This document shows positions 1 through 64,000 of a stretch of DNA of 64,000 nucleotides, in pieces; the first letter of the stretch is position 1, and each line of letters opens with the position of its first letter. The notes below the pieces were generated by a model that was not told the origin of the DNA, ran no database searches, and saw nothing but the letters and a program-made list of their open reading frames with translations. The stretch is taken from positions 62,001 through 126,000 of the forward strand of contig NZ_FOOK01000004.1 in NCBI RefSeq assembly GCF_900113175.1, written 5' to 3'. Source of the stretch: Planifilum fulgidum. Its GTDB lineage: Bacteria > Bacillota > Bacilli > Thermoactinomycetales > DSM-44946. The position numbers were made by a program, and so were the translations under genes.

Positions 1-231
1 CAGATCGCGGACGATTCGGAGGAGGCGTGGTTTGATAAAATCACCCTGAATGAGGCGATCAACCGGTTGAGCAAACGGGAGCGGCTGATCGTTTATCTGC
101 GCTTTTTCAAGGATCAGACCCAATCCGAAGTGGCCGAGCGGCTGGGCATTTCCCAGGTCCAGGTTTCCCGGCTGGAAAAGAAGATCATCCAAAAGATCCG
201 TCAGGAGTTGGACCCGCCTCCATCACCCTGA
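1..231 (+). CDS. sigF: RNA polymerase sigma-F factor, C-terminal part (5' end outside window)
   Basis: The window opens inside an open frame that ends with TGA at 229-231. The 76 residues visible form a sigma-70 region 4: a conserved block around LSKRERLIVYLRFF followed by a helix-turn-helix around QSEVAERLGISQVQVSRLEK, which reads the -35 element. The next genes are spoVAA and spoVAB, exactly the neighbours of sigF (spoIIAC) in Bacillus, so the forespore sigma factor is the natural call. Only the C-terminus is visible, so a sigma-G or sigma-B paralogue cannot be excluded from sequence alone; the context argues for sigF. Confidence 0.85.
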   Translation, partial: QIADDSEEAWFDKITLNEAINRLSKRERLIVYLRFFKDQTQSEVAERLGISQVQVSRLEKKIIQKIRQELDPPPSP

Positions 232-240
232 AATTCTTTC

Positions 241-285
241 AAAGACCCGTCCGCCGAAATGTTTCGGCGGACGGGTCTTTCTTTT
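241..285 (+). terminator. Rho-independent terminator after sigF
   Basis: A perfect 19-bp inverted repeat (241-259 with 262-280) starts ten bases after the sigF stop. Its right arm ends in a T-rich stretch. It separates the sigF operon from spoVAA. Confidence 0.9.
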
Positions 286-304
286 CGTCGCCGCCCCCGT
301 CTTC

Positions 305-335
305 CGAATGGGGAGCAGGGCCGAAAACCATATTA
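305..335 (+). promoter_or_regulatory. Candidate sigma-G (forespore) promoter of spoVAA
   Basis: CGAATG (305-310), an 18-base spacer and CATATTA (329-335) resemble the sigma-G consensus (about TGAATA and CATACTA). spoVA operons are sigma-G dependent in Bacillus. The element lies 33 bases before the preferred spoVAA start. This is a motif match by eye. Confidence 0.45.
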
Positions 336-367
336 ATCCTAGAGGCGACAGGAAGGAGCGGGTGCGA

Positions 368-985
368 TTGCAACCCGGGATGGTTTATCTGCGGTTGAAA
401 AAGAAAGTCCGGATTTCTCCGGGTCAGAGGATCCGCCTTGGAGATATCGCCCAGGTGCTGGCAGATGAGGAGGCGATGCCGCTCGTCCAACTGGAAGTGC
501 ATCACCACACTTCGCCTCGGGACGGCAACCTGGTTGTCATCGACGTGATGGATGTGATTGAGCGGATTCGGAGGGCTTATCCCGGGCTGGATGTCCGCAG
601 CGTCGGCCCCGCCCAGACCATCATCGAAACGGAAGAGCGACGACGCCTTCCCTCCGCCGTTTCGGTGGCGCTGATCTGGCTTCTGTTGTTCGTGGGCTCC
701 GGGTTGGCCCTCATGAATTTTCACACGGATGTGAGCATGAAGTCCGTTCACCAGCGCATTCATTATCTGGTCACCGGAAAACACGAAGCGCGTCCCCTGA
801 TCCTTCAGATCCCCTATTCCCTGGGAATCGGCGTCGGCATGATTTTGTTTTTCAACCACCTGTTCAAACGGCGGTTCAACGACGAACCCAGCCCTCTCGA
901 GCTGGAGATGTATTTGTACGAGGAAAACCTGAATCAATATGTGATCGATCATGAGAAATCCAAAAAACCGCCGGATGGCCCGTGA
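368..985 (+). CDS. spoVAA: Stage V sporulation protein AA
   Basis: SpoVAA is part of the SpoVA channel system that moves Ca-dipicolinate into the forespore and releases it at germination. The 205-residue product has a soluble N-terminal domain beginning MVYLRLKKKV and two membrane segments, about residues 98-116 and 145-163, as in the family. B. subtilis SpoVAA is about the same length. TTG at 368 was chosen because AGGAAGGAG at 350-358 is well spaced from it; GTG at 362 is too close to that site and ATG at 308 would precede the promoter. The stop overlaps the start of spoVAB, which suggests coupled translation. Confidence 0.88.
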   Translation: MQPGMVYLRLKKKVRISPGQRIRLGDIAQVLADEEAMPLVQLEVHHHTSPRDGNLVVIDVMDVIERIRRAYPGLDVRSVGPAQTIIETEERRRLPSAVSVALIWLLLFVGSGLALMNFHTDVSMKSVHQRIHYLVTGKHEARPLILQIPYSLGIGVGMILFFNHLFKRRFNDEPSPLELEMYLYEENLNQYVIDHEKSKKPPDGP

Positions 986-1410
986 TCCTGGAGTGGATTG
1001 TGCCGGCCTTCATCGGATTGGCCGGGGGACTGGCGGTGGGAAGCGGTTTTGTGGCCTTCATCACGGTGTTGGACATCGTTCCCCGCCTGGCGCAGATGTC
1101 CAGGACCGGAGGGAAGATCCACCTGTACGAGCATGCGCTCGTCGCCGGGGCCGTCGTCTCCACCTGGGCGGACTTTTTTGATTGGACCGGTCACCTGTCC
1201 GGCTGGTGGTCCGCCCCCCTGGGCCTGTTTGCGGGATGCTTCGTCGGCTTGCTGGCGGCGGCGCTGACGGAGGTCCTCAATGTGCTGCCCATCTTGGCGA
1301 AGCGGGTGCGGATGCGGCACGCCGTCCTGCATCTGTTGATGGCCATGGTTTTCGGAAAAGTGGCGGGCTCGCTGTTTCAGTGGATCCTTTTTGACGTCGC
1401 GGGGAGGTAG
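982..1410 (+). CDS. spoVAB: Stage V sporulation protein AB
   Basis: This 142-residue, highly hydrophobic protein has several membrane segments (for example the N-terminal stretch IVPAFIGLAGGLAVGSGF) and a conserved loop around DIVPRLAQM. Length and position directly after spoVAA match SpoVAB, a SpoVA-complex subunit in the forespore inner membrane. The GTG start overlaps the spoVAA stop by three bases. In B. subtilis the next genes would be spoVAC, spoVAD and spoVAEB; here the next gene is a spoVAEA homologue. Confidence 0.88.
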   Translation: MILEWIVPAFIGLAGGLAVGSGFVAFITVLDIVPRLAQMSRTGGKIHLYEHALVAGAVVSTWADFFDWTGHLSGWWSAPLGLFAGCFVGLLAAALTEVLNVLPILAKRVRMRHAVLHLLMAMVFGKVAGSLFQWILFDVAGR

Positions 1411-1414
1411 GGCC

Positions 1415-1984
1415 GTGAAGCGGAAAGTGATTCTGATCACCGATGGGGACCGCGTGGCCCGTGAGGCGGTGGAGGAAGTGGCCAGGCAGGTGGGAGGGAG
1501 GGCCATTTCCGCCTCGGCGGGCAATCCCACCCCCCTCACCGGCGAGCAGTTGGTGGAGCTCATCCTGCAGGCCAAGCATGATCCCGTTCTGGTCATGTTT
1601 GATGATTGCGGGTCCGGCGGAACGGGCCGGGGAGAACGGGCGATGGAGTATGTGGCGAACCACCCCGATGTGGAAGTGCTTGGGGCGGTGGCGGTGGCTT
1701 CCAACCAACGCAGAGGGGAAAGGGTCCCTGTGGACATTCTGCTGGACCGGGAAGGGAATCAGGTGGTTCACGGCGTCGACAAAAACGGCTTGGAGGTGAA
1801 GGGGGAGCCGCCCGTCATCTGGGGGGACACCGTTGAAGCGTTGAACCGGATTTCCGTTCCCATCATCGTCGGAATCGGCGATGTCGGGAAAATGGACCGG
1901 TTCGACGACGTGAAGAGGGGGGCGCCGGTCACCCGGAAGGCGGTGGAGCTGATTTTGACCTTCAGTGAAAAAAACCGCAAATAG
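1415..1984 (+). CDS. spoVAEA: Stage V sporulation protein AE (soluble AE-A type)
   Basis: The 189-residue soluble protein begins KRKVILITDGDRVAREAVEE and carries the conserved block VLVMFDDCGSGGTGRGERA typical of the soluble SpoVAE family (B. subtilis SpoVAEA). It has no membrane segment, unlike SpoVAEB. GTG at 1415 follows GGGGAGG at 1401-1407. The gene starts four bases after spoVAB. In B. subtilis SpoVAEA lies downstream of AC, AD and AEB, none of which is present here, so the operon is shortened or has been rearranged. No convincing terminator follows. Confidence 0.85.
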   Translation: MKRKVILITDGDRVAREAVEEVARQVGGRAISASAGNPTPLTGEQLVELILQAKHDPVLVMFDDCGSGGTGRGERAMEYVANHPDVEVLGAVAVASNQRRGERVPVDILLDREGNQVVHGVDKNGLEVKGEPPVIWGDTVEALNRISVPIIVGIGDVGKMDRFDDVKRGAPVTRKAVELILTFSEKNRK

Positions 1985-2066
1985 AGGGTCTTTTCCCGCA
2001 AGTTGCCGGGGCGGCGATTCTATTGCAGATCTACTTAAGAAGACGGACATTTCCATAAATTGTGTA

Positions 2067-2095
2067 TTGAAAAAACATACCATTCAATCTACGAT
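2067..2095 (+). promoter_or_regulatory. Candidate sigma-A promoter of the catabolic island
   Basis: TTGAAA (2067-2072), a 17-base spacer and TACGAT (2090-2095) lie in an AT-rich intergenic stretch 55 bases before the first gene of the block. The spacing and both hexamers fit a sigma-A promoter. Confidence 0.5.
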
Positions 2096-2117
2096 AAAGG
2101 CAGAATGTAATAATTAG

Positions 2118-2134
2118 TTATCAAATAGTGATAA
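2118..2134 (+). promoter_or_regulatory. Palindromic candidate operator (TTATCA-N5-TGATAA)
   Basis: A perfect 6+6 palindrome with a 5-base centre, extendable with one mismatch, sits between the candidate promoter and the first gene. IclR-family repressors commonly bind short AT-rich palindromes near the promoter, and an IclR gene is part of this block (9895-10653). The assignment to that regulator is inference. Confidence 0.45.
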
Positions 2135-2149
2135 TTGAGAGGTGTCGCA

Positions 2150-3787
2150 ATGGAAAGGATCAGGGCAGCCCGCGGTTCCGCCCTTCGCTGCAAGGGGTGG
2201 AGACAAGAGGCGTTGCTTCGGATGCTGGAGAATGTGCTGGAGAACGGCGAGAATCAGCGGGAACTGGTGGTTTATGCCGCGCTGGCCAAAGCGGCGCGGG
2301 ACTGGAAGTCGTATCATGCCATCGTTGAAAGTCTGAAAATTCTCAACGAAGATGAAACGCTTGTGATCCAGTCCGGCAAACCGATCGGCATTTTCAAAAC
2401 GCATGCGTTTGCCCCGATCGTGATCATGGCGAATTGCAACCTCGTCGGAAAATGGGCGGACAGCGAGCATTTCTATCAGCTGCAGGAAAAAGGGTTGATC
2501 ATGTGGGGCGGTCTTACGGCGGCGGCATGGCAGTACATCGGGTCGCAAGGGGTGATCCAGGGCACCTACGAAATCTTTTCCGCCATCGCCAGAAAGCATT
2601 TTGGCGGCAGTCTGGCGGGACGCTTCATTCTGACCGCCGGTTTGGGCGGAATGGGGGGCGCGCAGCCGTTGGCCGGCGTGATGGCAAACGCGGCGATCCT
2701 CTGTGTGGAGGTGGATGAGGCGCGCATTGACAAGCGGATGAGGGTCGGTTATCTGCAGCGGAAAACCGCCGATCTCGATGAAGCGCTGGCGTGGATCGGC
2801 GAAGCCAAGGAGAAGAATGAAAGCGTTTCCGTCGGCCTGCTGGGCAATGCTTCCGAGATTTATCCGGAAATCCTTGGCAGGGGAATCGTCCCGGACATCG
2901 TCACCGACCAAACCGCCGCCCACGATCTTCTCTACGGTTACGTCCCGGCGGGTTACAGCCTGGAAGACGTTCAACGGATGCGAAGGGAGAACCCGGAGAA
3001 ACTGCAGGCCGACGCGGGGGCTTCCATCGCCCGTGAAGTGGAGGCGATGCTGGAGTTTAAGCGGCGCGGTTCGATCGTGTTTGACAACGGGAACAACATT
3101 CGGACGCAGGCTTTCCGCCACGGCGTGAAGGATGCCTTTGACATCGAAATCTTCACGGAGGCGTTTTTGCGACCGCTTTTCTGCAGGGCGATCGGTCCCT
3201 TCCGCTGGGTTGCCCTCTCCGGAGATCCGGAAGACATTCGAAGGATCGATGAGATGATCCTTCGGGAGTTTCCCGACAATGAGATAGCGGTCAACTGGAT
3301 CCGCCTGGCCGGAAAATATGTGCCCTTTGAAGGGCTGCCGGCGCGCATCGGCTGGTTCGGTCACGGGGAGCGGACCCGACTGGCCCTGGAGGTCAATCGA
3401 ATGGTGCGCGAGGGCAGGCTGAGCGGCCCCATCGCGTTTTCCCGTGATCACCTGGATGCCGGCGCGATGACCCACCCCAACATCATGACCGAGCGGATGA
3501 AGGACGGGAGCGATGCGATCGCCGATTGGCCGCTGTTGAACGGGATGCTCAACTGCTGTTCGATGGCGGATCTGGTGGCGATCCACTCCGGGGGCGGGGG
3601 ATACGCGGGGTACATGACCAGCGCCGGCGTGACGGTCGTGGCCGACGGCACTCCGGAGGCGGACATCCGCTTGAAACACGCGCTGGACAACGACACGGGC
3701 ATCGGAGTGTTGCGCTATGCCGATGCCGGTTACGAAGAAGCGCTGGATGAAGTGCGCAAAAAGGGCCTTCGCCGGGTGTTGACCTGA
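2150..3787 (+). CDS. Urocanase-family hydratase, predicted (S-methyl-)thiourocanate hydratase
   Basis: The 545-residue protein aligns end to end with urocanate hydratase (HutU), an NAD+-dependent cytoplasmic enzyme. It keeps the NAD-binding motif GLGGMGGAQP (164-173), the loop FKTH (82-85), YIGSQGVIQGTYE (129-141) and MKDGSDA. Substrate-side motifs differ from classical urocanase: YGQMT reads WGGLT (119-123), TASGATW reads CCSMADL (469-475) and HHGGG reads HSGGG. No hutI or hutG is nearby; instead a DUF917 gene, a betaine-type transporter, an MIO-less lyase, a hydantoinase and a carbamoylase follow. Known relatives hydrate thiourocanate or S-methyl-thiourocanate in ergothioneine breakdown, which fits better than plain histidine use. 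ATG at 2150 follows GAGAGGTG. Family certain, substrate inferred. Confidence 0.85.
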   Translation: MERIRAARGSALRCKGWRQEALLRMLENVLENGENQRELVVYAALAKAARDWKSYHAIVESLKILNEDETLVIQSGKPIGIFKTHAFAPIVIMANCNLVGKWADSEHFYQLQEKGLIMWGGLTAAAWQYIGSQGVIQGTYEIFSAIARKHFGGSLAGRFILTAGLGGMGGAQPLAGVMANAAILCVEVDEARIDKRMRVGYLQRKTADLDEALAWIGEAKEKNESVSVGLLGNASEIYPEILGRGIVPDIVTDQTAAHDLLYGYVPAGYSLEDVQRMRRENPEKLQADAGASIAREVEAMLEFKRRGSIVFDNGNNIRTQAFRHGVKDAFDIEIFTEAFLRPLFCRAIGPFRWVALSGDPEDIRRIDEMILREFPDNEIAVNWIRLAGKYVPFEGLPARIGWFGHGERTRLALEVNRMVREGRLSGPIAFSRDHLDAGAMTHPNIMTERMKDGSDAIADWPLLNGMLNCCSMADLVAIHSGGGGYAGYMTSAGVTVVADGTPEADIRLKHALDNDTGIGVLRYADAGYEEALDEVRKKGLRRVLT

Positions 3788-3820
3788 CACATCAAATTCT
3801 GTATGGGAAGGGGAACGTTC

Positions 3821-4909
3821 ATGAGAGTATTGACCAAGGACGATGTCATCGCGGCAGTGAAGGGGGGCTCGGTATTTGCTTCCGGCGGGGGAGGCTGGGT
3901 CGATCACGGATTGGAAATCGGAGAGGCGGCCGTCACGATCGGGCAGCCGAAGTTGGTGTCGGTCGACGAGCTGCCGGATGACGCCATCATCGTCACCTGC
4001 ACGGCGATCGGCGCACCCGCCGGGGACCAGTGGCAGATGCTGGGGAGCGATTATATCAAAGCGGTAAAACTCTTGATGGATCACTACGATGGCAAAGTGG
4101 TCGGGGTCATGACGCCGCAAAACGGCATGTCCAGCACAATAAACGGCTGGTTGCCCGCTGCCGCCCTCGATCTGGTGGTGGTGGACGCGACGGGAGACAT
4201 CCGGGCTCATCCGACCGGAAAAATGGGATCGTTGGGCCTGTCCGGCCGCCTGGATTTTGAAACGATCCAAGTGGTGGTGGGCGGAAGGAGAGACACCGGC
4301 TCCTACCTGGAGCTCGTCGTCAAGGGAACGCCCGCAAAAACCTCCACCATCCTGCGCACGGCGGCCGATATGTCCGGCGGATTCATCGCGGCGGCGAGAC
4401 ATCCTCTTCCGGCCGGATACATCAAGAAACACGCCGCGATCGGCGGCGTTTCCATGGCGATCGAGCTGGGCAAAGCGATCCTGGTTGCCGAGCCCAAAGG
4501 CGCCGAGGCGGTGATGGAGGCGATCTGCGAGAAAACCCGCGGCGAAATCATCGGCAGGGGAGTCGTGGCTCACTCCACGGTCGCCTATTCCGGAGCCTTC
4601 GATATCGGAAAAGTTTATGTGGATGCGCCGGGAGGGCGTTTCACCCTGCATGTGATGAACGAATACATGGCGGTGGATGATCCCGGCGGAAACCGCGTCG
4701 CGACGTATCCGGACGTGATTACGACGCTGTCCGCGGAGACGGGGCAGCCGGTCAGCGTCGGCCATCTCAAGGAAGGGATGGAGGTTGCAATCTTCCATAT
4801 CCACAAGCGTCACATTCCGATCAGCTCGGGCGTCCTCGACGCTTCCGTATATCCCGAGGTGGAACAGGCGCTGGGCATCAACATTGCCGATTATGCATTG
4901 GCGAAGTAG
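3821..4909 (+). CDS. DUF917 protein, predicted S-methyl-thiohydantoin desulfurase
   Basis: The 362-residue protein belongs to the DUF917 family: N-terminal GGSVFASGGGGWVDHGLEIG, central GTPAKTSTILRTAADMSGG, and a C-terminal half with HKRHIPISSGVLD. These proteins are usually encoded beside hydantoinases, and the family has been linked to S-methyl-thiohydantoin desulfuration (hydrolysis to a hydantoin and methanethiol). In this operon it would act on the product of the preceding hydratase and hand hydantoin-5-propionate to the hydantoinase at 10668. ATG at 3821 is preferred over ATG at 3803 because GGAAGGGG lies seven bases before it. Family confident; the reaction is inferred from family and neighbours. 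Confidence 0.78.
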   Translation: MRVLTKDDVIAAVKGGSVFASGGGGWVDHGLEIGEAAVTIGQPKLVSVDELPDDAIIVTCTAIGAPAGDQWQMLGSDYIKAVKLLMDHYDGKVVGVMTPQNGMSSTINGWLPAAALDLVVVDATGDIRAHPTGKMGSLGLSGRLDFETIQVVVGGRRDTGSYLELVVKGTPAKTSTILRTAADMSGGFIAAARHPLPAGYIKKHAAIGGVSMAIELGKAILVAEPKGAEAVMEAICEKTRGEIIGRGVVAHSTVAYSGAFDIGKVYVDAPGGRFTLHVMNEYMAVDDPGGNRVATYPDVITTLSAETGQPVSVGHLKEGMEVAIFHIHKRHIPISSGVLDASVYPEVEQALGINIADYALAK

Positions 4910-4984
4910 TGCGGTGCCCGCCCGGAGCGCGATCGCCTTCGGGCAGGCGGCCCCCGGGCTTGCGGCGGAAAAGGGGGAAGCAGG

Positions 4985-5629
4985 ATGGAAATAGCCGAGC
5001 AAGCTTACAGGTACATTTTGGATAATCAGCAGCGCTTCGTGGAAGCGGTTCAGGATCATTTGACGTTAAGCTTTGCCGCCTTGCTGATCGGCCTTGCGAT
5101 ATGCATTCCGCTCGGCATCCTTTGCGCGAAAAAGCAAAGGATCGCCGGAGCGGTGATGAGCTGTGTCAATTCCCTGCGCGTGATTCCCAGCCTGGCGATT
5201 CTGGTCATCATTTTGCCGGTTTTCGGGACCGGTTTTCTCCCGGCCCTGGTGGCTTTGACCATCCTCGCCTGTCCTCCGATTTTGATCAATACCTATCTCG
5301 GATTCCGCGGAATCGATCCGGCGGTGATCGAAGCGGCTCGGGGCATGGGCATGGATGAGCGTCAGATTTTGCGAAAGGTGGAAATCCCGCTGGCCATGCC
5401 GCTGGTGATCGCCGGAAGCAAGACGGCGGCCGTGGAAGTCGTCGCGAGCGCGACGCTGGCAGCCTTCATCGGAGGAGGGGGATTGGGCACGTTTATCGTA
5501 AACGGACTCGGCATGTACAATTTTCCGATGTTGCTGGTCGGTGCGGTTCCGGTCGCCCTCTTGGCGATCTTGTCGGAAGTGTGTTTTGCAGGGATTGAAC
5601 GGTTGGTCACCAGGCATCAGAGAGGCTGA
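4985..5629 (+). CDS. Betaine-type ABC importer, permease 1 (OpuCB-like)
   Basis: This is a 214-residue membrane protein with about five to six transmembrane segments. It carries the cytoplasmic coupling motif of importer permeases (EAARGMGMDERQILRKVEIP, about 118-137) and the glycine-rich GGGGLGTFI stretch typical of the OpuC/ProW family. It is the first of four consecutive transporter genes (permease, lipoprotein, ATPase, permease), the arrangement of OpuC-type carriers of quaternary amines. The island context suggests a histidine betaine such as ergothioneine rather than an osmoprotectant. A Shine-Dalgarno sequence precedes the ATG. The second permease at 7633 probably forms a heterodimer with it. 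Confidence 0.85.
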   Translation: MEIAEQAYRYILDNQQRFVEAVQDHLTLSFAALLIGLAICIPLGILCAKKQRIAGAVMSCVNSLRVIPSLAILVIILPVFGTGFLPALVALTILACPPILINTYLGFRGIDPAVIEAARGMGMDERQILRKVEIPLAMPLVIAGSKTAAVEVVASATLAAFIGGGGLGTFIVNGLGMYNFPMLLVGAVPVALLAILSEVCFAGIERLVTRHQRG

Positions 5630-5656
5630 TTCAATTTTGAAAAATGGGGGATTCTC

Positions 5657-6559
5657 ATGAGAAAAGCATCTTTTCTGTTGGCGCTCACTTTGGCCCTGTC
5701 GCTGCTTTTGACCGCCTGCGGCGGCGACGGGTCGGGAAAACCGGAGATCGTCGTCGGGTCGAAGAACTTCACGGAATCGCTGATTCTCGGGGAGATGTAT
5801 GCCCTCGCGCTGGAAAATGCCGGGTACGAGGTGGAGCGGAAGCTGAATCTGGGGGGGACCCTGGTCGCCCACGAATCGCTGAAAAGCGGAGAGATCGACG
5901 TGTATCCCGAGTATACCGGGACGGGTCTGATCAACATCTTGCAGATGCCGCCCAAATCGGATCCGGAAGAAGTGTACGACCTCGTTTCGAAAAACTACAA
6001 AGAGAAGTTCAACCTGGTCTGGCTCGATCCTGCGGATGTCAACGATTCGCAGGGGCTCGTGACGACGCGCAAAGTGGCGGAAAAGTACGACATGTACACC
6101 ATTTCCAAACTGGCGAAGCTGGCGCCGAAGCTGAGGATGGCGGCCGTGCCCGAGTTTGAGGAGCGGGAGGACGGTCTGAAGGGGTTGAAGAAAACGTACG
6201 GCGGAATGGAATTCAAAAGCATGGAACTTTATGACTACGGGGTCAAGTACCGCGTCCTGTTGAACGGCGAGGCCGATGTGACGGTCGGCTTCACCACCGA
6301 CGGGGATCTGACCAACAAGGAGTTGGTGTTGCTGGAAGATGACAAGAAGTTCTGGCCCCCTTACTATGTGGCCCCGGTGATCCGGGCGGAAGTGTTGGAG
6401 AAAGATCCCGGGATCGAAAAGGTGCTGAATGCCGTTTCTGCCAAGCTCAACAATGAGATCATGCAGTCCCTCAATGCCGAAGTGGACATCAAAAAGCGGG
6501 AATACGCCGAAGTTGCGAAGGAATTTCTGCAAAAAGAGGGCATCATCTCCGGGAAATGA
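5657..6559 (+). CDS. Betaine-type ABC importer, substrate-binding lipoprotein (OpuCC/OsmF-like)
   Basis: The 300-residue product has a signal peptide ending in the lipobox LLTAC, with Cys21 as the predicted lipid-anchored residue. The mature domain begins EIVVGSKNFTESLILGEMYA, the hallmark of OpuAC/OpuCC-type binding proteins for quaternary ammonium compounds. The pneumococcal ergothioneine receptor EgtU belongs to the same broad family, which fits the proposed substrate. The ligand pocket was not compared residue by residue. It would sit on the outer face of the membrane and deliver substrate to the permeases at 4985 and 7633. Confidence 0.86.
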   Translation: MRKASFLLALTLALSLLLTACGGDGSGKPEIVVGSKNFTESLILGEMYALALENAGYEVERKLNLGGTLVAHESLKSGEIDVYPEYTGTGLINILQMPPKSDPEEVYDLVSKNYKEKFNLVWLDPADVNDSQGLVTTRKVAEKYDMYTISKLAKLAPKLRMAAVPEFEEREDGLKGLKKTYGGMEFKSMELYDYGVKYRVLLNGEADVTVGFTTDGDLTNKELVLLEDDKKFWPPYYVAPVIRAEVLEKDPGIEKVLNAVSAKLNNEIMQSLNAEVDIKKREYAEVAKEFLQKEGIISGK

Positions 6560-6627
6560 CGGATTCTTGGCTTCCTTCCCGCGGGAGGGAGGCCAAGTCT
6601 CCTCCTCCAAAAGGGAGTTGAGCGAAG

Positions 6628-7608
6628 GTGAAACATTATTCCATCGTCTTTGATAAAGTGACGAAGATTTTTCCGAAGGCGTCGAGGCCCTCGGTCAATG
6701 AGGCCAGTTTGCGGATTGAAGAGGGAAGCTTCGTCACCATACTGGGCGCATCCGGCTGCGGGAAAACCACGCTGTTGAAGATGGTGAACCGCCTGTACGA
6801 ACCGACATCGGGACGCATTTTCGTGCAGGGGGAAGATGTGTCCAGGATGCAGGTCACGCGGCTGCGGCGAAAGATCGGCTATGTGATCCAACAGGTCGGT
6901 TTGTTTCCGCACATGACGATCGAAGAAAACATCGCAACGGTTCCGCGCATTCTGGGCTGGGACAAAAAGCGGATCGATGAGCGGATCGACGAATTGCTGG
7001 AACTGGTCCACCTGCCGCCCGGGGAGTTTCGCAAGCGCTATCCGCGCCAGCTTTCCGGCGGACAGCAGCAGCGGGTCGGTCTGGCGCGGGCGATGGCCGG
7101 AGATCCCGCGATCATGCTGATGGATGAACCGTTCGGGGCCATCGATGCGATTACCCGGGCCAGCCTGCAGGATGAATTGATCCATATTCAAAAAAAGCTG
7201 CACAAGACGATTCTCTTCGTCACCCACGACATCGAGGAAGCGCTGAAGCTGGGGGACAAGATCGTGATCATGAACGAGGGAAAGATTCAACAGTATGACA
7301 CGCCGTTTAACATCATCACAAAACCGGCCAACGAATTTGTCCGCCGGTTGGTTCACTCCGACGACGTGCTGAAGCGGCTGAGCGTCATGAAGGCGGCGAG
7401 CGTGATGACAGAGATCACCGGGCATCCTCATCCGAATGAAATCCGGGTGTCCCTGGAGGAAAATTGCAAGACGATCCTGACCCACCTGCTTCAAAGCGAA
7501 CAGGATTCCGTCATCGTCGTGGACAGCAACAAGACGCCCGTGGGCCGGGTGACGCTCGAGCAGTTGAAGATTCACGGGGCGCTGAGCGGGTCCGCGTCCG
7601 CTTGCTGA
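6628..7608 (+). CDS. Betaine-type ABC importer, ATPase (OpuCA-like)
   Basis: The 326-residue ATP-binding subunit has Walker A GASGCGKT (40-47), signature LSGGQ (141-145), Walker B ending DE (165-166) and the switch histidine in FVTHD (His199). The first part matches OpuCA/ProV ATPases. The C-terminal region after about residue 250 corresponds to the CBS region of OpuCA but looks short, about one CBS-like repeat. Osmotic gating through tandem CBS domains may therefore be reduced, as might be expected of a nutrient importer. GTG at 6628 follows a purine-rich site. Confidence 0.86.
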
Positions 7609-7632
7609 CACTAGGCGGGTAGGTGAGCGCCG

Positions 7633-8268
7633 ATGTTTGACTATTTTTTCAAGTATTATGATCAGATCTTCACCCGGTTGATGGAACATTTGATGTTGAC
7701 GGCGAGTGCGCTGGTTCTCGCCATGCTGTTCGCCCTGCCCGTCGGGTTTTTCCTCTCGCGGGTCAAGTGGCTGTCGATTCCGGTGCTGTCTTTCCTGGGC
7801 ATCATTTATGCCATTCCCAGTCTCGCCATGTTCGCGATGTTGATCCCGCTGGTCGGGTTGGGGGTGAAATCGGCGATTATCGCGCTCGTCGCATACAGTC
7901 AGCTGATCCTTGTGCGCAACGTGATGGTCGGCTTCAGGACCGTCGATGCCGCGATCATCGAGTCCGGCAAAGGGATGGGACTCAGTCCCGCCCAACTGTT
8001 TTGGAAGATCGAACTGCCGCTGGCCATGCCGGTCATCCTGGGAGGCGTGCGGATTGCCGCCGTGTCCACGATCGGAATCGCGACCATCGCCGCATGGATC
8101 AACGCCGGGGGACTCGGGGAGCTGTTGTTTGAAGGCTTGTACCAAAATTCGACCCCCAAAATGTTATGGGGAACGCTGTTTGTCTCCCTGCTGGCGATTG
8201 TCACCAACCAGCTGCTGCTCCGGTTGGAGAAGCGCTCGTCCCTGAGGGCGAGGGGCGAATTGCCTTGA
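7633..8268 (+). CDS. Betaine-type ABC importer, permease 2 (OpuCD-like)
   Basis: This 211-residue membrane protein is a paralogue of the permease at 4985. It has the motif ESGKGMGLSPAQLFWKIELP and the glycine-rich INAGGLGELLFEG stretch. It closes the four-gene transporter set. The gene lies 24 bases after the ATPase stop and 30 bases before the lyase start, so uptake and catabolism are probably on one transcript. Confidence 0.85.
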   Translation: MFDYFFKYYDQIFTRLMEHLMLTASALVLAMLFALPVGFFLSRVKWLSIPVLSFLGIIYAIPSLAMFAMLIPLVGLGVKSAIIALVAYSQLILVRNVMVGFRTVDAAIIESGKGMGLSPAQLFWKIELPLAMPVILGGVRIAAVSTIGIATIAAWINAGGLGELLFEGLYQNSTPKMLWGTLFVSLLAIVTNQLLLRLEKRSSLRARGELP

Positions 8269-8298
8269 GCCGGGGGAGACGGCCGAAGGGGGATGAGG

Positions 8299-9882
8299 AT
8301 GGCCGCACACCGGATAACGATTGACGGAAAAGGTCTTACTTTGCAACAATTGGCGTCGTTTATCGAAGATCCCTCCATCCGGGTGGCCGTATCGCCCCGC
8401 GCGATCGAAGCGGTGCAGGAGACGCGCCGCCAGGTGGAGAAATGGTTGACGGAAGAACGCAGGGTGATCTACGGGATCACCACCGGTTTGGGGAAATTGA
8501 AGGATTTTGTCGTCGATGAACGAGATCAGGAGATCTTTCAACAAAAAATTTTGTATTCCCACGCCGTGGGAATCGGCCCTTATTTTCCCGATGATGTCGT
8601 CCGCCTGGCGATGCTGCTGCGCGCAAACGTGTTGAGCCGGGGCCATTCCGGTGTGAGGCCGGAGCTGATCGAGCGGATGTTGACGTTTTTGAACGGAGGA
8701 ATCATCCCGTTGCTCCCGCAAATCGGTTCCCTGGGGGTCGGCGATCTGCAGCCGATGGCCCACCTCGGCTTGTGCCTGACCGGAGCGCCGGAGGGACGGG
8801 TGCGCTTTCGGGGAGAAGAGGGAAGCGCTGAGGAGATGTTGCGGAAGGCGGGCGTTGTACCCGTCCGCTTTCCCTTGGCCGCCCGGGAGGCGCTGGCCTT
8901 GATGAGCGGCAGCACGCTGGTCTTGGCCAACGCGATCCATGCCCATCACAAGGCGAAGCAGCTGGCCCGGCTGGCCGATGTGGCGCTTGCGCTCAATCTG
9001 GAGGCGATGCGCGGGGAAGTGAGCGCCTTTGACGAGCGAATCCAACGGGCACGGGGAATCCCGGGGCAGATTGAAACGGCGCGCAACGTAAGGACGCTTT
9101 TGAAAGGAAGCGAGTGGGTCACCGAAGAGGGGAGAAGGAGACTGGGCGAAATCCGTCCCCGGGTTCAGGATGCCGTCAGTTTTCGCGCTTCTCCGCAGTT
9201 GCACGGGGCGGTCAAGGAGGTTCTCCGCTACCTGGAAACGGTCCTTTCCAGAGAAATCAACGCCTCTGCCGACAATCCCCTGATTTTCTCCGGAGAATCC
9301 GGGTACGAGAGCCTGAGCGGCGGAAATTTTCACGGGGCGATTCTGGCTTATGCGTTGGATTTCATCGGCATCGCGCTGACCGACTTGGCCGTTTTGTCCG
9401 AGCGGCGGTCGGCGAGATTGCTCGACCCGGCGGCGAGCTACGGATTGCCGGCCAACCTGGCCGGCGGCGCGGTCGGGCTCAATACGGGCTTTGCGCAGGT
9501 GCAGGCCAACGCCGTCGCGTTGGTGGGCGAGATGCGGCTGCTCGCCGCCCCCGCCAGCATCGGATCCATCCCGGCCAAGGGCAATCAGGAAGATCACAAC
9601 AGCATGGCGATGGGGGCTGTGCGGAAGACGATTCAGATCATCGGCCATCTTGAGAAGGTGCTGGCGATCGAATTGCTGTGCGCGGCCCAAGCGATCGATT
9701 TGATCAAAGGAAAAATGAGCGGTTTCGCGATGGGAAACGGAACCGCCCTTGTCTATGAGCTGATCCGACGGCATGTTCCTCCGATGTGGGAAGACGCTTA
9801 TGTAAAAGCGGATTTGGACAAGATGATCCGCCTGGTGGAGGAGGAAACCATTTTGTGCGAAGTGAAGCACTTGCTTGCGTGA
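8299..9882 (+). CDS. MIO-less histidine ammonia-lyase homologue, predicted ergothionase-type lyase
   Basis: The 527-residue protein is a full-length member of the aromatic amino acid lyase (HAL/PAL) family. It keeps the tyrosine loop YGITTGLG (58-65), SADNPLIF and the region around PAKGNQEDHNSM. The segment that normally forms the MIO electrophile, GSxGASGDLAPLAH, reads GSLGVGDLQPMAH (143-155): the Ala-Ser-Gly triad is replaced by Val-Gly with one residue missing. A normal MIO cannot form, so ordinary histidine deamination is unlikely. Ergothionase, which eliminates trimethylamine from ergothioneine, is related to HAL and needs no ammonia elimination. ATG at 8299 is preferred over 8293, which directly abuts the Shine-Dalgarno sequence. 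Exact substrate inferred. Confidence 0.82.
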   Translation: MAAHRITIDGKGLTLQQLASFIEDPSIRVAVSPRAIEAVQETRRQVEKWLTEERRVIYGITTGLGKLKDFVVDERDQEIFQQKILYSHAVGIGPYFPDDVVRLAMLLRANVLSRGHSGVRPELIERMLTFLNGGIIPLLPQIGSLGVGDLQPMAHLGLCLTGAPEGRVRFRGEEGSAEEMLRKAGVVPVRFPLAAREALALMSGSTLVLANAIHAHHKAKQLARLADVALALNLEAMRGEVSAFDERIQRARGIPGQIETARNVRTLLKGSEWVTEEGRRRLGEIRPRVQDAVSFRASPQLHGAVKEVLRYLETVLSREINASADNPLIFSGESGYESLSGGNFHGAILAYALDFIGIALTDLAVLSERRSARLLDPAASYGLPANLAGGAVGLNTGFAQVQANAVALVGEMRLLAAPASIGSIPAKGNQEDHNSMAMGAVRKTIQIIGHLEKVLAIELLCAAQAIDLIKGKMSGFAMGNGTALVYELIRRHVPPMWEDAYVKADLDKMIRLVEEETILCEVKHLLA

Positions 9883-9894
9883 GTGGGAGGTAAC

Positions 9895-10653
9895 ATGGGG
9901 AACGGGACGCAGACGTTGGCACGGGCTTTGGACATATTGTTTGCCTTGGCGGAGGCGGAATCCACCCTTTCCGTCAGTGAAATCGCGGAAAGGGTCTCGA
10001 TTCCGGAAAGCACCACCTACCGCCTGCTTCAGACGCTGGAACAAAACGGGGTCGTGGAAAGGCGGGCAAAAGGGCAGATCGGTCTTGGACTTCGCATCCT
10101 GGATTTGGCGAGGAGTTTGTACCAGCAGATCGATCGCGAATTGTACGTCATCGCCCGCCCGGTCATGGAATCCATCACCGAGAAAACCGATGAGACCACG
10201 ATTTTGACGGTTCGCACGGGAACCAATGTGATTTGCATTCAACAGGTGGAGAGCCGCCGCCTGATTCGTTTCGCCATTGAAAACGGAAGGATCCTGCCCC
10301 TTCACCTGGGCGCTTCGGGAAAAGCCATCCTGGCTTACGAGACCGAACGGGTGTTGGATCAGGTGCTGAAGCGGATGGAAGATCCCCGACAGAAGGAGGC
10401 GTTGCTGGAAAATTTGGAACGGATTCGGCGGCAGGGCTACTGTTTGACGGTGGGGGAGGTCGATCCGGACGTGTTTGGCATCGCTGCCCCCATCTTTGAC
10501 GGGTATCGGCGGGTTGTGGCCAGTCTGACCATCGCCGGTCCGTCGGAACGGTTGCATCCCGGGACGGGTGAAATGATGATCCGGTCCGTGGTGGAGGCAA
10601 CCCGGGAGATTTCGCGGAAGCTGGCCAGAGTGTCCGCGGTGGCCATCGAATAG
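9895..10653 (+). CDS. IclR-family transcriptional regulator
   Basis: The 252-residue protein has an N-terminal winged helix-turn-helix (about 5-65, including LSVSEIAERVSIPESTTYRL) and a C-terminal IclR effector domain with LHLGASGKAILAY. IclR regulators often control catabolic operons and bind a pathway intermediate. It lies between the lyase and the hydantoinase, so it probably regulates this operon, perhaps through the palindrome at 2118-2134. ATG at 9895 follows GGGAGG. Confidence 0.88.
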   Translation: MGNGTQTLARALDILFALAEAESTLSVSEIAERVSIPESTTYRLLQTLEQNGVVERRAKGQIGLGLRILDLARSLYQQIDRELYVIARPVMESITEKTDETTILTVRTGTNVICIQQVESRRLIRFAIENGRILPLHLGASGKAILAYETERVLDQVLKRMEDPRQKEALLENLERIRRQGYCLTVGEVDPDVFGIAAPIFDGYRRVVASLTIAGPSERLHPGTGEMMIRSVVEATREISRKLARVSAVAIE

Positions 10654-10667
10654 GGAGAGGGGATCGG

Positions 10668-12035
10668 ATGATTTCGGAACGGTACATGTACGATTTGGTG
10701 GTCAAGGGTGACGTGGTGACGCCGAAGGAGATCGTGTACGATGGGGCCGTCGCCGTCAAGGACGGGAAAATCAGGAGGATTCTGCGGGGGCGCGAATCCC
10801 TGTCGGCGGCGAAAACGGTCGACGCCAGGGGCTGCTATATCTTGCCCGGTGCGATCGATGCGCATGTTCATTGCTACAGTTCGGCGGAAGAGGGGTTTGA
10901 GACGGCCAGCCGGTCGGCGGCGGCCGGCGGAGTGACGACGATCATTGAGATGCCCTACGACGCCACCGGGATGATCTGTACGGAGGCGCTGTTTCAGGAG
11001 AAGGCGGAAAGGCTGGAAGGCGAGTCGATCGTCGACGTGGCGCTGTTGGCCACGATTTTCAAAGAAGGGGGATTGGATGAAATCCCCAAGTTGGCGCGAG
11101 CCGGCGCCTGCGGTTTCAAAGTGTCGATGTTCAACACCGACTCTTTCCGCTTTCCCCGCATCGGCGACGGCCAACTGATGGAAGCCTTTTCCGTCATCGC
11201 CGAAACGGGCGGTCCCGTCGGCATCCACGCCGAAAATGACGAAATCGTCAGAAGGTATATCGCCAAATATGGCGGTCGGGGCCTGGAGGATCCGCGCGCC
11301 CATTGCTGGAGCAGGCCGAAGGCGGCGGAATCGACGGCCGCGGTAACGGCGATGGAACTTGCTTACTATACGGGGGTGAAGCTGCATCTTTACCATTCCA
11401 CATTCCCGCGGGTGTTCGAACTGGTCCAGCATTACCGTTCCCAAGGGGTGAATGTGACGGCGGAAACGTGCACGCATTACCTGACCCTGTGCGAGGACGA
11501 CATGCTGACGCTGGGAGCGAAGGCGAAAATCAATCCGCCGCTCCGTTCCAGGGCGGATGTGGAGGAGCTGTGGAAGCTGATTTCCAGAGGCTATGTGGAC
11601 ATGGTCACCTCCGACCACGCCCCGTGGCCGATCGAGCGAAAGCAAAGCCCCGACATTTTCCAAAACGCGTCCGGGGCGCCGGGGGTGGAAACTCTCCTCC
11701 CGCTGATGTACAGCGAGGGCGTGGCGAAAGGAAAAATCACCTTGCTCGATCTCGTTCGGCTGCTGAGCGAACGGCCGGCGGCAACTTTCGGTCTGGATTA
11801 CTGCAAGGGAGCGATAGCGGCGGGCATGGACGCGGATCTGGCCGTGCTCGATCCCAGGGAGAGCTATGTCCTGGATGAAAGGGCGCTTCACTCCGGCGCC
11901 GGTTGGAGTCCCTATCACGGCAGGCCGGTGCAGGGGAAAATAGTGTACACCTTTGTCCGAGGAAAGATGGTGTATGACGGGCAGGTCATCGGTCAGCCGG
12001 GAGATGGGCGGTTCGTGAGGGCGAAGCATCACTGA
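10668..12035 (+). CDS. Hydantoinase/dihydropyrimidinase-family amidohydrolase
   Basis: This 455-residue cyclic amidohydrolase has the full binuclear-metal set of hydantoinases: His66 and His68 (DAHVH), a lysine to be carboxylated (Lys151 in CGFKVSMF), His187, His243 and Asp316 (SDHAPW). The spacing matches D-hydantoinase and dihydropyrimidinase. Here it is predicted to open hydantoin-5-propionate to N-carbamoylglutamate in the cytoplasm, feeding the next gene. Other cyclic ureides such as allantoin or dihydropyrimidines are possible in principle, but no gene for those pathways is nearby. The start has a GGGAGAGGGG ribosome-binding site. Confidence 0.87.
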   Translation: MISERYMYDLVVKGDVVTPKEIVYDGAVAVKDGKIRRILRGRESLSAAKTVDARGCYILPGAIDAHVHCYSSAEEGFETASRSAAAGGVTTIIEMPYDATGMICTEALFQEKAERLEGESIVDVALLATIFKEGGLDEIPKLARAGACGFKVSMFNTDSFRFPRIGDGQLMEAFSVIAETGGPVGIHAENDEIVRRYIAKYGGRGLEDPRAHCWSRPKAAESTAAVTAMELAYYTGVKLHLYHSTFPRVFELVQHYRSQGVNVTAETCTHYLTLCEDDMLTLGAKAKINPPLRSRADVEELWKLISRGYVDMVTSDHAPWPIERKQSPDIFQNASGAPGVETLLPLMYSEGVAKGKITLLDLVRLLSERPAATFGLDYCKGAIAAGMDADLAVLDPRESYVLDERALHSGAGWSPYHGRPVQGKIVYTFVRGKMVYDGQVIGQPGDGRFVRAKHH

Positions 12036-12055
12036 AAGCGGCGGGAGTGTTTATC

Positions 12056-13306
12056 ATGGGGGATTTTTCGCTGAAGCCCGATCCGAAGCGGATTGAAAGG
12101 GATATTGAAACGATGGCCACCTTTGTCGATCGATCGAAGCCGGGTTGGACAAGGCGGCCATTCACTCCGTGGTATGAACAGGGGAGAAACTGGCTGCGGC
12201 GGCAGATGCTCGCGTGCGGCATGGAGGTGGAGATCGACGCCGCTTCCAACCTGATCGGCAGGATCAAAGGCAGCGAGCCCCATTTGCCGCCGATCATGAT
12301 CGGTTCCCATACGGATACCGTCACCGGCGGTGGCCGATTCGACGGCATCGTCGGCGTCCTGGCCGGGCTGGAGATTGCCCGGAGGCTGAAGGAAACGGGC
12401 ACCGTGCTGCGCCATTCGCTGGAGGTCGTCGATTTCACCGCGGAAGAACCGAGTGAGTTCGGCATTTCCACCATCGGCAGCAGAGGCATGGTGAACAATC
12501 TGACGGAGGAGATGCTTAACCGGCGGGACATGACCGGTCTCACGCTGCGGGAAGCGATCAAAAGGGCGGGCGGCGACCCGGAGCGGATCGGGGAGCGGTC
12601 TCGAAAAAAAGGGGATGTGGCCCTGTACCTGGAGCTGCATATCGAACAGGGACCGGTGCTGGAACAAACCGACAACAAACTGGGCGTGGTGACGGGGATT
12701 GTGGGCATCCATCGTTATCGCGTGGTTGTGGAAGGAAAAGAAAACCACGCCGGCACCACGCCGATGGCGTTGCGGTCCGACGCGCTGACGGGCGCGTCGC
12801 GGCTGGTTCTGGAGTTGGAGTCCCTCTGCCGCGAACCGTTTGCCGAACCGGTCGTCGGAACCGTGGGCAAGTTGCACGTGGAGCCGAACGCAGCCAACGT
12901 GATTCCGGGCAGGGTGGTGTTTGAGCTGGAGGTGCGCTCCCTGGACACGGAACTGTTGGAGCAAATCATGCTGCGGTTCCGCAAGCGGGCGTCTGAAATC
13001 GGCGAGTCGCAAACCTTGAACATCCGCATCGACTGTTTGTCCAAATCCGAGGCGATCCGCGTGGATGAAAGGGTGCAGCGCGTGATCGCCGAAGCATGCG
13101 CGGCCACGGCGAAAACGGTTTTTCTGCCCAGCGGGGCGGGCCATGATGCCAATCAGCTGGCCAAAATCGCGCCGATCGGAATGATTTTTGTCCCCAGCAG
13201 GGACGGGAGAAGCCATTGTCCGGAAGAGTGGACGGATTATGGGGACATCGCGCTGGGAGTGGAAGCGTTGGCCCGTTCCCTTTTGAGTTTTGACCGGCTG
13301 ATTTGA
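12056..13306 (+). CDS. N-carbamoyl-amino-acid hydrolase (M20 carbamoylase/allantoate amidohydrolase family)
   Basis: The 416-residue M20-type metalloenzyme carries the metal ligands in SHTDT (His85, Asp87), RFDG (Asp96), TAEEPSEFG (Glu130-Glu131) and ELHIEQGP. The dimerisation-domain motifs HAGTTPMALRSDA and SGAGHDANQLA are also present. These define hydantoinase/carbamoylase enzymes. Following a hydantoinase, the likely reaction is N-carbamoyl-L-glutamate to L-glutamate, CO2 and ammonia, the last step of the pathway. ATG at 12056 is spaced eight bases from CGGGAG; GTG at 12047 overlaps that site. No clear terminator follows. Confidence 0.86.
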   Translation: MGDFSLKPDPKRIERDIETMATFVDRSKPGWTRRPFTPWYEQGRNWLRRQMLACGMEVEIDAASNLIGRIKGSEPHLPPIMIGSHTDTVTGGGRFDGIVGVLAGLEIARRLKETGTVLRHSLEVVDFTAEEPSEFGISTIGSRGMVNNLTEEMLNRRDMTGLTLREAIKRAGGDPERIGERSRKKGDVALYLELHIEQGPVLEQTDNKLGVVTGIVGIHRYRVVVEGKENHAGTTPMALRSDALTGASRLVLELESLCREPFAEPVVGTVGKLHVEPNAANVIPGRVVFELEVRSLDTELLEQIMLRFRKRASEIGESQTLNIRIDCLSKSEAIRVDERVQRVIAEACAATAKTVFLPSGAGHDANQLAKIAPIGMIFVPSRDGRSHCPEEWTDYGDIALGVEALARSLLSFDRLI

Positions 13307-13399
13307 GGGGGATGATCGGTTTTCGGAGGTGAAGAGCGAAGAAGCCGAGCGTGAAAGCGGGGCGGCCGTGCACGCGGGCAAGCGCTTGGCAAAAGTTTT

Positions 13400-13430
13400 T
13401 TGGACGAAGCATTTCAAAATGAAGTATAAT
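13400..13430 (+). promoter_or_regulatory. Candidate sigma-A promoter of lysA
   Basis: TTGGAC (13400-13405), a 19-base spacer and a consensus TATAAT (13425-13430) lie 79 bases before lysA. The -10 is perfect; the spacer is longer than optimal. Confidence 0.5.
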
Positions 13431-13454
13431 GTTGAGAAAGTCAAGGGAGGCATC

Positions 13455-13476
13455 GCCGTCCGGCCAAGCGGACGGC
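13455..13476 (+). repeat. Hairpin in the lysA leader
   Basis: A perfect 8-bp stem (GCCGTCCG with CGGACGGC, 6-base loop) is followed by CTTTGTCC. The leader is too short for a lysine riboswitch. The hairpin could be a weak attenuator or an mRNA-stabilising element. Confidence 0.5.
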
Positions 13477-13508
13477 CTTTGTCCTGTCGGGAGAGGGAGA
13501 GACGAGGC

Positions 13509-14855
13509 ATGCGACTGCACGGTACCGGAAGGATCAACGAAAGGGGACACCTGGAAATCGGGGGATGCGATGCGGTGGAGCTCGCGCGCCGTTTCGGAAC
13601 CCCCCTGTACGTGATGGATGAAGAGCTGATTCGGGAGCAAATGCGCCGTTACGTGGCCGCCTTTCGAAAGACGGGGTTGCCCTTTCAGGTCGCATACGCC
13701 AGCAAGGCCTTTTGCACGATGGCGATGTGCCGGGTGGTGGAGGAGGAAGGGCTGCACCTGGACGTGGTTTCCGACGGCGAGCTTTACACGGCGCTCCGGG
13801 CCGGTTTTCCCCCGGAATCGATCCATTTTCACGGCAACAACAAAACCCCCTTCGAGCTGGAAATGGCCCTGGATGCGGGCATCGGTTTGTTTATCGTGGA
13901 CAATTTCACCGAACTGGAGATGCTGGACCGTCTGGCCGGGGAAAAGGGGAAGCGCCCGCGAATTCTGCTCCGGGTGACGCCGGGGGTGGAGGTGAGCACC
14001 CATCAATACATCCAGACCGGCCAGGAAGATTCGCGATTCGGGTTTGGCCTGTCGGGAGGCCAGGCGGTCCGGGCGGTGAAGGAGGCGCTCCAAGCCCGCC
14101 ATCTGGTTCTGGAGGGCTTTCACTGCCACATCGGTTCGCAGATCTTTGGAACCGGCGGCTACAGGTTGGCCGTCGGAAAGGTGGCGGCTTTGGCGAAGGA
14201 GGCGCGGGAGCGCTTAGGCTATCTGCCGCGCATTTTCAACGTGGGCGGTGGATTCGGCATCCGCTACGTCGAGAAGGACCGGCCCATTCCTCCGGAAGCG
14301 TTCGTGGAGGCGATCGCCGACGCCGTCCGGAAAAGCTTCGACGGCTTGCCCTTGCCCGAGATCTGGGTGGAGCCGGGCCGCAGCATCGTGGGGGAAGCCG
14401 GAACCACTTTGTACACGGTGGGAACGGTGAAGGATGTGCCGGGCATCCGCAAATATGTGTCCGTGGACGGCGGAATGACCGACAATCTCCGTCCCGCCCT
14501 GTATCAAGCCCAGTACGAAGCGATGCTCGCCAACCGGGCCCTGGAGGATCCGACGGAAACCGTCACCATCGCCGGGAAATGCTGCGAATCGGGAGATGTG
14601 TTGATATGGGATCTGAAGCTCCCCCCGGTGCGGACGGGAGACATCCTGGCCGTCAGCTGCACCGGCGCCTACACCTACTCCATGGCCAACAATTACAACC
14701 GGAACCGTCGTCCGGCGGTGGTTTTCGTGCGGAACGGGGAAGCGGATCTCGTGGTGGAGCGGGAGACCCTGGAAGATCTCGTCGGCAAGGATCGCATTCC
14801 CGGTCGTATGCGGGGGAATCCGGTGAGCGGCGGCCCCGCCCTGGAGGTGCGGTGA
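13509..14855 (+). CDS. lysA: Diaminopimelate decarboxylase
   Basis: LysA converts meso-diaminopimelate to L-lysine with pyridoxal phosphate. The 448-residue protein has the PLP lysine in VAYASKAF (Lys66), the glycine-rich phosphate-binding motif NVGGGFGI, and the C-terminal CCESGDVL with the active-site cysteine from the partner subunit. Length is normal for the family. ATG at 13509 is chosen because it matches the normal N-terminus and lies downstream of the promoter. lysA follows the spoVA operon directly in B. subtilis; here the catabolic block lies between them. Confidence 0.93.
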   Translation: MRLHGTGRINERGHLEIGGCDAVELARRFGTPLYVMDEELIREQMRRYVAAFRKTGLPFQVAYASKAFCTMAMCRVVEEEGLHLDVVSDGELYTALRAGFPPESIHFHGNNKTPFELEMALDAGIGLFIVDNFTELEMLDRLAGEKGKRPRILLRVTPGVEVSTHQYIQTGQEDSRFGFGLSGGQAVRAVKEALQARHLVLEGFHCHIGSQIFGTGGYRLAVGKVAALAKEARERLGYLPRIFNVGGGFGIRYVEKDRPIPPEAFVEAIADAVRKSFDGLPLPEIWVEPGRSIVGEAGTTLYTVGTVKDVPGIRKYVSVDGGMTDNLRPALYQAQYEAMLANRALEDPTETVTIAGKCCESGDVLIWDLKLPPVRTGDILAVSCTGAYTYSMANNYNRNRRPAVVFVRNGEADLVVERETLEDLVGKDRIPGRMRGNPVSGGPALEVR

Positions 14856-14883
14856 AAAGAGCTTTGTCAGCGCAAAAGATCAC

Positions 14884-14902
14884 CGGCCGAAGGGCCGTTT
14901 TT
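14884..14902 (+). terminator. Short terminator after lysA
   Basis: A 5-bp GC stem (CGGCC, loop GAAG, GGCCG) followed directly by TTTTT lies 28 bases after lysA. Confidence 0.55.
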
Positions 14903-14952
14903 GTCCACTTTGTGTCGAAGCGACCCATTGCCGCCTGATGAGGAAACTTCTG

Positions 14953-14961
14953 TGGTAAGAT
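14953..14961 (+). promoter_or_regulatory. Extended -10 promoter of ctaA
   Basis: TGG directly precedes TAAGAT (14956-14961), giving an extended -10 element 31 bases before ctaA. No good -35 hexamer is present at 17 bases. Similar TGG-TANNNT elements precede several other genes in the window. Confidence 0.45.
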
Positions 14962-14992
14962 GATGGAAGGACTGGCAAAGGGGGTTCGTGAC

Positions 14993-15955
14993 ATGCGGTG
15001 GCTTCGGCCCTTTTCTCTCGCGACCGCCGCAGGTCTTTACCTGATCGTGCTCATGGGCGCTCTGGTCACCAAGACAGGCTCCGAAGACGGCTGCGGAAAC
15101 ACGTGGCCCTTCTGCAACGGGGAGATCTTTCCCACCTACGCCACGGTCGAGACGGTGATCGAATACAGCCACCGGATCGTTTCCGCCCTGGTCGGATTGA
15201 TGGTGGTGATCCTCGCCGTCTGGGCGTGGCGCCGTTTTCGAAAAGACGGGATCGTCCGTTTTTTGGCCGTAAGCGGCGTCTTTTTCATCGTGTTTCAGGG
15301 GCTGCTCGGGGCGGCGGCCGTCGTCTGGGGCCAGTCCGATGCGGTGATGGCCCTTCATTTCGGATTCTCTCTGTTGTCCTTCGCCAGCGTGGCGCTGCTC
15401 GCCGTCTACATTTCCCAGGCGGGGCGGACGGAGGATCTAAGGTTGCGGACCGTTCCGGTCTCCCGGCGGCTGAGTTGCGCGATCTGGGGGCTCGCCGTCT
15501 ACACCTATCTCGTGGTCTACACCGGGGCTTACGTGCGGCATACGGGCGCCATGATGGGGTGCGGAAATTCCTGGCCCCTCTGCGGTGAACATTTTCTCCC
15601 CGATTTCTTCACCCAGGCGGGCATCCAGTTGTTGCATCGCTACGCCTCGGGGTTGTGCCTGATTTTCACCGCTTGGCTCCTGTGGGCGATCATCCGGCTG
15701 TACCGGGAGCATCCCGGGCGGTACCGCGATTTGTACAAGGCCGGATGGGCCGCGCTTTGGCTTTTGATCCTTCAGGCCCTAAGCGGTGCGGCGGTCGTGT
15801 TCACCAACGTTCAACTGATTCTCGCTCTGTTGCATGCGACCTTCGTATGCGCCTACTTCACGGCCCTGTGCTACCTCTGCATGCGGGTCGGCCTTCCCTG
15901 GAAGGAGGAGGGTCAGCCGGAACGGATCGGCGATCCGGCGGCGTCCTTCCGCTGA
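14993..15955 (+). CDS. ctaA: Heme A synthase
   Basis: CtaA oxidises heme O to heme A for cytochrome oxidase. The 320-residue membrane protein has about eight helices in two related halves. The first half contains the family cysteine pair (Cys34, Cys41) and the Glu57/His60 site in EYSHR; the second half repeats this with GCGNSWPLC and LLHRYASG. ATG at 14993 follows GGGGGTT; the earlier in-frame ATG at 14960 overlaps the -10 element. Heme A implies an aa3-type oxidase in the organism. Confidence 0.92.
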   Translation: MRWLRPFSLATAAGLYLIVLMGALVTKTGSEDGCGNTWPFCNGEIFPTYATVETVIEYSHRIVSALVGLMVVILAVWAWRRFRKDGIVRFLAVSGVFFIVFQGLLGAAAVVWGQSDAVMALHFGFSLLSFASVALLAVYISQAGRTEDLRLRTVPVSRRLSCAIWGLAVYTYLVVYTGAYVRHTGAMMGCGNSWPLCGEHFLPDFFTQAGIQLLHRYASGLCLIFTAWLLWAIIRLYREHPGRYRDLYKAGWAALWLLILQALSGAAVVFTNVQLILALLHATFVCAYFTALCYLCMRVGLPWKEEGQPERIGDPAASFR

Positions 15956-16029
15956 TCCGCGAAGGCATGGACTTTGCCCGCCCGTTGCGGTATACTCAAT
16001 AAAGAAAACCGAATCGGTTCCCTTGTGAA

Positions 16030-16161
16030 AATCCTTCGGGGCAGGGTGGAATTCCCGACCGGCGGTGTTGGCGGCAAAGCCGCCTCAGCCCGTGACCCGC
16101 GCTTGCGGTGGATCCGGTGAGACTCCGGGGCCGACAGTGACAGTCTGGATGGGAGAAGGAT
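16030..16161 (+). promoter_or_regulatory. FMN riboswitch (RFN element)
   Basis: The region carries all conserved RFN blocks in order: TTCGGGGCAGGGTGGAATTC, CCGACCGGCGGT, AGCCCGTGA, GGTGAGACTCCGG, GCCGACAGTGACAGTC and TGGATGGGAGAAGGAT. It lies upstream of ribD in the 393-base gap between ctaA and ribD. FMN binding should favour termination at 16276-16300 and lower riboflavin synthesis. The stretch from 16162 to 16275 is the expression platform. Confidence 0.96.
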
Positions 16162-16275
16162 GAAAGGGACGGGTCTACCCTTTTCCGCCTTTTTCCACTT
16201 CGAGGCGGGCAAGGGCTTCTTTCGCATGTTTTGAACGGATCCGTATATGTTACTCCTTTCACAAACTTTCTTTTT

Positions 16276-16300
16276 GGCCCCGAAGCGGGCCTTTCTTTAT
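16276..16300 (+). terminator. Riboswitch-controlled terminator before ribD
   Basis: GGCCC (16276-16280), a 6-base loop and GGGCC (16287-16291) are followed by TTTCTTTAT. It lies about 115 bases after the RFN aptamer and 49 bases before ribD. Confidence 0.7.
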
Positions 16301-16348
16301 TTGGGCGGCCTGCGGCCGAAACTTTCGCTCAAAGGAGATGCGATAAAT

Positions 16349-17473
16349 TTGCACGAACAGTGGATGCGATTCGCCCTGCGGTTGGCCGAGACGGGCCGGG
16401 GCCAAACGTCCCCCAATCCGATGGTGGGGGCGGTTGTCGTGAAGGGGGGAAACCTCCTCGGCTTCGGCGCCCATCTCCGGGCGGGCACGCCGCATGCCGA
16501 GGTGCACGCCTTGAACATGGCCGGGCCGGAAGCGAAGGGGGCCACCCTGTATGTCACGCTGGAGCCCTGCAACCATTACGGCCGCACCCCTCCCTGCACC
16601 GAGCGGATCATCGGCGAGGGCATCCGCCGCGTGGTGGTGGCAATGGAAGATCCCGAACCCTTTGTTTCGGGCCGGGGGATTGAGCGCCTCCGCCAAGCGG
16701 GGATCGAGGTGGTCACCGGGGTTTTGGAGGACGAAGCCAGAAGGTTGAATGAGGCCTACGTGCATCACCGCCTTCACGGCCGTCCCTTTGTGACCCTGAA
16801 GACCGCCGCCACGCTGGACGGAAAGATCGCCACGCGGACCGGAGACAGCCGGTGGGTGACCGGCGAGGAAGCCCGCCGCCATGTTCACCGCCTGCGGAGG
16901 GAGCATGACGCGGTCCTGGTGGCGATCGGAACGGTCCTGGCGGACCGGCCGCGCCTGACGGTCCGGTTGCCCGAAGGGGGGAGAAACCCGCTCCGGGTGG
17001 TGCTGGACAGCCGCCTGCGCATCCCGCTGGACACGCCGGTGACCGACGTGTCGGAAGCCCCCACCTGGGTTTTCTGCACCGAGCGGCGGGATCGGGATAA
17101 GGAAAAGCGCCTTCGGGAGCGCGGGGTGGAAGTGATTGTCGCGGGCGAAGGTCCGCGGGTGGATCTCGGCGCGGTGTTCGATGTTCTGGGCAAACGCGGA
17201 ATCCTCTCCGTCCTGGCGGAGGGGGGCGGCGAATTGAACGCCGCTCTTCTCGAGGGCCGGTGGGTGCAAAAGGCGGTGGCCTTCGTCGCTCCCAAATGGG
17301 CGGGAGGACGCGACGCCCCCTCCGCCGTCGGGGGGGTCGGCGTCGGCAAAATGGCCGACGCGATTGCCCTGCGGGATGTGTCGGTGGAGCGATTCGGGGA
17401 GGATGTATGCATCACCGGGTACCCGGTGTATCCGGAGGATCGGGGGTCGGAAGCATGTTCACAGGAATCGTAG
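16349..17473 (+). CDS. ribD: Bifunctional riboflavin deaminase/reductase
   Basis: RibD performs the deamination and side-chain reduction of the pyrimidine intermediate of riboflavin synthesis. The 374-residue protein has an N-terminal deaminase with zinc ligands in HAE (49-51) and Cys74/Cys83 (EPCNHYGRTPPC), and a C-terminal reductase starting near FVTLKTAATLDGK. TTG at 16349 gives the usual N-terminus (HEQWMRFAL) and is preceded by AAAGGAG at 11 bases. An upstream frame reaching back to 16247 would run through the terminator and is not credible. Confidence 0.93.
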   Translation: MHEQWMRFALRLAETGRGQTSPNPMVGAVVVKGGNLLGFGAHLRAGTPHAEVHALNMAGPEAKGATLYVTLEPCNHYGRTPPCTERIIGEGIRRVVVAMEDPEPFVSGRGIERLRQAGIEVVTGVLEDEARRLNEAYVHHRLHGRPFVTLKTAATLDGKIATRTGDSRWVTGEEARRHVHRLRREHDAVLVAIGTVLADRPRLTVRLPEGGRNPLRVVLDSRLRIPLDTPVTDVSEAPTWVFCTERRDRDKEKRLRERGVEVIVAGEGPRVDLGAVFDVLGKRGILSVLAEGGGELNAALLEGRWVQKAVAFVAPKWAGGRDAPSAVGGVGVGKMADAIALRDVSVERFGEDVCITGYPVYPEDRGSEACSQES

Positions 17474-18117
17474 AGGAAGTGGGGCGCATCCGGCGCATGA
17501 ACCGCCGGGGCATGGCGATGGAATTGGAGATCGCCTGCCGCCGGGTGTTGGAAGGCGTTCGGACCGGCGACAGCATCGCCGTCAACGGGGTGTGCCTCAC
17601 GGTGACCCGTTTCGGCGGCGAATCCTTTTCCGCCGACGTGATGCCGGAGACGATGAGCCGGACCAATCTGGGGGAACTGGGAATCGGATCCCCGGTCAAT
17701 CTGGAACGGGCCCTGGCTGCCGGCGATCGGTTCGGCGGCCACTTTGTCCAGGGGCACGTGGATGGAACCGGCGTCATCGAGGCGCGCGTCCCCCATGAAA
17801 ATGCCGTCCTGTTTCGGATCGGCGTGCCCGAGCGGCTGACGCGGTGGATGGTGGAGAAGGGGTCCGTCGCGGTGAACGGAATCAGCCTGACCCTGGTGGA
17901 AGTGGGGGCGCGGCACTTCACCGTCTCCGTGATTCCCCACACGCTGGAGGTCACCCAATTGCGGTCGGCGCAGGTGGGGGATCGGGTCAACATCGAATGC
18001 GACATGATCGCCAAATATGTCGCCAAGCTGCTGGGCCAAACGGAAAGCGGTCTGACGCTGCAAAAGCTGGCGCAGGAGGGATTCGTTCAGGCGCATTCCA
18101 GTGACGGGAGGCGGTAA
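17455..18117 (+). CDS. ribE: Riboflavin synthase, alpha chain
   Basis: The 220-residue enzyme dismutates two lumazines to riboflavin. It begins with the hallmark MFTGIVEEVG and consists of two tandem lumazine-binding domains; the second starts near FGGHFVQGHVDGTG. The ATG lies inside the last 19 bases of ribD, which implies translational coupling. Length is typical. Confidence 0.94.
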   Translation: MFTGIVEEVGRIRRMNRRGMAMELEIACRRVLEGVRTGDSIAVNGVCLTVTRFGGESFSADVMPETMSRTNLGELGIGSPVNLERALAAGDRFGGHFVQGHVDGTGVIEARVPHENAVLFRIGVPERLTRWMVEKGSVAVNGISLTLVEVGARHFTVSVIPHTLEVTQLRSAQVGDRVNIECDMIAKYVAKLLGQTESGLTLQKLAQEGFVQAHSSDGRR

Positions 18118-18120
18118 AGA

Positions 18121-19320
18121 ATGAGCGGTTTTCATACCATCGAAGAAGCGATTTACGAACTGATGCAGGGAAACATGGTCATCGTGGTTGACGACGAGGA
18201 CCGGGAAAACGAAGGGGATCTGGTGGCCCTGGCGGAGAAGGCCACCCCCGAGGTGATCAATTTCATGATCACCCACGGCCGGGGGCTCGTCTGCGTGCCG
18301 ATCACCGAGGAGCGCGCCCGGGAGCTGGATCTCCCGCCGATGGTTCACCACAACACCGACTACCACGGAACTGCCTTCACCGTCTCCGTGGACCACATCA
18401 GCACGACCACGGGGATCTCCGCCCACGAGAGGTCGCAGACGGTTCGCGCCCTGATCGATCCCAAGGCCCGTCCGCAGGATTTCCGCCGACCGGGACACAT
18501 TTTCCCGCTGATCGCCAAGAAAGGCGGCGTCCTGAGGAGGGCGGGGCACACCGAGGCGGCCGTCGATCTGGCCCGGATGTGCGGGGCTTATCCGGCGGCG
18601 GTCATTTGCGAGATCATCCAGGAAGACGGAACGATGGCCCGGGTTCCCCAACTGATGGAGATCGCCAAGAAGCATGACCTGAAGATCATTACCATCCAAG
18701 ATCTGATCCGCTATCGGAACCGGAAGGAAAAATTGGTCCGACGGGTTGCGTCGGTCCATCTTCCGACGGATTTCGGCGATTTTACGGCGATCGGTTACGC
18801 CAACGATGTGGACGACAAGGAGCACATCGCCCTGGTCAAGGGGGAGATCGATCCGGAAAAACCGGTGATGGTCCGGGTTCACTCGGAATGTTTGACCGGC
18901 GATGTGTTCGGTTCCCATCGCTGCGATTGCGGGCCGCAGCTGCACGCGGCCCTGTCCCAGATCAGCCGGGAGGGGACGGGGGTTCTCCTCTACATGCGGC
19001 AGGAGGGCAGAGGGATCGGCCTCCTCAACAAGCTGAAGGCGTACGAGCTGCAAGAGAAAGGCTTGGATACCGTCGAAGCCAATTTGAAACTGGGCTTCCG
19101 CCCGGATCTCCGGGATTACGGAATCGGGGCGCAAATTCTGAGGGATTTGGGGGTGCGCAAAATGCGCCTTTTGACCAACAACCCCCGCAAAATCGCCGGC
19201 TTGAAGGGGTACGGCCTGGAGATCGTCGAAGTGTTGCCGATCCAGATGCCGCCCAATGAGGACAATTTCCATTATCTGCGGACAAAGAAGACCAAGTTGG
19301 GACACATGCTCAACCTTTGA
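18121..19320 (+). CDS. ribBA: Bifunctional DHBP synthase / GTP cyclohydrolase II
   Basis: The 399-residue fusion supplies both precursors of riboflavin. Residues about 1-200 form 3,4-dihydroxy-2-butanone 4-phosphate synthase with [11 protein letters not shown]. The rest is GTP cyclohydrolase II with the zinc motif SHRCDCGPQ and RQEGRGIGL. Start and stop sit tightly in the ribD-ribE-ribBA-ribH operon. Confidence 0.95.
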
Positions 19321-19338
19321 CAGGAAAGGGGATTTTCG

Positions 19339-19809
19339 GTGGCGAAGGTATATGAAGGGAAATTGATCGGTCAGGGGCTCCGCTTTGGCATCGTCGTCAG
19401 CCGATTTAACGAATTCATCACCGGCAAGTTGCTGTCGGGGGCGCAGGATGCCCTCAATCGCCACGGGGTTTCCGAAGACGCGGTGGAGATCGCGTGGGTT
19501 CCGGGAGCCTTTGAAATTCCTCTCGTGGCCGACCGGATGGCCGCGTCCGGCCGCTACGACGCGGTGATTGCCCTGGGGGCGGTGATTCGGGGGGCGACGG
19601 CCCATTTCGACTACGTGGCCGGTGAAGTGGCCAAGGGGGTGTCCAGCGCCGCCCTCAAAAACGGCGTGCCGGTCATCTTCGGAGTGATCACCGTGGATAC
19701 CATCGAACAGGCGATCGAGCGGGCCGGGACCAAATCGGGAAACAAGGGATGGGAGGCAGCCGTCACCGCCATCGAGATGGCCAATCTGTTGCGGGAGCTG
19801 AAGGGATAA
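19339..19809 (+). CDS. ribH: 6,7-dimethyl-8-ribityllumazine synthase
   Basis: RibH condenses the RibD and RibB products to the lumazine substrate of RibE. The 156-residue protein shows [26 protein letters not shown] and [12 protein letters not shown], the substrate and phosphate contacts of the family. It starts with GTG after AGGAAAGGGG and is the last rib gene. Confidence 0.95.
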
Positions 19810-19813
19810 GGGA

Positions 19814-20566
19814 ATGGATGTCACGATCAAGCTGGAGGGCTTTGAGGGACCGCTGGATCTCCTTCTCCATCTCATCGAGCAGTCGGAGCTGGATGTCTGC
19901 GAGGTTCCCATCGCCCGCATCACGGACCAGTACATGGCGTATCTGTCGGCCATGCGGGAATGGGAACTGGAGATCGCGAGCGAGTTTTTGGTGATGGCGG
20001 CCACCCTGCTCGCGATCAAGAGCCGGATGCTTCTTCCCCGCACCGACCCGGAAGAGGCGGCGAGGCCGGATGGCGAGGAGGAGGCGGATCCCCGGGAAGA
20101 GCTGGTCGAACGGCTCTTGGAGTACAAGAAATACAAGCATTTGGCCGAAGTTCTGCGGGAATTCGAATCCCGGCGAAGCCGGGTGTACACGAGGCCGCCG
20201 GCCGATCTTTCCGCCTACGCTCCGGAAGAAAACCCCGTCGGAAACCTGACTCCCGACGACCTGTTCCAGGCCTTTGTCGAGGTGTTGTCAAGCCGCAGGA
20301 AACAGCCGCCTGTCACCCGCATCGTCCGGGAGGAGATTTCCGTCGGGGACCGCATGGAGGAATTGCTCCGGCTTCTTTCGGAAAACGGCGGGACGATCCG
20401 CTTTTCCCGCCTTCTCCACCAACGGGCCACCCGGGAGCAGATCGTCACCACCTTTCTCGCCCTGTTGGAACTGATGAAGATGAAACGGGTGGTCTGTCGC
20501 CAGGAGCAGTTGTTCGGTGAGATCATCATCATAGCCGTCGGAGAGAAGGGGGAAGGGCTTCATTGA
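19814..20566 (+). CDS. scpA: Segregation and condensation protein A
   Basis: ScpA is the kleisin that bridges SMC heads in the chromosome-condensing Smc-ScpAB complex. The 250-residue protein starts with the kleisin N-terminus (FEGPLDLLLHLIEQSELDV) and has a charged middle (about 75-105) and a C-terminal winged-helix region. It begins four bases after ribH and its stop overlaps scpB, as in B. subtilis where scpAB also neighbours the rib genes. Confidence 0.93.
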   Translation: MDVTIKLEGFEGPLDLLLHLIEQSELDVCEVPIARITDQYMAYLSAMREWELEIASEFLVMAATLLAIKSRMLLPRTDPEEAARPDGEEEADPREELVERLLEYKKYKHLAEVLREFESRRSRVYTRPPADLSAYAPEENPVGNLTPDDLFQAFVEVLSSRRKQPPVTRIVREEISVGDRMEELLRLLSENGGTIRFSRLLHQRATREQIVTTFLALLELMKMKRVVCRQEQLFGEIIIIAVGEKGEGLH

Positions 20567-21192
20567 ACGAACGCGAGATGCGGGCGGTGATCGAAGGCCT
20601 CCTGTTCGCCGCGGGGGATGAAGGGCTTCATCCGCGGGAACTGGCGGAAATTCTCGAAGTGGATGTTCACACGGTGCTGGACACGGTTCGGAGGATGCAG
20701 GAGGATTGGAAGAAAGAGGGGAGGGGGCTGCAGATCGTGGAAGTGGCCCAGGTGTTTCAGCTGACCACCTTGCCGGAGTTTGCCCCCTATTTCGAGCGAA
20801 TGGCCCGCACCCCCAACCGGTCCCAACTGAGCCGGGCGGCGCTGGAGACCTTGGCCATCATCGCTTACCGCCAGCCGATCACCCGGGCGGAAATCGAGGA
20901 GATCCGCGGAGTGAAATGCGACAAGACGATCCAGTCCCTGCAGCGGAAGGGATTGGTGAAGGAGGTGGGACGGGCGGATGGGGTGGGGCGCCCCATTCTG
21001 TACGGAACGACGAAGGAATTTCTGGAGTATTTTGGTTTAAAACGCATCGAGGAACTGCCGGTGCCCGACACCTTGTTTGACTGGATGGAATGGGAGGAAA
21101 AACGGAGGGATCTCTATCTTCGGTTGGGCGTGGAGCCGAAGGAAAGGGACGAGTCGGAGAAAGCGGCCGCCTTTGCCGAAGGCGGGAAGTGA
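20563..21192 (+). CDS. scpB: Segregation and condensation protein B
   Basis: The 209-residue partner of ScpA has two winged-helix domains. LETLAIIAYRQPITRAEIEEIRGV is the diagnostic motif. TTG at 20563 overlaps the scpA stop and has a strong upstream site; ATG at 20578 is the alternative start. A terminator follows. Confidence 0.92.
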   Translation: MNEREMRAVIEGLLFAAGDEGLHPRELAEILEVDVHTVLDTVRRMQEDWKKEGRGLQIVEVAQVFQLTTLPEFAPYFERMARTPNRSQLSRAALETLAIIAYRQPITRAEIEEIRGVKCDKTIQSLQRKGLVKEVGRADGVGRPILYGTTKEFLEYFGLKRIEELPVPDTLFDWMEWEEKRRDLYLRLGVEPKERDESEKAAAFAEGGK

Positions 21193-21202
21193 GCCTAAAA
21201 AA

Positions 21203-21239
21203 GCGCCTTTCCGGAACTGTGGGAAAGGCGGCTTTTTTT
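21203..21239 (+). terminator. Terminator after scpB
   Basis: GCCTTTCC (21205-21212) pairs with GGAAAGGC (21222-21229), extended by outer pairs, and is followed by a run of seven T. Confidence 0.88.
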
Positions 21240-21296
21240 GTTGCATGATCCGGCCTGCCTTTGCCCAAAATATTTCTGAATCGGAAGGTGTTGGGC

Positions 21297-21959
21297 ATGC
21301 AGGTGCTCGGATGGATTTTTTTCACACTGCTTTTCCTGTTGCTCCTCATCCCCTTTACCACATTGTCGATCCGGTTTCAGTACCGCAGGGAAGGGGACGA
21401 CGATGAGCTGGGAGTGACCGTTCGCTGGATCGGGGGACTGGTTCGCTTTCACTATTCCGTTCCCCTGATAAAGAGGGAGGATGAGGGCCTTGCCGTCCGC
21501 CAAAAGTTGCAAACCGGAAAAGGGAAAACCCTCACGGGCAAGAGGCGGAGGATCACTTTGGAGACGGTGGGTCGGTATCAAAGGCGTTTTCAATCCCTCA
21601 AGAGGCGCGTGCGCGATCTCAACGACACGATTCGCCTTTTTTTGAGACATGTCACCTGCGAGCGGCTGGAATGGGCCACCACCATCGGAACGGGTGACGC
21701 CGCCGAAACGGGAGTGCTCACGGGAATGGCCTGGGCGATCAAGACGGCGCTCGTCCAAGCGGTGGGAAGGCATGTGCGGTGGGCGCGTCCCCCCGCTCTG
21801 GATGTTCGCCCGTCCTTCGGGGAAAGACGCCTTCAATCCCATCTGCTCTGCATAGTCCGGTTTCGCTTGGGGCATCTTATACTTGCCGTCACTCGCCTGT
21901 ATTTAAATATGCGCAAAGGGAGTGAGGGGACATGGCGGAACACCCCCTTCAGGGCCTGA
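21297..21959 (+). CDS. ytfI: DUF2953 protein (YtfI-like)
   Basis: The 220-residue protein has one N-terminal membrane segment (about 4-20), a basic middle and a C-terminal hydrophobic stretch. It precedes a ytfJ/gerW homologue and overlaps it by 28 bases, the same pair as B. subtilis ytfI-ytfJ. A role in sporulation is likely from context; the molecular function is not known. ATG at 21297 has GGAAGG eight bases before it. Confidence 0.72.
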   Translation: MQVLGWIFFTLLFLLLLIPFTTLSIRFQYRREGDDDELGVTVRWIGGLVRFHYSVPLIKREDEGLAVRQKLQTGKGKTLTGKRRRITLETVGRYQRRFQSLKRRVRDLNDTIRLFLRHVTCERLEWATTIGTGDAAETGVLTGMAWAIKTALVQAVGRHVRWARPPALDVRPSFGERRLQSHLLCIVRFRLGHLILAVTRLYLNMRKGSEGTWRNTPFRA

Positions 21960-22381
21960 TGACCACGGCGATGGAAAATCTGAAAGAGATGGTGGACGTA
22001 AATACGATCGTCGGGGATCCGGTGGAAACCCCGGACGGCAGCATCATCATTCCCATCTCCCGCGTCGGCTTCGGTTTTGCCGCCGGGGGGACCGATTTTA
22101 CGCTGGACGGTCCGGACAGGCGGAAGGGACAGACGGATGAAGAGAAGCATGGCAGGGAGAAGGGGACCGAGTTTCCCTTCGGCGGGGGAAGCGGGGGAGG
22201 GGTTTCAATCACGCCGGTGGCTTTCCTCGTGGTGGGTGAAAAGGGAATCCGCCTGCTCAACCTGGACGGACAGACCCACCTCCTCGACCGTTTGATCGAT
22301 TTTGCCCCGGGATTGATGGAGCGGCTGCAGGGGGCCGTCCGCGGACGGAAGCGTTCGGAAGAGCCGCGCATGGACATTTGA
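21932..22381 (+). CDS. gerW: Spore protein YtfJ / germination protein GerW
   Basis: The 149-residue protein shows the YtfJ family features: N-terminal LMTTAMENLKEMVDVNTIVG, VSRVGFGFAAGG-like core (here ISRVGFGFAAGGTDF), a glycine-rich FGGGSGGGVSITPVAFLVV block and a C-terminal amphipathic end. The family is made in the forespore and is needed for normal germination in B. subtilis. Two terminator-like hairpins follow. Confidence 0.88.
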   Translation: MAEHPLQGLMTTAMENLKEMVDVNTIVGDPVETPDGSIIIPISRVGFGFAAGGTDFTLDGPDRRKGQTDEEKHGREKGTEFPFGGGSGGGVSITPVAFLVVGEKGIRLLNLDGQTHLLDRLIDFAPGLMERLQGAVRGRKRSEEPRMDI

Positions 22382-22408
22382 GGCTTTGCACGTACGGATC
22401 CAAGGGGA

Positions 22409-22448
22409 GGACCGATTCCCCCACGGCGGAGGAACATCGGTCCGTTTT
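22409..22448 (+). terminator. Terminator after gerW
   Basis: GGACCGAT (22409-22416) pairs with ATCGGTCC (22436-22443), followed by GTTTTTG. Confidence 0.75.
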
Positions 22449-22463
22449 TGCTTTTCGGCTGAT

Positions 22464-22489
22464 CCGTCCCGTCGGTGGACGGTTTTTTT
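22464..22489 (+). terminator. Second terminator-like hairpin before dacB
   Basis: CCGTCC (22464-22469) pairs with GGACGG (22477-22482), followed by seven T. It overlaps no gene and directly precedes the dacB promoter. Confidence 0.7.
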
Positions 22490-22494
22490 GTTTT

Positions 22495-22520
22495 TCATAA
22501 CCGGACTGGCCCGGCATATA
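22495..22520 (+). promoter_or_regulatory. Candidate sigma-E promoter of dacB-spmA-spmB
   Basis: TCATAA (22495-22500), exactly 14 bases, then CATATA (22515-22520) resembles the mother-cell sigma-E consensus. The same two hexamers with the same 14-base spacing precede spoIVA (55124-55149). dacB and spoIVA are sigma-E genes in B. subtilis. Confidence 0.6.
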
Positions 22521-22554
22521 CATGTACAAAGTACAGGCTGGGGTGGAGGATGGA

Positions 22555-23694
22555 ATGCGTCTCACATCGATTCGCTGGATGATCGTCCTGATCCTGGTTA
22601 TGACATCGGCGGTCCCTGCGGCGTCGGCGGCCGCCCCTCCCGGCCCGGAGGTGAGCGCCCGGTCGGCGGCCCTGTTGGACGCCGACTCGGGGCGGTTGTT
22701 GTATGAGAAGGATGCCCGCCGCCGCATGTCCATTGCCAGCGTGACCAAGATCATGACCGCGATTGTGGCCATCGAACACGGAAATCTGTCCGAGAAGGTG
22801 ACGGTCTCTTCGCGGGCGGAGGGGGTGGAGGGATCCTCCATTTATCTTCAGGCGGGCGAGCGGATCCCCCTCGAGCATCTGTTGTACGGACTGATGCTCC
22901 GGTCCGGCAACGATGCGGCGGTGGCGATCGCCGAACATGTGGGCGGATCGGTGGAGGGCTTTGTCTATATGATGAATGAAAAGGCGGAATATCTGGGCTT
23001 GTCCGACACCCATTTCGCCAATCCCCACGGCTTGGATCATCCGGACCATTATTCGACGGCGGCCGATTTGGCCCGGCTGGCCGCCTACGCCATGAAAAAT
23101 CCCGTGTTTCGGGAAATCGTGTCGACGGAAGTGAAGACCGTTCCCTGGCCGGGGGAGAAGTGGCACCGCAAATGGTACAACAAAAACAAGATGCTCCGCT
23201 TTTACCGGTGGGCGGACGGGGTGAAGACCGGTTACACCAAAAAGGCGGGGCGGACACTGGTCTCCTCGGCGACCCGGGACGGGCGGCGCCTGATCTGCGT
23301 CACTCTGAACGCGCCGGACGACTGGAATGATTCCATGCGTTTGTTTGAGTTCGGATTCCAAACGTTCTCCCCCGTTCGGTTGGTGGAAAAGGGGCAAGCC
23401 TTCGATTACGCCCGCAAGGCGGATGAGGAGGGTCGCCTGCTTCAGGCGGCGGCGGCAGCGGATTTCGTCTATCCGCTGAGTGAAGACGAACGGCAGCAGA
23501 TCCGCCTGGAGCCGGTGGTGACGCATCCGCTGGACCGGGTGGGAGAGGAAGGGAAGCGGGTGGGTAATGTGCGCATCTATCTGGGGGATGAATTGATCGG
23601 GACGGTGCCCCTTTTGACGCGGTACGGGGAAGAGCCTTCGGTATGGCGCCTCTGGCCTTCCGTGTTGCAGTATGTTTTCGGCAGAGGGGGTTGA
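22555..23694 (+). CDS. dacB: Sporulation D-alanyl-D-alanine carboxypeptidase
   Basis: This 379-residue penicillin-binding protein has a signal peptide (about 1-26) and the three serine-peptidase motifs: SVTK (Ser62-Lys65), SGN (117-119) and KTG (224-226). The C-terminal part is the PBP5-type beta domain. It trims peptide stems in the spore cortex. The following spmA and spmB make the classic dacB-spmA-spmB operon, so DacB rather than vegetative DacA or DacF. ATG at 22555 follows GGTGGAGG. Confidence 0.9.
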   Translation: MRLTSIRWMIVLILVMTSAVPAASAAAPPGPEVSARSAALLDADSGRLLYEKDARRRMSIASVTKIMTAIVAIEHGNLSEKVTVSSRAEGVEGSSIYLQAGERIPLEHLLYGLMLRSGNDAAVAIAEHVGGSVEGFVYMMNEKAEYLGLSDTHFANPHGLDHPDHYSTAADLARLAAYAMKNPVFREIVSTEVKTVPWPGEKWHRKWYNKNKMLRFYRWADGVKTGYTKKAGRTLVSSATRDGRRLICVTLNAPDDWNDSMRLFEFGFQTFSPVRLVEKGQAFDYARKADEEGRLLQAAAAADFVYPLSEDERQQIRLEPVVTHPLDRVGEEGKRVGNVRIYLGDELIGTVPLLTRYGEEPSVWRLWPSVLQYVFGRGG

Positions 23695-23698
23695 GTTT

Positions 23699-24292
23699 TT
23701 GGTCAATCACATCTGGTTGTGGATGATCTTGAGCGGCGTCGTGGCCGCGGCAGCCCAGGGCCGGGTGGATCTGGTGACCCGGGCGGCGCTTGCGGGGGCG
23801 AAGGAAGCGGTGGCGGTCTGCATCGGTTTGATCAGTGTGCTCGTCTTTTGGATGGGGATGATGCGGATCGCCCAGGATGCCGGTCTGCTGGAGAAACTGG
23901 CCCGAATGCTTCGCCCCGTGGTCCGTTTTTTGTTTCCGTCCGTCCCGCCGAATCACCCGGCCATGGGGTATATCCTGAGCAACATCAGCGCCAATCTGTT
24001 CGGACTGGGCAATGCGGCAACCCCCATGGGCATCAAGGCGATGGAGGAACTGAAGAAGATGAATCCCGATTCCAAAACGGCCTCCCCGGCGATGTGCACG
24101 CTGCTCGCCCTGAACACCTCCGGCTTCACCTTGATTCCCACGACCATCATCGGGCTCAGGATGAAGTACGGATCGGCGGATCCGGCGGAGATTATCGGGA
24201 CCACGCTCCTGGCCACCCTGTGCTCCACCCTGGTGGCCATCCTGCTTGACCGCTGGTTCCGGGCCAGGTATTTTCGGGGCCGGGCGGAATGA
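23699..24292 (+). CDS. spmA: Spore maturation protein A
   Basis: SpmA is a multi-spanning membrane protein needed for proper spore dehydration. The 197-residue product has the nucleoside-transporter-like gate motif NISANLFGLGNAATPMGIKA and LNTSGFTLIPTTII. TTG at 23699 gives the usual MVN-type N-terminus right after an AGAGGGGG site and four bases after dacB. Confidence 0.91.
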   Translation: MVNHIWLWMILSGVVAAAAQGRVDLVTRAALAGAKEAVAVCIGLISVLVFWMGMMRIAQDAGLLEKLARMLRPVVRFLFPSVPPNHPAMGYILSNISANLFGLGNAATPMGIKAMEELKKMNPDSKTASPAMCTLLALNTSGFTLIPTTIIGLRMKYGSADPAEIIGTTLLATLCSTLVAILLDRWFRARYFRGRAE

Positions 24293-24318
24293 AGGACCCT
24301 CGGGAGGGGTGAAGATCC

Positions 24319-24855
24319 TTGGAGTGGATCAACTGGATTTCCAAGCTGATGATACCGGCAATCATTGTCTTCATCCCTCTTTACGCCGCCTATTTTCGCA
24401 AGGTCCCGGTTTATGAGAGTTTCGTCGAGGGGGCGAAGGAGGGCTTTCCCACCGCGGTCCAGATCATTCCCCACTTGGTGGGGATGATGGTGGCCGTCTC
24501 CATCTTCCGGGAAACGGGGGCGATGCAGTTTTATCTGCAGCTGTTTCAGCCGATCCTTTCTTTGATCCGGTTCCCCGAAGAAGCATTTCCCCTGGCCCTG
24601 CTCCGCCCCATCTCAGGCGCCGGATCCCTGGCCTTTGTGGAGAGCGTTTTCCGCGCCCACGGCCCCGATTCATACCTGGGCAGGCTGGTGTCGACGATGC
24701 AGGGGAGCACCGACACCACCCTGTACGTGCTGACGGTGTATTTCGGCGCGGTGGGAATCCGCCGCTCCCTGTATGCGGTGAAGGTGGGACTCCTGGCCGA
24801 TTTGGCCGGCTTTCTGGCATCCTGGATAATCGTGACGATGGTCTTCGGCGGCTGA
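24319..24855 (+). CDS. spmB: Spore maturation protein B
   Basis: The 178-residue partner of SpmA has four to five membrane segments with LLRPISGAGSLAFVESVF and MQGSTDTTLYVLTVYFG, characteristic of SpmB. It starts with TTG after GGGAGGGGTG, 26 bases downstream of spmA. Confidence 0.91.
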   Translation: MEWINWISKLMIPAIIVFIPLYAAYFRKVPVYESFVEGAKEGFPTAVQIIPHLVGMMVAVSIFRETGAMQFYLQLFQPILSLIRFPEEAFPLALLRPISGAGSLAFVESVFRAHGPDSYLGRLVSTMQGSTDTTLYVLTVYFGAVGIRRSLYAVKVGLLADLAGFLASWIIVTMVFGG

Positions 24856-24902
24856 TTTGTCATCCCCGCCCGGATGGGCTAAGATGGGGATGAGGTGAGA
24901 GG

Positions 24903-25628
24903 ATGGAACGGCTGCAAAAGGTCATCGCCCGGGCGGGAGTCGCTTCCCGCCGGAAGAGCGAGGAGTTGATCCTCAAGGGGCAGGTGAAGGTGAACGGGGA
25001 GACGGTCACCACGCTGGGCGTGAAGGTGGACCCGCTCCGGGACCGGATCGAAGTCCGGGGGAAGCCGATCCGTTTGCCGCGGATGCGGCTTTTTGCCTTT
25101 TACAAGCCCCGGGGGGTGATCACCAGCATGTCCGATCCCCAGGGGAGACCGGTGGTGGCCGATTATTTCCGGGCCATCCCCGAGCGGGTGTATCCGGTGG
25201 GCAGGCTGGATAGGGACACCGAAGGGCTGCTGCTCGTCACCAATGACGGGGAGCTGGCCAATCTCCTGATGCATCCCCGGTACGGGGTGGAAAAGTGCTA
25301 TCGCGCCACCGTCCAGGGGGATCCCTCCGAAGAGGCGCTGGAGCGGCTGAGGCGGGGGGTCCGGCTGGAGGACGGCCTTACGGCCCCCGCCCAGGTGCGC
25401 CGGATTCGGCGGGGAAAGGAGCGCACCGTCCTGGAGCTCGTCATCCGCGAAGGTCGGAATCGGATCGTCCGCCGGATGTGCGAGGCGGTGGGCCATCCGG
25501 TCCTCCATTTGATCCGGACGCGTTTGGCCTTTATCACCCTCAAGGGCCTTTCGCCGGGGACGTACCGGGAGCTCACCCGGGAGGAGATAAAACGCCTCCG
25601 TTCATCTTTCAAACAATCTTCAAAATGA
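24903..25628 (+). CDS. rluB: 23S rRNA pseudouridine synthase, RluB/RsuA family
   Basis: The 241-residue enzyme isomerises uridine in rRNA. It has an N-terminal S4 RNA-binding domain (ERLQKVIARAGVASRR) and the catalytic core with GRLDRDTEGLLLVTNDG, whose aspartate attacks the base. B. subtilis rluB also lies between spmB and the res operon, supporting RluB over RsuA or RluF. Confidence 0.9.
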   Translation: MERLQKVIARAGVASRRKSEELILKGQVKVNGETVTTLGVKVDPLRDRIEVRGKPIRLPRMRLFAFYKPRGVITSMSDPQGRPVVADYFRAIPERVYPVGRLDRDTEGLLLVTNDGELANLLMHPRYGVEKCYRATVQGDPSEEALERLRRGVRLEDGLTAPAQVRRIRRGKERTVLELVIREGRNRIVRRMCEAVGHPVLHLIRTRLAFITLKGLSPGTYRELTREEIKRLRSSFKQSSK

Positions 25629-25632
25629 TTTT

Positions 25633-25661
25633 TTGGTCTCTTCCCTCCCCTGCGATATAAT
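25633..25661 (+). promoter_or_regulatory. Candidate sigma-A promoter of the res operon
   Basis: TTGGTC (25633-25638), 17 bases and TATAAT (25656-25661) lie just after rluB and 88 bases before resB. Confidence 0.65.
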
Positions 25662-25748
25662 GGATCGTAAAGGCGCCTTTTTGCCAAAATGTCCCGGCGG
25701 GAGAGGGCCGGGGCATGACGGCGCCGCAGGCAGCGGGGGGTGGAAGCG

Positions 25749-27353
25749 GTGGAGAACATAAAATGCGAGTGCGGGCACACCAATCCCTTCGGAACGGTAT
25801 TGTGCGAGTCCTGCGGCAAGCCCCTCGATGAAAAAGACGGACAAGAAACCCAGTCGCTGGACATGCGCTACGAGGGCGCGGCCCGGCGCTCCCAGACGCG
25901 GAACCGCGCGCTGTTCGACAAGATCTGGAGTTTCTTCTCTTCGGTCAAGGTGGCGGTCGTGCTCATTCTGCTCACCTTGGCGGTTTCCATTTTAGGGACG
26001 ATTCTTCCCCAGGAGCAGTACATCCCCTCGGCCCGTCCCGACGTGTATTATCCGCAGCAGTACGGGGTGGTGGGGGAGATTTATTATAAACTGGGCTTGT
26101 CCGATCTGTATTCTTCCTGGCCCTTTCGCCTGCTGATCGGCCTGATCGGGGTCTCCCTGGTGGTCTGCAGCCTGGACCGGGTGGTCCCCCTGTACCGGGC
26201 TTTGAAGAATCAGCGGGTGGTGAAGGATCCCGTCTTTCTCACGCGGCAGCGGATCCATGCCCGCAAGGAGATGACGGAGCAGGAAGGAACCGCCCTGATG
26301 GACCTGCTGGCGGAAAGGCTGTCCCGGAAGCGGTATCAGGTCCGGCGGGAAGGGGCGGCCCTGCTGGCGGAAAAGGGGCGATTCAGCCGCTGGGGGCCCT
26401 ACATCAACCACGTGGGATTGATCATTTTTTTGATCGGGATTCTTTTGCTCAGGGTCCCGGGTTTTTACCTGAACGAGTTTGTGTTCGTCCGGGAAGGGGA
26501 AACCAAGCGCGTTCCCCAGACTCCCTATTATGTCAAAAACGAGGCGGCCTCCGTCGTGTTTTACGATCCGGAGGAATTGCCGAAGGATGCGGCCGGAAGC
26601 GGTCAGCCGGTCGTCAAGCAGTACGAGACAAAGGCGGTGCTGCTAGCGAAGGATCCCGAAACCGGAGAGTTGAAGCCGGTTCACCGCCAGACGATCCGGG
26701 TGAATCACCCGCTCAAGTATCAGGATGTGGAGCTGTTCCAATCCGACTTTCAAACCAAATTGAAGGGACTCGTTCTGTCCGTCCGGGACAAAAAGACGGG
26801 GAAAACCGTCGGCAGTTTCACGGTGGATCTCAACAAGCCGAAATTCCGCGAGCCCTATCGGTTGCCCGGGGGCGCCGAAGTGCGCATTTTGGAGTATTTC
26901 CCGGATTTCGCAATGGAAGAGAACCGCCCGATCACCCTTTCGGAGGAGCCCAACCGGCCGGCCTTCGTGTTTGAGCTTGTAACACCCGAGCTGAAAAAGC
27001 CGGAAAAATCCTGGGTGATCGCCGGCACGAACATGGATGAGGTTCAAAAGGAGAACCGCTACAAAATCGAACTGGAAAAAATCCAGACCGTCAACCAATC
27101 GGGACTGATCGTCCGCCAGCAGAAGGGGACGCCGATCATTTTTGCCGGCGCGGTGATTTTTGTGATCGGTTTGGCCATCGGGTTCTACTGGCAGCACCGG
27201 AGGGTTTGGATTCGCTGGAAGGAGGGCATCTTGTATCTAGGTGCCCATACCAACAAGAACTGGTTCGGGTTCAGGCGAGAGCTGGAGCAGGCCGCAGAGG
27301 GGACGGATCTTCGGCTTGTTTTTCCGACCAGCGGTAGGAGGGAAAACGGATGA
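25749..27353 (+). CDS. resB: Cytochrome c biogenesis protein ResB
   Basis: ResB works with ResC to transport heme and attach it to apocytochrome c on the outer side of the membrane. The 534-residue protein has an N-terminal zinc-ribbon-like tag (Cys6, Cys8, Cys19, Cys22), then RYEGAARRSQT, membrane segments near SSVKVAVVLILLTLAVS and LIGLIGVSLVVCSLDR, and a large extracytoplasmic domain before the last helix. GTG at 25749 is spaced eight bases from a G-rich site; GTG at 25740 overlaps it. No resA, the thioredoxin-like partner, precedes it as it does in B. subtilis. Confidence 0.92.
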   Translation: MENIKCECGHTNPFGTVLCESCGKPLDEKDGQETQSLDMRYEGAARRSQTRNRALFDKIWSFFSSVKVAVVLILLTLAVSILGTILPQEQYIPSARPDVYYPQQYGVVGEIYYKLGLSDLYSSWPFRLLIGLIGVSLVVCSLDRVVPLYRALKNQRVVKDPVFLTRQRIHARKEMTEQEGTALMDLLAERLSRKRYQVRREGAALLAEKGRFSRWGPYINHVGLIIFLIGILLLRVPGFYLNEFVFVREGETKRVPQTPYYVKNEAASVVFYDPEELPKDAAGSGQPVVKQYETKAVLLAKDPETGELKPVHRQTIRVNHPLKYQDVELFQSDFQTKLKGLVLSVRDKKTGKTVGSFTVDLNKPKFREPYRLPGGAEVRILEYFPDFAMEENRPITLSEEPNRPAFVFELVTPELKKPEKSWVIAGTNMDEVQKENRYKIELEKIQTVNQSGLIVRQQKGTPIIFAGAVIFVIGLAIGFYWQHRRVWIRWKEGILYLGAHTNKNWFGFRRELEQAAEGTDLRLVFPTSGRRENG

Positions 27354-28555
27354 ATGCATGGATGGAGAACTTGCTCCTTCTCACCTTCGTCGCGTATGGG
27401 CTGGCCTCCATCGCCTTTGTCGTCGCGGTGGTCGGGAGGAAGCGGAGAAGCGGAGAGGAAAACCACGTCCGCCGGTGGGGAAGGGCCGGGATCGTGCTGA
27501 CTATCGCCGGCGCCGCCGTTCAGGTGATGTTCATCATCAGCCGCTTTCTCATGGGCGGCCGTTCCATCGCCGCCAGCATGTTCGAATTTACCGCATTTTT
27601 GGCCTTTGCCCTCGTCTTGGCATTTATTTTGATCTACTATCTCTACCGCACCCCCGCCCTGGGGGCCTTCGTCCTCCCGCTGGCGGTGGTCCTACTGGCT
27701 TACGCCTCCGTTTTCCCGAAGGAAGTGCGTCCGTTGATTCCCGCCCTGCAGAGCTATTGGCTGCACATTCACGTGACGCTGGCGGCCCTCGGGGAAGGGG
27801 CCTTCGCCGTCGGATTCATCGCCGGTCTGATTTACCTGATCCGGGTCGTGGGAACCCGGCGCCAATCGGCCCATGCGCGCTTTTTGGAGCTGACGCTGGT
27901 TTTGGTGGTGTTGTTTGTCGGCTATATTCTCGTGAGTTTCCTCTTTGCCGGCCTCGGTTATGAGGCGGCCATCCAACACACGGTAAACGGCGAAACCATC
28001 CTGCAGGAGTATTCCCTCCCGCCCCTGATCGGTCCGGCTGGGGGGGAAGTGGTGAAGATGGATCCCTTCCTGGGCTTGGACCGTCCCCTGTTTGAAGCAC
28101 CCTCCTGGTTGAAGGGGGAGAAGGCGGCGAGCAAGGCGAATACGATCTTCTGGTCGATCATCGCCGGGCTCATCCTGTACAGCCTGTTCCGGGCGCTGGC
28201 CCGAAAGCGGATCTGCGAAAGCCTCCATCCCCTGGTGAAGAATCTCGATCCGGAGTTGGTGGACGAAATCGCCTACCGGGCCATTGCCATCGGTTTCCCG
28301 ATCTTCACCCTGGGAGGGCTGATCTTCGCGTCGATCTGGGCCCATTACGCCTGGGGCCGCTTCTGGGGCTGGGATCCGAAGGAAGTGTGGGCCCTGATCA
28401 CCTGGCTCTTTTACAGCGCCTATCTGCATTTGCGCCTGTCCCGGGGGTGGCTCGGGCTGAAGTCGTCCTGGATGGCCGTGGGAGGTTTTGTGATTCTCAT
28501 GTTTAATCTGATCGCCATCAACCTGGTGTTTGCAGGTCTTCATTCTTACGCATAA
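27350..28555 (+). CDS. resC: Cytochrome c biogenesis protein ResC/CcsB (CcsA family)
   Basis: The 401-residue membrane protein carries the heme-handling WWD-type motif WGRFWGWDPKEVWALITW and conserved histidines near HIHVTLAALGEG and HYAWG. It is the heme lyase partner of ResB. Its start overlaps the resB stop by four bases. It is longer than some homologues because of an extracytoplasmic loop (about 205-265). Confidence 0.92.
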   Translation: MNAWMENLLLLTFVAYGLASIAFVVAVVGRKRRSGEENHVRRWGRAGIVLTIAGAAVQVMFIISRFLMGGRSIAASMFEFTAFLAFALVLAFILIYYLYRTPALGAFVLPLAVVLLAYASVFPKEVRPLIPALQSYWLHIHVTLAALGEGAFAVGFIAGLIYLIRVVGTRRQSAHARFLELTLVLVVLFVGYILVSFLFAGLGYEAAIQHTVNGETILQEYSLPPLIGPAGGEVVKMDPFLGLDRPLFEAPSWLKGEKAASKANTIFWSIIAGLILYSLFRALARKRICESLHPLVKNLDPELVDEIAYRAIAIGFPIFTLGGLIFASIWAHYAWGRFWGWDPKEVWALITWLFYSAYLHLRLSRGWLGLKSSWMAVGGFVILMFNLIAINLVFAGLHSYA

Positions 28556-28579
28556 AAGGATTTCCGGTGAGGTGAGACC

Positions 28580-29296
28580 ATGGACAGGGAGAAGCGAATC
28601 CTGGTCGTGGACGACGAGGACCAGATCCGCAGGCTGCTTCGCATGTATCTGGAGCGGGAGGGCTTTCAGATCGAAGAGGCGGAAGACGGGGAGAAGGCTC
28701 TGCGCATGGCCCTTTCCCAGGACTACGATCTGATTATTCTCGACTTGATGCTTCCGGGGATGGACGGCTTGGATGTGTGCAGGAAGATCCGCGAAAAGAA
28801 GGCCACCCCGATCATCATGCTGACCGCCCGGGGAGAAGAGGTGAACCGGGTGGAGGGGTTTGAGGTGGGCACCGACGATTATGTGGTGAAACCCTTCAGC
28901 CCCCGGGAGCTGGTTCACCGGGTGAAGGCGGTGCTTCGCCGCTCCTCGGCGACCGCCTTTTTGACCACCGACACCGAGACCCGGGATGTGATCGTCTTTC
29001 CCAATCTGGTCATCGATCACGACGCCCATGAGGTGCGGGCCGACGGGAAAAAGGTGGCGCTGACGCCGAAGGAGTATGAGTTGCTCCTTTATCTGGCCCG
29101 TTCTCCCTCCAAGGTGTTCACCCGTGAAGAACTGCTCCGGGATGTTTGGCATTACGAGTTTTTCGGCGATCTCCGCACCGTCGACACTCACATCAAGCGG
29201 CTCCGGGAAAAGCTGAACAAGGCTTCCCCAGCCGCCGCGGCGATGATCACCACGGTGTGGGGCGTAGGCTATAAGCTTGAGGTGCCGAAGGAGTGA
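28580..29296 (+). CDS. resD: Two-component response regulator ResD
   Basis: This 238-residue OmpR/PhoB-type regulator has an acidic pocket at Asp11-Asp12, the phosphorylation site Asp55 (LDLMLPGMDG), Lys104 in VVKPF, and a C-terminal winged helix with VDTHIKRLREK. Its place in resB-resC-resD-resE identifies it as the regulator of respiration and oxygen limitation genes. The resE start overlaps its stop. Confidence 0.93.
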   Translation: MDREKRILVVDDEDQIRRLLRMYLEREGFQIEEAEDGEKALRMALSQDYDLIILDLMLPGMDGLDVCRKIREKKATPIIMLTARGEEVNRVEGFEVGTDDYVVKPFSPRELVHRVKAVLRRSSATAFLTTDTETRDVIVFPNLVIDHDAHEVRADGKKVALTPKEYELLLYLARSPSKVFTREELLRDVWHYEFFGDLRTVDTHIKRLREKLNKASPAAAAMITTVWGVGYKLEVPKE

Positions 29297-31080
29297 TTTG
29301 GCGAAGCGTTGTCGGCAAATTGTGGCTGACAATCATCGGCCTTGTCACCCTCGTTCTGATGCTGCTCAGCCTGATCCTCAGCGAACAGCTGGAGCGGACG
29401 GTGAATCAGGGAGAGCAGAAGTATCTGCTCAACCTGGCCCGTCACATCCAGGAATCCCTTCAGGATGAGGAGAAACCCGATTCCGAGTACGTGTCCGCCC
29501 TGTTGCGGGCCACCGAACTGTTTGACGTGCATTCGATCATCCTCGGTCCGGACAAGTCCGCCCGTTCGCTGAACGGCTCGCCGGGCTCGCCGGAGATTCC
29601 GTGGCAGGCCATTTTGAAGGAAACGGAAATCGAGCGGGTTTTTCAGGGGAAAGAGGTGGTTCTGCGGGGACGGGTGCAGGTGGGGAAGAATCAGCATGCC
29701 TTCCCCCTTTTCAAGGACGAAATTCTGCTGGTGGCGGTTCCGCTGAAGTCGGACGGCAACGTGACGGGCGCCGTCGTCCTCTATCGGGAGCACGATCAGT
29801 TGACGGAGACGGACATCAAGCGGTGGATCATCTATTCCGCCTTAATCAGCATCTTTTTGACGACGATTTTCGCCTTCTTCCTTTCCACCCGCATCACCCA
29901 GCCCCTCATCCAGATGAAGCGGGCGGCGGAAAAGATGGCCCAGGGCCACTTTTCGATCCGGCTCCCCGTCCGTCAGCGCGAAAGGGATGAGATCGGCGAT
30001 CTGGCCATCAGCTTCAACCGGATGGCGGAACAGCTTCACGAGTCGATGGAGGCGCTTTCCCACGAGAAGGAACAGCTGGCCAGCATTTTGCGCAGCATGG
30101 TGGACGGGGTGATCACGATGGACGCCGAAGGGAAAATCATCGTGGTCAATCCGCCGGCGGAGCGGCTGCTCGCCTCCTGGTCCGACGAGGAGGAAGAAAG
30201 GGAAAGCCTGCCGCCTCCCCTCCGGGAAATCTTCCAGACGGTGGTGAAGGATGAAAGGGATCACGCCGCGGATATCACCCTTCACGGCCGCACGTGGGCC
30301 GTGGTGATGGCGCCCCTTTACGCCGGGGACCAGGTGAGGGGAGCGGTGGCCGTTCTCCGGGATGTGACGGAGGAACGCCGATTGGATAAGCTCAGGAAGG
30401 ACTTTGTGGCCAACGTCTCCCACGAATTGCGGACTCCCCTTTCCATGCTTCAGGGATACAGCGAAGCGCTGCTGGACGATATCGCCCAGTCTCCCGAGAT
30501 GCGCAAGGAGCTGGCCCGGGTGATTCACGACGAAACCCTGCGGATGGGCCGGTTGGTGAGGGATTTGCTGGATTTGGCCAAAATGGAGTCGGGGCACATC
30601 GAGATCGAACGGACCCGGGTGAACGTTCCTGCGCTGCTCCAGCGGGTGGTCCGCAAGTTCCAGGGGATTGCCGGGGAGCAAAAGGTGCGTTTGCAGTGGG
30701 AGGTACATCCCGATGTGCCGGAGGTCTTTTGGGATGAGGACAAGGTGGAGCAGGTGTTGACCAACCTGGTGGACAATGCCATCCGTCACACCCCCGAAGG
30801 AGGGGAGGTTTGTCTCAAGGCCGCCCCGAGCAACGGCAGGAAGGTGTCGCTGACGGTGCGGGATACGGGAAGCGGCATTCCCGAGGAGGATCTTCCCTTT
30901 ATCTTCGAGCGCTTTTACAAGGCGGACAAGGCGCGGACCCGGGGGCAGTCGGGAACCGGACTGGGGCTTGCGATCGTCAAACACTTGGTGGATGCCCACG
31001 GCGGAACGGTTTCCGTGGAAAGCCGCCTGGGAGAAGGCACCACCTTCACGGTGAAGCTGCCTGTGGGCGGCGGGGAATAG
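29293..31080 (+). CDS. resE: Two-component sensor histidine kinase ResE
   Basis: The 595-residue kinase has two membrane helices (about 8-28 and 177-197) around an extracytoplasmic sensor, then HAMP, a PAS domain (about 265-360), the phospho-acceptor His377 in VSHELRTPLSM, and an ATPase domain with N box LVDNAIRHTPEGG and G box DTGSGIPEEDLPF. It phosphorylates ResD. GTG at 29293 overlaps the resD stop. Confidence 0.93.
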   Translation: MIWRSVVGKLWLTIIGLVTLVLMLLSLILSEQLERTVNQGEQKYLLNLARHIQESLQDEEKPDSEYVSALLRATELFDVHSIILGPDKSARSLNGSPGSPEIPWQAILKETEIERVFQGKEVVLRGRVQVGKNQHAFPLFKDEILLVAVPLKSDGNVTGAVVLYREHDQLTETDIKRWIIYSALISIFLTTIFAFFLSTRITQPLIQMKRAAEKMAQGHFSIRLPVRQRERDEIGDLAISFNRMAEQLHESMEALSHEKEQLASILRSMVDGVITMDAEGKIIVVNPPAERLLASWSDEEEERESLPPPLREIFQTVVKDERDHAADITLHGRTWAVVMAPLYAGDQVRGAVAVLRDVTEERRLDKLRKDFVANVSHELRTPLSMLQGYSEALLDDIAQSPEMRKELARVIHDETLRMGRLVRDLLDLAKMESGHIEIERTRVNVPALLQRVVRKFQGIAGEQKVRLQWEVHPDVPEVFWDEDKVEQVLTNLVDNAIRHTPEGGEVCLKAAPSNGRKVSLTVRDTGSGIPEEDLPFIFERFYKADKARTRGQSGTGLGLAIVKHLVDAHGGTVSVESRLGEGTTFTVKLPVGGGE

Positions 31081-31089
31081 GGCGCATGG

Positions 31090-31122
31090 AAAAACCGGAT
31101 GCCTTTTCGGCATCCGGTTTTT
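31090..31122 (+). terminator. Bidirectional terminator between resE and the SDR gene
   Basis: A 14-bp inverted repeat (31090-31103 with 31109-31122) is flanked by A-tract and T-tract, so it can serve both convergent genes. Confidence 0.9.
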
Positions 31123-31137
31123 CGCACCCGATGAGAG

Positions 31138-31836
31138 TCATTTTTGCATTTCCGGCGGAACCTGGGGGCGCATGATGATCTGGTTGTAGATGACCCCGCG
31201 CGGTGCGGAAATCATCTGCCAGACGGTTTCCGCCACCTGTTCCGGTTTCAGGGCGTAGGGTTTGGGGTCGCCGAATTCCGTCAAGATGGATCCGGGGCAG
31301 AGGGTGGAGACCCGCACTTCGTGGGGTTTCAGTTCCTGGGTCAACACTTCCGACAGGGCCATCAGCCCGAATTTGGAGGCGCAATAACCGCCTCCGCCGG
31401 GGAAGGTGACGGTTCCGGCAACGCTGGAAATGTTGACGATGTGCCCCTTTTGCCGGATGAGGTGGGGGATGGCGTATTTGCAGGCGAGAAAGGCCCCTTT
31501 CAGATTGACGGCCATCATCTGATCCCAATCTTCTTCGGACAGCTCATGCACCTTGCCGAAGCGGCCCAGTCCGGCGTTGTTCACCAGGATGTCGATCCGG
31601 CCGAATCGCCGGAGGGTTTCGTCGATCAGATGTTTGACCTGCCGGCTTTGGGTGACGTCGCAGGGGATCGGGAAAATCCGGTCGGGATCCGCCTTCGCCA
31701 CCTCCTTCAGCTTGTCTTCGCTGCGGGCGCAGGCGACGACCCGGATTCCGCCGGCGGCGAAGCGGCGGGTGATGGCGGCTCCCAATCCTTTGCTGGCTCC
31801 CGTCACGATGGCCACGCGTTCGTCTGTTGCGTCCAT
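31138..31836 (-). CDS. Short-chain dehydrogenase/reductase, FabG-like
   Basis: The 232-residue protein is a classical SDR: cofactor motif TGASKGLG (12-19), NNAG (87-90 region), and catalytic Ser137/138, Tyr151 and Lys155 (YCASK). Residues after the second strand (CARSE) suggest NADP preference. Its substrate is not evident; 3-oxoacyl-ACP reductase-like or a general carbonyl reductase are possible. It lies alone between terminators and the serine operon. Confidence 0.85.
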   Translation of the reverse strand: MDATDERVAIVTGASKGLGAAITRRFAAGGIRVVACARSEDKLKEVAKADPDRIFPIPCDVTQSRQVKHLIDETLRRFGRIDILVNNAGLGRFGKVHELSEEDWDQMMAVNLKGAFLACKYAIPHLIRQKGHIVNISSVAGTVTFPGGGGYCASKFGLMALSEVLTQELKPHEVRVSTLCPGSILTEFGDPKPYALKPEQVAETVWQMISAPRGVIYNQIIMRPQVPPEMQK

Positions 31837-31958
31837 CCCAGACCCTCCCTTCCTTTGATGAGCCGGTTCACCCGTGCATCAAGCATCTTAGCACGCGGGG
31901 AGGGCTTTCGTCCAGCGCAACAGGAGCGCGGTGGAAGCCGCACCGCGCCCCTGTTGCG

Positions 31959-33539
31959 CTACAGGTCGATTTCCTGGACGGTTTCAATGTTTTCCAGCCG
32001 GGCAAGGCTTTGTCGGATTTCGGGAGGAACCGGCTTGTCCACCGAAAGCATCATGATCGCCTGTCCTCCCACATCCCGCCGCCCCACTTGCATGGTGGCG
32101 ATGTTGATGCCGTGTTTTCCCAGCAGGGTGCCCACCCGCCCGATGGCCCCGGGCTGGTCCCGGTGTTGGATCAGGAGCAGGTGTCCCCGGGGAAGCACAT
32201 CGATGGAATAACCGTCGATGTTTATGATGCGGGCCCCCAATCCGTTCAGCAGCGTGCCGGAAACGGTGCGCCGCCTGCGGTCGGTGACCACTTCGACGGT
32301 GATCAGGTTGGTGAATCCCCTGAGGTCGGAAACCTTCTGTTCCGTCACCCGGATTCCCCGTTCCTTGGCCAGGAAAGTGGCGTTCACGTAGTTGACGTCG
32401 GACAGATAAGTGGACAGGGCGCCCTTGAGAATGGTCCGGGTCAAGGGGGCCGTGTCGAGGCCGGTCAGCTCCCCGGAATAGGTGACGGTGACGGAGCAGA
32501 GGGCGCCTTGCGTCGCCTGCAGGGCGAACCGACCCAAATTTTCGGCCAGGGATTGGTAGGGTCTCAGCTTCTCCTGGAGCTCCGCCGGGATGGAGGGCAG
32601 GTTGACCGCGTTTTTGAAGGGTTCGCCCCGCAGAATGTGGAGGATCTCCACGCAGACATCGACGGCCACGTTTTCCTGGGCTTCCCGGGTGGAGGCTCCC
32701 AAATGGGGAGTGGCGATCACCTGGGGCAGCCGAAGGAGCGGATGGTCCCCCGGCGGCTCCGTTTCGAAGACGTCGAGGGCGGCTCCCGCCACCTTGCCGG
32801 ATTGGATCGCCTCAAGGAGCGCTCCTTCGTCGATGATGCCGCCCCGGGCGCAGTTCAGGATTCGGACCCCCGGCTTCATTTTTTCGAAGGCCCGGCTGTC
32901 GATCAGATGGCGCGTCTCCTTGGTGAGCGGGGTGTGGACGGTGATGAAGTCGGAGGTTTGGATCACTTCGTCCAAGGAGGCCTGCCGAATCCCGATTTTT
33001 TCCGCCCGGTCCGGCGTCAGGTAGGGATCGTAGGCGAGCACATCCATGTGGAAGGCCTTGGCCCGTTTGGCCACTTCCGTTCCGATTCTTCCCAGGCCGA
33101 TGATTCCCAGCCGTTTGTCCCTCAGCTCGACGCCGACAAACCGTTTGCGGTCCCACTCGCCCCGGATGAGGGACTGGTAGGCTTGGGGGATGTTCCGGGC
33201 GAGGGCGATCAACATGGCGAAGGTGTGTTCCGCGGTGGAGATGGTGTTGCCGTCGGGGGCGTTGATCACGATGATTCCCTTCCCGGTGGCCGCGTCGACG
33301 TCGATGTTGTCCACTCCGACGCCCGCCCGGCCGATCGCCTTCAACCGTTTGGCGGCTTGGATCACCTCCGCCGTCACCTGAGTCTGGCTGCGGACCAGGA
33401 GGGCGTCGGCATCCTCGATTTCCTTAAGCAGCGCTTCCGGCGCAAGATCCGTCTTTTCCACGATTTGGACATCTTCGGCCCGCCGGAGGATGTCGATGCC
33501 CTGCGGGCTCAAGGGATCGGTGATCAGCACTTTAAACAC
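31959..33539 (-). CDS. serA: D-3-phosphoglycerate dehydrogenase
   Basis: SerA catalyses the first step of serine synthesis, oxidation of 3-phosphoglycerate. The 526-residue protein has the catalytic/NAD domains (GRAGVGVDNIDV, LGIIGLGRIGTEVAKRA, NCARGGIIDEGAL, PHLGASTREAQ), an intervening ASB domain and a C-terminal ACT domain for feedback control. GTG at 33539 follows AGAGGAGGTG on the minus strand. It overlaps the upstream aminotransferase gene by eight bases, forming a T-box-controlled operon. Confidence 0.94.
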   Translation of the reverse strand: MFKVLITDPLSPQGIDILRRAEDVQIVEKTDLAPEALLKEIEDADALLVRSQTQVTAEVIQAAKRLKAIGRAGVGVDNIDVDAATGKGIIVINAPDGNTISTAEHTFAMLIALARNIPQAYQSLIRGEWDRKRFVGVELRDKRLGIIGLGRIGTEVAKRAKAFHMDVLAYDPYLTPDRAEKIGIRQASLDEVIQTSDFITVHTPLTKETRHLIDSRAFEKMKPGVRILNCARGGIIDEGALLEAIQSGKVAGAALDVFETEPPGDHPLLRLPQVIATPHLGASTREAQENVAVDVCVEILHILRGEPFKNAVNLPSIPAELQEKLRPYQSLAENLGRFALQATQGALCSVTVTYSGELTGLDTAPLTRTILKGALSTYLSDVNYVNATFLAKERGIRVTEQKVSDLRGFTNLITVEVVTDRRRRTVSGTLLNGLGARIINIDGYSIDVLPRGHLLLIQHRDQPGAIGRVGTLLGKHGINIATMQVGRRDVGGQAIMMLSVDKPVPPEIRQSLARLENIETVQEIDL

Positions 33540-34683
33540 GGCTCCACACCTCCTCTGCGGCCGCGACGGCGGCACCCCAACGGACCGGTTTCCCCAGGCG
33601 GTGCAGGGCGGTTTCCGTGGCGGAAAGGAGGGTCAGGACGTCCAGGGGATCGCAATAACCCATGTGGCCGATCCGGAAGATCTTTCCTTTCAGATGCTGC
33701 TGGCCGCTGGCCACCACCACGCCGATCCGGCGCAGTTCTTTCTGGAGGGCGGTCGCATCGATGGTCTCTGTTCCCCGGACGGCGGTCACCGTGGGGGAGG
33801 CGACGGCGTCCTCGGCGAGGAGCGGCAGCCCCAGGGCCCGGATTCCCGCGCGGGTCATTTCCATCATCAGCCGGTGGCGGGCGAAGACGTTTTCAAGGCC
33901 CTCTTCGTCCAGCATGTCCAGGGCGGCCTCCAGCCCGAACAGGTGGGCGATCGCCGGCGTGAAGGGGGTGGTTTCTTTCTCCAACTGCTCTTGGTAAGCC
34001 TGGAGATCCAGGTAGAAGCGGGGGGCCTCCGCCTGACGGATGACTTTCCGGGCCCGGGGGCCGACGGCGACAAAGGCCAGGCCGGGAGGAAGCATCAACG
34101 CCTTTTGCGATCCGGTGACGAAAATGTCGATGCCCCAGGCGTCCATCTCGCAGGGGACTCCTCCCACGCTGCTGACGCCGTCGACGATGACCAGGGCGTC
34201 GCTGTGTTCCCTGACGATTTGGGCCAGATCCCGGACGGGATTGAGCACGCCGGTGGAGGTTTCACAATGGGTGAGGAAGACGGCCTTCACCCGCGGGCGA
34301 CTGAGCAGGAAGGATTTCAGCGCGTCGGGGGAGCAGGCCTCTCCCCAGGGAATGTCCAGGCGGTGCACCCGGGCTCCGAAGCGGTCGGCGATCTTGGCAA
34401 AGCGGTCGCCGAAGGCGCCGGTCACCACCACCACCGCTTCCTCCCCCGGAGCCACGGTGTTGGCGACGGCGGCCTCCAGGGCGGAGGTGCCGCTGCCCGC
34501 TATGATCAACACGTTTTCCCGCGTGCCGAAGACCGATTGAAGTCGCTGGCTGCACTTTTGAACGAGCCGGCTGCATTCGGCGCTGCGATGGCCGATCATC
34601 GGCCGGTTCATGGCGTGTTGCACCCGGAGCGGAACGGGTGTCGGCCCGGGAATGCGCAGATGAAATTTTTCTTCGAAGGGCAT
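33532..34683 (-). CDS. Class V aminotransferase (phosphoserine or serine-glyoxylate type)
   Basis: The 383-residue PLP enzyme belongs to the alanine/serine-glyoxylate aminotransferase branch: IPGPTPVPLRV at the N-terminus, AGSGTSALEAA for phosphate binding, VDGVSSVGG and the PLP lysine Lys194 in GSQKALMLPPG. Sharing a serine T-box and an overlap with serA suggests it transaminates 3-phosphohydroxypyruvate, replacing the usual SerC; this is inference. ATG at 34683 follows GGGGAGGGAG. Confidence 0.85.
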   Translation of the reverse strand: MPFEEKFHLRIPGPTPVPLRVQHAMNRPMIGHRSAECSRLVQKCSQRLQSVFGTRENVLIIAGSGTSALEAAVANTVAPGEEAVVVVTGAFGDRFAKIADRFGARVHRLDIPWGEACSPDALKSFLLSRPRVKAVFLTHCETSTGVLNPVRDLAQIVREHSDALVIVDGVSSVGGVPCEMDAWGIDIFVTGSQKALMLPPGLAFVAVGPRARKVIRQAEAPRFYLDLQAYQEQLEKETTPFTPAIAHLFGLEAALDMLDEEGLENVFARHRLMMEMTRAGIRALGLPLLAEDAVASPTVTAVRGTETIDATALQKELRRIGVVVASGQQHLKGKIFRIGHMGYCDPLDVLTLLSATETALHRLGKPVRWGAAVAAAEEVWSRV

Positions 34684-34716
34684 CGTTTCTCTCCCTCCCC
34701 AGGATGTTTTATGTGA

Positions 34717-34767
34717 AAAGACCTCTCGTCGCACACCTACGGCAGGGTAGGTGAGGGACGAGAGGTC
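34717..34767 (-). terminator. T-box-controlled terminator before the serine operon
   Basis: On the minus strand ACCTCTCGTC (34767-34758) pairs with GACGAGAGGT (34730-34721), followed by CTTTTC. Pairing of the T-box sequence with the upstream side chain would compete with this hairpin. Confidence 0.85.
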
Positions 34768-35010
34768 TCGTGGTGCCACCCTCAATTCGTCGCGGACTCG
34801 CGTCGGCGACCTCGGCGGGTCGATGACCCTGGGGGTAACGGTTCCACCGATCCGACCTACTGACCCTTGCAAGGAGGCGTTCAGCCGGACACTCCGGAGG
34901 GCTCCGCGTCAGCCGAACCACCGGTTTTCACCGACCACCGGCTCTCTGCAGGTCCGTTCTGACACTTGGCTCCATCATCGCTTTCCCGTATTGCTCGGTC
35001 AAAGTTTGAT
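34719..35010 (-). promoter_or_regulatory. T-box leader, apparent serine (AGC) specifier
   Basis: The minus strand carries the conserved T-box AATTGAGGGTGGCACCACG (34786-34768) just before a terminator, and a long structured stem I upstream with AGAGAGCCGGTGGTCGGTG. The codon AGC at 34903-34901, followed by CCTCCGGAGTG, sits where the specifier loop is expected and encodes serine, in agreement with the serA operon. The 367-base gap between ppa and the aminotransferase gene is filled by this element. Uncharged tRNA-Ser should allow read-through. The tRNA-Ser(GCU) gene at 38155 could be the cognate. T-box certain; specifier read by eye. Confidence 0.9.
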
Positions 35011-35014
35011 AAAT

Positions 35015-35043
35015 ACTCTAGCACGGGTTTCCGCCTGTGTCAA
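35015..35043 (-). promoter_or_regulatory. Promoter of the serine T-box operon
   Basis: On the minus strand a consensus TTGACA (35043-35038), 17 bases and TAGAGT (35020-35015) precede the T-box leader. Confidence 0.75.
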
Positions 35044-35050
35044 CAATTTT

Positions 35051-35563
35051 TTAACGGACCTGGGCGTTGGCGTGCGCAGCCTCGTACCGCTTGACGCAGT
35101 CCCGGTACAGCTCTTGAGCGAATCGGGCGTCTTTCCATCCCTTGATGACGGTTTTCTTGTTTTCCAGGTCTTTGTATACCTGGAAGAAGTGTTCGATCTC
35201 CTTGAGCACGTGGGGAGCGACATCCTCCAGGGCTTTCACCTGATCCCAGCGCGGGTCGTCCACCGGGACGGCCAGGAGTTTTTCATCCTCTCCTTTGTCA
35301 TCGGCCATCAGCAACACGCCGATGACGCGGGAGCGGATGACACACCCGGGGAAGGTGGGGAAGGTGGTCAGCACGAGGATGTCCAGGGGATCCCCGTCTT
35401 CGGCCAGGGTGCCTTCCAGGTAGCCGTATTCGGTGGGGTAATGCATCGGGGAATACAACACCCGATCCAGGCGGAAAACTCCCGCTTCCTTGTCGTATTC
35501 ATATTTGTTTTGGCTTCCAGCCGGAATTTCGATGAACGCATCGACGATCAACGGTTGTTCCAT
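35051..35563 (-). CDS. ppa: Inorganic pyrophosphatase, family I
   Basis: The 170-residue enzyme hydrolyses pyrophosphate. It has the family I metal site DGDPLDILV (Asp56, Asp58, Asp61), NKYEYD (Lys20, Glu22) and VDDPRWDQV. ATG follows a GGAGGAGGATGG site. B. subtilis uses a family II enzyme (PpaC), so a family I enzyme is a mild difference. It ends just upstream of the serine-operon promoter. Confidence 0.93.
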   Translation of the reverse strand: MEQPLIVDAFIEIPAGSQNKYEYDKEAGVFRLDRVLYSPMHYPTEYGYLEGTLAEDGDPLDILVLTTFPTFPGCVIRSRVIGVLLMADDKGEDEKLLAVPVDDPRWDQVKALEDVAPHVLKEIEHFFQVYKDLENKKTVIKGWKDARFAQELYRDCVKRYEAAHANAQVR

Positions 35564-35703
35564 CGGCCATCCTCCTCCTTTGCTGCATCATGAATTTGAA
35601 GGTGGAGTTGACAAAAACCGGATTTTCCGGCCTGATTTTTTTGCCAACAATAACATTCTAGTCTCTTTTTTCAAGCGAAGCAAACGGTTTGTGCCGAGGG
35701 CTG

Positions 35704-35712
35704 TGGTACAAT
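35704..35712 (+). promoter_or_regulatory. Extended -10 promoter of the rhodanese gene
   Basis: TGG followed by TACAAT (35707-35712) lies 30 bases before the preferred start. It matches the recurrent TGG-TANNNT element in this window. Confidence 0.45.
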
Positions 35713-35742
35713 GTTATCAGCAATTGGGGGAGGGGGCAAAGC

Positions 35743-36057
35743 GTGGAGATTCCCTGCATTTCCGCAGAAGACTTTGCAGAAAAATACCGGTCCGGAGCGC
35801 TGAAGGACGCGACGCTGCTGGATGTGCGGGAGTGGGAGGAATGGCAGGTGGACCGGTTGGAGGGGGCGGTTTTCTTTCCCTTGTCCTGTTTTCCTCCGCC
35901 GCCGGGGCGGTTGAATCCGGAAAAGCCCATTTACGTGTATTGCGCCCACGGGGTTCGCAGCGTCCACGCGGCGGATCTGCTGCTCCGGCTGGGTTATCCG
36001 CGGGTGATCCATGTGGAGGGCGGTTTGGCCCGGGTGCGGCTTTTGCTGGAAAAATAA
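35743..36057 (+). CDS. Rhodanese-domain protein
   Basis: This 104-residue single-domain rhodanese has LLDVREWEEWQ near the N-terminus and the active-site loop YCAHGVRS with the sulfur-carrying cysteine. It probably handles persulfide sulfur or acts as a cytoplasmic sulfurtransferase. GTG at 35743 follows GGGGGAGGGGG; the upstream in-frame GTG at 35689 precedes the promoter. Confidence 0.82.
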   Translation: MEIPCISAEDFAEKYRSGALKDATLLDVREWEEWQVDRLEGAVFFPLSCFPPPPGRLNPEKPIYVYCAHGVRSVHAADLLLRLGYPRVIHVEGGLARVRLLLEK

Positions 36058-36084
36058 AAAGCCGCCCGAGGGGCTCGAGCAGCT
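36055..36084 (-). terminator. Terminator after ferredoxin gene
   Basis: On the minus strand an 11-bp stem (36084-36074 with 36070-36060, two G-T pairs) is followed by a T-rich tract. It lies 11 bases after the ferredoxin stop. Confidence 0.7.
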
Positions 36085-36094
36085 TATCCGTTCA

Positions 36095-36343
<249 letters not shown>

Positions 36344-36388
36344 TCATTGTAGAATGATTCCTCGCGGTTTGCAAGGGAGTTGAGAAAG

Positions 36389-36997
36389 ATGGAAGATTCC
36401 GAAGAACGGGGTGGGGGGCCCGGGGAGCCGGGCATGACGGACCGGGAGCTGCTGCTCAATCTCTACGCGACGCAGTTGTTGGTCCTTTTTTTGGCGGTGA
36501 TGCTCCTTCTTGTTCAGGGAAGGCTGTCGGCGGGGCTTTTCCAATGGCGGGAAAGTCTTTACTGGGCCGCCGGGGTGCTGTTGGGGATGATCGTGGTGGG
36601 GATTGAGGTGCTCCTTGTGCGGGTGCTTCCCCCCGAATGGTTGGATGACGGGGGAATCAATCTGCGGCTTTTTCGGGGCCGTTCCCTGTGGCACATTGCC
36701 TGGATCGCCCTTTTGGTTTCCGTCGCGGAGGAGATGCTGTTTCGGGGGGCGGTTCAGCATTGGCTGGGAATCTGGGGAACCAGCCTTCTTTTTACGTTGA
36801 TACATTTTCGTTACCTGCGCCGGTGGGCAATGTCTTGCCTGCTGTTTGCCGTCAGCGCCGCCCTCGGGTGGTCGGCGGAGTGGAGCGGGACGCTGACCCC
36901 CGCGATCGTCGCCCATTTTATTATCGATTTCGTGATGGGCGCGTTGATCCGAATGGGAAGGATCCCCGGGATGGATGGGCCGCCGGACAAGGCATGA
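36389..36997 (+). CDS. CPBP-family intramembrane metalloprotease (YpbD-like)
   Basis: The 202-residue membrane protein has about six helices and the CPBP/Abi motifs EEMLFRG, a histidine in TLIHFRY, and HFIIDF near the end, which form the intramembrane metal site. The natural substrate is unknown. ATG at 36389 is nine bases after AAGGGAG. Confidence 0.82.
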   Translation: MEDSEERGGGPGEPGMTDRELLLNLYATQLLVLFLAVMLLLVQGRLSAGLFQWRESLYWAAGVLLGMIVVGIEVLLVRVLPPEWLDDGGINLRLFRGRSLWHIAWIALLVSVAEEMLFRGAVQHWLGIWGTSLLFTLIHFRYLRRWAMSCLLFAVSAALGWSAEWSGTLTPAIVAHFIIDFVMGALIRMGRIPGMDGPPDKA

Positions 36998-37052
36998 CCG
37001 GCGAAAGAAGGGCATAGGCTGGGATGAGGGAACATGGCGGGGGGATGGAGTG

Positions 37053-37436
37053 ATGTCCCGTCGGGATCTTTTGTTCGGCCCCCTTCTCACCTGGATTTTT
37101 GCGGGGATGGCCCTTCATCGGTTGCCGGAAGAGACGCCCGGTCCACCCTTCTGGCGGTATGTTTCCGTCGATTTTCTGGTGTTTCTGGTTCTGTGGGCCC
37201 TCTGTTTCCATCTCCTTTTTCGGACCGTCGCAAAGGGAGCGGGGGGATTTGCGGAACTCCCCTTGCCGGTCAGCCACCGGAAGCGGCTGCGCTGCGCCAT
37301 TCCGGTGGTCTCGGCCCTGTTGCTGCTTCCTTTCCTGTTCTATCACGCGCCGGTGTTCGCCGCATTGGGAACGGGATTTTTCGGGACACGGGAGGCGCTG
37401 CGCTGGTTCCGGAAAAGGAGAGCCCGTTTGGAATAG
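37053..37436 (+). CDS. Small membrane protein of unknown function
   Basis: The 127-residue product has three predicted membrane segments (about 7-22, 37-55 and 84-104) with a basic C-terminus. I do not recognise a family. It follows the CPBP protease gene in the same direction, 55 bases on, and may be cotranscribed. GTG at 37050 is an alternative start. The 94 bases after it hold nothing recognisable. Confidence 0.55.
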   Translation: MSRRDLLFGPLLTWIFAGMALHRLPEETPGPPFWRYVSVDFLVFLVLWALCFHLLFRTVAKGAGGFAELPLPVSHRKRLRCAIPVVSALLLLPFLFYHAPVFAALGTGFFGTREALRWFRKRRARLE

Positions 37437-37530
37437 GGGCTTGTCCGCGGCGGGCGAGGGACGCGGCGATCGGGTCGATCCGCCCCCCTCTGTCTGAGTT
37501 CCTTCGGTTTTACGGGAGAATGCAAAGGCG

Positions 37531-37950
37531 CTACATCCGGAGCACTCTGAGAGCCCGGGCCGCCTTTCTGGCGAAAACCAGGGGATTTTCCACCGATTCG
37601 AAATGAATGTAGAACAGGCGGAGGTTTTCAAATAACCAGTGATTGTGCAATGCCGTGACGAGAATTCCCTGTTTCCGGAGAGCCGAGATAAAGGGGTTGA
37701 TTTCCCTTTGCAGGATGACCGTCTCGCCCAAATTCAGCGCCCGACCTTGCCGATCAATGCTCTCAAAGCTGAAAAAAGTGGGCAGCACCAGCGGGGAACG
37801 GCTGCGGCGCCCCAGAATGGTGACAGGGATGTTCCGGAATCTTTGGATGAAGCACACGCCATTGATGACACTCGGGGATCCGCCCACAATTCTGGCAAAT
37901 TGACTGCACAGTCCATTCAGCGCCTCATGGGATGAACCTCCTTTATCCAA
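37531..37950 (-). CDS. DUF1259 (LppY/LpqO-type) protein
   Basis: The roughly 130-residue frame matches DUF1259: LCSQFARIVGG, FFSFESIDRQGRALNLGETV and ALHNHWLFENLRLFYIHFES. The domain looks complete, yet the start is unclear. A strong AAAGGAGG lies inside the N-terminal frame, and the ATG spaced for it (37932-37930) is in the wrong frame and gives only three codons. TTG at 37950 is the longest option. Either the true start is a non-standard codon near LNGLCSQF or an indel has damaged the 5' end. Function of the family is unknown. Confidence 0.65.
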   Translation of the reverse strand: MDKGGSSHEALNGLCSQFARIVGGSPSVINGVCFIQRFRNIPVTILGRRSRSPLVLPTFFSFESIDRQGRALNLGETVILQREINPFISALRKQGILVTALHNHWLFENLRLFYIHFESVENPLVFARKAARALRVLRM

Positions 37951-38099
37951 TTGTTTTCACAATATGTGTCTGTTGGTCTTGATGCAGCATTTCTTTCCCC
38001 ATTGATTGAAAAATGGGCTGATGAGGTCCCCCCTGAAGGCGCCGATTCGAAGAGGTCCGGAAAAACCGGTGCGCCGCAGGACAAATTTCCGCTAACCCC

Positions 38100-38129
38100 T
38101 TGACATCTTCTCCGTTTCTGTATTAAGAT
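38100..38129 (+). promoter_or_regulatory. Promoter of the tRNA cluster
   Basis: TTGACA (38100-38105), 18 bases and TAAGAT (38124-38129) precede tRNA-Ser by 25 bases. Confidence 0.7.
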
Positions 38130-38154
38130 AATAACCGCATCGGTTCTGGAACGC

Positions 38155-38247
38155 GGAGAGATACCCAAGAGGCCGAAGGGGACGGTTTGCTAAACCGTTA
38201 GGGGGCCAAATGGCCCCGCGCGGGTTCGAATCCCGCTCTCTCCGCCA
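38155..38247 (+). tRNA. tRNA-Ser (GCU)
   Basis: A 93-base class II tRNA with acceptor GGAGAGA/TCTCTCC, a long variable arm (GGGGGCCAAATGGCCCC), T loop TTCGAAT and encoded CCA. The loop TTGCTAA gives anticodon GCT, decoding AGC/AGU. It is a plausible partner of the AGC T-box at 34719-35010. Confidence 0.95.
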
Positions 38248-38303
38248 AACTTGGGAAGGACGCTCCGCCGACCGGCGGGTCGTCCTCCCTCATTTAAAGA
38301 TGG

Positions 38304-38380
38304 GGCGGCGTAGCTCAGCTGGCTAGAGCGTACGGTTCATACCCGTAAGGTCGGGGGTTCGAGGCCCTCCGCCGCTACCA
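38304..38380 (+). tRNA. tRNA-Met (CAU), elongator type
   Basis: A 77-base tRNA with acceptor GGCGGCG/CGCCGCT (first pair G-U), D arm AGCTCAGCTGG, anticodon loop TTCATAC and encoded CCA. It closely resembles the elongator tRNA-Met of Bacillus. The T loop reads TTCGAGG, with an unusual G at position 60. Confidence 0.94.
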
Positions 38381-38386
38381 ACGCGC

Positions 38387-38460
38387 AGGGGCGTAGTTTA
38401 ATGGCAGAACAGAGGTCTCCAAAACCTCCAGTGCGGGTTCGATTCCTGCCGCCCCTGCCA
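38387..38460 (+). tRNA. tRNA-Trp (CCA)
   Basis: A 74-base cloverleaf with acceptor AGGGGCG/CGCCCCT, anticodon loop CTCCAAA (anticodon CCA), T loop TTCGATT, discriminator G and encoded CCA. Confidence 0.95.
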
Positions 38461-38469
38461 CAAATGCAC

Positions 38470-38543
38470 GGGGGCATAGCCAAGTGGTAAGGCACGGGAC
38501 TGCAAATCCCTTATCCCCGGTTCGATTCCGGGTGCCCCCTCCA
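38470..38543 (+). tRNA. tRNA-Cys (GCA)
   Basis: A 74-base cloverleaf with acceptor GGGGGCA/TGCCCCC, anticodon loop CTGCAAA (anticodon GCA), T loop TTCGATT, discriminator T and encoded CCA. It is the last tRNA of the cluster. Confidence 0.95.
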
Positions 38544-38558
38544 ACAGGTTGAAAGGAT

Positions 38559-38587
38559 ATCCTTCGAGAGAAGGATTCTTTTTTTAT
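38559..38587 (+). terminator. Terminator of the tRNA cluster
   Basis: ATCCTTC (38559-38565), loop GAGA and GAAGGAT (38570-38576) are followed by a long T tract. Confidence 0.88.
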
Positions 38588-38751
38588 TTTTTCGGCGAGG
38601 GAAAAATTCCCGCAAAATTCTGGGTGAAAAAGGGACGACCTTGGTGTATCCTGTTCTCAGAGGGGAAAAACGGGAAACCGGTTGCCGGAACGAATGGGGA
38701 GATCCTCTCATACGCTGAAATGAAGAGGTCTCCGGCGAGGGAGGGTAAACC

Positions 38752-39339
38752 ATGCGTGTCGAGCGATTGGGTCGGGATAAAATCCGCTTCTACCTCTCGA
38801 TGGACGACTTGGTGGAACGCGGAATCGAAAAGGCGGACATGTGGCGGGACATTCCCAAGGTGCACGAGCTTTTCAACGATATGATGGAACAGGCGTACCA
38901 GGAATTGGGGTTTGAGGCGACAGGGCCCGTCGCAGTCGAGGTGTTTACACTTCCGGCCCAGGGAATGGTCGTCGTCGTCACGCGGGGGCGTCGGCCGCAC
39001 TCCGACGAGTTTGACGATGACGATGTGTATGAATTGGAAGTCACCCTGGAGGAAAGCGATCGGATTATTTTCCGGTTTGCCGATTTTGAAGATCTCGTGC
39101 AGGCGGCGATGCGCATGCACCCACTCGTGGAGCGCGAAGGGAAGGTTTATGCCTACCGGGGACAATATTACCTGGTCTTTGACAGCGACGTAAAGACGAA
39201 GAATCTGGACGCCTTGGTGGCGATCCTTTCCGAATACGGCGAAGCTTCCACCGTGACGGAGCATGTGTTGATGGAGTACGGAACCACGGTGTGGGCGGAA
39301 GATGCCGTTCATCAGCTTGTGCGACATTTCTCCCGATGA
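38752..39339 (+). CDS. mecA: Adaptor protein MecA/YpbH family
   Basis: MecA-type adaptors deliver substrates to the ClpC-ClpP protease. The 195-residue protein has the N-terminal substrate-binding part (MRVERLGRDKIRFYLSMDDL), an acidic linker (about 83-92) and the C-terminal ClpC-binding domain ending EYGTTVWAEDAVHQLVRHF. The position near fer, ypbD-like and gudB resembles B. subtilis ypbH (mecB), so the paralogue is uncertain. ATG follows GAGGGAGGG. The 208 bases before it hold only the tRNA terminator and no clear promoter. Confidence 0.9.
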   Translation: MRVERLGRDKIRFYLSMDDLVERGIEKADMWRDIPKVHELFNDMMEQAYQELGFEATGPVAVEVFTLPAQGMVVVVTRGRRPHSDEFDDDDVYELEVTLEESDRIIFRFADFEDLVQAAMRMHPLVEREGKVYAYRGQYYLVFDSDVKTKNLDALVAILSEYGEASTVTEHVLMEYGTTVWAEDAVHQLVRHFSR

Positions 39340-39344
39340 AAAAC

Positions 39345-39372
39345 ACCGCGCCCTGTGCGCGGTTTTGTAGTG
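39345..39372 (+). terminator. Bidirectional terminator between mecA and the deacetylase gene
   Basis: ACCGCGC (39345-39351) pairs with GCGCGGT (39357-39363). A T-rich tail follows on the plus strand and an A tract precedes it, giving a T run on the minus strand too. Confidence 0.75.
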
Positions 39373-39375
39373 TTT

Positions 39376-40101
39376 TCACACCTGAAACCAGTCGTCGGTT
39401 CGGCCGGATGGCCGGCAAAACTCCCCCTTATGGATGACCAGCTGGAAATATTCCTCCCGGCGCAGCCCGCGGAGGTCCCCGTCGAAAACGCCGGGAAACA
39501 CGCGTTCGATGGATGCCCGTTGGGTTCGATGCTGGCGGAGCGCTTCCGCAATGCGCTCAAGGTGGGGGGAGACGTCGATCACCGTGGAGATCAGGGCATC
39601 TTCCGTCGCGTGAACGGGCCGCCGCATCGTCCGGGCAATCGATTCCGGGATGGCGACGTAATACAGGGACAGGGATTTTCTTCGCTTGCTCTCGAGAACC
39701 GCCCGAAGGGCGGCTTTTTGAACGGCTTGGTGATCCGGGTGGCCGGAAATGCCGTGGGGCGGGAAGGTGATGATCACGTCGGGGGCGGTGCTTTCGATCA
39801 CGGCGCCGATCTCGTCCGCCAACATCTCCTCCGGCAGGTCCTTCAGCCGGCCGTCCCCGTGATCCCGCAGGATGATGCGATCGAGACCCAAGATCTTTCC
39901 GGCGCGCTTCAATTCCTCGGCCCGGATGTCCCCGAGCTGTTCCGGCGGGCAAACCCCCGCCGTCTTTCCCGCTTCTCCCCGGGTGGCGCAGTAGAGGACG
40001 ATGCGGGTGTCCTTCCGGTCGGCGTACCGGGCGATCGATCCGCCGCAGGTGAAGGTTTCGTCATCGGGATGGGCGAAGACGAGCAATGCGGTTCGGGACA
40101 T
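39376..40101 (-). CDS. PIG-L family deacetylase, bacillithiol biosynthesis type (BshB2-like)
   Basis: The 241-residue zinc enzyme has AHPDDE near the N-terminus and HPDH at GISGHPDHQAV, the metal and catalytic motifs of GlcNAc-malate deacetylases. LRDHGDGRLKDLP and the overall length resemble BshB2, which removes acetyl from GlcNAc-malate in bacillithiol synthesis. The bacillithiol disulfide reductase gene ypdA lies two genes away, supporting that role. ATG at 40101 has GGAGAGGAGG upstream on the minus strand. Confidence 0.82.
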   Translation of the reverse strand: MSRTALLVFAHPDDETFTCGGSIARYADRKDTRIVLYCATRGEAGKTAGVCPPEQLGDIRAEELKRAGKILGLDRIILRDHGDGRLKDLPEEMLADEIGAVIESTAPDVIITFPPHGISGHPDHQAVQKAALRAVLESKRRKSLSLYYVAIPESIARTMRRPVHATEDALISTVIDVSPHLERIAEALRQHRTQRASIERVFPGVFDGDLRGLRREEYFQLVIHKGEFCRPSGRTDDWFQV

Positions 40102-40155
40102 GGCAGGCCTCCTCTCCAAAGCGGAAAAAAGTGGGACGATTTTCGGTCCCTTCTC

Positions 40156-40161
40156 ATTATA
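40156..40161 (-). promoter_or_regulatory. Candidate -10 element for the deacetylase gene
   Basis: A consensus TATAAT on the minus strand lies 55 bases upstream of the start. No good -35 hexamer accompanies it. Confidence 0.35.
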
Positions 40162-40203
40162 CTTCACTATCATCGGGCGGTGTTCTTTTTCTCGAAACTG
40201 GTG

Positions 40204-40209
40204 TATACT
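40204..40209 (+). promoter_or_regulatory. Candidate -10 element for gudB
   Basis: TATACT lies 45 bases before the gudB start, preceded by TG. The -35 region is weak. Confidence 0.35.
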
Positions 40210-40253
40210 TGGTAATGAACTGATCGGGATCATATATTTTGAGGTGGTCAACA

Positions 40254-41540
40254 ATGACACAGCAGACGGAAGAAACCGAAAAACAGGCGCTTCCCGAGGC
40301 GGAGGAACTGGATGTCCTCGCATCGACGCAGAAGGTGATCAAACGGGCACTGGAGAAGCTGGGGTATCCGGAGCACGTGTATGAGTTGCTGAAAGAGCCG
40401 TTGCGGGTGCTTACGGTCCGCATCCCCGTCCGCATGGACGACGGCAGCGTCAAGGTGTTCACCGGGTACCGGGCACAACACAACGATGCGGTGGGCCCCA
40501 CCAAAGGAGGCGTTCGGTTTCATCCGGACGTTACTGAAAATGAAGTGAAAGCGCTTTCCATCTGGATGAGCATCAAAGCGGGCATTGTCGATCTTCCCTA
40601 CGGCGGCGGAAAAGGAGGCATCGTGTGCGATCCGCGGAAGCTTTCCTTCCGCGAATTGGAAAGGTTGTCCCGGGGATATGTCCGGGCCATCAGTCAAATC
40701 GTCGGTCCGACCAAGGACATTCCCGCCCCCGATGTGTTCACCAACTCGCAGATCATGGCATGGATGCTGGATGAATACAGCCGCATCCGCGAGTTTGATT
40801 CCCCGGCCTTCATCACCGGGAAACCGTTGGTGTTGGGCGGTTCGCGAGGCCGTGAAACCGCCACGGCCAAAGGGGTCACCATCATGATCCGCGAGGCGGC
40901 CAAGCGCCGGAACCTGGATTTGAAGGATGCCCGGGTGGTGATCCAAGGGTTCGGAAACGCCGGCAGCTTCCTGGCGAAGTTCATGAGCGACGCCGGCGCC
41001 AAGGTGATCGGGATTTCCGATGTGTACGGGGGTCTGTACGACGAAAACGGCCTGGATATCGATTATCTGCTGGACCGCAGGGACTCCTTCGGCACGGTGA
41101 CCCGCCTGTTTAAGGACACCATCACCAACCAGGAGCTTTTGGAGCTGGATTGCGACATTCTCGTGCCGGCGGCGGTGGAAAATCAGATCACCGCGGCCAA
41201 TGCGCATCGGATCAAGGCGGATATCGTGGTGGAAGCGGCCAACGGGCCGACGACCCTCGAAGCGACGCGCATCCTGCATGAGCGGGGAATCCTCTTGGTG
41301 CCGGATGTGCTGGCCAGCGCCGGGGGAGTGACCGTCTCCTACTTTGAATGGGTCCAAAACAACCAGGGATATTATTGGTCGGAAGAAGAAGTGGAGCGCA
41401 AATTGGAAGAGATCATGGTCAAGGCCTTCGATAACGTGTACAACCTCGCCCGTTCGCGGAACGTGGATATGCGGTTGGCCGCTTACATGGTCGGGGTTCG
41501 CAAAATGGCGGAAGCATCCCGCTTTCGCGGTTGGGTATAA
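40254..41540 (+). CDS. gudB: NAD-specific glutamate dehydrogenase
   Basis: The 428-residue enzyme interconverts glutamate with 2-oxoglutarate and ammonia. It has [13 protein letters not shown], the catalytic [15 protein letters not shown] loop, and the Rossmann motif [11 protein letters not shown]. It is of RocG/GudB length. Its neighbour ypdA is also the neighbour of gudB in B. subtilis, so GudB is the better name. Glutamate from the catabolic island could be routed through it. ATG at 40254 follows GAGGTGG. Confidence 0.92.
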
Positions 41541-41580
41541 ATAGGCTATAATAATTTTTGGACGCCATTTTCCAGAAAAA

Positions 41581-41605
41581 GCACCCTGTTTGTGGGGTGT
41601 TTTTT
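41581..41605 (+). terminator. Terminator after gudB
   Basis: CACCC and GGGTG form a short stem around TGTTTGTG, extended by A-T pairs, followed by six T. Confidence 0.65.
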
Positions 41606-41627
41606 CTGTGGAGCCGGAGGGATACCG

Positions 41628-42620
41628 ATGTACGATCCGATTATCGTCGGCGCCGGACCCTGCGGATTGTCCGTCGCCATCGAGACGAAAAAGCGGGGGA
41701 TGAATCCCCTGGTGATCGAAAAGGGTTGTCTCGTCAACTCGATTTATCATTTTCCCACGCACATGCAGTTTTTCAGCACGCCGGAGCTGTTGGAGATCGG
41801 CGGGATTCCCTTTGTCACCGCGGGGGAGAAGCCGTATCGCGCGGAAGCGTTGAAATATTACCGGGCGGTGGCGAAAAAATACGAGCTGAATGTCCACACC
41901 TATGAAAAGGTGGTTCGGGCGGAGAAGGGAAAAGAGGGTTTCGTCGTGTTCACCGAGGGGAGGGGCGGCCGTGAAGGCCGTTATGAGACGCCCCATCTCG
42001 TGATCGCCACCGGCTATTACGACAATCCCAACCGGATGAACATACCGGGTGAGGATCTGCCGAAAGTGCATCATTATTTCCGCGAAGCCCATCCCTATTC
42101 CGACATGGATGTCTTGGTGGTCGGCGGAAAGAACTCCGCCGTGGAAGCGGCTCTGGAGCTTCATCGGGCCGGAGCCCGGGTGACGATGGCTTACCGGCGG
42201 GACGCCTTTACCAAGAGCGTCAAGGCGTGGGTGAAGCCGGTGATCGAAAGCGCCATCAACAAGGGTTGGATTCGCATGCTCTGGAAGACGGAAGTGAAGG
42301 AAATTTGTCCCGACCATGTGGTGCTGGAGCAGGAGGGGCGGGTGTTTACCCTCCCCAACGATGTGGTGTTTGCCATGACCGGGTACCGGCCGGATGTTTC
42401 CATGCTGCGCCGGCTGGGGGTTTCCATCGATCCGGAAACGGGGGCTCCCGTTCACGATCCGGAGACGATGGAGACCAGCGTCTCCGGCCTGTACATCGCC
42501 GGCGTGATTGCCGCCGGACATGACGCCAATTCGATTTTCATCGAAAACGGCCGCTTTCACGGGGAACGGATCGCCCGTCACCTGGAGGCGTCCCGGGCGA
42601 AAGTGGCGGGCCGAGGATGA
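41628..42620 (+). CDS. ypdA: Bacillithiol disulfide reductase YpdA (Bdr)
   Basis: The 330-residue flavoprotein has the FAD motif IVGAGPCGLS at the N-terminus, the NADPH motif VVGGKNSAVEAALEL and a C-terminal FAD contact GLYIAGVIAAGHDANSIFIENGR. YpdA reduces bacillithiol disulfide with NADPH. It fits the nearby BshB2-type gene. ATG at 41628 follows GGAGG; the upstream frame to 41592 lies in the terminator. Confidence 0.92.
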   Translation: MYDPIIVGAGPCGLSVAIETKKRGMNPLVIEKGCLVNSIYHFPTHMQFFSTPELLEIGGIPFVTAGEKPYRAEALKYYRAVAKKYELNVHTYEKVVRAEKGKEGFVVFTEGRGGREGRYETPHLVIATGYYDNPNRMNIPGEDLPKVHHYFREAHPYSDMDVLVVGGKNSAVEAALELHRAGARVTMAYRRDAFTKSVKAWVKPVIESAINKGWIRMLWKTEVKEICPDHVVLEQEGRVFTLPNDVVFAMTGYRPDVSMLRRLGVSIDPETGAPVHDPETMETSVSGLYIAGVIAAGHDANSIFIENGRFHGERIARHLEASRAKVAGRG

Positions 42621-42695
42621 CCGGCAGAGGTCGTGTTAAAGGGAACGCTATTCGTCAAGACTATATGGATGTTGGAAAGAAAGGAGCGGATGCGC

Positions 42696-42884
42696 GTGAC
42701 AGTATTGCGGAAGGAGGGAGAAGGAACCTTGAAAAATCGCTATCTCGTGAAGATCCGTTGCCGAAAGTGCGGAGAGCAGTTCACGCTGAAGGGACAGATG
42801 CGCAAGGGGCAGGTGGAAACCGGGTTTAAACGATGCCTCTGCGACAACGAAGATGACTTTGACATCACCATGGAAAAAGTGTGA
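42696..42884 (+). CDS. Small cysteine-rich protein, unknown function
   Basis: A 62-residue basic product with CRKCGEQF and a second pair CLC (four cysteines in all) may bind zinc. I do not recognise the family. GTG at 42696 is nine bases after AAGGAG; TTG at 42729, with its own GGAGGGAGAAGG site, would give 51 residues starting MKNRYLVK and is a serious alternative. A strong terminator follows, which supports a real gene. Confidence 0.6.
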   Translation: MTVLRKEGEGTLKNRYLVKIRCRKCGEQFTLKGQMRKGQVETGFKRCLCDNEDDFDITMEKV

Positions 42885-42909
42885 GCCGGGTTGATCCCGG
42901 CTTTTTTTC
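42884..42909 (+). terminator. Terminator after the cysteine-rich gene
   Basis: AGCCGGG (42884-42890) pairs with CCCGGCT (42896-42902), loop TTGAT, followed by T7. Confidence 0.9.
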
Positions 42910-43041
42910 TTGCATAATCCGGATGGGCGGCGATCAGACTATTTTTTGAAGCAAATCCGCGGAGACGGAAGCACCGGACTGCGGAAAACGGTGGCACAGG
43001 GAGTCGGGATGTCCGACTTTGAAATGAAGGAGTGAGCGGTC

Positions 43042-44385
43042 GTGTACAGACGGATTGCCGTCATCCTTTTGCCGGTGGCTTTAATCGGCCTTGTCGGCAC
43101 AACCGTGTGGGGTTACCAGGAGAACCAGGAGAAAAACGCGCTGTTGATCAAAGCGGAAAACCAATATCAGCGCGCCTTTCACGATCTCAATTTTCACATG
43201 AACAAGTTGCAGGATGAGCTGGGGAAATCCCTCGCCCTCGGTTCAAGGCGACAAATCTCGCAATGTCTGACCAACGTGTGGCGGCTGGCCTACGCGGCCC
43301 AGAGCGACCTGGGACAATTGCCCCTGAGTCTGGTTCCCTTTGACAAGACGGAGGAGTTCCTGGCCAAGATCGGGCAGTTTGCCTACCAGGTCGGGCTCAG
43401 GGATCTGGACCGCGAGCCGCTGACGGACAAGGAGTGGAACACGCTCCGTTCCCTTTATAACCGTTCCAACCAGATCCAGCGGGATTTGCAAAAACTTCAG
43501 AAGCAAGTGCTGGAAAAGAACCTGCGGTGGATGGATGTGGAGCTGGCCCTGGCCAGTGAGGACAAGAAGATGGACAATACCATCATTGACGGTTTTCGCA
43601 GGGTGGATCGGTTGGTCAACGAGTATCCGGAAGTGGACTGGGGTCCGACGGTCAACAACATGTCAATGAACCAGCTGAAGGATTTCCGGAAGCTGAAGGG
43701 GAAAAGGATCACCGCGGAAGAGGCGAAAAAACGCTTTGCGAAAGTGTTGGACCGGCCCGACACCCGGGGAATCGAAGTCACGTCCGGGGTCAAAGGAGAT
43801 GCTTCCACGTACAGCCTCAGGTTGAAGCGGGGGAAACACACGGTCTACGCGGATGTGACCAAGGTGGGCGGCCACGTGCTGTGGATGATGTTTGACCGCC
43901 CGATCGGCAAGAAGAAGATGAGCCTCGAACAGGCCGAGGGCAGGGCCGAAGCCTTCCTGGACCGGCTCCGTTATCCCTTTATGGAGGTGGTCTCCTACGA
44001 TGAGAAGGACAATGCCGCCATCTTCAGTCTCGTCCGCCGGGAAGGCAAGGTCCGGATTTATCCGGAGACGGTCACCGTCAAGGTGGCCCTGGACAACGGC
44101 GAGGTTCTCGCGTTTTCGGCCGATGAATTTGTCTTCAACCACCGGGACCGGAACATTCCCAAGCCCAAGCTCACCCTCGAGGAGGCGCGCAAGCGGCTGA
44201 GCCGGCGCCTCCGGGTTCAGGATCAGCAATTGGCCCTGATATTGAACGATCAGGGAAAAGAGGTGCTCTGCTATGAGTTCCTGGGAACGCTCGGGGAAAG
44301 CCAGTACCGGGTGCTGATCAATGCCCGGAACGGGGATGAGGAAGTGGTGGAGAAGCTGGAGAAAACGGATTTGGAAAGAATTTGA
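43042..44385 (+). CDS. ypeB: Germination protein YpeB
   Basis: The 447-residue protein has an N-terminal membrane anchor (about 5-24), a helical domain and repeated PepSY-type domains in the C-terminal half. YpeB holds and stabilises the cortex-lytic enzyme SleB in spores. In Bacillus sleB is directly upstream; here no sleB is seen, the upstream gene being the small cysteine-rich protein. GTG at 43042 follows AAGGAGTG. Confidence 0.9.
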   Translation: MYRRIAVILLPVALIGLVGTTVWGYQENQEKNALLIKAENQYQRAFHDLNFHMNKLQDELGKSLALGSRRQISQCLTNVWRLAYAAQSDLGQLPLSLVPFDKTEEFLAKIGQFAYQVGLRDLDREPLTDKEWNTLRSLYNRSNQIQRDLQKLQKQVLEKNLRWMDVELALASEDKKMDNTIIDGFRRVDRLVNEYPEVDWGPTVNNMSMNQLKDFRKLKGKRITAEEAKKRFAKVLDRPDTRGIEVTSGVKGDASTYSLRLKRGKHTVYADVTKVGGHVLWMMFDRPIGKKKMSLEQAEGRAEAFLDRLRYPFMEVVSYDEKDNAAIFSLVRREGKVRIYPETVTVKVALDNGEVLAFSADEFVFNHRDRNIPKPKLTLEEARKRLSRRLRVQDQQLALILNDQGKEVLCYEFLGTLGESQYRVLINARNGDEEVVEKLEKTDLERI

Positions 44386-44389
44386 GGGA

Positions 44390-44412
44390 GGGCGGCTTGG
44401 GCCGCCCTTTTT
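44390..44412 (+). terminator. Terminator after ypeB
   Basis: GGGCGGC (44390-44396), loop TTGG and GCCGCCC (44401-44407) are followed by TTTTT. Confidence 0.92.
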
Positions 44413-44588
44413 CCCGAAACGGCAAAGGAAAAAAGCCGAGGGATGATTGCAAGTCTTCCCGGATTGTGGTACGCTTATGACAGATAATAGAATACATAAC
44501 GGAACGCGATTGCCGCTGTCTGTGTGTGGGTCGGAGTTATCGATGGGGATTGTACTTGATTTTGAATCGGAATCAAATAAAGTTCATC

Positions 44589-44623
44589 CACAATCGAGCA
44601 GGCTCTCGGCCTGCTCGATTGTG
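44589..44623 (+). repeat. Strong hairpin in the cmk leader
   Basis: A perfect 15-bp inverted repeat (44589-44603 with 44609-44623) with a 5-base loop is followed by TTTATC. It lies between ypeB and cmk, 34 bases before cmk. It could end a short upstream transcript or act as an attenuator; the T run is poor. The 44414-44588 stretch before it holds possible promoter pieces (TTGCAA 44447, TACGCT 44470, GATAAT 44483) and no credible gene. Confidence 0.7.
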
Positions 44624-44657
44624 TTTATCACGATTTATCCGTTTCGAGGAAGGGCGT

Positions 44658-45332
44658 ATGGAGATGAAGCGTTTGACGATTGCCATTGACGGTCCGGCGG
44701 GAGCCGGGAAAAGCACGGTGGCCCGAAGGGTGGCCGAAGAGATGGGACTCCTCTATGTGGATACCGGGGCGATGTATCGGGCGATCACCTGGAAAGCGCT
44801 CCAGAGCGGGATCGATCTGTCGGACGAGCAGGGGGTTGCCGGCATCGCCCGGGAGACGGAGATCGAGCTGAATCCTCCGGAGGTGCGGGTCGACGGAATC
44901 CGGGTGACGGAGGCGATCCGCTCCCCGGAGGTGACGCAGCACGTGTCGAAGGTGGCCAAAATGGCGGAGGTTCGCCGCGTTTTGGTGGAAAAGCAGCGCC
45001 GGTTGGCCCGGGACGGCGGAGTCGTCATGGACGGCAGGGATATCGGCACCCACGTGCTGCCCGATGCCGACGTGAAGGTGTTTCTCACGGCGTCCCTCGA
45101 GGAGCGGGTGCGGCGGCGTCACCTGGAGATGATCCGCCGGGGCTTTTCTTCCGATCCGGACCGGCTGTACCAGGAAATCAAGCAACGGGATGAAATGGAT
45201 GAAAACCGTTCCCACTCCCCGCTGAGACCCGCCGCGGATGCGGTGATAATGGATACCACCGGCCGGTCGATCGACGAAGTGGTTTCGATGATCCTGGACC
45301 TTTGCCGAACCAAAGTGAGCGGTGGGGAGTAA
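44658..45332 (+). CDS. cmk: Cytidylate kinase
   Basis: Cmk phosphorylates CMP and dCMP. The 224-residue protein has the P-loop GPAGAGKST (12-20), YVDTGAMYRAITWKAL and MDGRDIGTHVLPDADVK, all diagnostic. ATG at 44658 follows GAGGAAGGG; ATG at 44664 is an alternative. cmk-plsC-rpsA order is as in B. subtilis. Confidence 0.94.
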   Translation: MEMKRLTIAIDGPAGAGKSTVARRVAEEMGLLYVDTGAMYRAITWKALQSGIDLSDEQGVAGIARETEIELNPPEVRVDGIRVTEAIRSPEVTQHVSKVAKMAEVRRVLVEKQRRLARDGGVVMDGRDIGTHVLPDADVKVFLTASLEERVRRRHLEMIRRGFSSDPDRLYQEIKQRDEMDENRSHSPLRPAADAVIMDTTGRSIDEVVSMILDLCRTKVSGGE

Positions 45333-45335
45333 GAT

Positions 45336-45929
45336 ATGTTATATCGGTTGGGCCGGGTATTGTTCCGCATCTTTTTTGCCGTCTGCTACCGGTGGGAAGT
45401 GGAGGGAAAGGAGCACATTCCGGACCGGGGGCCGGTGGTGCTCTGCCCCAATCACATACACAACCTGGATCCCCCCTTGGTGGGATCGGCCATTGACCGC
45501 AAGGTTTACTTCATGGCCAAGGAAGAATTGTTCCGCATCCCGATCCTTGCGCCGATCATCCGACATCTGGGTGCTTTTCCGGTTCGTCGGGGAACGGGCG
45601 ACCGGAAAGCCTTCAAAAGGGCGATGGAGATCCTGCAGGAGGGGAAGGTGCTCGCCATCTTTCCCGAGGGGACCCGATCCCGCACCGGCCGGTTGGGAAA
45701 AGCCCATCCCGGTGCGGCCCTGATCGCCCTCAAGGGAAATGCGGACGTGGTTCCGGCGGCGATCATCGGTCCTTACCGCATTTTCGGAAAGGTCCGCGTT
45801 GTCTTCGGTCCCCCGTTCCGCCTGGAGTCTCCTCCCGGCAGCAAAATCGATTCGGGCCTGCTTCGGGACCACAGCGCCCGGATCATGGAAAATATCGAAA
45901 AGCTCCTACAGGACGGGCGGAGCCGATGA
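45336..45929 (+). CDS. plsC: 1-acyl-sn-glycerol-3-phosphate acyltransferase
   Basis: The 197-residue membrane-associated enzyme acylates lysophosphatidic acid. It has the catalytic H(X)4D motif in NHIHNLD (His40, Asp45) and the substrate motif FPEGTR (109-114). It starts three bases after cmk. Its stop overlaps the next small gene. Confidence 0.92.
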   Translation: MLYRLGRVLFRIFFAVCYRWEVEGKEHIPDRGPVVLCPNHIHNLDPPLVGSAIDRKVYFMAKEELFRIPILAPIIRHLGAFPVRRGTGDRKAFKRAMEILQEGKVLAIFPEGTRSRTGRLGKAHPGAALIALKGNADVVPAAIIGPYRIFGKVRVVFGPPFRLESPPGSKIDSGLLRDHSARIMENIEKLLQDGRSR

Positions 45930-46168
45930 AATGGCTGCTCCTTTTGGGTGTCGCGATTTTCCTCATCGTCAGGGCGCGGAGGCGGCGGGGAGATCCCCCT
46001 GCCGCCGGCCGCTTCGGTGTGTTGGCCGCATTCGCGGTGTTGGCGGCCTGCATCGCCCTGCTGACCGCCGTTTTGAAGGTGGGATGGGCCTTCATGGCGG
46101 CCGGTCTGGCCGGACTTTGCATGCTGTCGGGAGTTTTGGCATTGGGATTAATGAAATTAAGAAGATGA
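45926..46168 (+). CDS. Small membrane protein, unknown function
   Basis: The 80-residue product has a short N-terminal hydrophobic stretch, a basic patch (RARRRRGD) and two more membrane segments (about 30-50 and 54-76). ATG overlaps the plsC stop (ATGA), so it is probably translated by coupling. No family is recognised. An inverted repeat covers its 3' end. Confidence 0.6.
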   Translation: MKWLLLLGVAIFLIVRARRRRGDPPAAGRFGVLAAFAVLAACIALLTAVLKVGWAFMAAGLAGLCMLSGVLALGLMKLRR

Positions 46169-46185
46169 CTTTCTTAATTTCATTA
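46149..46185 (+). repeat. Perfect AT-rich inverted repeat at the end of the small membrane gene
   Basis: TAATGAAATTAAGAA (46149-46163) and its exact complement (46171-46185) flank a 7-base loop. The left arm encodes the last residues of the upstream gene and the loop contains its stop codon. No T run follows, so it is not a standard terminator. Confidence 0.85.
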
Positions 46186-46241
46186 CCTCATAAACCATTC
46201 AACAGCTGGTGTCAGGAGCCAAGTGAGGAGGTTGTGTCGTC

Positions 46242-47384
46242 ATGGTGGAAGAAATGAAGTCGGAAATGGCGGAGGTGGCCCCTCTCAAACGCGGGGATAT
46301 CGTCAAGGGACGCGTCACCAAGGTGGATGACCGGCAAGCCCTTGTCGATGTGGGTTACAAGTTTGACGGCGTGATTCCCATTTCGGAGCTGTCCAGCCTC
46401 CACGTGGAGAAAGCCTCCGATGTGCTGAAGGAAGGGGACGAAGTGGAGGTCAAGGTTCTCCGGGTGAACGACGAGGAGGACAAATTGATCCTTTCCAAAC
46501 GCGCCGCCGATGCCGAGCGGGCGTGGAAGGAGCTGAAGGAAAAGCACGAAGCGGGGGAAACCATCGAGGCGAAAGTGGCCGAAGTGGTGAAGGGCGGCCT
46601 GGTGGTCGACGTCGGCGTGCGCGGCTTCATTCCCGCTTCTCATGTGGAGCGCCACTATGTCGAGGATTTCTCCGGGTACGTGGGCCGCACCCTTCCCCTG
46701 AAGGTGTTGGAAATCGATCCGGAGCAAAACAAGCTCATCCTGTCCCATAAGCTGGTTCTGGAAGAGGAACTGGCCCGCAAGAAGGAGGAAACCCTGAACA
46801 ACCTGCAGGTGGGCGAGATCCTGGAGGGGACCGTTCAGCGCCTCACCGATTTCGGCGCCTTTGTGGATATCGGCGGCGTTGACGGACTGGTGCACGTGTC
46901 GGAACTGGCTTGGCACCGGGTGGAGCATCCCTCGGATGTGTTGTCCGAAGGGGACCGGGTGAAGGTGAAGGTGCTGAAGGTGGACCGGGAAAACGAGCGG
47001 ATCAGCCTCAGCATCAAGGAAACGCAGCCCGGCCCCTGGGATCAGGTTGCCGATCACATTCATCCGGGAGATGTGATCACCGGAACGGTGAAGCGGCTCG
47101 TTTCCTTCGGCGCCTTTGTGGAGGTGTATCCGGGCGTGGAGGGATTGGTCCACATTTCCCAGATTTCCCGGAGGCACATCGCCACTCCCTCCGAAGTGCT
47201 GGAGGAAGGCCAGGAAGTGCGGGTCAAGGTGCTGGACCTCAAGCCGGAACAGAAGCGGATCAGCCTGAGCATCAAGGAAGCGGAGCAAGAAGAGGTTCAA
47301 AGCGAACCGGTGGAACGCACAAACACCGGGTTGAATCTCACCCTGGGCGACGTGATCGGGGACCAGCTGCGCCGTCTGAAATAA
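46242..47384 (+). CDS. rpsA: S1-domain protein (ribosomal protein S1 homologue, YpfD)
   Basis: The 380-residue protein contains four S1 RNA-binding repeats starting near residues 16, 100, 187 and 272 (for example ILEGTVQRLTDFGAFVDIGG). Low-G+C Gram-positive homologues carry four repeats rather than the six of E. coli S1, and their role in translation is partly unsettled. ATG at 46242 follows GAGGAGGT. The gene follows cmk-plsC as in B. subtilis. Confidence 0.92.
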   Translation: MVEEMKSEMAEVAPLKRGDIVKGRVTKVDDRQALVDVGYKFDGVIPISELSSLHVEKASDVLKEGDEVEVKVLRVNDEEDKLILSKRAADAERAWKELKEKHEAGETIEAKVAEVVKGGLVVDVGVRGFIPASHVERHYVEDFSGYVGRTLPLKVLEIDPEQNKLILSHKLVLEEELARKKEETLNNLQVGEILEGTVQRLTDFGAFVDIGGVDGLVHVSELAWHRVEHPSDVLSEGDRVKVKVLKVDRENERISLSIKETQPGPWDQVADHIHPGDVITGTVKRLVSFGAFVEVYPGVEGLVHISQISRRHIATPSEVLEEGQEVRVKVLDLKPEQKRISLSIKEAEQEEVQSEPVERTNTGLNLTLGDVIGDQLRRLK

Positions 47385-47396
47385 GCCGCGACAGGG

Positions 47397-47427
47397 AAAA
47401 GCCGACCTTTGGGTCGGCTTTTTGTTT
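47397..47427 (+). terminator. Terminator after rpsA
   Basis: AAAAGCCGACC (47397-47407), loop TTTG and GGTCGGCTTTTT (47412-47423) form a strong stem with T run. Confidence 0.93.
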
Positions 47428-47494
47428 TTGCGGCGGCTGATAGGAAAAGGAGCTCGGAAGCATACTATGAGAAAACGGAAGGGGGCTTTGCGGG

Positions 47495-48100
47495 GTGGCT
47501 CCCGGTGTTGCGGCCTTTCTTTCCATCCTGGCGTTGATCATCCTGCAATTGACGGGATGGTTTTCCCGCTTGCCGCGGGAGCTGGGGCTCTCCTCGGGAA
47601 ACGAACTGCTCGGATGGCTGCTCGCCGCCTCGGTGGCTTCCGTGGTGGAAATACCGGTTTCCTCCGCCGCGACCCTGCATTTGGGAGTTCTCTGGCTGCT
47701 GGGTGCTTTTTTGCGCCTGATGCGGGAGGTGCCGTCGCCTTCCCGGTGGTCCGTGGGGGCGGCCCTGTTCTTTTTCGGCTTCGCCTTCTTTATCGCCGGG
47801 GAGCTGGCGGCAATTGATCCCGCATGGGCGCTTTTTCCCCTTCAGCCTTTCTGCCTCGCCTTCCTGACGGGAATCACCCTGCTGATCGCGCCGCGGCTGG
47901 ACCTGCGGCTTTCGATATTGACGGGCGGGATGCTTGCGGGCATCATTTTTTCCGCCTTAAGTCCCCTGTCCCCATCCGGAGGAATCCGTGTCGGCTCCGC
48001 CGCCCACTGGGACATGTTGTGGCTTTCGTTGATCGCCTTGACCGCGTTCCATCGCCTTCTTTCGTGGGCGGGGCGGAAGGGTTCACAGGCAAAACTTTGA
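47495..48100 (+). CDS. YphA-like membrane protein
   Basis: The 201-residue protein has about six to seven membrane segments and almost no soluble part. Position between rpsA and the YIEGIA/der genes corresponds to B. subtilis yphA. Function is unknown. GTG at 47495 lies nine bases after GGAAGGGGG. Confidence 0.65.
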   Translation: MAPGVAAFLSILALIILQLTGWFSRLPRELGLSSGNELLGWLLAASVASVVEIPVSSAATLHLGVLWLLGAFLRLMREVPSPSRWSVGAALFFFGFAFFIAGELAAIDPAWALFPLQPFCLAFLTGITLLIAPRLDLRLSILTGGMLAGIIFSALSPLSPSGGIRVGSAAHWDMLWLSLIALTAFHRLLSWAGRKGSQAKL

Positions 48101-48122
48101 CGATGGAGAAGGGAAATGAGCC

Positions 48123-49004
48123 ATGAAGTTGGAACTGTATACCCAAGCGGTCATCGCCGGCCTGGTGGTCGGTTTTCTGGCGCGGTTGCGGATGCTCCGT
48201 ACCGATTATCGCCAATATCCCACGTATCCCCACGGGCAAGTGATCCATCTTTCCCTCGGTCTGATCGCGGCTGCGCTGGGCTCGGTGGCTGTTCCGGCCC
48301 TGCTGGACCGCAATTACACGGCGGTCACCTTTTTGACGCTGGCCGCGCAGCAATTTCGGGAAGTCCGCAACATGGAGAGGGAAACCCTTTCGAAATTGGA
48401 TCAGATGGAGCTGGTTCCCCGGGGTTCCTCCTACATCGAAGGAATCGCCATGGTATTTGAAGGAAGAAATTATCTCGTCATTTTCGCCGCCTTCGTCACA
48501 TCCCTGGCGGTCATCCTGGGAGGATGGATCAGCGGAGCGCTTGCGGGCGCGGTCATGATCTGGATCTCCGGTCGACTCCGCTCCGGCAAGTACCTGGGAG
48601 AGATCGCCGACGTTTCCGAAGGGGTTCTCCGCCTGGAGGGACCCAACCTGTATGTGGACGACATTTATCTGATGAACGTGGGCTTGATCGATGACCAGGA
48701 GCGGATCCGGCAGAACGGACTCGGCATCATCATCAAGCCCCGGGATGAGGACAGCCGGGTGACGCTCAGCAATGTCGGTCAGAGGCAGGCCATTCTCCAC
48801 GATGTGTCCGCGATCATGGGGGTGTACAGGGATACGGGGGAGCCGGCTCTCGTGCCCATTTCCAAAAGGGATGTCAAAGATGGCCGTTTGGGACTCCTGT
48901 TGCTTCCCCAAAAGCGGGATGCGCGAATGGCCATTGAAGTGATCAAGCGCGTTCCCGTCTTGGAAAGCGCCGTGAGAATGCCCACGGAAATAGGGGAAAA
49001 CTAA
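48123..49004 (+). CDS. YIEGIA-domain membrane protein
   Basis: The 293-residue protein contains the literal name-giving motif in SSYIEGIAMVFEGRNYLV (about 101-118), several membrane segments in the first 160 residues, and a C-terminal soluble domain. The family is restricted mainly to spore formers and its role is not established. It is followed by the small capping-complex partner, the usual pairing. Confidence 0.87.
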   Translation: MKLELYTQAVIAGLVVGFLARLRMLRTDYRQYPTYPHGQVIHLSLGLIAAALGSVAVPALLDRNYTAVTFLTLAAQQFREVRNMERETLSKLDQMELVPRGSSYIEGIAMVFEGRNYLVIFAAFVTSLAVILGGWISGALAGAVMIWISGRLRSGKYLGEIADVSEGVLRLEGPNLYVDDIYLMNVGLIDDQERIRQNGLGIIIKPRDEDSRVTLSNVGQRQAILHDVSAIMGVYRDTGEPALVPISKRDVKDGRLGLLLLPQKRDARMAIEVIKRVPVLESAVRMPTEIGEN

Positions 49005-49022
49005 GTGCGGGAGGCGGTGAGG

Positions 49023-49214
49023 ATGGGAACAATCGAGAAGGCGATTTTGGCGGTGGTGACCCGCGACATGGAGCGGGTGGCGGGCGGGGCCCCGATTTTC
49101 TACGCCGAGACGGAAAGGGAAATGGAACACCTGGCCTTTACGCTGGAGAAAATCCTCGACGGCATGGCTCATCGGCTGGATCCGTTGACCATGATCATTG
49201 TCCGGCACGCATGA
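49023..49214 (+). CDS. Small capping-complex subunit for the YIEGIA protein
   Basis: The 63-residue soluble product begins MGTIEKAILAVVTRD and follows the YIEGIA gene immediately, as its named partner family does. ATG at 49023 is nine bases after GGGAGG; GTG at 49005 is upstream of that site. The next gene overlaps its stop. Confidence 0.78.
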   Translation: MGTIEKAILAVVTRDMERVAGGAPIFYAETEREMEHLAFTLEKILDGMAHRLDPLTMIIVRHA

Positions 49215-49600
49215 AAGGGCGAATTTATCTGAGCGAAGACCGGGGCGGATGCGCGCTGATCGCCGCCGCGTTGGACGTGATGTCCGGTCGGGGGGAAATG
49301 CCCACCGCGCAGGAGGTGGCCCTCTGGGGGATGGAAACGGGCATGGAATGGTCCCGGCCGGGTCGGCTGTGGCCCGCCGGTGAAGCCCGGGGAAGGGCGG
49401 TTTTCTTCTGCGGCGTGAAAAGCCGCGCTCCGGTCCTGGAGCGGTCCCTTCACTGTTTGATGCCGATGCTCGGGGTATCCCCTCTCCACTGGGAAATCGT
49501 CCGTCTGCGCGTCAAAGCCCCCCGTGTCCGTTCCTGGCAGGGACTTGTTCGGGAGTACCCCCGGCTGTCCCGATTGATCCGGGAGGAGATGGGACATTGA
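49211..49600 (+). CDS. Protein of unknown function, possibly a diverged DUF3189 relative
   Basis: The 129-residue soluble protein starts at an ATGA overlap with the preceding gene and overlaps the next gene by four bases. Its N-terminus (GRIYLSEDRGGCALIAAALD) has the same layout as the start of the following DUF3189 protein, suggesting duplication and divergence. This resemblance is by eye only. No function can be assigned. Confidence 0.6.
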   Translation: MKGRIYLSEDRGGCALIAAALDVMSGRGEMPTAQEVALWGMETGMEWSRPGRLWPAGEARGRAVFFCGVKSRAPVLERSLHCLMPMLGVSPLHWEIVRLRVKAPRVRSWQGLVREYPRLSRLIREEMGH

Positions 49601-50073
49601 GAATATTCTATTATTGTTACGGCAGCGCCCACTCGTCGGTCGTCGCCGCGGCGATCCACCTGGGCCGGCTTCCTTCCCGGCGCCTTCCCACGATATCGGA
49701 GATTTGCAGCCTTCCCGATTTTGACCGAACGTCGGAGCAGATGTTGGGAATGATTCATTACAAGGGAAAGGACGAATGGGGGAACCGGGTGTATACGGTG
49801 GGGCTGGGCAGCAAGCCGGACGTGGCCTGTCGAACCCTTCAATCCATGATCCATCTCTTGGGAGATCCGGAGGAGTTCCGGTTTTACAACGCCCTTCATT
49901 GTCTGAAGTTGTCCGGAAAAGTGGGCGGAGCCCTTTCCCGGCGCTACGGCCTTCGGAGCATCGGCCGGCCGCTGGCGGCCTGGGGGATCAGGCGAAGCTA
50001 TTTTCTGTTGGTGGCCCTGGTGGAGGCGGTCAAGATGGAGCTGCGTGTTGCTTCCCGGGATCATTCCGGATAA
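49597..50073 (+). CDS. DUF3189 family protein
   Basis: The 158-residue protein starts MRIFYYCYGSAHSSVVAAAIHLG, the signature N-terminus of DUF3189, with a short histidine-serine motif resembling a phosphate or nucleotide loop. The start overlaps the previous gene by four bases. The family is common in spore formers near der; its function is unknown. Confidence 0.78.
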   Translation: MRIFYYCYGSAHSSVVAAAIHLGRLPSRRLPTISEICSLPDFDRTSEQMLGMIHYKGKDEWGNRVYTVGLGSKPDVACRTLQSMIHLLGDPEEFRFYNALHCLKLSGKVGGALSRRYGLRSIGRPLAAWGIRRSYFLLVALVEAVKMELRVASRDHSG

Positions 50074-50124
50074 GATAATTGAGGTGTATTCATGGTTTTT
50101 TGAGGGAAGCCGAGGTGATGGATC

Positions 50125-51441
50125 GTGGTTTTGCCCGTCGTAGCGATTGTCGGCAGGCCGAATGTGGGAAAGTCGACGCTGTTTAACCGGATTGCCGGGG
50201 AGTGCATCGCCATCGTGGAAGACAAGCCCGGCATCACCCGGGACCGGATTTATGCTCAGGGAGAATGGACGGGAAAAAGGTTCCACCTGATCGACACCGG
50301 GGGACTGGAATTTGGCGGGGAAGATGTCTTTATCGATCATGTGCGGCATCAGGTGGAGTTGGCTGTGGATGAAGCCGATGTGATCATTTTTGTCGTCGAC
50401 GGCCGGGAGGGGCTGATGCCGTCGGACGAGGAGGTGGCCACTTGGCTTCACCGGGCGGACAAACCGGTGGTTTTGGCCGTCAACAAGGCGGATAACCGCC
50501 GCCTGCGCGAGGACATGTACGAATTTTACAGTTTGGGGTTTGACGAGGTGATTCCCATCTCCGCTCTCCACGGAACGGGGACCGGGGATCTTCTCGACGC
50601 GGTCGTGTCCCGCTTTCCGGATCGGGAGGAAGAAGTGTTTGACGAAGACACGATCCGCGTTTCCGTCATCGGTCGCCCCAATGCGGGAAAGTCGTCCCTG
50701 ATCAACGCCATTCTGGGTCAGGAGCGGGTGATCGTCAGTCCCATCCCCGGCACGACGCGGGATGCGGTGGACACTCCCCTTCACCGGGACGGGCAGGATT
50801 TCGTGTTGGTGGATACCGCCGGAATCCGCAAGCGGGGGAAGGTGTACGAATCCACGGAGAAATACAGCGTTCTCCGGGCGCTGAGGGCCATTGAGCGCTC
50901 CGACGTGGCGCTGATCGTCCTGGACGGGGAGCGGGGCGTCGCCGAGCAGGACAAGCGGATCGCCGGATACGCCCACGAGGCGGGGTGCGCTTCGATTTTC
51001 GTGGTCAACAAATGGGATGCGGTGGAAAAGGACGACAAGACGATGGACCGTTTCCGCCGGGAAATCATGAAGGCCTTCTCTTTTATGGATTATGCGCCGA
51101 TTCTGTTTGTTTCCGCGAAGACGGGGCAGCGGGTGCACAAGATCCTGCCCGCCGTGCAGGAAGTGGCGGAGCAGCACGCGATGCGGGTCTCCACTTCCGT
51201 CCTGAATCAGGTGTTGACGGACGCGATGTTGACCACACCTCCGCCTTCGGAACGGGGAAAGCGGCTGAAAATCCGCTACGGCACGCAGGTGTCGGTCAAA
51301 CCCCCGACCATCGTCCTTTTTTGCAATGATCCGGAGCTGGCGCATTTCAGCTATCTCCGCTATCTGGAAAACCGGTTCCGCGAAGCCTTCGGCTTCCGGG
51401 GAACCCCCCTTCGCATACGTCTGCGCAAAGGGGATGAATAG
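50125..51441 (+). CDS. der: Ribosome biogenesis GTPase Der
   Basis: Der (EngA) has two tandem GTPase domains and a C-terminal KH-like domain and assists 50S assembly. The 438-residue protein shows P-loops GRPNVGKST (10-18) and GRPNAGKSS (about 182-190), DTGG and DTAG switch motifs, and NKAD/NKWD specificity motifs. GTG at 50125 follows GAGGTGAT. Confidence 0.95.
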
Positions 51442-51477
51442 CCGGCCGGACATTTTACAGACAGCGAGGGGAGAAAC

Positions 51478-52065
51478 ATGTTTGTTGTCGCACTCCTTCT
51501 GGCGTATTTGTTGGGATCGATCAGTTTCAGCTACCTGGTGACCTATAAATTGAAAGGGATCGACATCCGCCGGTACGGCAGCGGAAACGCCGGGGCGACG
51601 AACACCCTTCGGGTCGTGGGCAAGGGTCCCGCCGCCCTGGTCTTTCTGCTGGACGCCTTGAAGGGAATGGCGGCGGTGGGAATCGGTGAACTGTTCGGAG
51701 GGGAGCCGGCTCTCTTGATGGCTACGGGAGTGGCGGCCATCATCGGGCACAACTGGCCCGTGTTCCTCAATTTCCGCGGGGGAAAGGGGATCGCCACCAC
51801 CATCGGCGTGACCGCCCTGCTCACCTTTAAGGCCGCCCTTTTGTCGGGAATTTTCGCGGTACTCGCCATCTTGTTAACCCGGTATGTTTCAGTGGGGTCC
51901 CTGTTGTTCACCGGGCTGTTGCCGATCCTGATCGGATGGATGGACTATCCGCCGGCCTATTTCTGGATCAGTCTGGTCATCACTCTGCTCGCCTATCTCC
52001 GGCACCGGGACAACATCAAACGCCTGCTGAACGGGACGGAGAACCGCATCGGAGCAAGGAAATGA
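51478..52065 (+). CDS. plsY: Glycerol-3-phosphate acyltransferase PlsY
   Basis: The 195-residue membrane enzyme transfers acyl groups from acyl-phosphate to glycerol-3-phosphate. It has five helices and the conserved loops GSISFSYLV, GSGNAGATNTLRV and NFRGGKGIATT. It lies between der and gpsA, so the gene pair provides G3P and its first acylation. Confidence 0.94.
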   Translation: MFVVALLLAYLLGSISFSYLVTYKLKGIDIRRYGSGNAGATNTLRVVGKGPAALVFLLDALKGMAAVGIGELFGGEPALLMATGVAAIIGHNWPVFLNFRGGKGIATTIGVTALLTFKAALLSGIFAVLAILLTRYVSVGSLLFTGLLPILIGWMDYPPAYFWISLVITLLAYLRHRDNIKRLLNGTENRIGARK

Positions 52066-52083
52066 CGGGAGGGGATGGAGAAG

Positions 52084-53121
52084 ATGAAAGCGGCCGTGTT
52101 GGGAGCCGGCAGTTGGGGAACCGTACTGGCCTCTTTGTTGGCGGATAACGGATTTGCGGTGACGATCTATGCCCGGAATCCTTCTGTCGCGGAAGAGATC
52201 AACCGGCGCGGGACCAACGCGAAATACCTGCCCGAATTTCACATCCCGGACGGGGTGGGGGCGACCACATCCCTGGAAGAGGCCGTCTCCGACCGGGAGA
52301 TGATCATCGTGGCGGTCCCTTCCCATTCGGTTCGGGAAGTGGCCCGGGCGGCCGCTCCCCATCTGCGCGGCCGCCCTTTGGTGGTTCACGCGACCAAGGG
52401 GTTTGAACCGGTCACCCTCAAACGGATTTCCGAGGTCCTGGAGGAGGAGTTTCCCCCATTCCTCGCCGATCGGATCGCCGTGCTCTCCGGACCCAGCCAT
52501 GCGGAGGAAGTGGCCCGCCGTTCGCCGACCGCCGTCGTGGTGTCGTCGAAGAGCCGGGAAACGGCGGAAGCCGTCCAATCCCATCTGATCAACAACTATT
52601 TCCGGGTATACACCAATCCGGACCTGATCGGCGTCGAGATCGGCGGGGCGTTGAAAAACATCATCGCGTTGGGGGCCGGTCTGTCCGACGGGCTCGGTTT
52701 CGGCGACAACGCCAAGGCGGCGCTGATGACCCGCGGTTTGGCGGAAATCGCGCGCTTGGGGATGGCCATGGGAGCCCGGCCGATCACCTTCGCAGGCCTG
52801 GCCGGGGTGGGGGATCTGGTGGTCACGTGCACCAGCCGGCACAGCCGCAACTGGCGGGCGGGATACATGCTGAGCCAGGGGAAAGCCCTGGAGGACGTGC
52901 TTGCGGAAATGGGAATGGTGGTGGAAGGGGTCAAGACGACCCGGGCCGCCCATCGGTTGGCGCAATCTTACGGGGTGGAGATGCCGATCACGGCGGAACT
53001 GCATGCCGTGCTCTTCGAGGGGAAGGACCCGTCGCAGGCGGTGGAGGATCTCATGGGACGGGGAAAAACCCACGAAATGGAGGAAATCGTGGAAGGGTGG
53101 CTCAATCTTTTGGGCGGATGA
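52084..53121 (+). CDS. gpsA: Glycerol-3-phosphate dehydrogenase [NAD(P)+]
   Basis: GpsA makes sn-glycerol-3-phosphate for phospholipids. The 345-residue protein has the Rossmann motif GAGSWG (7-12), GPSHAEEVARR, the catalytic lysine region IGGALKNIIALGAG and TRGLAEIARLG. ATG at 52084 is nine bases after GGGAGGGG, whereas ATG at 52075 abuts it; 345 residues equals the B. subtilis length. Confidence 0.95.
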   Translation: MKAAVLGAGSWGTVLASLLADNGFAVTIYARNPSVAEEINRRGTNAKYLPEFHIPDGVGATTSLEEAVSDREMIIVAVPSHSVREVARAAAPHLRGRPLVVHATKGFEPVTLKRISEVLEEEFPPFLADRIAVLSGPSHAEEVARRSPTAVVVSSKSRETAEAVQSHLINNYFRVYTNPDLIGVEIGGALKNIIALGAGLSDGLGFGDNAKAALMTRGLAEIARLGMAMGARPITFAGLAGVGDLVVTCTSRHSRNWRAGYMLSQGKALEDVLAEMGMVVEGVKTTRAAHRLAQSYGVEMPITAELHAVLFEGKDPSQAVEDLMGRGKTHEMEEIVEGWLNLLGG

Positions 53122-53164
53122 TCGGTTACCAAGCAGGGGATGACCTTCATATCCTGAAGTATAA

Positions 53165-53231
53165 CCATTACCCGATGCTCGGCTTGAGGAGTTCGGGGTG
53201 GGGATCAGTCACAGCGAGGATCGGGTAATGG
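53165..53231 (+). repeat. Long-range 12-bp inverted repeat after gpsA
   Basis: CCATTACCCGAT (53165-53176) is perfectly complementary to ATCGGGTAATGG (53220-53231) with a 43-base loop. A smaller hairpin (CTTCA-TATCC-TGAAG) lies just upstream. The 140-base intergenic stretch may form a structured RNA at the end of the gpsA transcript; no known RNA family was recognised. Confidence 0.6.
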
Positions 53232-53240
53232 ATCAGATAA

Positions 53241-53276
53241 AGGGGTAACGCGCCTGGCGCGTTACCCCTGTTTTTG
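53241..53276 (+). terminator. Bidirectional terminator after gpsA
   Basis: A 13-bp stem (53241-53253 with 53257-53269) is followed by GTTTTTG. The stop codon of the minus-strand gene lies within its right arm, so it can serve both convergent genes. Confidence 0.88.
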
Positions 53277-53753
53277 TTGCAGGTCGTCGCTTGACGGCAG
53301 TTGCCGCATCCACTGCGACAGCAGGTTTTGCACCAGCGGGGACTGGAGCAGGGCCATGATCTGATTGAAGTCGATGTTTCCCGGAAAGGACGCCGGCGAG
53401 TCGGGGGAATCGCCGCCGGAGGGGGATTCGCCCTGCTGCCACCCGGAAGGGGATTGTTTGTTGCGGGGAGGAAGCAGGCGAAGGAAGGGGCGCTCCGGTG
53501 TCCGCCGCCTCTGAACCATCAGCGTCTGGGCGATCTCGAACATCTGATAGAGGGAGTCCAGAATGTTTTCCAATCGCTCCAGGGATGTGCTCAGCTCCTT
53601 GATCATCGAGCGGACCGTGAGAAAATGGCTGAGGATGTTGGCCAAATTGAGGGAGGAGAGGGGAGCGGGTCCGACGGCCGGGAGCCGTTCAGATTTTGCC
53701 GCCTTTTTTCGCTTCCGTTTCCTGGAGATTGCCGGTTGAATCGGTTTGCTCAT
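53262..53753 (-). CDS. Hypothetical protein, possibly spore-associated
   Basis: The 163-residue product has a basic N-terminus (KRKRKKAAK), a predicted helical core (about 35-80) and a low-complexity Ser/Pro/Gly-rich stretch (about 100-122) before a final amphipathic helix. No family is recognised. Convergent orientation and the neighbouring sporulation genes make a spore role possible but unproven. ATG has an upstream GGAGGTGG site on the minus strand. Confidence 0.55.
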   Translation of the reverse strand: MSKPIQPAISRKRKRKKAAKSERLPAVGPAPLSSLNLANILSHFLTVRSMIKELSTSLERLENILDSLYQMFEIAQTLMVQRRRTPERPFLRLLPPRNKQSPSGWQQGESPSGGDSPDSPASFPGNIDFNQIMALLQSPLVQNLLSQWMRQLPSSDDLQQKQG

Positions 53754-53889
53754 GCTGCCACCTCCGCTTGCGGGCTCCTGTCATCCTATCCTATGCGCAT
53801 CCCCAGGAAAGGGCAGGGCCGCAGCCCGCCCAGCGGGTGGGCGGCTGCGGAATTCCCCTTCAGGGAGATTCGTTTGTCCCGGCCGGGTG

Positions 53890-53898
53890 TGGTAAACT
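53890..53898 (+). promoter_or_regulatory. Extended -10 promoter before the YphE-like gene
   Basis: TGG followed by TAAACT (53893-53898) lies 32 bases before the ATG; another instance of the TGG-TANNNT element. Confidence 0.45.
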
Positions 53899-53930
53899 GA
53901 ATAAGCAGATGCACAGGGGGAGGATCCGAG

Positions 53931-54092
53931 ATGGTCGATGCGATGATTGCGATCGTGTTTTTGTTTTTGGCCAATTTTTTGATCGCCTGGGCCAGACAGC
54001 GAAAAAAGGGGTGGCTGCGGTTCTTTCTTTCCGCCGCCGCTTTTCTGATGCTTCTTCCGGCTTTTTTGTTCGGCCTGCGGGCGCTGCTCTGA
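53931..54092 (+). CDS. Small two-helix membrane protein (DUF2768/YphE-like)
   Basis: A 53-residue frame opens with ATG eight bases after GGGGGAGG. It encodes two membrane helices (about 5-20 and 31-50) joined by a basic loop ARQRKKGW. In B. subtilis the small DUF2768 gene yphE lies between gpsA and yphF, exactly this position. The family call rests on size, topology and position. Confidence 0.65.
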   Translation: MVDAMIAIVFLFLANFLIAWARQRKKGWLRFFLSAAAFLMLLPAFLFGLRALL

Positions 54093-54121
54093 CCCGGAAC
54101 CGGAGGAAAGGAGGACGACCG

Positions 54122-54850
54122 GTGAACGGATGGATGCGGATCCTTGCCGGATGCCTGCCGGCCCTGTTGCTTTTGGCGGCAGGATGCATGTATCCCGAGG
54201 AAAGGAGGCTGCAGACGGACCGGCTGCCGGAGCATGTGGCGATGGTCCAATCGGCGGCGGATCAGTACTGGGAGCAGAACAGACGGTTTCCGATCAAGGA
54301 GGATCCCGGCCGGGCGAAGGCGTCCCCTTATGAGAAGTATGTCGTCGATTTTTCCAAACTGGAGGGGTACATCGGCCAGATTCCCCCCAGCGCTTTCGAG
54401 ATGGGAGGCCATTTTCTTTATGTCCTGGTGGTTTCCGAAAACAAGATGCAGGTCCGGCTGGTGGATCTGAGGGTGGCCGACCGCCTGCGCGACCTGCAGG
54501 TGGCCGTCGATGCGTTCCGGGATAAAAAGAAACGGCTCCCCACCGCCGCATCCGCGGGGGAGGGCTTTTATGCCGTCGATTTTCAGGCGATGGGGTTGGA
54601 GGAGGAAAGAATCCCGAGCCCCTACACGGCGGGATTGTCGCTGCCGCTGGTGATGGACCGACAAGGAAGGCTGTACGTGGATTACCGGCCGGAAATTTTG
54701 CGCCTGTTGCAGGAAGGAAAACGGAAAAGGGATGAAGCGGGAGATCTCCGCGAGTGGCTGATCCGGGATTCGATTTTCGTCCCCGCCCGTTCCCCGGCGA
54801 TGCGACTGAAGGACGGCGAGCCGGTGCTCGTCGAGGAGGGGGCCGGTTGA
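54122..54850 (+). CDS. yphF: Lipoprotein YphF-like
   Basis: The 242-residue product has a signal peptide with lipobox LAAGC (Cys22 lipidated) and a soluble domain with two similar halves. It occupies the position of yphF, upstream of spoIVA. GTG at 54122 follows AAAGGAGG. A long upstream frame without a start of its own was ignored. Function unknown; association with the mother-cell or spore membrane is inference. Confidence 0.72.
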   Translation: MNGWMRILAGCLPALLLLAAGCMYPEERRLQTDRLPEHVAMVQSAADQYWEQNRRFPIKEDPGRAKASPYEKYVVDFSKLEGYIGQIPPSAFEMGGHFLYVLVVSENKMQVRLVDLRVADRLRDLQVAVDAFRDKKKRLPTAASAGEGFYAVDFQAMGLEEERIPSPYTAGLSLPLVMDRQGRLYVDYRPEILRLLQEGKRKRDEAGDLREWLIRDSIFVPARSPAMRLKDGEPVLVEEGAG

Positions 54851-54931
54851 AAAAGGTCTTGGCATATTTGTCCCGCCCCCCTCATAAAACAGTTAGCAGA
54901 AAAGGATTCCACGGGAAGGGAATGGAAGGCC

Positions 54932-55084
54932 ATGGGGGACACGTTGTTCTTGCTGTTGGTGGCCGTCGCCGCTTTTGTGCTGGGGCGCCTTTCCGCCTCC
55001 GTCAAAGTGGTGGGCTTCCGGGCGAAACTGGATGATCCGGGGGAGCCGCGCCGAGGGATGTCCCGCTCTTTGAAAGGGGAGTGA
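54932..55084 (+). CDS. Small single-pass membrane protein
   Basis: A 50-residue frame starting with ATG after GGAAGG encodes one hydrophobic helix (about 4-20) followed by a basic, glycine-rich tail. A terminator begins at its stop codon, which supports expression. No family is recognised. Confidence 0.5.
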   Translation: MGDTLFLLLVAVAAFVLGRLSASVKVVGFRAKLDDPGEPRRGMSRSLKGE

Positions 55085-55109
55085 ACCGCCGGCAGGCGGT
55101 TCTGTTTTT
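55084..55109 (+). terminator. Terminator before spoIVA
   Basis: AACCGCC (55084-55090), loop GGCA and GGCGGTT (55095-55101) are followed by CTGTTTTTA. Confidence 0.85.
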
Positions 55110-55123
55110 ATCCGCCGCCGCAT

Positions 55124-55149
55124 TCATAAAGGGGAAGGGACCTCATATA
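55124..55149 (+). promoter_or_regulatory. Candidate sigma-E promoter of spoIVA
   Basis: TCATAA (55124-55129), 14 bases, CATATA (55144-55149). Identical in both hexamers and spacing to the dacB promoter candidate. spoIVA is sigma-E dependent in B. subtilis. Confidence 0.65.
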
Positions 55150-55237
55150 TTTATAGTGTCCAAATCGTGCGGAGGAGGCGAAGGGGCAAAGGAGCAGTCG
55201 GCGTTTTATTCGCGCATACCTTGAAGGAGGGGAAAGC

Positions 55238-56716
55238 ATGGAAAAAGTTGATATTTTTAAAGATATCGCCGAACGAACCGGCGGCGATATCTACATCGGA
55301 GTGGTCGGAGCGGTCCGCACCGGCAAATCGACGTTCATCAAACGGTTTATGGAAAAGGTGGTGATTCCCAATATCAGCGAGGAGGCGGACCGGATCCGGG
55401 CCACGGACGAGTTGCCGCAGAGCGGGGCCGGTCGCACCATCACCACCATCGAGCCCAAGTTCATTCCCAACCAGGCCGTCAACATCCATGTCAGCGAAGG
55501 GCTTGACATCAACGTCCGGTTGGTGGACTGCGTCGGGTACGCCATCGAAGGAGCCAAAGGATATGAGGATGAAAACGGTCCCCGCATGATCAACACTCCC
55601 TGGTTTGATGAGCCGATTCCCTTCCAGGAAGCGGCGGAAGTGGGAACGCGCAAAGTGATTCAGGAGCATTCCACCTTGGGCGTGGTGGTCACGACCGACG
55701 GTTCGATCACCGACATTCCGCGGGAAGCCTATGAAGAGGTGGAGGAACGGATCATCGAGGAAATGAAGGAAGTGGGCAAACCCTTCATTGTGCTTTTGAA
55801 CTCCACCCATCCCCACAGCGAATCGGTCCAGGCCCTGCGCGAGGAACTGGCGGTGAAGTACGATGTGCCGGTCATTGCGCTGAGTGTGGCCACCATGATG
55901 GAAGATGACATTTTGAATGTGATGAAGGAAGTGCTGTTTGAGTTTCCGGTTCATGAAGTGAATGTCAACCTGCCCGGCTGGGTGATGGTGCTGGATGAGG
56001 AACACTGGCTGCGCAAAGATTTCGAAAATGCCGTGCGCGAGACGGTGAAGGACATCCGCAGGCTCCGCGATGTGGACCATGTGGTGGGGCAGTTTGACGG
56101 CTATGAATTCATCGAGCGGGCCGCCTTGTCGGGAATGGACATGGGGCAGGGGGTGGCCGAGATCGATCTGTATGCCCCCGACAATCTGTACGATCAGATT
56201 TTGACGGAGATCGTCGGGGTGGAGATCCGCGGCAAGGATCACCTGCTGGAACTGATGCAGGAATTCAGCAAGGCCAAGCGCGAGTACGACAAGGTGGCGG
56301 AAGCCCTGAAGATGGTCCGGACCACCGGCTACGGCGTGGCGCCTCCCTCCCTGGAGGAGATGACGCTGGATGAACCCGAGCTGATCAAGCAGGGCCCCCG
56401 TTTTGGCGTCAGACTTCGGGCGACGGCTCCGTCCATTCACATGATCCGGGTGAATGTCCATTCCGAGTTTGCCCCGATCATCGGCTCCGAACGGCAGAGC
56501 GAAGAGTTGGTCAACTATCTGATGCGGGATTTTGAGCAGGATCCCCTGCGCATCTGGGAGTCGGACATTTTCGGACGTTCCCTTCATTCCATCGTGAGGG
56601 AGGGAATCCAGGCGAAACTGTCCATGATTCCGGAAAACGCCCGCTACAAGTTGCAGGAAACCCTTGAGAGAATTGTAAATGAGGGGTCCGGTGGATTGAT
56701 CGCCATCATCCTTTGA
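55238..56716 (+). CDS. spoIVA: Stage IV sporulation protein A (coat morphogenetic ATPase)
   Basis: SpoIVA polymerises on the forespore surface using ATP and is the base of the spore coat. The 492-residue protein starts EKVDIFKDIAERTGGDIYIG and has a P-loop GAVRTGKST (24-32), with the characteristic C-terminus ending SGGLIAIIL. Length matches B. subtilis SpoIVA. ATG at 55238 follows AAGGAGGGG. Confidence 0.96.
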   Translation: MEKVDIFKDIAERTGGDIYIGVVGAVRTGKSTFIKRFMEKVVIPNISEEADRIRATDELPQSGAGRTITTIEPKFIPNQAVNIHVSEGLDINVRLVDCVGYAIEGAKGYEDENGPRMINTPWFDEPIPFQEAAEVGTRKVIQEHSTLGVVVTTDGSITDIPREAYEEVEERIIEEMKEVGKPFIVLLNSTHPHSESVQALREELAVKYDVPVIALSVATMMEDDILNVMKEVLFEFPVHEVNVNLPGWVMVLDEEHWLRKDFENAVRETVKDIRRLRDVDHVVGQFDGYEFIERAALSGMDMGQGVAEIDLYAPDNLYDQILTEIVGVEIRGKDHLLELMQEFSKAKREYDKVAEALKMVRTTGYGVAPPSLEEMTLDEPELIKQGPRFGVRLRATAPSIHMIRVNVHSEFAPIIGSERQSEELVNYLMRDFEQDPLRIWESDIFGRSLHSIVREGIQAKLSMIPENARYKLQETLERIVNEGSGGLIAIIL

Positions 56717-56723
56717 ACTTTTT

Positions 56724-56750
56724 AAAAAGCGCTCATTGAGTGCTTTTTTT
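56724..56750 (+). terminator. Terminator after spoIVA
   Basis: AAGCGCTC (56727-56734) pairs with GAGTGCTT (56738-56745, one G-T pair), followed by a T run. Confidence 0.85.
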
Positions 56751-56776
56751 GCTGAAAAAAGGCGCCTCCTTCCCTC

Positions 56777-56806
56777 TTGATAACGCCTTGCGGTCTGTAT
56801 TACTAT
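56777..56806 (+). promoter_or_regulatory. Candidate promoter of hbs
   Basis: TTGATA (56777-56782), 18 bases and TACTAT (56801-56806) precede hbs by 107 bases. Confidence 0.6.
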
Positions 56807-56913
56807 AGGTGTGTCCCACGATCGTTTGGCTCGGTGGAAAAGGGTATAGGCCAGCCGCGGAACGGGTAAACATGAGTTAGAGCGATCGTGGAACTCATAT
56901 GGAGGTGAAGCTT

Positions 56914-57192
56914 GTGAACAAGGCGGAGTTGGTCGCCCGGGTGGCGGAGAAAACGGAGATGACCAAAAAGGATGCGAGCCAGGCGGTGGAAGCCGTTTTT
57001 GAAACGATCAAGGAAGCGCTTCGCGCAGGGGACAAGGTGCAGTTGATCGGATTCGGCAACTTTGAAGTGCGCAAGCGCGCCCCGCGCAAGGGACGCAATC
57101 CGCAAACCGGGGAAGAGATTCAGATCGCCGAAAGCAAGGTTCCGGCCTTCAAACCGGGCAAAGCGTTGAAGGAAGAAGTAAACAGCCGGTGA
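56914..57192 (+). CDS. hbs: DNA-binding protein HU
   Basis: The 92-residue histone-like protein begins [22 protein letters not shown] after the GTG start and contains the DNA-arm signature [24 protein letters not shown] at 56914 is chosen because GGAGGTGAAG lies just before it and it gives the standard 92-residue length; ATG at 56899 overlaps that site. It follows spoIVA as in B. subtilis. Confidence 0.95.
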
Positions 57193-57300
57193 AGATTTCT
57201 ACATAACGCCCTACTGGAAACGGCCCTTTTAAGGCGGATCCAAAGCACCGCGGCTCCGCGCCCGATTTGAGCCGGATAGGTTTTCCGGCACTTCTCCGCA

Positions 57301-57325
57301 AAGGCCCCTCGGGGCCTTTTTGTTT
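57301..57325 (+). terminator. Terminator after hbs
   Basis: AGGCCCC and GGGGCCT form a tight stem at 57302-57317 followed by TTTTTG. Confidence 0.8.
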
Positions 57326-57355
57326 TGCGCCGTTCGTTGCTACAATAGGAATGAA

Positions 57356-57398
57356 GGCCTGCGGCGGGACGCAGGCCCAGGCTTGTCTGTGGTATAAT
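57356..57398 (+). promoter_or_regulatory. folE promoter region: hairpin plus extended -10
   Basis: An 8-bp inverted repeat (57356-57363 with 57370-57377) precedes TGG-TATAAT (57390-57398), a perfect -10 with extension, 63 bases before folE. A second -10-like TACAAT lies at 57341-57346. The rest of the 57193-57461 gap shows only the terminator. Confidence 0.55.
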
Positions 57399-57461
57399 CA
57401 TCCGGAAAGCCTTTTTGGCGATGCGGCCCGATCGGCCGACAAGTATTGGAGGCGAAGATCG

Positions 57462-58028
57462 ATGGGAGTGGATCATGCAAAAATTGAGCAGGCCGTGCGG
57501 ATGATCCTGGAGGCTGTGGGAGAGGATCCGGATCGCGAGGGACTGGTGGAGACTCCTGCGCGGGTCGCCCGCATGTACGAGGAGATCTTTTCCGGCCTCG
57601 GCCAGGATCCCCGCGATTATTTTTCTGTGATTTTCAGCGAGGATCACGAAGAATTGGTTTTGGTGAAGGATATACCGTTTTTTTCCGTATGCGAGCATCA
57701 TCTGGTTCCCTTCTTCGGGAAGGCCCATGTCGGATACATCCCCCGGGGGGGACGGGTGACGGGCCTCAGCAAGTTGGCCCGGGCCGTCGAGGCGGTCGCC
57801 CGCCGTCCCCAGCTGCAGGAGCGGATTACTTCCACGGTGGCCGATGCGATCATGGAACGGCTGGAGCCGCACGGGGTGGTCGTGGTGGTGGAGGCGGAGC
57901 ACATGTGCATGACCATGCGCGGAGTGAAGAAGCCCGGTTCCAAGACGGTCACCTCGGCCGTCCGGGGCATCTTCAGCCGGGATGCCGCCGCCCGGGCGGA
58001 AGCCTTCAGCCTGATCGGCTACCGGTAA
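57462..58028 (+). CDS. folE: GTP cyclohydrolase I
   Basis: FolE starts tetrahydrofolate synthesis from GTP. The 188-residue protein has zinc ligands Cys77 and His80 ([10 protein letters not shown]) and Cys149 (EHMCM), plus [21 protein letters not shown] at 57462 follows TTGGAGGCG. folE-mtrB order is as in B. subtilis, but a tRNA gene is inserted between them here. Confidence 0.95.
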
Positions 58029-58057
58029 AAGGAAGGAAAAAACTTTTGGCAAACCCC

Positions 58058-58086
58058 TTGACATCTGAAGTTGAACGCGCTATATT
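58058..58086 (+). promoter_or_regulatory. Promoter of tRNA-Pro
   Basis: Consensus TTGACA (58058-58063), 17 bases and TATATT (58081-58086) precede the tRNA by 36 bases. Confidence 0.8.
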
Positions 58087-58122
58087 AATAAGCGTCACTC
58101 CAATGAAAGATGTCAAGGATGT

Positions 58123-58199
58123 CGGGCTATGGCGCAGCTTGGTAGCGCGCTTGCATGGGGCGCAAGAGGTCGTCGGTTCAAATCCGGCTAGCCCGACCA
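58123..58199 (+). tRNA. tRNA-Pro (GGG)
   Basis: A 77-base tRNA with acceptor CGGGCTA/TAGCCCG, anticodon stem CTTGC/GCAAG around loop ATGGGGC (anticodon GGG), T loop TTCAAAT and encoded CCA. It stands alone with its own promoter and terminator. Confidence 0.95.
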
Positions 58200-58206
58200 A
58201 GAAAAG

Positions 58207-58232
58207 ACCCTCCGTTTCGGGAGGGTTTTTTC
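58207..58232 (+). terminator. Terminator of tRNA-Pro
   Basis: ACCCTCC (58207-58213) pairs with GGAGGGT (58220-58226), followed by a T run. Confidence 0.9.
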
Positions 58233-58283
58233 ATGCCGATGTGAAACCATTATTCAGGATCTGCCTGGAGGGAGGTGGGAGCG

Positions 58284-58511
58284 GTGGAGGGAATGATGTA
58301 CGGCGATTTTGTGGTGATCAAAGCGAAGGAGAACGGGGTCAATGTCATCGGCCTGACCCGCGGAAAGGATACCCGGTTTCATCATTCGGAAAAGCTGGAT
58401 AAGGGCGAAGTGATGATCGCTCAATTCACCGAGCACACCTCGGCGATCAAAATCCGCGGCAAGGCGGAGGTCCTGACCCGCCACGGAAGGATCGAGGCGG
58501 GAGAGTCCTGA
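58284..58511 (+). CDS. mtrB: Tryptophan-activated RNA-binding attenuation protein (TRAP)
   Basis: TRAP forms an 11-subunit ring that binds GAG/UAG repeats in trp mRNAs when tryptophan is bound. The product contains [32 protein letters not shown] and [10 protein letters not shown], which carry the RNA-binding lysines and arginine. GTG at 58284 gives 75 residues, the B. subtilis length, and lies after GGAGGGAGGTGGG; ATG at 58293 is an alternative. Confidence 0.93.
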
Positions 58512-58577
58512 GAAAAGTCATGGCGCGCCGGCTTGGCCATAAAATGTTAATAGAAGGAACAAGGGGAGGGAAATCCG

Positions 58578-59084
58578 GTGACCCGTTTGGCCCGTCATCT
58601 GTTTGCCTCCGTCTTTCTGTCGGCCATGCTGGCGGCGCTGCTCTCCGTTTTGCCGTCGTTGTCCGATCCCGCGGGGAGTCCCTCCGATAAGCCGGTTTTC
58701 AGTCCCCTGTCTCCGGTTTGGATTTCGAAGGACACGCTGGTTGATTTTTTGGCGGGTCAGCCGGTGTCCCTGCGGATCCTCCGGGCATCCTGGGAGGACG
58801 GTTACCTGTCCCTCGATCTGGAATCGGATAAGGATCTGGATCGGGAGCGCGTCTGCGCCGATCTGTTCACTCTGACCCGAAACTCCTTGGTTGTGGCCAA
58901 AAATGTGAAGCAGCTTCGCTTTCGGGTCTACCGTCCCGGGGACGGGTCCCCGTGGCTGACGGTGGAGGCGGATCGTCGGGACCTGTCCCGGGACCCCGGG
59001 ATGGAGAACAGGGAAGGGCTGTCTTACCGCGAATACTTGGAAGGGACCTTCAAGGTGCGGTATGCGGACCCTTCTTCCGGTTGA
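58578..59084 (+). CDS. Secreted or membrane-anchored protein of unknown function
   Basis: The 168-residue product has an N-terminal signal or anchor sequence (about 7-28) and an extracytoplasmic domain without recognised motifs. GTG at 58578 follows GGGAGGG. It lies between mtrB and hepS. No function can be assigned. Confidence 0.6.
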   Translation: MTRLARHLFASVFLSAMLAALLSVLPSLSDPAGSPSDKPVFSPLSPVWISKDTLVDFLAGQPVSLRILRASWEDGYLSLDLESDKDLDRERVCADLFTLTRNSLVVAKNVKQLRFRVYRPGDGSPWLTVEADRRDLSRDPGMENREGLSYREYLEGTFKVRYADPSSG

Positions 59085-59117
59085 GGAAGGCGGTCGCTTC
59101 CCGCATAAAGGGGAGTA

Positions 59118-59126
59118 TGGTATACT
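59118..59126 (+). promoter_or_regulatory. Extended -10 promoter of hepS
   Basis: TGG followed by TATACT (59121-59126). The start codon of hepS is 214 bases further on, so the transcript would have a long leader. Confidence 0.5.
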
Positions 59127-59240
59127 GGTAAAGGAACTTTTCCTTGTTTCCACCATTTTCAGTTTTCCTGACAATCATGGCCGCGGCGTGCGTGTGGTTT
59201 CCGCGACATGATCGGATAGCTCCCGGGGGAAGTGATCAGG

Positions 59241-59309
59241 GATCCGGCGGGAGGGCCACGGGAGGAAATCGCCGAAGGGGAATCCGTGGAAAGCGATCCG
59301 GCGAGGGCC
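59241..59309 (+). repeat. Direct repeats and hairpin in the hepS leader
   Basis: GATCCGGCGGGAGGGCC (59241-59257) recurs with a two-base deletion at 59295-59309. Between and overlapping the first copy, CCACGG (59256-59261) is complementary to CCGTGG (59284-59289). The arrangement lies 32 bases before hepS. No known riboswitch was recognised. Confidence 0.6.
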
Positions 59310-59340
59310 GGGGCTGAGAAACCTTAATGGAGGGCGCGAC

Positions 59341-60108
59341 ATGTCCATACATGGCGAGATGGACCGGGTCATCGGTGAAATCGCCGCACGCACCCGGGAT
59401 CCCTTCGTGGAAAGACATATCGGCCGACCGAAGACTTCGGCCTTTTTCGTTAAGATGCTCTATCTGCTCCTTAAATCCTTTTCTCTTCCAAGCGAGCGCA
59501 TCCGGCTCCACTGCGTGGCCACCACCTTGCTTCAAATGGGGCTGGATCTTCACGAGCGGGTTTCCGTCGGGCCCGAACGGGCGGAACAGGGGATGCGATC
59601 CCGCCAATTGTTCGTGTTGGCGGGCGATTATTTTAGCAGCCTGTTTTACCGGCTTTTGGCCGAGCGAGGGGAGATCCGGACCATTTCCCGGCTGTCGGAA
59701 GCGGTTTGTGAAGTGAACGAAGCCAAGATGGAATTGTATGCCCTCTCCGACGGCCGACAGGTGTCACCGCCCACGTATCTCGGCCTCATTCGGCGCATCC
59801 GGGGGAATCTGCCTTCCGCCTTGTCCGATCTTTTTCATGATGGGAAAAGATCGGACAACCCGTGGCGGGAGTTGGCTCCCGATCTGACCGTTCTCGATTG
59901 GTTGGCCGATGCGGATGCGGAATACCCGGGCGCCGCGCCGGCGTTTGCATCCGGCGAATTGCGGCTGGAGTTGATCCGGTCGCTCCTGGCGAGCGTAAGG
60001 CGGGAGGCGGCGGCGGTCGCCCACCCGGAAGTTCGCCGGGAACTGCTCCGAATGATCGGTGAACGCTTTGATTCGTACTTGACAGAGCCGCTGGCGCGAG
60101 AGGGATGA
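59341..60108 (+). CDS. hepS: Heptaprenyl diphosphate synthase component 1
   Basis: HepS is the small non-catalytic partner of HepT in making the C35 side chain of menaquinone-7. The 255-residue helical protein has the family block LHCVATTLLQMGLDLHE and QLFVLAGDYFSSLFYRLLAE (not all in one motif, about 57-105). It lacks aspartate-rich motifs, as expected. Its stop overlaps the menG start. Confidence 0.87.
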   Translation: MSIHGEMDRVIGEIAARTRDPFVERHIGRPKTSAFFVKMLYLLLKSFSLPSERIRLHCVATTLLQMGLDLHERVSVGPERAEQGMRSRQLFVLAGDYFSSLFYRLLAERGEIRTISRLSEAVCEVNEAKMELYALSDGRQVSPPTYLGLIRRIRGNLPSALSDLFHDGKRSDNPWRELAPDLTVLDWLADADAEYPGAAPAFASGELRLELIRSLLASVRREAAAVAHPEVRRELLRMIGERFDSYLTEPLAREG

Positions 60109-60866
60109 GCGAAATGATGCACAAGGAATCTCCTGTCCCGTCCAAGGAACAGTTTGTTTACCGGGTGTTTGAAAGCATCGCCAAAGACTACGACCGGATG
60201 AACACGATCTTGAGTTTCGGCCGTCACAAGGCCTGGCGCCGGTTTGCCATGGAGATGATGCGGGTCCGCCCCGGGGATTCCGCCATCGATGTCTGTTGCG
60301 GCACTTGCGATTGGGCGATCGCCCTGGCGGATGCGTCGGTGACGGGAGAGGTCGTCGGCTTGGATTTCAGCGGGAACATGCTAAAGGTGGGACAGGAAAA
60401 GGTGGAAAGGCGGGGACTGGGGGAAAGAGTCCGTCTGGTCCGGGGAAACGCGATGGAGCTTCCCTTCCCCGACGACACCTTTGACCACGCCACCATCGGC
60501 TTTGCGCTCCGGAACGTGCCCGATTTCCGGCACGTGCTGCGGGAGATGACCCGGGTGGTGAAGCCGGGGGGACAGGTGGTTTCCCTGGAGCTGTCCAAGC
60601 CGACCTGGCCGCCGTTTCGGGCGGTATACTACGTCTATTTCCGGCGCATTCTCCCCCTGTTGGGCAAGCTGCTGGCCGGCCGCTACGAGCAGTACCGCTG
60701 GCTTCCCGAGTCGCTGGTCCATTTTCCCGGTCATCGGGAATTGGCCCGGATCATGGAGGAGGAAGTGGGGCTTGCGGATGTGCGGGTGTATCCCTTGACG
60801 GGAGGAATCGCCGCGGTGCATATCGGGCGAAAGAGAGAGAAGGCAGAGGAAGAAGGTAGAGGATGA
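60105..60866 (+). CDS. menG: Demethylmenaquinone methyltransferase
   Basis: MenG (UbiE family) methylates demethylmenaquinone with S-adenosylmethionine, the last step. The 253-residue protein has YRVFESIAKDYDRMN, the SAM motif around AIDVCCGTCDWA, and GFALRNVPDFRHVLREM. It is placed between hepS and ubiA; in B. subtilis menG lies between hepS and hepT. Translation is coupled by an ATGA overlap. Confidence 0.93.
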   Translation: MSEMMHKESPVPSKEQFVYRVFESIAKDYDRMNTILSFGRHKAWRRFAMEMMRVRPGDSAIDVCCGTCDWAIALADASVTGEVVGLDFSGNMLKVGQEKVERRGLGERVRLVRGNAMELPFPDDTFDHATIGFALRNVPDFRHVLREMTRVVKPGGQVVSLELSKPTWPPFRAVYYVYFRRILPLLGKLLAGRYEQYRWLPESLVHFPGHRELARIMEEEVGLADVRVYPLTGGIAAVHIGRKREKAEEEGRG

Positions 60867-61744
60867 CGATGGGTTGGATCATCAACCGGGTAATAGTGAT
60901 CCTTAACATGATCAAGTTTGAACATACGGTTTTTGCCCTGCCCTTCGCTTATCTCGGTGCGGTGCTGGGCAGTCTGGTGGTGATGGACCGGCTTCCGTCC
61001 TGGGGACAGATCGGATGGGTCACTTTGGCGATGGTGGGCGCCCGCAGTGCGGCGATGGCCCTCAATCGGCTGATCGACCGGCACATCGACGCCAAAAATC
61101 CCCGGACGGCCAACCGGGCCATTCCGGCGGGGCAAATTTCCGTTCCGGCGGTTTGGTGGTTTGTGATCGTCTCTTTCCTGATGCTCTTTATCGCCGCCTA
61201 CAACCTCAACAAGCTGGCCGTTCAGCTGTTTCCCCTGGCGGTGTTTGTGCTGGTGATCTATTCCTACACGAAGCGGTTCACATGGGCTTGTCATCTCGTG
61301 CTGGGCGCCGCCCTCGGTCTGGCCCCCCTCGGGGGATGGGTGGCGACGACGGGACAGATCGACGGCGTCGCGCTCTTGCTGTTCGCCACCGTGGCTCTGT
61401 GGACCGCCGGTTTTGACGTGATTTACGCTTGCCAGGATGAAGCGTTTGACCGCAGGGAGGGGTTGTATTCCATTCCCGCCCGCTTCGGGCTGAGGCGCGC
61501 CCTTCTAATCTCCCGCTGGCTTCACGTGGGAACCGTCCTGGGACTGTTGCTTCTGTGGCTGCTTACCCCGCTCGGCGGATGGTTTTTTGCCGGCGTGCTG
61601 GCGGCCGCGGCCATCCTGATCTATGAGCACCGGATCGTCTCGCCGGATGATTTGTCCCGGCTCAATACGGCCTTCTTCACCATGAACGGCGTCATGAGCG
61701 TGGTGGTCTTTTTGTTTGCGATGGTGGACGTGATCTGGGGATGA
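60863..61744 (+). CDS. UbiA-family prenyltransferase (MqnP-type)
   Basis: The 293-residue membrane enzyme has about eight to nine helices and both aspartate-rich sites: NRLIDRHIDAKNPRTANRAI and YACQDEAFDRREGLYSIP. Together with ubiX and mqnA next door it most likely prenylates the futalosine-pathway naphthoate or its precursor (MqnP), not 4-hydroxybenzoate; this is inferred from context. ATG at 60869 is an alternative start. Confidence 0.85.
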   Translation: MTMGWIINRVIVILNMIKFEHTVFALPFAYLGAVLGSLVVMDRLPSWGQIGWVTLAMVGARSAAMALNRLIDRHIDAKNPRTANRAIPAGQISVPAVWWFVIVSFLMLFIAAYNLNKLAVQLFPLAVFVLVIYSYTKRFTWACHLVLGAALGLAPLGGWVATTGQIDGVALLLFATVALWTAGFDVIYACQDEAFDRREGLYSIPARFGLRRALLISRWLHVGTVLGLLLLWLLTPLGGWFFAGVLAAAAILIYEHRIVSPDDLSRLNTAFFTMNGVMSVVVFLFAMVDVIWG

Positions 61745-62334
61745 AGCGGCTGGTGATCGGGATGACGGGGGCGAGCGGCGCTCCCTATGCCCTTTGCCTG
61801 ATGGAGGAACTGCTCCGACAGGGGCACGAGGTTCACGTCACGGTGACGGAGGCGGGATGGCGGGTGCTCAAGGAGGAGCACGGCTGGAGGGTGGAACGGC
61901 GGGAGGAAGCGCTTCGGGAGGCTTTAAAGGCCGATTCCGGGCTTCTTCATTATTATCCGGTCCGGGATATCGGTGCGCCGATCGCCTCCGGTTCCTTTCC
62001 CTGCGACGCCATGGTGGTGATTCCCTGTTCGATGGGGACCCTGGCGAAGATTGCCCAGGGGATCTCTTCCAATTTGCTGGAACGGGCGGCCGACGTGATG
62101 CTGAAGGAGGGGCGGCCGTTGATCGTGGTTCCCCGGGAAACGCCCCTCAGCCTGATTCATCTGGAAAACATGGCCAAATTGGCGAGATGCGGGGCGACGG
62201 TGCTTCCGGCGATGCCCGCCTTTTATCACGGCCCCCGCAATTTGGAGGACATGGTTCGATTTGTTGCCGGCAAGGTGCTGGATCAGCTGAACATACCGCA
62301 CCGGCTGTACAAGCGATGGGAGGGTTCCTGTTGA
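61741..62334 (+). CDS. ubiX: Flavin prenyltransferase UbiX
   Basis: UbiX makes prenylated FMN, the cofactor of UbiD-type decarboxylases. The 197-residue flavoprotein has GMTGASGAPYAL, VIPCSMGTLAKIAQGISSNL and VPRETPLSLIHLENM. A UbiD-type decarboxylase (MqnL) would be expected elsewhere in the genome. Start and stop overlap both neighbours. Confidence 0.93.
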   Translation: MKRLVIGMTGASGAPYALCLMEELLRQGHEVHVTVTEAGWRVLKEEHGWRVERREEALREALKADSGLLHYYPVRDIGAPIASGSFPCDAMVVIPCSMGTLAKIAQGISSNLLERAADVMLKEGRPLIVVPRETPLSLIHLENMAKLARCGATVLPAMPAFYHGPRNLEDMVRFVAGKVLDQLNIPHRLYKRWEGSC

Positions 62335-63173
62335 GACCGATTCGGATTGGGCGCATCGCCTTTACCAACATTCTTCCGATCTATCATTTTTTTGATCCGT
62401 CGGGATTGAATGTCGAGATGATTCACCAGGTGCCGAGCCAGTTGAACCGCGGCATGGCTGCGGGAGAGATCGACATGGGCCCCATCTCTTCTTTCGCCTA
62501 CGGGGAAAATCACACCCGGTACACCCTGGTTCCGCATTTGTCCGTCAGTTCGAGAGGGCCGGTGAGGTCGATCTACCTTTTCACGCGCCAGGCGGAACTG
62601 TCCGATCTCCGCTCCGCCCGCATCGCCGTCACCAACACCTCGGCCACGTCCGTCGCTCTTCTGAAGATTCTCCTCCAGTATTTCGAGGGGGGAGATCCCG
62701 AATACCTCACCATGCCCCCGTCGCTGGAGGAGATGATGAAAGAGGCGGATGCGGCCCTGCTGATCGGGGACGACGCGGTGCGGGGAGCCTGGGAGAATCC
62801 GGGTTATCGGGCGCTGGATCTCGGCGAGGAATGGTACAAGCGGACCGGGTTGGACATGACCTTTGCCGTGTGGGCGGTCCGGGACGAGGTGGCCGAGCGG
62901 CTCCGGGATGAAGTGGCGGTGATTGCTTCCCGGTTGATCGGGAGCAAAGAGAAGGGCTTGAAGGATCTGTTCCCGGTGGTGGAGGAGGCCCGCCGGCGTT
63001 TGGGGGGCAGCCCCGAATTTTGGTTCCGGTATTACACCGGGCTGTGTTATGATTTGGGTGAAAGGCAGCTGGAAGGATTGAGAGCGTATTATCGGTATGC
63101 CGGAGAGCTGGGGTTGCTTCCCGGGGAGGTCAAGATCCGGGTCATGGATCTTCCGGCGGGGACGCCCTGTTAG
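62331..63173 (+). CDS. mqnA: Chorismate dehydratase (futalosine pathway)
   Basis: MqnA converts chorismate to 3-enolpyruvylbenzoate, the first committed step of the futalosine route to menaquinone. The 280-residue protein has RIGRIAFTNILPIYHF, the serine-rich ligand loops GPISSFAYGEN and VSSRGPVRSIYLF, and TSATSVALLKILL, typical of this periplasmic-binding-protein fold. TTG at 62331 overlaps the ubiX stop and follows GGGAGG. Confidence 0.9.
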   Translation: MRPIRIGRIAFTNILPIYHFFDPSGLNVEMIHQVPSQLNRGMAAGEIDMGPISSFAYGENHTRYTLVPHLSVSSRGPVRSIYLFTRQAELSDLRSARIAVTNTSATSVALLKILLQYFEGGDPEYLTMPPSLEEMMKEADAALLIGDDAVRGAWENPGYRALDLGEEWYKRTGLDMTFAVWAVRDEVAERLRDEVAVIASRLIGSKEKGLKDLFPVVEEARRRLGGSPEFWFRYYTGLCYDLGERQLEGLRAYYRYAGELGLLPGEVKIRVMDLPAGTPC

Positions 63174-63181
63174 GAGGGGAG

Positions 63182-64000
63182 ATGCCTCCGGGCCGAACGC
63201 TGCGGTCTCTTCATCTTCCGCAAATCGTCAAAGAAGGGATGGAAGGGTGCAACGGCCCCCTCATCGGGGAAGCGGATTTTTTGTGCCCGTTGTGGATGAA
63301 GCTCTTGGATATTTATGAAGAACTTCGAAGCGATTTAAAAGTCATCGAAGAAGAGCTGGCCGCCACTCTTGTCACGGACCAGGCCGGGTTGAACCGATCC
63401 TCCGGTCACCTTCTGGAGGCCGGGGGAAAGCGGATCCGCCCCCTCTTTGTGCTTTTGTCCGGACACTTCGGCCAATACGACATCAACCGGCTGAAACGGG
63501 TGGCCGTTCCGCTGGAATTGATCCACATGGCCACGCTGGTTCACGATGACGTGATCGACGACGCGGATACCCGCCGCGGCCGAAAGACGGTGAAGGCCCA
63601 GTGGGACAACCGGGTGGCCATGTACACCGGCGATTACATTTTTGCCCGTTCGCTGCAGGTCGTGACGGAAATTGAAGATCCCGCTGTGCACCGGATTCTT
63701 TCCCGCTCGATCATGGATATGTGCCGGGGAGAGATCGATCAGGTCCGGGACTTCTATGACGCCTCCCCGTCCCTCCTCCGCTATTTCCGGCGGATCAAAC
63801 GGAAGACGGCCCTTTTGATGGCCGTCAGCTGCCAACTGGGAAGCTTGGTCAGCCGTGCCGAAGAGTGGATTGTCCGAAATCTTTATCTCTACGGCTATTA
63901 TGTGGGCATGGCCTTTCAGCTCACCGATGACGTGCTGGACTTCATCGGCGACGAGTCGGTGTTGGGAAAGCCGGCCGGCAGCGATCTGCGCCAGGGAAAC
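63182..64000 (+). CDS. hepT: Heptaprenyl diphosphate synthase component 2 (3' end outside window)
   Basis: HepT elongates farnesyl diphosphate to heptaprenyl diphosphate. The visible 273 codons contain the first aspartate-rich motif in HDDVIDDADTRRGRK and the second in QLTDDVLDF, plus GGKRIRP. The frame is open to the window end. The normal family start corresponds to ATG at 63296 (MKLLDIYEEL), but that codon has no Shine-Dalgarno sequence; ATG at 63182, in frame and preceded by AGGAGGGGAG directly after mqnA, would add a 38-residue N-terminal extension. The start is therefore uncertain. Confidence 0.88.
   Translation, partial: MPPGRTLRSLHLPQIVKEGMEGCNGPLIGEADFLCPLWMKLLDIYEELRSDLKVIEEELAATLVTDQAGLNRSSGHLLEAGGKRIRPLFVLLSGHFGQYDINRLKRVAVPLELIHMATLVHDDVIDDADTRRGRKTVKAQWDNRVAMYTGDYIFARSLQVVTEIEDPAVHRILSRSIMDMCRGEIDQVRDFYDASPSLLRYFRRIKRKTALLMAVSCQLGSLVSRAEEWIVRNLYLYGYYVGMAFQLTDDVLDFIGDESVLGKPAGSDLRQGN

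Follow-up and report, generated by a model that had tools for sequence, protein, structure and literature searches.

An ergothioneine-to-glutamate operon in Planifilum fulgidum very probably begins its catabolic steps with an ergothionase that works without MIO, to judge from the sequence of a lyase gene and its neighbours. The gene lies in a 64,000-nucleotide stretch of DNA, here called the window, as an intact 529-aa open reading frame (8293-9882, + strand; open reading frame call and translation) of the HAL superfamily. In all likelihood the lyase works like the ergothionases of T. denticola and Burkholderia, but it is of a different lineage, one that stands where they do in the operon. A paper that cites the T. 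denticola structure (PMC13405746) describes ergothionase as an MIO-free enzyme that breaks ergothioneine down into trimethylamine and thiourocanate. The principle of an MIO-free ergothionase is already known, and the idea put forward in the initial annotation, that an already quaternary leaving group could be eliminated without MIO, was of the right kind, though its principle was not new. What seems new is the predicted second, distant MIO-free branch outside the T. denticola/Burkholderia lineage.

The lyase gene and its active-site loop

The lyase gene and the two loops that matter most are as follows.

8293..9882, + strand: MIO-free HAL-superfamily lyase, predicted ergothionase (ergothioneine trimethylamine-lyase); PF00221, below HutH cut-off, AlphaFold2 fold
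8470..8493, + strand: Tyr loop YGITTGLG, residues 60-67, with Tyr60 equivalent to HAL Tyr53, followed by the invariant pair K70-D71
8725..8763, + strand: GSLGVGDLQPMAH, site of the missing MIO triad (ASG to VG); translation and alignments

Translation possibly starts at ATG 8299, whose spacing from the AAGGGGG ribosome site is better than that of ATG 8293. The loop GSLGVGDLQPMAH comprises residues 145-157 counted from ATG 8293 and 143-155 counted from ATG 8299, and the residue numbers first assigned to it hold with the later start. In alignments with HAL structures from the PDB, in which the MIO of histidine and tyrosine enzymes appears as X, the V-G of the lyase lies opposite MIO, and GSLG-VG-DL is matched with GSLG-X-DL at the cost of one residue. 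Translation and alignments confirm what had been noted at 8725-8763, namely that Ala-Ser-Gly is lost and that Val-Gly with a one-residue deletion takes its place; the tyrosine loop described as kept is indeed present.

The lyase matches the aromatic amino acid lyase superfamily profile PF00221 with 521 bits (cut-off 27.3) and fails the curated HutH model TIGR01225 (473.0 against a cut-off of 539.15). No ergothionase model is found among its NCBIfam matches, so that the gene would be annotated as HutH-like. An AlphaFold2 model with a pLDDT of 87.8, of low confidence in both active-site loops (61-65 and 426-432), has the HAL/ergothionase fold (Foldseek E 2.8e-32, Z about 41). By fold alone HAL and ergothionase cannot be told apart, since the Z values lie within about 1 of each other: P. 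putida HutH (1B8F) gives 41.6, and the T. denticola ergothionase 6S7J gives a VIA-align Z of 40.9 over 490 residues.

Operon context

Hydratase, desulfurase and a four-gene betaine-type ABC transporter are encoded upstream of the lyase on the same strand, and the IclR, ErtD-like and ErtE genes follow downstream.

2135..3787, + strand: thiourocanate hydratase (likely start 2150); NF058530 1026.8 bits, cut-off 930
3803..4909, + strand: thiohydantoin desulfurase; NF058529 604.5 bits, cut-off 440
4985..5629, + strand: ABC permease, betaine type; kept in all Bacilli orthologue operons
5657..6559, + strand: ABC substrate-binding lipoprotein, OpuAC/ProX type (predicted ergothioneine uptake); PF04069 216.7 bits
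6628..7608, + strand: ABC ATPase, ProV type; TIGR01186 331.5 bits, cut-off 326.6
7633..8268, + strand: second ABC permease; orthologue-operon comparison
9883..10653, + strand: IclR-family regulator; PF01614, PF09339
10668..12035, + strand: ErtD-like hydantoin-5-propionate amidohydrolase; best models NF058539/NF058538
12047..13306, + strand: N-carbamyl-L-glutamate amidohydrolase ErtE; NF058540 583.5 bits, cut-off 520

By its predicted products this is an ergothioneine-catabolism operon. Almost the whole gene set is conserved in the orthologue operons of Brevibacillus and Lederbergia, and the loci in Eremiobacterota keep hydratase, desulfurase and lyase; hydratase and desulfurase stand beside the lyase in every orthologue locus with a long enough flank (locus L004 ends before the hydratase). 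With the lyase under the TIGR01225 cut-off and an operon of the ergothioneine type around it, the warning that an annotation as HutH would be wrong is well supported.

The hydratase is 77% identical to PDB entry 7NED, a bacillary thiourocanate hydratase that bears the database name urocanate hydratase only. The S-methyl-thiourocanate hydratase model scores under its cut-off on this protein, as does the S-methyl model on the desulfurase (321.6, below 450), which points to ergothioneine itself as the substrate of the pathway. A different trimethylated histidine, such as hercynine, S-methyl-ergothioneine or ergothioneine sulfonate, might be the main substrate of an MIO-free trimethylamine lyase, and the distance of the lyase from characterised ergothionases and a binding protein drawn from the general betaine family would both suit such an enzyme. 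This is nonetheless unlikely, given downstream enzymes that pass the thiourocanate and thiohydantoin models while failing the S-methyl versions, the close resemblance of the hydratase to 7NED, and a matching operon elsewhere that carries a 6S7J-type ergothionase.

The binding protein is related to EgtUC (176 bits). Gly244 and Phe293 are reported to be invariant in EgtU (PMC9732360); a reading of motifs would place SK-N-F and EYTGT in the binding protein where EgtU has these residues, and if that reading is true, the protein would be an ergothioneine importer of another design. The ErtD-like protein scores 519.7 and 477.9 bits with NF058539 and NF058538, both under the cut-offs of 650 and 600 despite a clear operon context, and these cut-offs may be too stringent where Bacilli are concerned.

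Conservation of the loop and further residue changes

Eight orthologues with 54-80% identity, found in Brevibacillus, Lederbergia and Eremiobacterota, carry the loop motif GSLGVGDLQPMA unchanged, and so does a ninth relative from a further Bacilli genome (G357); a match in G377 comes from the Brevibacillus already represented by L006, and the two were counted once. The residue after the motif is H in Bacilli and Q in Eremiobacterota. Because the motif recurs in nine relatives, chance is excluded, and so is the sequencing error that the initial annotation had considered as a way in which ASG could have been hidden.

Across 136 aligned rows of HAL homologues, which include close relatives and whose counts are not independent (the tree has two or three comparable losses), a triad of the form A/S/C-S/C-G (ASG, SSG, CSG or ACG) is kept in 110, and Asn195 and Tyr280 (HAL numbering) are present in all 110 of these MIO-type rows, whereas the 26 triad-less rows (23 distinct proteins) have Tyr280 in no case and Asn195 in only four. 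Sign tests for co-loss on the tree were not significant, the independent pairs being too few. The lyase itself has Ser205 at HAL Asn195 and Val295 at HAL Tyr280, and so lacks the residues that mark a HutH. Normal histidine ammonia-lyase chemistry is very unlikely, because the triad, Asn195 and Tyr280 are lost and N194D in Geobacillus HAL is inactive (PMC11432326). That the enzyme is no normal ammonia-lyase had been proposed from the triad, and it agrees with these losses and with the presence of an MIO-type HutH elsewhere in the genome; this HutH, with GASGD and on a different contig, is the only other family member there.

A true ammonia-lyase that still forms some electrophile, or that eliminates ammonia without MIO, would explain the HAL fold and the retention of most HAL catalytic residues, but it is highly improbable: the triad position offers no Ser or Cys to dehydrate, Asn195 is replaced by Ser or Asp, of which Asp kills a related HAL (PMC11432326), and the genome already has an MIO-type HutH. 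The same losses of triad, Asn195 and Tyr280 could be read as the decay of a HutH paralogue, perhaps into a non-catalytic protein. Such decay is very improbable for an intact reading frame whose loop is the same in Bacillota and Eremiobacterota at 54-80% identity, whose Tyr60, His90, Gln292, Arg298 and Glu433 are invariant across orthologues and kept as in HAL, and which is adjoined by hydratase and desulfurase wherever the flank suffices. The K-D pair after the Tyr loop was considered as a diagnostic marker and dropped, as K or D also occurs in MIO-type HutHs.

Comparison with known ergothionases and HutH

Two marks of an ergothionase are found in the window: an MIO-free site, and an operon with thiourocanate hydratase and thiohydantoin desulfurase. 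The solved T. denticola ergothionase 6S7J has the loop S-S-I-G-E-G-D-I with the same one-residue deletion, and like the window lyase it has Ser for Asn195, a hydrophobic residue for Tyr280 and K-D after the Tyr loop, while the T. denticola/Burkholderia-type ergothionases have pathway neighbours in common with it. The loop alignment with characterised ergothionases that had been advised as a check upheld the parallel as far as the deletion in 6S7J is concerned, but the window lyase is a separate branch. The proposed elimination of trimethylamine without MIO is supported by the predicted ergothioneine operon, the loss of triad, Asn195 and Tyr280, and the deletion shared with 6S7J.

The window lyase falls outside the 6S7J lineage, with clades separated at 100/100 and about 30% identity, and by score it is closer to HutH (299.8 bits) than to 6S7J (205 bits). 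Unlike 6S7J it retains QEDH as in HAL and has Lys429, a residue confined to the window branch and its closest relatives. The lysine at chain position 383 of 6S7J is K in nine out of ten members of the 6S7J group and is replaced by Ala405 in the whole window clade, so the catalytic details must differ. HutH has Tyr60, His90, Gln292, Arg298 and Glu433 in common with the lyase, and the genome's own HutH is 44% identical to it; the window lyase differs from HutH in that ASG, Asn195 and Tyr280 are gone, in its score below the TIGR01225 cut-off and in its operon.

Exchange of the lyase within the operon

Thiourocanate hydratase scores over its cut-off in 9 of 399 Bacilli genomes. Three of the nine carry a lyase of the window type (the window genome included), in five a lyase of the 6S7J type lies close to the hydratase, with the loops GTVG-LADI, GSVG-AADI (in three genomes) and GSVG-VSDL, and one has the hydratase and a truncated desulfurase with neither lyase type nearby. 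A family scan of these nine genomes by score and place found none with both types, and no further family member in four of the five genomes with the 6S7J type. Locus L161 (G347:C2:48000-67500), at about 8000-10170, has thiourocanate hydratase and a desulfurase cut to ~145 residues, with lyase and hydrolases not nearby, and is a broken or partial operon.

The operon of G531, which has the 6S7J type, matches that of the window in hydratase (79%), desulfurase (73%), binding protein (78%), ATPase (66%), IclR (59%), ErtD (63%) and ErtE (67%), but its lyase is only 30% identical. G378 repeats this with 80% for the hydratase, 77% for the binding protein and 31% for the lyase; in the remaining three 6S7J-type Bacilli the transporter is more distant, or there is none in the stretch read. 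In G357, a genome with the window type, the identity of the lyase (68%) matches the level of its neighbours. Burkholderia arboris has a hydratase at 68%, a desulfurase at 58%, homologues of ErtD and ErtE, and a 6S7J-type lyase at 28%, and the Eremiobacterota have hydratase at 69%, desulfurase at 55% and lyase at 54%. Going by these identities, one and the same pathway has had its lyase swapped for a remote relative, in otherwise matching operons, and this exchange is the strongest evidence that both lyase types do the same job. A 2026 BLAST survey of ergothioneine breakdown started from the Burkholderia sequence (PMC13405746). Surveys from one known ergothionase are likely to miss the window branch, at about 28-30% identity.

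One loss of MIO or two

A tree was built from the alignment without its loop columns. In it the members of the 6S7J group form a single clade (100/100), and the window branch, together with two relatives from actinobacteria, is sister to a lyase of the MIO type from Agrobacterium vitis (97/90, and 91/82 when a tyrosine aminomutase outgroup is included), a placement that rests on one A. vitis sequence. The position of the window branch beside this MIO-type lyase favours two losses of MIO. Forcing all lyases with the one-residue deletion together costs 8.7 or 4.6 log units, and as the AU p values of 0.093 and 0.296 do not reject a single loss, a double loss is not established as a firm claim. 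The chances are about even that MIO was lost once in the T. denticola/Burkholderia lineage and again in the window lineage, from an MIO-type lyase like that of A. vitis, with the same deletion, the changes at Asn195 and Tyr280, and a helper lysine at 383 (6S7J) in one and 429 in the other. If the branches arose separately, they would provide a natural test of which active-site changes HAL needs for cofactor-free elimination of trimethylamine.

The A. vitis plasmid lyase (L134:5992-7605, also L168:9004-10617) is annotated as HutH. Like the window branch it has K-D and Lys429, but it keeps GASGD, Asn195 and Tyr280. Hydantoinase, carbamoylase and an ABC transporter adjoin, whereas hydratase and desulfurase are not beside it, and its substrate may be some modified histidine.

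Proposed mechanism

In HAL, MIO activates the substrate so that the beta proton is removed and ammonia leaves. The trimethylammonium of ergothioneine is already quaternary and a good leaving group, so an electrophilic MIO would not be needed. I infer substrate, product, base and the release of trimethylamine for the window lyase as follows. The ABC transporter would import ergothioneine, which would undergo 1,2-elimination: a base, most likely Tyr60 as in HAL, would remove the beta proton, and trimethylamine would depart to leave trans-thiourocanate. The carboxylate would be held by Arg298/Gln292, with Arg298 a ligand by analogy, and Glu433/His90 together with an invariant lysine, Lys70 or Lys429, would assist. 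Lys429, in whose place most HutHs have Ser, is invariant in the window branch, its actinobacterial relatives and the enzyme of A. vitis; either it or Lys70 is suggested as the helper lysine. Thiourocanate hydratase, thiohydantoin desulfurase, ErtD and ErtE would then carry the product to glutamate.

Other relatives

MIO-free HAL relatives with a three-residue deletion (GSVGYLAPEAH, GSVGYLIATSH) occur at L115:1408-3006 (G299:C41:5715-7133) and L132:7938-9488. The former, from the same genus as the window genome, adjoins an open reading frame for a BCCT-type transporter (by eye), and the latter adjoins an ABC transporter, a CoA transferase and an enoyl-CoA hydratase. The actinobacterial relatives of the window lyase (L130:7818-9581 and L133:7686-9551) have GSLGTGDLQP and an apparent N-terminal signal peptide, and the other operon genes are not nearby; they are possibly secreted MIO-free lyases. 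The surroundings of a clostridial 6S7J-type ergothionase at L118:4451-8341 (G250:C22) include a urocanase relative, 49% identical to the window hydratase, and, judged by eye, a molybdenum-hydroxylase-like protein; this locus may belong to a thiourocanate pathway of the gut.
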